Assembly: GCA_040756715.1 (NCBI GenBank)
Contig: JBFLYE010000173.1
Coordinates: forward strand, 1-6,993
Length of the DNA stretch: 6,993 nucleotides
Origin: JBFLYE01 sp040756715 [NCBI: bacterium]
GTDB lineage: Bacteria > UBA9089 > UBA9088
Direction of reading: 5' to 3'
In this document: positions 1 to 6,993 of the stretch, one piece after another
Layout: the number at the start of each line of letters is the position of its first letter
Position numbering within the stretch: position 1 is the stretch's first letter
The notes under the pieces: generated by a model
What the model was told of the DNA's origin: nothing
Database searches by the model: none
The model's input: the letters and a program-made list of their open reading frames with translations, nothing else
Made by a program: the position numbers and the translations under genes

Positions 1-3
1 TTT

Positions 4-9
4 AGGAGG
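4..9 (+). promoter_or_regulatory. Strong ribosome binding site for the beta-barrel protein gene
   Basis: AGGAGG lies five bases before the ATG at 15. It fits the anti-Shine-Dalgarno consensus exactly and fixes the start of the first gene. The gene at 1587 has the same TTTAGGAGG context, whereas the nuo genes downstream have weak or no such sites and depend on overlaps. Confidence 0.85.
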
Positions 10-14
10 AAGAA

Positions 15-1520
15 ATGAAGAGAATTTTTCTTGGTTTGATGGTCAGCGGGGTTGTTTTTGGGCAACCAGACCATAGGCTTTCCATAAATGGAAACCTTGG
101 GTTTGAGGTAAGATACATAGACATCACCAAGGATGTTGATGAATATCCAAAGGATTTTTCATATACCGTGGAATTATCAGGGGTTGGAAAGCTTGATAAA
201 AATGATGTGGGAGGGATTTTGAATTTTAGCTATGACAAGCTTAATAAGACAGATGTCCAGAATGCCTATCTTAGCCTTGACCTTCCATCAGGAAAGCTTG
301 AGGGAGGCGATGTTTTATTAGACATTTCTGATTTTACAATAAAAAACAGCACAATTCGTGGTGTAAAGGGAGATTTTGAAGATAAAGGGGTATTGTTTGC
401 TTATGGTGTATCAAAAGAGAAAAAAGAAGAGGGTTCAACTACATCTGGGCAATATCGCCAGTGGCTTGGTATAGCAAGGGTTTCTTCGGTTTTTAGAGAT
501 AACACTTGGGGAATAACATACATTCAAGCAGAGGATGACCCTGCCTCAGTTGCTCTTTCTAATACAAAGCCTATAATAAATAAGGTTTTTGAAGGTGATA
601 TTGTTATTCCTTTATCAAGAGCCCTCTCTTTTAAATCAAACCTTGCATTTTCTGAGTATGATAAGGATAAAAGCAATAGAGAGGAGCTTTATAAAAACAA
701 GGCATTTTTAAGTGGATTTTCTCTTAATTTTAGCAAGTTTTTCTTTGAAGGGATATACCAATATATTGAGCCAAATTTTTATACAGCAGGAAATACAGGG
801 TGTGATGTTAATTGGGAAGGAATTAAACTTAACACAAAATACATTCCATCTGATAAACCTGTTGAATTTAATGTGAATATAAAATCTTACGATGATAACC
901 CAAGTGATAGGGAAGTAAATACAACAAAAACAAGGATTTATGAGATAAAATCAGAGATTACACCAAGGCAATTTCCCGATGTATCTATTGATTACAAAAA
1001 TACGAAGGAAAAAGATAATACAATTTCTCCTTTAAGGATAGCAAATGAGTTTTCCTTCGGCATTTCTTGTGGCATAAAAGATATAGACACATCATTTAAT
1101 TATAGCAGAAGCTCCTCTGATAATAAAAAAGACAATGAATACGATTCCCTGCTTTCCTCTTATTCTTTAAATGCATCTGGGCCATTAACAAAAAAGGTCT
1201 CCTTTTCTTCCTCCATTTCTTTCATCACATCTGAGGCAGGAGCAGGGGCTCAAAAGACAGAGCAGGATTCAAATTTTTATCTTTTATCCGCAAGCTTTCA
1301 ACCCACCCAATCTTTAAGGATAATCCCCTCTTATGATTATTCAAAGACAAAGGAAAAAATAGGAACAATTTTAGAAGAAAATATCACATCCTTTTCCTTT
1401 GCTTATTCCCTTTCTGTAAAATATCAGATAAATATGGAATATAAAAATATAGACCATAAAGAAAAGGATAATGATTATAAGGGAGATTCTGTGGGAATTA
1501 AAATGTCATGCCTTTTTTAA
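15..1520 (+). CDS. Exported protein, predicted outer-membrane beta-barrel, function unknown
   Basis: This 501-residue protein starts with a short signal peptide (Lys-Arg at residues 2-3, a hydrophobic stretch to about 16, likely cleavage near VFG-Q at 16-17). The rest is rich in Ser, Asn, Asp, Lys and aromatics. Runs of 8-12 residues alternate polar and hydrophobic side chains, as in transmembrane beta-strands, and acidic/lysine-rich loops separate them (clearest from about residue 355 to the end). The chain ends in phenylalanine (SCLF), the usual C-terminal signature read by the BAM machinery. Residues about 95-175 (GGDV, then IRGV, then QYRQW) recall a pattern I associate with uncharacterised outer-membrane proteins of uncultured bacteria, but I cannot assign a named family. 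It could be a porin-like channel or a surface scaffold. The start is set by the AGGAGG at 4-9. The exported coiled-coil gene 66 bases downstream may be a partner. Confidence 0.72.
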   Translation: MKRIFLGLMVSGVVFGQPDHRLSINGNLGFEVRYIDITKDVDEYPKDFSYTVELSGVGKLDKNDVGGILNFSYDKLNKTDVQNAYLSLDLPSGKLEGGDVLLDISDFTIKNSTIRGVKGDFEDKGVLFAYGVSKEKKEEGSTTSGQYRQWLGIARVSSVFRDNTWGITYIQAEDDPASVALSNTKPIINKVFEGDIVIPLSRALSFKSNLAFSEYDKDKSNREELYKNKAFLSGFSLNFSKFFFEGIYQYIEPNFYTAGNTGCDVNWEGIKLNTKYIPSDKPVEFNVNIKSYDDNPSDREVNTTKTRIYEIKSEITPRQFPDVSIDYKNTKEKDNTISPLRIANEFSFGISCGIKDIDTSFNYSRSSSDNKKDNEYDSLLSSYSLNASGPLTKKVSFSSSISFITSEAGAGAQKTEQDSNFYLLSASFQPTQSLRIIPSYDYSKTKEKIGTILEENITSFSFAYSLSVKYQINMEYKNIDHKEKDNDYKGDSVGIKMSCLF

Positions 1521-1527
1521 ATTTCCC

Positions 1528-1565
1528 TTTACAATTTAAAATCTAGTAATTTAAAATTTACAATT
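1528..1565. repeat. AT-rich intergenic direct repeats
   Basis: Between the first two genes TTTACAATT occurs at 1528-1536 and 1557-1565, and AATTTAAAAT occurs at 1533-1542 and 1548-1557. The segment is nearly pure A/T and has no GC-rich stem, so it does not look like a Rho-independent terminator. It may include promoter elements for the gene at 1587, but I cannot pick a convincing -35/-10 pair. The stretch at 6941-6970 is similar in character. Confidence 0.55.
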
Positions 1566-1572
1566 ATGTTTT

Positions 1573-1579
1573 AGGAGGT
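1573..1579 (+). promoter_or_regulatory. Strong ribosome binding site for the coiled-coil protein gene
   Basis: AGGAGGT lies seven bases before the ATG at 1587, an ideal spacing. It fixes the start and suggests high translation, as expected for an abundant envelope protein. Confidence 0.85.
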
Positions 1580-1586
1580 AAATAGA

Positions 1587-2594
1587 ATGAAGAAATTTTT
1601 ATTTCTTTTAAGCTTGCTTTCAATGAAAGTATGGGCTGAATTTGGGACACCGACCAATATTACTAATATGGTTGAGATCCTACAGAAGAAGGTAGAAGCT
1701 GCCTGGGCAGCTGAGGCAAGGGCTGTAGCCATTGCAGAGGAGGCAAGGATTGCTGAGGCTGAGATGGTAGCTGATGCCCTAGCCGCTGAGGAGGCTTTAA
1801 AAGAAGCAGAGGCTTTGGCTAGGGTAACTCTGGCAGATAAGGATTATGCAGAAGCCAAGGCAAAGTCAGCTGAGGCAGCGGCAAAGGCAGCATTAGCATC
1901 AGCCGATGCAGCAAAGGCAGCACAAGCATCTGCTTATGCAGCCCTTGAGGATGCAAAGGCTACAGAAGCAAGGGTGCAGGCTGAGCTTAATGTAGCTAAA
2001 GAGGAATTGCTCTTTGTAAGGAAAAAGAGGGAAGAGGCGATCAGGCTGGCAAAGGAATTTTATTTGCTGGGTCAAAAGGCATTGACTGATGGAAATGTTG
2101 TATCTGCGGTAGAATTTGGGAAAAGGGCATCTTCCCAGATAGAAATGGCAAATAAGGCAAAGGATGAAGAATTGGCAAAGGAGCTTGCCTTGAAGGAAAC
2201 AGAGAGGAGGCTTAATGCCGTAATTGAGGGTGTTAAGGCAAATTTAGAGAGGCAAAAAACAGCTGTTATAATGGCAAAGGAGCAGGAGTCCCGTGCGATT
2301 ATGGAGGCAGAGGCAGCAAAAATAGCCGCAAGGAGGGCAGAGGAGACATTTGAAGTATCAAAGGCTACAGAGCTTAAGGTAAGGGCATTGGCAGAGGCAG
2401 CAGCTGAGGCATTTAAGTGGGCAAAGGCAAAGAGCGAGATTACAAAGCAAGCCCAAGCAAAGGCATTAGCTGAGGCAGAAGCAGCAAGATTTGCAGAAGA
2501 GGCAGCAAGGCTAGCCGCAAAGCAGGCAGAGGAAGAAAGAAAGAAGGCAGAGGAGGTATTAAAGGAGGCAGAAAAGGCGATAAAAGGATTTTGA
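1587..2594 (+). CDS. Exported Ala/Glu/Lys-rich coiled-coil protein, function unknown
   Basis: This 335-residue protein has a signal peptide at residues 1-17 (MKKF, then a Leu/Phe-rich core) and a likely signal peptidase I site after KVWA. The mature part is almost entirely helical and low in complexity: Ala, Glu, Lys and Arg repeat with seven-residue periodicity at about residues 28-150 and 195-333. At DNA level the codons GCA and GAG make recurring GCAGAGGCAGC-like words. A less repetitive segment at about 150-190 (AKEFYLLGQKALTDGN, then AVEFGKRA) looks like a helical hairpin and faintly recalls DUF4398/TPR-type periplasmic helices; this is a weak impression. The protein is probably an elongated periplasmic or surface rod, possibly a spacer working with the beta-barrel protein encoded just upstream. 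Composition alone makes database hits (TolA-like, tropomyosin-like) unreliable. The HU gene follows 11 bases downstream. Confidence 0.72.
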   Translation: MKKFLFLLSLLSMKVWAEFGTPTNITNMVEILQKKVEAAWAAEARAVAIAEEARIAEAEMVADALAAEEALKEAEALARVTLADKDYAEAKAKSAEAAAKAALASADAAKAAQASAYAALEDAKATEARVQAELNVAKEELLFVRKKREEAIRLAKEFYLLGQKALTDGNVVSAVEFGKRASSQIEMANKAKDEELAKELALKETERRLNAVIEGVKANLERQKTAVIMAKEQESRAIMEAEAAKIAARRAEETFEVSKATELKVRALAEAAAEAFKWAKAKSEITKQAQAKALAEAEAARFAEEAARLAAKQAEEERKKAEEVLKEAEKAIKGF

Positions 2595-2605
2595 ATTTAG
2601 GATTT

Positions 2606-2899
2606 ATGAAGCTGACAAGGAAGGATTTGGTTGTAAAAATAGCAGAGGAGATAAATGTTCCTCAAAAAACTATTAAGGAGATTATAGAAAACCTTTTTCT
2701 CAAAATTTCCGATAACCTATCAGAGGGAGGAAATGTTGAATTTAGGGGATTTGGGGTGTTTAAAACAAAAGAGAGGAAGAAAAGGCTGGGAAGAAACCCA
2801 AAGACAGGCAAGGCTGTTTCTATTCCAGAAAAAAGGGTTGTAGTTTTTAAGCCCGGAAATATTTTAAAGAAAAAAATTGAGAACAGAAGACCTTTATAA
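2606..2899 (+). CDS. HU-family DNA-binding protein
   Basis: HU/IHF proteins are small histone-like dimers that bend and compact DNA in the nucleoid. Read from the ATG at 2606 the product has 97 residues, close to the family's usual 90-100. The N-terminal helices begin KLTRKDLVVKIAEE, the core motif GFGVF is at residues 48-52, and the beta-arm tip GRNPKTG is at 62-68, including the proline that intercalates into DNA in known HU structures. The C-terminal strand VVVFKPGNILKKKI follows. I chose ATG 2606 over the in-frame TTG at 2591 because the family N-terminus begins at the M-x-x-T/K-x-x-L pattern, and AGGA at 2599-2602 precedes it, though closely. The sequence does not separate HU from an IHF subunit, so I give no symbol. 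Its end overlaps the next gene by 23 bases, which puts it at the head of the run leading into nuoA. Confidence 0.93.
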   Translation: MKLTRKDLVVKIAEEINVPQKTIKEIIENLFLKISDNLSEGGNVEFRGFGVFKTKERKKRLGRNPKTGKAVSIPEKRVVVFKPGNILKKKIENRRPL

Positions 2900-3068
2900 C
2901 AATCAAAATAAAAGAAGCAGATTCCTCTGTGATGTTTGTGGCTATGAGTGGACGGTAAGGCACAAAGAGGATCTTTTAAGGAAAAATTTATCACTAGAGG
3001 ATGACCTTTCAGAAGACAATCCAACAAAATGCCCTTCCTGCGGAAATTCATACATCTCTGAGCTATGA
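2877..3068 (+). CDS. Small zinc-ribbon protein
   Basis: This 63-residue protein has two CxxC knuckles, Cys18/Cys21 (CDVCG) and Cys52/Cys55 (CPSCG), 30 residues apart, a spacing suited to binding one zinc ion in a zinc ribbon. Between them is a Trp followed by a charged, partly helical stretch. The only usable start is TTG at 2877: an in-frame stop (TAA, 2865-2867) lies just upstream and no ATG or GTG comes before the first cysteine pair. The ribosome binding site is poor (AAAGAAAAAAA), so translation probably depends on ribosomes finishing the HU gene, which it overlaps by 23 bases. The stop overlaps the nuoA start (ATGA, 3065-3068). The specific role is unknown; nucleic-acid binding or a complex I assembly function are both possible, with no direct evidence for either. 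Confidence 0.75.
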   Translation: MRTEDLYNNQNKRSRFLCDVCGYEWTVRHKEDLLRKNLSLEDDLSEDNPTKCPSCGNSYISEL

Positions 3069-3427
3069 ATGATTACATTTGGGTTCTCTTTTTTCTCTTA
3101 GTTGGTCTTGTATTTGGAGGAGGGGCTCTTTTTCTAAATTGGTTTTTAAAGCCAAAAAGAAAGGATAAAAGAGGATTTTCTTCCTATGAGTGTGGAGAAA
3201 AGCCTATTGGCTCTGCTTATATCCAATACAATACAAAATATTACCTCTATGGTCTTATATTCCTTATCTTTGATGTAGAGGTTGTCTTTATCCTTCCCTG
3301 GGCTTGTATCTTTCGGGATTCTCAAATTTCACCACTTATTTTGCTTATTGAAATGGTAATTTTTATCGCTATTCTTTTAATTGGCTTGATATACGCAGGG
3401 TTTAAAGGGGCATTGAAATGGGAGTAA
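3065..3427 (+). CDS. nuoA: NADH-quinone oxidoreductase subunit A (complex I)
   Basis: NuoA is a small membrane subunit of proton-pumping NADH:quinone oxidoreductase. It sits beside NuoH and the quinone channel. The 120-residue product has the family's usual length and three predicted membrane helices (about residues 4-27, 60-82 and 88-112). The first loop carries the signature YECGEKPIGSA (41-51) with the conserved Cys43, which in homologues becomes exposed on active/deactive switching. FLIFDVEVVFILPWA (66-80) holds the conserved acidic residues Asp70 and Glu72 in helix 2. The C-terminus GALKW is also typical. Its ATG overlaps the stop of the zinc-ribbon gene, and its last 10 bases overlap an unrelated coiled-coil gene instead of meeting nuoB directly. 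Confidence 0.96.
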   Translation: MNDYIWVLFFLLVGLVFGGGALFLNWFLKPKRKDKRGFSSYECGEKPIGSAYIQYNTKYYLYGLIFLIFDVEVVFILPWACIFRDSQISPLILLIEMVIFIAILLIGLIYAGFKGALKWE

Positions 3428-3735
3428 AAGAGCTTACAGAGGCATTTAGAAAGGCAATGGTTGATGTCCTGGTGCCAGAGCTAAGGGAGTTTAGGCAGGA
3501 GATGAGTCTGCGGTTTGAGGAAGTAAATAAAAGGTTTGAGGAATTATACAGGGAAATGGATGGAAGGTTTATTGAGGTTCATAAGGAGATAAGCCTTGTA
3601 AAAGGGGAGATAAGTGCAACAAATAAAATCTTGGAAAGAATTTGGGATAGATTAGACCTTGCTGAAAGGGTAGCTAAATTAGAGGATAGGACAGAGCTTA
3701 TTCTGCACGATTTAGAAATAATAAGAACAAGATGA
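3418..3735 (+). CDS. Coiled-coil protein of unknown function between nuoA and nuoB
   Basis: This 105-residue protein is charged and cysteine-free and is predicted to be almost wholly helical. Spaced R-F pairs (32-33, 39-40, 50-51) and heptad-like hydrophobics over about residues 18-100 indicate a coiled coil, probably an oligomer. It has no signal peptide or membrane helix, so it should be cytoplasmic. Its style ([14 protein letters not shown]) resembles small stand-alone coiled-coil proteins and the N-terminal stalks of some DUF3782-type proteins; I cannot name a family with confidence. The ATG at 3418 has AGGGG about seven bases upstream and overlaps nuoA by 10 bases. The stop overlaps the nuoB start (ATGA, 3732-3735). 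This double overlap shows it is a genuine part of the nuo transcript. It does not resemble any complex I subunit I know. It might be an assembly or accessory factor, or an inserted passenger. Confidence 0.8.
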
Positions 3736-4235
3736 GCATTCTTTCTGACAAAATATTACCACCGGTTATTAAGATGCCTGGGGGAGGCATTATTGTTTCA
3801 TCCCTAGAGGCCATTCTTAACTGGGGAAGGGGTTCATCTTTATGGCCTATGACATTTGGCTTGGCTTGTTGTGCTATTGAAATGATGGCAACCGGGGCAT
3901 CGCATTATGACTTTGATAGATTTGGCTCTGGTGTATTTAGACCCTCTCCCAGGCAGGCAGACCTTATGATTGTTGCCGGCACAGTTACAAAGAAAATGGC
4001 AGATAGGCTTAAACTCCTTTATGAACAAATGCCATTTCCAAAATATGTTATTGCGATGGGCTCTTGTGCCATATCAGGCGGCGTCTTTAATACCTATTCC
4101 GTTGTTCAGGGCGTTGATAAGATAATTCCGGTTGATGTTTATGTTCCTGGTTGCCCACCCAGACCAGAGGGGCTTTTATATGGGCTGTTAAAGCTTCAGG
4201 AAAAAGTTAAAAAGGAACCCCTTATTAAAAGATGA
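3732..4235 (+). CDS. nuoB: NADH-quinone oxidoreductase subunit B (complex I)
   Basis: NuoB (the PSST/20 kDa subunit) carries iron-sulfur cluster N2, which passes electrons to quinone at the interface with NuoD. The 167-residue product contains all four cluster ligands: the tandem Cys46-Cys47 in [11 protein letters not shown], Cys112 in MGSCAISGG, and Cys141 in [10 protein letters not shown]. The motif [21 protein letters not shown] (starting near residue 64) is classic for the family. Its length is typical. The related hydrogenase small subunits are excluded because of the tandem CC motif and the gene neighbours. It starts inside an ATGA overlap with the coiled-coil gene and ends in an ATGA overlap with nuoC, so it is translationally coupled on both sides. 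Confidence 0.97.
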
Positions 4236-4687
4236 GTCTACAGGAGGTTATAAAAGAAAGATTTCCAAGTGCACATTTTGAAGAAAATTGTAAAGACCTT
4301 ACATTCAGGATAGAAAAAAACATTCTCCTTGAATTTATGGATTTTCTTTACAAGGAGCTCTCCTTTTCATTCCTTACAGATATTTGCGGCGTTGATTATC
4401 CAAAAAGGGAAAAGAGGTTTGATGTTGTCTATCACCTATATTCCATTGAAGAAAACAGAAGGATTTGTGTAAAGGTAGGTATTTCAGAAAACGAAGAGGT
4501 AGAATCCGTCTCGTGCATATGGAAGGGAGCAAACTGGCAGGAAAGGGAGGTATTTGACCTTTTTGGGATAAGGTTTTTGAATCATCCAGACCTAAAGAGA
4601 ATCCTCCTTCCCGATGAATGGGAAGGTCATCCTTTAAGGAAGGATTATCCATTGGAAATTGCAAATTTTAAATTGAAAGATGAATAA
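4232..4687 (+). CDS. nuoC: NADH-quinone oxidoreductase subunit C (complex I, 30 kDa)
   Basis: NuoC is the 30 kDa-type hydrophilic subunit that packs against NuoD and NuoI in the connecting module; it binds no cofactor. The 151-residue product has the domain features in order: [10 protein letters not shown] at 48-57, the VVYHLYSI strand near 65-72, and the signature [25 protein letters not shown] at about 102-126 (core [10 protein letters not shown]), followed by [10 protein letters not shown] at 132-141. It is at the short end of the family and separate from NuoD, unlike the NuoCD fusion of E. coli. ATGA overlap with nuoB upstream; its last 8 bases overlap the nuoD start. Confidence 0.96.
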
Positions 4688-5855
4688 AGTTCACGAAATG
4701 CTTATCAATATGGGTCCCCAGCACCCCGCTACCCATGGGGTCTTAAGGGTTCTCCTTACCCTTGATGGCGAAAGGATTGTCTATCCAGAAGCCCATATTG
4801 GCTATCTTCACAGAGGGATTGAAAAGCTTGCTGAGGAAAAGAGATATGCTCAATTCCTTCCCATAACCGATAGGCTTGATTATCTATCCGCACCCTTAAA
4901 TAACCTTGCATATTGCTTAGCGGTTGAAAAGCTTGCGGGAATTACCGTACCAAAGAGGGCAGATTATATTAGAATGATATTGGCTGAGCTTTCCAGGATT
5001 GCCTCACACCTTGTCTGGCTTGGAACATCTGCCTTAGACCTTGGTGCATTTACCCCATTCCTCTATACATTCAGGGAGAGGGAGATTATCCTTGATATAT
5101 TTGAGGATTATTGCGGGGCAAGGCTTACCACATCCTGCATAAGAATTGGAGGCGTTCCTTTTGATTTTGATGATAAGCTCATTGAAAAAATAAAGGATTT
5201 TATAAAAATATTTCCCAAGAAGATAGATGAGTATGAGGGGCTTCTTACAAAAAACCCTATATTTCTTAAAAGAACACAAAATGTTGGGATAATTCCAAAG
5301 GATGTGGCAATAAACTATGGCCTTTCTGGACCATCCCTGCGTGGAAGCGGCGTTTGTTTTGATATAAGAAAGCAAGAGCCATATTGTGCTTACAATGAGG
5401 TTGATTTTATTGTTCCCACCGGAAGGGGTATTGGCGATGTCTATGACCGGTATCTGGTAAGGGTTTTTGAGATGAAAGAGGCAACCCATATTATCAAACA
5501 GGCAATTAACAACCTCCCTGAGGGTAAAATCCTTGCCGATATTCCAAAGATAGTCCCACCCCCTAAAGAGAGGGTAAAAAATGAGATTGAGGCTTTAATT
5601 CATCACTTTATCCTGATGGAAAGAGGGTTTGAGATTCCTAAGGGAGAGGCTTACAGAAGCATTGAATCCTCAAAGGGAGAGCTTGGGTTTTATATCATTT
5701 CAGATGGCTCTAATATACCTTATAGATTAAAGATAAGGGCACCCTCCTTTGTCAATATTTCCTGCCTTCCTTCCATTGGAAAGGGGGCAATGATGGCTGA
5801 TATGGTTGCCATCATTGGAAGCCTTGATATTGTCTTAGGCGAGATAGATAGATAG
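4680..5855 (+). CDS. nuoD: NADH-quinone oxidoreductase subunit D (complex I, 49 kDa)
   Basis: NuoD is the 49 kDa-type subunit. It forms most of the quinone head-group cavity next to cluster N2. The 391-residue product is full length and shows the family landmarks: GPQHPATHGVLR at 12-23 with the quinone-site histidines, GYLHRGIEKLAE at 41-52, DRLDYLSAPLNN at 64-75 (Tyr68 matches the conserved quinone-binding tyrosine), GARLTTSCIRIGG at 146-158, GPSLRGSG at 217-224 and the closing MADMVAIIGSLDIVLGEIDR. The two CxxC motifs that hold nickel in [NiFe] hydrogenase large subunits are absent, so this is a true complex I subunit. The start overlaps nuoC by 8 bases, with AAAG just upstream. No nuo gene follows: three bases after the stop the sequence becomes an ArgB remnant on the other strand, and no terminator hairpin is visible between them. 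Confidence 0.97.
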   Translation: MNKVHEMLINMGPQHPATHGVLRVLLTLDGERIVYPEAHIGYLHRGIEKLAEEKRYAQFLPITDRLDYLSAPLNNLAYCLAVEKLAGITVPKRADYIRMILAELSRIASHLVWLGTSALDLGAFTPFLYTFREREIILDIFEDYCGARLTTSCIRIGGVPFDFDDKLIEKIKDFIKIFPKKIDEYEGLLTKNPIFLKRTQNVGIIPKDVAINYGLSGPSLRGSGVCFDIRKQEPYCAYNEVDFIVPTGRGIGDVYDRYLVRVFEMKEATHIIKQAINNLPEGKILADIPKIVPPPKERVKNEIEALIHHFILMERGFEIPKGEAYRSIESSKGELGFYIISDGSNIPYRLKIRAPSFVNISCLPSIGKGAMMADMVAIIGSLDIVLGEIDR

Positions 5856-5858
5856 CCT

Positions 5859-6020
5859 CTATTGCATTATTTGTATTCCGATACCAGAATCTGTAAATAG
5901 CTCAAGGAGGATTGAGTGCTTTATTCTTCCATCAATGATATGTGCCTTCATTACGCCATTTTCAATTGCATCTTGAGCTAACCTTACCTTCGGAATCATT
6001 CCAGAGCTTATCTTTTTTCT
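5859..6020 (-). pseudogene. argB: C-terminal remnant of acetylglutamate kinase
   Basis: Acetylglutamate kinase phosphorylates N-acetylglutamate in arginine synthesis and is normally about 290 residues long. Read on the minus strand this stretch is open for 53 codons between an upstream in-frame TGA (6021-6023) and a TAG stop (5859-5861). Its translation matches the enzyme's extreme C-terminus in order: [10 protein letters not shown], then [15 protein letters not shown], then [17 protein letters not shown]. The family consensus is GGMIPK, HIIDGR and LLLE(I/L)FT with GIGT near the end. Everything N-terminal (substrate and phosphate-binding regions) is missing and replaced by the end of the FecR/TPR gene, with the join at about 6020-6031. 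The internal ATG at about 5998-6000 could yield a 46-residue peptide without catalytic capacity. Hence it is a gene fragment, left by deletion or rearrangement, unless the assembly is chimeric here. Confidence 0.85.
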
Positions 6021-6031
6021 TCATTTTTTCT

Positions 6032-6559
6032 CTAATGCTTTTTAAGTTCAAGCATTGCCTTTTCGTAGAAACCTATCTTTTCATAAACTGAGGATAACAA
6101 TTGATAGCCCTGTTTGTCTTCCGGAGAAAGTTTTATCAATTCTTGGTAGCACTTAATTGCTTCCATATATGCCTCTTCTTTTTCCCAAAGCATACCCATT
6201 ATTATATAAAAATCTTCTTTATTTAATCTTTCTTTAATCCCCTTTTCTATCTCGTTGAGGGTAATTAAAACCCTCTCTGGCAATATGATAAAGCTTGCAT
6301 ATTCAGAGATAAATTCCTCTTCATTAATAATTGCTTTCACAAACCAGCGATAAACTCTTTCAGGAACTAAACCTTCTTTATCCCTTGGATAGGAAGTAGA
6401 GGTTCTTTTTATCTTATCCCTCCATATCTCTTTTTGCTCATCCTCTAAAATTATCTCATAGACTACACCCTTTCCTAAATCTTCCCATTCAAAGATGGGA
6501 TAGGCTTCTTTTATCTTACTAAACCTTGGGTTAATAAGGGTAATTGGAATTTTTCCTCT
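6032..6559 (-). CDS. Downstream half of the split gene: beta module and TPR repeats
   Basis: This frame is open from the codon after TAA (6560-6562) to the TAG at 6032-6034, 175 codons. Without the frameshift repair the only late start of note is GTG at 6340, giving a 102-residue protein that keeps only the TPR part. The clear coding signal between 6341 and 6559 (PIFEW, KGVVYEIILEDEQKEIW, SYPRDKEGLVPERVYRW) shows that GTG is not the native start. The TPR-like helices at the end (MGMLWEKEEAYMEAIKCYQE, then SPEDKQGYQLLSSVYEKIGF) have the A/G/Y/P spacing of the 34-residue repeat, about one and a half to two units. TPRs mediate protein binding. Translation as a stand-alone piece is doubtful, since no ribosome binding site is evident before the GTG. 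Confidence 0.65.
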   Translation of the reverse strand, partial: RGKIPITLINPRFSKIKEAYPIFEWEDLGKGVVYEIILEDEQKEIWRDKIKRTSTSYPRDKEGLVPERVYRWFVKAIINEEEFISEYASFIILPERVLITLNEIEKGIKERLNKEDFYIIMGMLWEKEEAYMEAIKCYQELIKLSPEDKQGYQLLSSVYEKIGFYEKAMLELKKH

Positions 6560-6911
6560 TTATGCCTCCAACCTCAAAGATAGATTCCTTTGGTTTGGAT
6601 TTGAGTAGCTCCTGAAGATTTTTGAATATCTTACCTAAACCTATGTCTTTTTCTTTCATTGATGGCTTAATAACATATCTCTCATTTCCTTTAAGGGATT
6701 TTACCTCACCTGTTGGGAGAAGGATTCTTGCCTCTCCTTTCTTCCCTGTCTTTATCATTACTTCCTCTTTAAGCACCATCAAAATTTCTCCCTTCTTCCA
6801 CTTTCTTCCTTCCTTTATCAAAACCTCTCCCTTAATATTAGTGATAATTGCCTTTGTTTCCTTATCAGCAGAGGCTTGATTAACTAATACCCCGATTATA
6901 GTATCTTCCAT
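6531..6911 (-). CDS. Upstream half of the split gene: FecR-like domain
   Basis: This 126-residue frame starts at ATG 6911. Residues 20-85 fit a FecR-like domain: AIITNIKGEVLIKEGRKW, then the KKGE turn, then VMIKTGKKGEARILLPTGEV, echoing the family's G-d-x-v-x-T-G-x-g-g-x-a-x-l-x-l-x-d-G pattern. A short Lys-rich linker follows, and the last nine residues (KRKNSNYPY) are out-of-frame noise after the shift. Gene relatives are normally exported. Here the start is MEDTIIGVLVNQASA-D: it ends in a plausible ASA signal-peptidase site but lacks the positive N-terminus and is too short to be a good signal peptide. There is no Shine-Dalgarno before the ATG, and an in-frame TAA lies directly upstream. 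Either the 5' end is also damaged or expression has been lost. Confidence 0.65.
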   Translation of the reverse strand: MEDTIIGVLVNQASADKETKAIITNIKGEVLIKEGRKWKKGEILMVLKEEVMIKTGKKGEARILLPTGEVKSLKGNERYVIKPSMKEKDIGLGKIFKNLQELLKSKPKESIFEVGGIKRKNSNYPY

Positions 6912-6940
6912 TACTTAGTGCAAAAATAGTATTTAAGAAA

Positions 6941-6970
6941 TTTTGAATTCTAAATTTTGAATTTTGAATT
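6941..6970. repeat. AT-rich TTTTGAATT repeats upstream of the FecR/TPR gene
   Basis: TTTTGAATT occurs exactly at 6941-6949, 6955-6963 and 6962-6970, with starts 14 and 7 bases apart, as an imperfect 7-base tandem. On the minus strand this lies about 30-60 bases upstream of the ATG at 6911, where a promoter would be expected, but no strong -35/-10 pair stands out (TACTAT near 6930 is the best -10 candidate). The rest of 6912-6993 holds no gene that I can see. Confidence 0.55.
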
Positions 6971-6993
6971 GAAAAAGGTTAAGTTTTATAAAA

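What the first reader, a model, noticed from the sequence alone, without database searches (positions are those of the whole stretch)
3418..3735. Coiled-coil gene wedged between nuoA and nuoB
nuoA and nuoB are among the most stable neighbours in bacterial genomes, usually directly adjacent. Here a 105-residue, soluble, heptad-rich protein sits between them, overlapping nuoA by 10 bases and nuoB by 4. The overlaps mean it is translated in step with the two subunits flanking the quinone site. It could be a lineage-specific assembly chaperone, a supernumerary subunit, or a passenger gene captured by an overlapping insertion. A new accessory subunit would be the most novel possibility in this window.
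Basis: partly seen in the sequence, partly recalled or inferred. Interest (0 to 1): 0.72.

Follow-up and report, generated by a model that had tools for sequence, protein, structure and literature searches.

The report
Passenger coiled-coil gene inside nuo operon
A small gene for a rod-shaped protein sits between two respiratory-complex genes, but relatives of it have slipped into junctions of unrelated housekeeping operons in the same bacterial group, so it is most likely a dispersed passenger gene and not a new part of the respiratory complex.

Summary
Window 3418-3735 (+) encodes a 105-residue protein (X) between nuoA and nuoB, overlapping them by 10 and 4 nt. In the other species held of its genus X also follows nuoA and precedes nuoB, on two contig ends that share exactly 127 nt. 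In 11 other genomes of the phylum with nuoA visible upstream of nuoB, X is absent.

X belongs to a family that no Pfam or NCBIfam model describes: a conserved N-terminal cap, a coiled coil of variable length, a short C-terminal motif. At least 13 distinct members were found. Others sit in hemC|purA (empty in the sister species), rpsG|fusA (empty in the neighbouring genus), tRNA-Val|thrS (decayed remnant in a sister species) and recA|alaS of a planctomycete. Substitutions in two orthologous pairs show constraint on the protein, mostly from the other pair.

Later domestication in this genus is not excluded. X has unusually few silent differences between the two species (dS 0.07 against 0.27-0.67 for ten compared genes), suggesting recent spread by recombination or constraint on the DNA.

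The parts
3418..3735 (+). X: small single-helix coiled-coil protein, 105 aa, member of a dispersed family without a Pfam or NCBIfam model
   Evidence: ORF; paralogues in own genome; sister-species copy; AlphaFold2 single helix
3418..3492 (+). conserved N-terminal cap of the family (about residues 1-25, [12 protein letters not shown] core)
   Evidence: alignments A1-A3; motif scan of fetched loci
3493..3651 (+). variable coiled-coil part; the sister species has an extra 7-residue repeat and an extra 28-residue (84-nt) repeat here
3652..3735 (+). C-terminal motif (LDxxERVxxLE) and tail; stop codon overlaps the nuoB start (ATGA)
3065..3427 (+). nuoA, left border; its last 10 nt contain the start of X
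   Evidence: Pfam PF00507, E 1.6e-31
3732..4235 (+). nuoB, right border
   Evidence: NCBIfam TIGR01957, E 8.9e-74
4232..5855 (+). nuoC (4232-4687) and nuoD (4680-5855), overlapping in the same way as X

Best explanation
X is a passenger gene of a dispersed family of small coiled-coil proteins. The unit seen at the best-resolved site (hemC|purA) is a ribosome-binding site plus the reading frame. It comes to lie between two co-directional genes of a housekeeping operon, abuts or overlaps the neighbouring start codon, and so would ride on the host transcript without blocking downstream genes. The protein is predicted as one long helix that should need itself or a partner to be stable; its coiled coil changes length by tandem repeat gain and loss. 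In this genus it landed between nuoA and nuoB and stayed. Shown: family membership, filled, empty and decayed sites, constraint on the protein in the pooled pairs, length change. Inferred: self-assembly, co-transcription, spread by recombination through conserved flanks, lack of its own recombinase (read by eye), and absence of a role in complex I.
For: Two more copies in the same genome, one between hemC and purA. That junction is empty in the sister species, where hemC and purA overlap by 13 nt; the filled copy brings AAAAGGAGG upstream of its ATG and its TAA shares a base with the purA ATG. rpsG|fusA is filled in G014 (X-fusA also in G018, without rpsG); in 12 of 18 fusA loci rpsG is upstream with no cap-bearing ORF, including both genomes of the neighbouring genus. 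tRNA-Val|thrS is filled in G010 and holds a remnant with lost cap and broken frame in G005 of the same genus; the cap occurs in 1 of 19 thrS loci, and two others scanned have tRNA-Val then thrS without it. recA|X|alaS in a planctomycete contig. nuoA|nuoB lacks X in 11 of the 12 phylum genomes outside the genus that have this nuoB; the twelfth, G016, is cut by a contig end. X of the nuo locus resembles a Lindowbacteria copy (44%, 51.5 bits) more than its own paralogues (33.9 and 31.9 bits). Overlaps are common in this operon.
Against: X is kept between nuoA and nuoB in both species held of the genus. Its silent-site divergence is far below its neighbours', which could mean selection on it. No transposase, target duplication or excision product was seen, and none was searched for beyond reading ORF lists and junction alignments, so mobility is inferred from position. 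Some family members lie outside conserved operons (G014 C183, the G001 C17 / G000 C184 pair, G047, G086, G227). hemC lies beside purA in only 2 of 12 purA loci, one filled and one empty, so loss in G001 cannot be told from gain in G000.
Confidence: 0.74

Rival explanations
1. X began as a passenger but has been taken over in this genus as an accessory or assembly factor of complex I, binding near NuoA and NuoB as they are made.
For: Kept at the same place in both species held of the genus; very low silent and replacement divergence; three antiporter-like subunit genes elsewhere in the genome suggest a working complex I.
Against: The coiled coil differs by at least 35 residues between the two species, unlike a tightly fitted subunit; relatives in the same genome and phylum sit with unrelated genes; the other phylum genomes that could be read lack it at this site.
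Confidence: 0.13
2. X is the left-over stalk of a DUF3782 / PD-(D/E)XK nuclease protein that lost its nuclease domain.
For: Proteins of that kind in the phylum give weak matches to X; one of them matches DUF3782 and PDDEXK_10 and sits between hdrA-like genes (the hdrA name is recalled).
Against: X and nine relatives scanned give 0 of 10 matches to DUF3782 or that nuclease family at E 0.001; the nuclease proteins have another N-terminus and do not match the cap motif; the shared part is repetitive coiled coil.
Confidence: 0.06
3. The low silent divergence reflects selection on the DNA or RNA of X itself (for example a structured or regulatory segment) and not recent exchange.
For: Another orthologous pair of the family (C184/C17) also has low silent divergence, dS 0.137.
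Against: The low-divergence zone reaches about 60 nt into nuoA and about 50 nt into nuoB, as a recombination tract would; no RNA structure test was run.
Confidence: 0.07

Closest known systems
23S rRNA intervening-sequence protein (PF05635) genes
   Same: Small protein gene (helical by recall); in this phylum one copy also sits between nuoA and nuoB, in G018
   Different: Different family; the G018 copy is flanked by an identical 34-nt direct repeat and lies about 100 nt after nuoA and 70 nt before nuoB; X matches no such model
DUF3782 / PD-(D/E)XK_10 stalk nucleases
   Same: Coiled-coil stretch; several proteins of this look in the phylum, one of them confirmed by Pfam
   Different: Carry a nuclease domain and another N-terminus; X has neither
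PHROG families 5553, 6701, 12015 (function unknown)
   Same: Profiles of phage proteins that match the repeat-rich part of several relatives of X, best E 1.4e-12
   Different: X itself and 4 of 9 relatives scanned have no match at 1e-5; most matched stretches leave out the cap
Bdr-type repeat proteins of Borrelia (name recalled)
   Same: Small repeat-built coiled-coil proteins (recalled); one weak Borrelia plasmid match, 42 residues
   Different: The match covers 40% of X, residues 24-65, not the cap
Supernumerary subunits and assembly factors of complex I (recalled)
   Same: Small proteins tied to NuoA/NuoB would be of this kind
   Different: Family members of X occur beside unrelated genes; no evidence of binding

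Membership tests
Complex I accessory subunit or assembly factor | Gene found with nuo genes across relatives | tested here: not met
   X in 2 of 14 phylum genomes that have this nuoB; 11 lack it with nuoA visible, 1 cut by contig end
Complex I accessory subunit or assembly factor | Homologues confined to complex I loci | tested here: not met
   Homologues at hemC|purA, rpsG|fusA, tRNA-Val|thrS, recA|alaS and other places
Complex I accessory subunit or assembly factor | Physical association with the complex | not testable with these tools
   No multimer prediction or experiment available
Dispersed X coiled-coil family (described here) | N-cap motif [RKE][KRE][AVLS][ILMF][VQA][DE][LVTI][LFV][VIA][PA]E[LI] followed by coiled coil | tested here: met
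   the motif was drawn from the members themselves
Dispersed X coiled-coil family (described here) | Variable position with filled and empty sites | tested here: met
Transposable element in the strict sense | Own transposase or recombinase, terminal repeats, target duplication | tested here: inconclusive
   None seen on reading ORF lists and junction alignments; no dedicated search was made. A reverse-transcriptase-like ORF lies near the Lindowbacteria copy (name recalled)
DUF3782 stalk nuclease | DUF3782 and PD-(D/E)XK domains | tested here: not met
   0 of 10 family members; positive example

The most novel reading that the evidence does not exclude
X is one member of a class of minimal gene cassettes, ribosome-binding site plus one coiled-coil reading frame and no recombination gene, that repeatedly settle in the junctions of essential operons across several uncultured phyla and spread between species by homologous recombination through the conserved flanking genes.
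Probability: 0.3. Interest if true: 0.62.

Novelty: new variant of a known kind. Interest (0 to 1): 0.42.

Why it matters
It removes a tempting false lead (a new complex I subunit) and replaces it with a pattern: one small coiled-coil family that turns up inside otherwise conserved operons, including rpsG-fusA, with filled, empty and decayed sites that can be compared directly. If the family moves as a bare cassette without its own recombinase, how it does so becomes testable. It also warns against reading function from operon position alone in such genomes.

Tried and rejected
Family libraries: Pfam, NCBIfam and PADLOC gave only weak matches to many unrelated coiled-coil models, all Pfam ones for ten members below their cut-offs (searches list only the first 25 families). 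PHROGs gave matches of unknown function to the repeat part of 5 of 10 members, not to X at 1e-5. A profile search of solved structures gave 35 weak matches, best E 0.0019, taken as generic coiled coil. Phages, plasmids and viral contigs: no phage match, one short Borrelia plasmid match, 0 of 34 viral candidates confirmed; the phage search used the hemC|purA relative and the plasmid search used X. Scan of named genomes: 3 of 32 candidate stretches confirmed. Wider sampling: 11 of 386 genomes and 3 of 392 genomes of the planctomycete phylum pass E 1e-9; three of the 11 (G012, G013, G028) lack the cap and two of the 3 carry a variant cap. Paper searches on a gene between nuoA and nuoB, genes inserted in operons and related phrases found nothing relevant; I saw search listings only and read no paper. 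A fold search was not run, because a single helix would match anything. The promoter/terminator scan of 2900-4300 found 1 of each against 3.4 and 1.5 expected by chance; other copies were not scanned.

Full report
What is there. Window 3418-3735 (+) is a 105-codon ORF, X, between nuoA and nuoB, with overlaps of 10 and 4 nt. NuoA-D are firm matches to Pfam and NCBIfam; X has none above a curated cut-off. The window is a whole 6993-base contig of a draft genome of 1.55 Mb. Three antiporter-like subunit genes lie on other contigs, so a complex I is likely made. Overlapping junctions are usual here: the 63-residue ORF|nuoA and nuoB|nuoC overlap by 4 nt, nuoC|nuoD by 8 nt, so the overlaps of X do not by themselves argue for joint assembly with NuoA and NuoB.

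Sister species. In G001, the other genome of the genus, nuoA-X ends one contig and X-nuoB begins another; the two ends share exactly 127 nt, which fits an assembly break in a repeat. The order nuoA-X-nuoB is therefore inferred there, not read through. The G001 protein has an extra 7-residue repeat and an extra 28-residue repeat in the coiled coil; the true repeat number across the break is not known.

Phylum. Of 19 phylum genomes (own included), 14 have this nuoB and 5 have no match. X is in 2. In 11 nuoA is visible upstream with no X; in G016 the contig is cut. In the same-order genome G004 nuoA ends directly before nuoB. The script failed to mark nuoA in G005 and G010; for those two I rely, where nuoA runs into the nuoB start. 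Two genomes hold other, unrelated small ORFs in this junction: G018 an S23-type protein and G017 two 93-residue ORFs. Outside the phylum, 16 loci were read of the longer list of nuoB matches: 14 show nuoA upstream, 2 do not show it, and 0 of 16 match X or the cap.

The family. The own genome has two more copies. Profile and motif work gave 13 distinct proteins with the N-cap: 9 in the phylum, in 5 of 19 genomes (G000 3, G001 2, G010 1, G014 2, G018 1), and one each in a Lindowbacteria genome, a planctomycete genome and the two genomes G086 and G227 of one further phylum. This is a lower bound, because weaker matches were partly not fetched. The search profile held one row that I had shortened by hand. 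Relatives outside are rare: 11 of 386 sampled genomes and 3 of 392 genomes of the planctomycete phylum pass E 1e-9, some without the cap. None was found in phage records or confirmed in viral contigs, and the one plasmid match is short; PHROG profiles of unknown function do match the repeat part of 5 of 10 members.

Filled, empty and decayed sites. hemC|purA: filled in G000, empty in G001 with hemC and purA overlapping by 13 nt; hemC is next to purA in only these 2 of 12 purA loci. rpsG|fusA: filled in G014; X-fusA in G018, where rpsG is not upstream; 12 of 18 fusA loci show rpsG upstream and no cap-bearing ORF, among them both genomes of the neighbouring genus (one of the 12, G005, has another 89-residue ORF there); in the remaining 4 rpsG was not found. 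tRNA-Val|thrS: filled in G010; a remnant in G005 has lost the cap and its frame but keeps the 3' end; the cap occurs in 1 of 19 thrS loci; of four scanned for tRNA, all have tRNA-Val upstream, two of them without X. recA|alaS: filled in a planctomycete; no empty site was examined. The G000 C184 copy has lost one base after its ATG relative to its G001 orthologue. Neighbour identities were checked against NCBIfam; the fusA query was a fragment and falls just under its cut-off.

Selection. X against its sister copy: 4 silent changes in 63.5 sites, 4 replacements in 251.5; C184/C17: 8 in 64 and 2 in 260. Constraint on the protein: p = 0.058 for X alone, 7e-5 for C184/C17, 2e-5 for both. Silent divergence of X, 0.066, is below nuoA 0.568, nuoB 0.269, nuoC 0.495, nuoD 0.266, HU 0.303 and the 63-residue ORF 0.673, and below purA 0.348, thrS 0.508, fusA 0.445 and hemC 0.404. 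Fisher tests against the six window neighbours give p from 3e-6 to 0.006 (rounded site counts, not corrected for six tests). The low zone runs from about 3360 to 3780; two blocks at the left contig end look divergent only because the repeat is misaligned there. I read this as probable recent exchange, with constraint on the DNA as the alternative; it is not resolved.

Structure. AlphaFold2 gives a single helix over residues 3-104, pLDDT 92, pTM 0.44. Such a helix is expected to need a partner (inference).

Conclusion. The evidence supports a dispersed passenger gene. A later role in complex I in this genus is possible but unsupported. How the gene moves is not shown.

Noticed in passing
L029:931-1491 (G018, between nuoA and nuoB): A 23S rRNA intervening-sequence protein gene (PF05635, E 5.9e-27) lies between nuoA and nuoB, flanked by an identical 34-nt direct repeat at 936-969 and 1405-1438.
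   Followed up: partly
L030:2033-2662 (G017, between nuoA and nuoB): Two near-identical tandem 93-residue ORFs with a hydrophobic N-terminus and a repeat region sit between nuoA and nuoB; the one scanned has no Pfam match.
   Followed up: partly
window 3360-3780: Silent divergence between the two species is unusually low across X and the adjoining ends of nuoA and nuoB.
   Followed up: partly
L111, upstream of thrS (G005): Decayed relative of X between tRNA-Val and thrS: start and cap lost, frame broken, 3' end kept.
   Followed up: yes
L003:183-617 (G000 C184): The family member has lost one base after its original ATG compared with G001, so its open frame now runs in from upstream sequence.
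   Followed up: partly
window 1587-2594: A 335-residue Ala/Glu/Lys-rich protein without any Pfam match lies upstream of the HU and nuo genes.
   Followed up: no
window 15-1520: A 501-residue protein with only a weak outer-membrane beta-barrel match (E 0.15) opens the contig.
   Followed up: no
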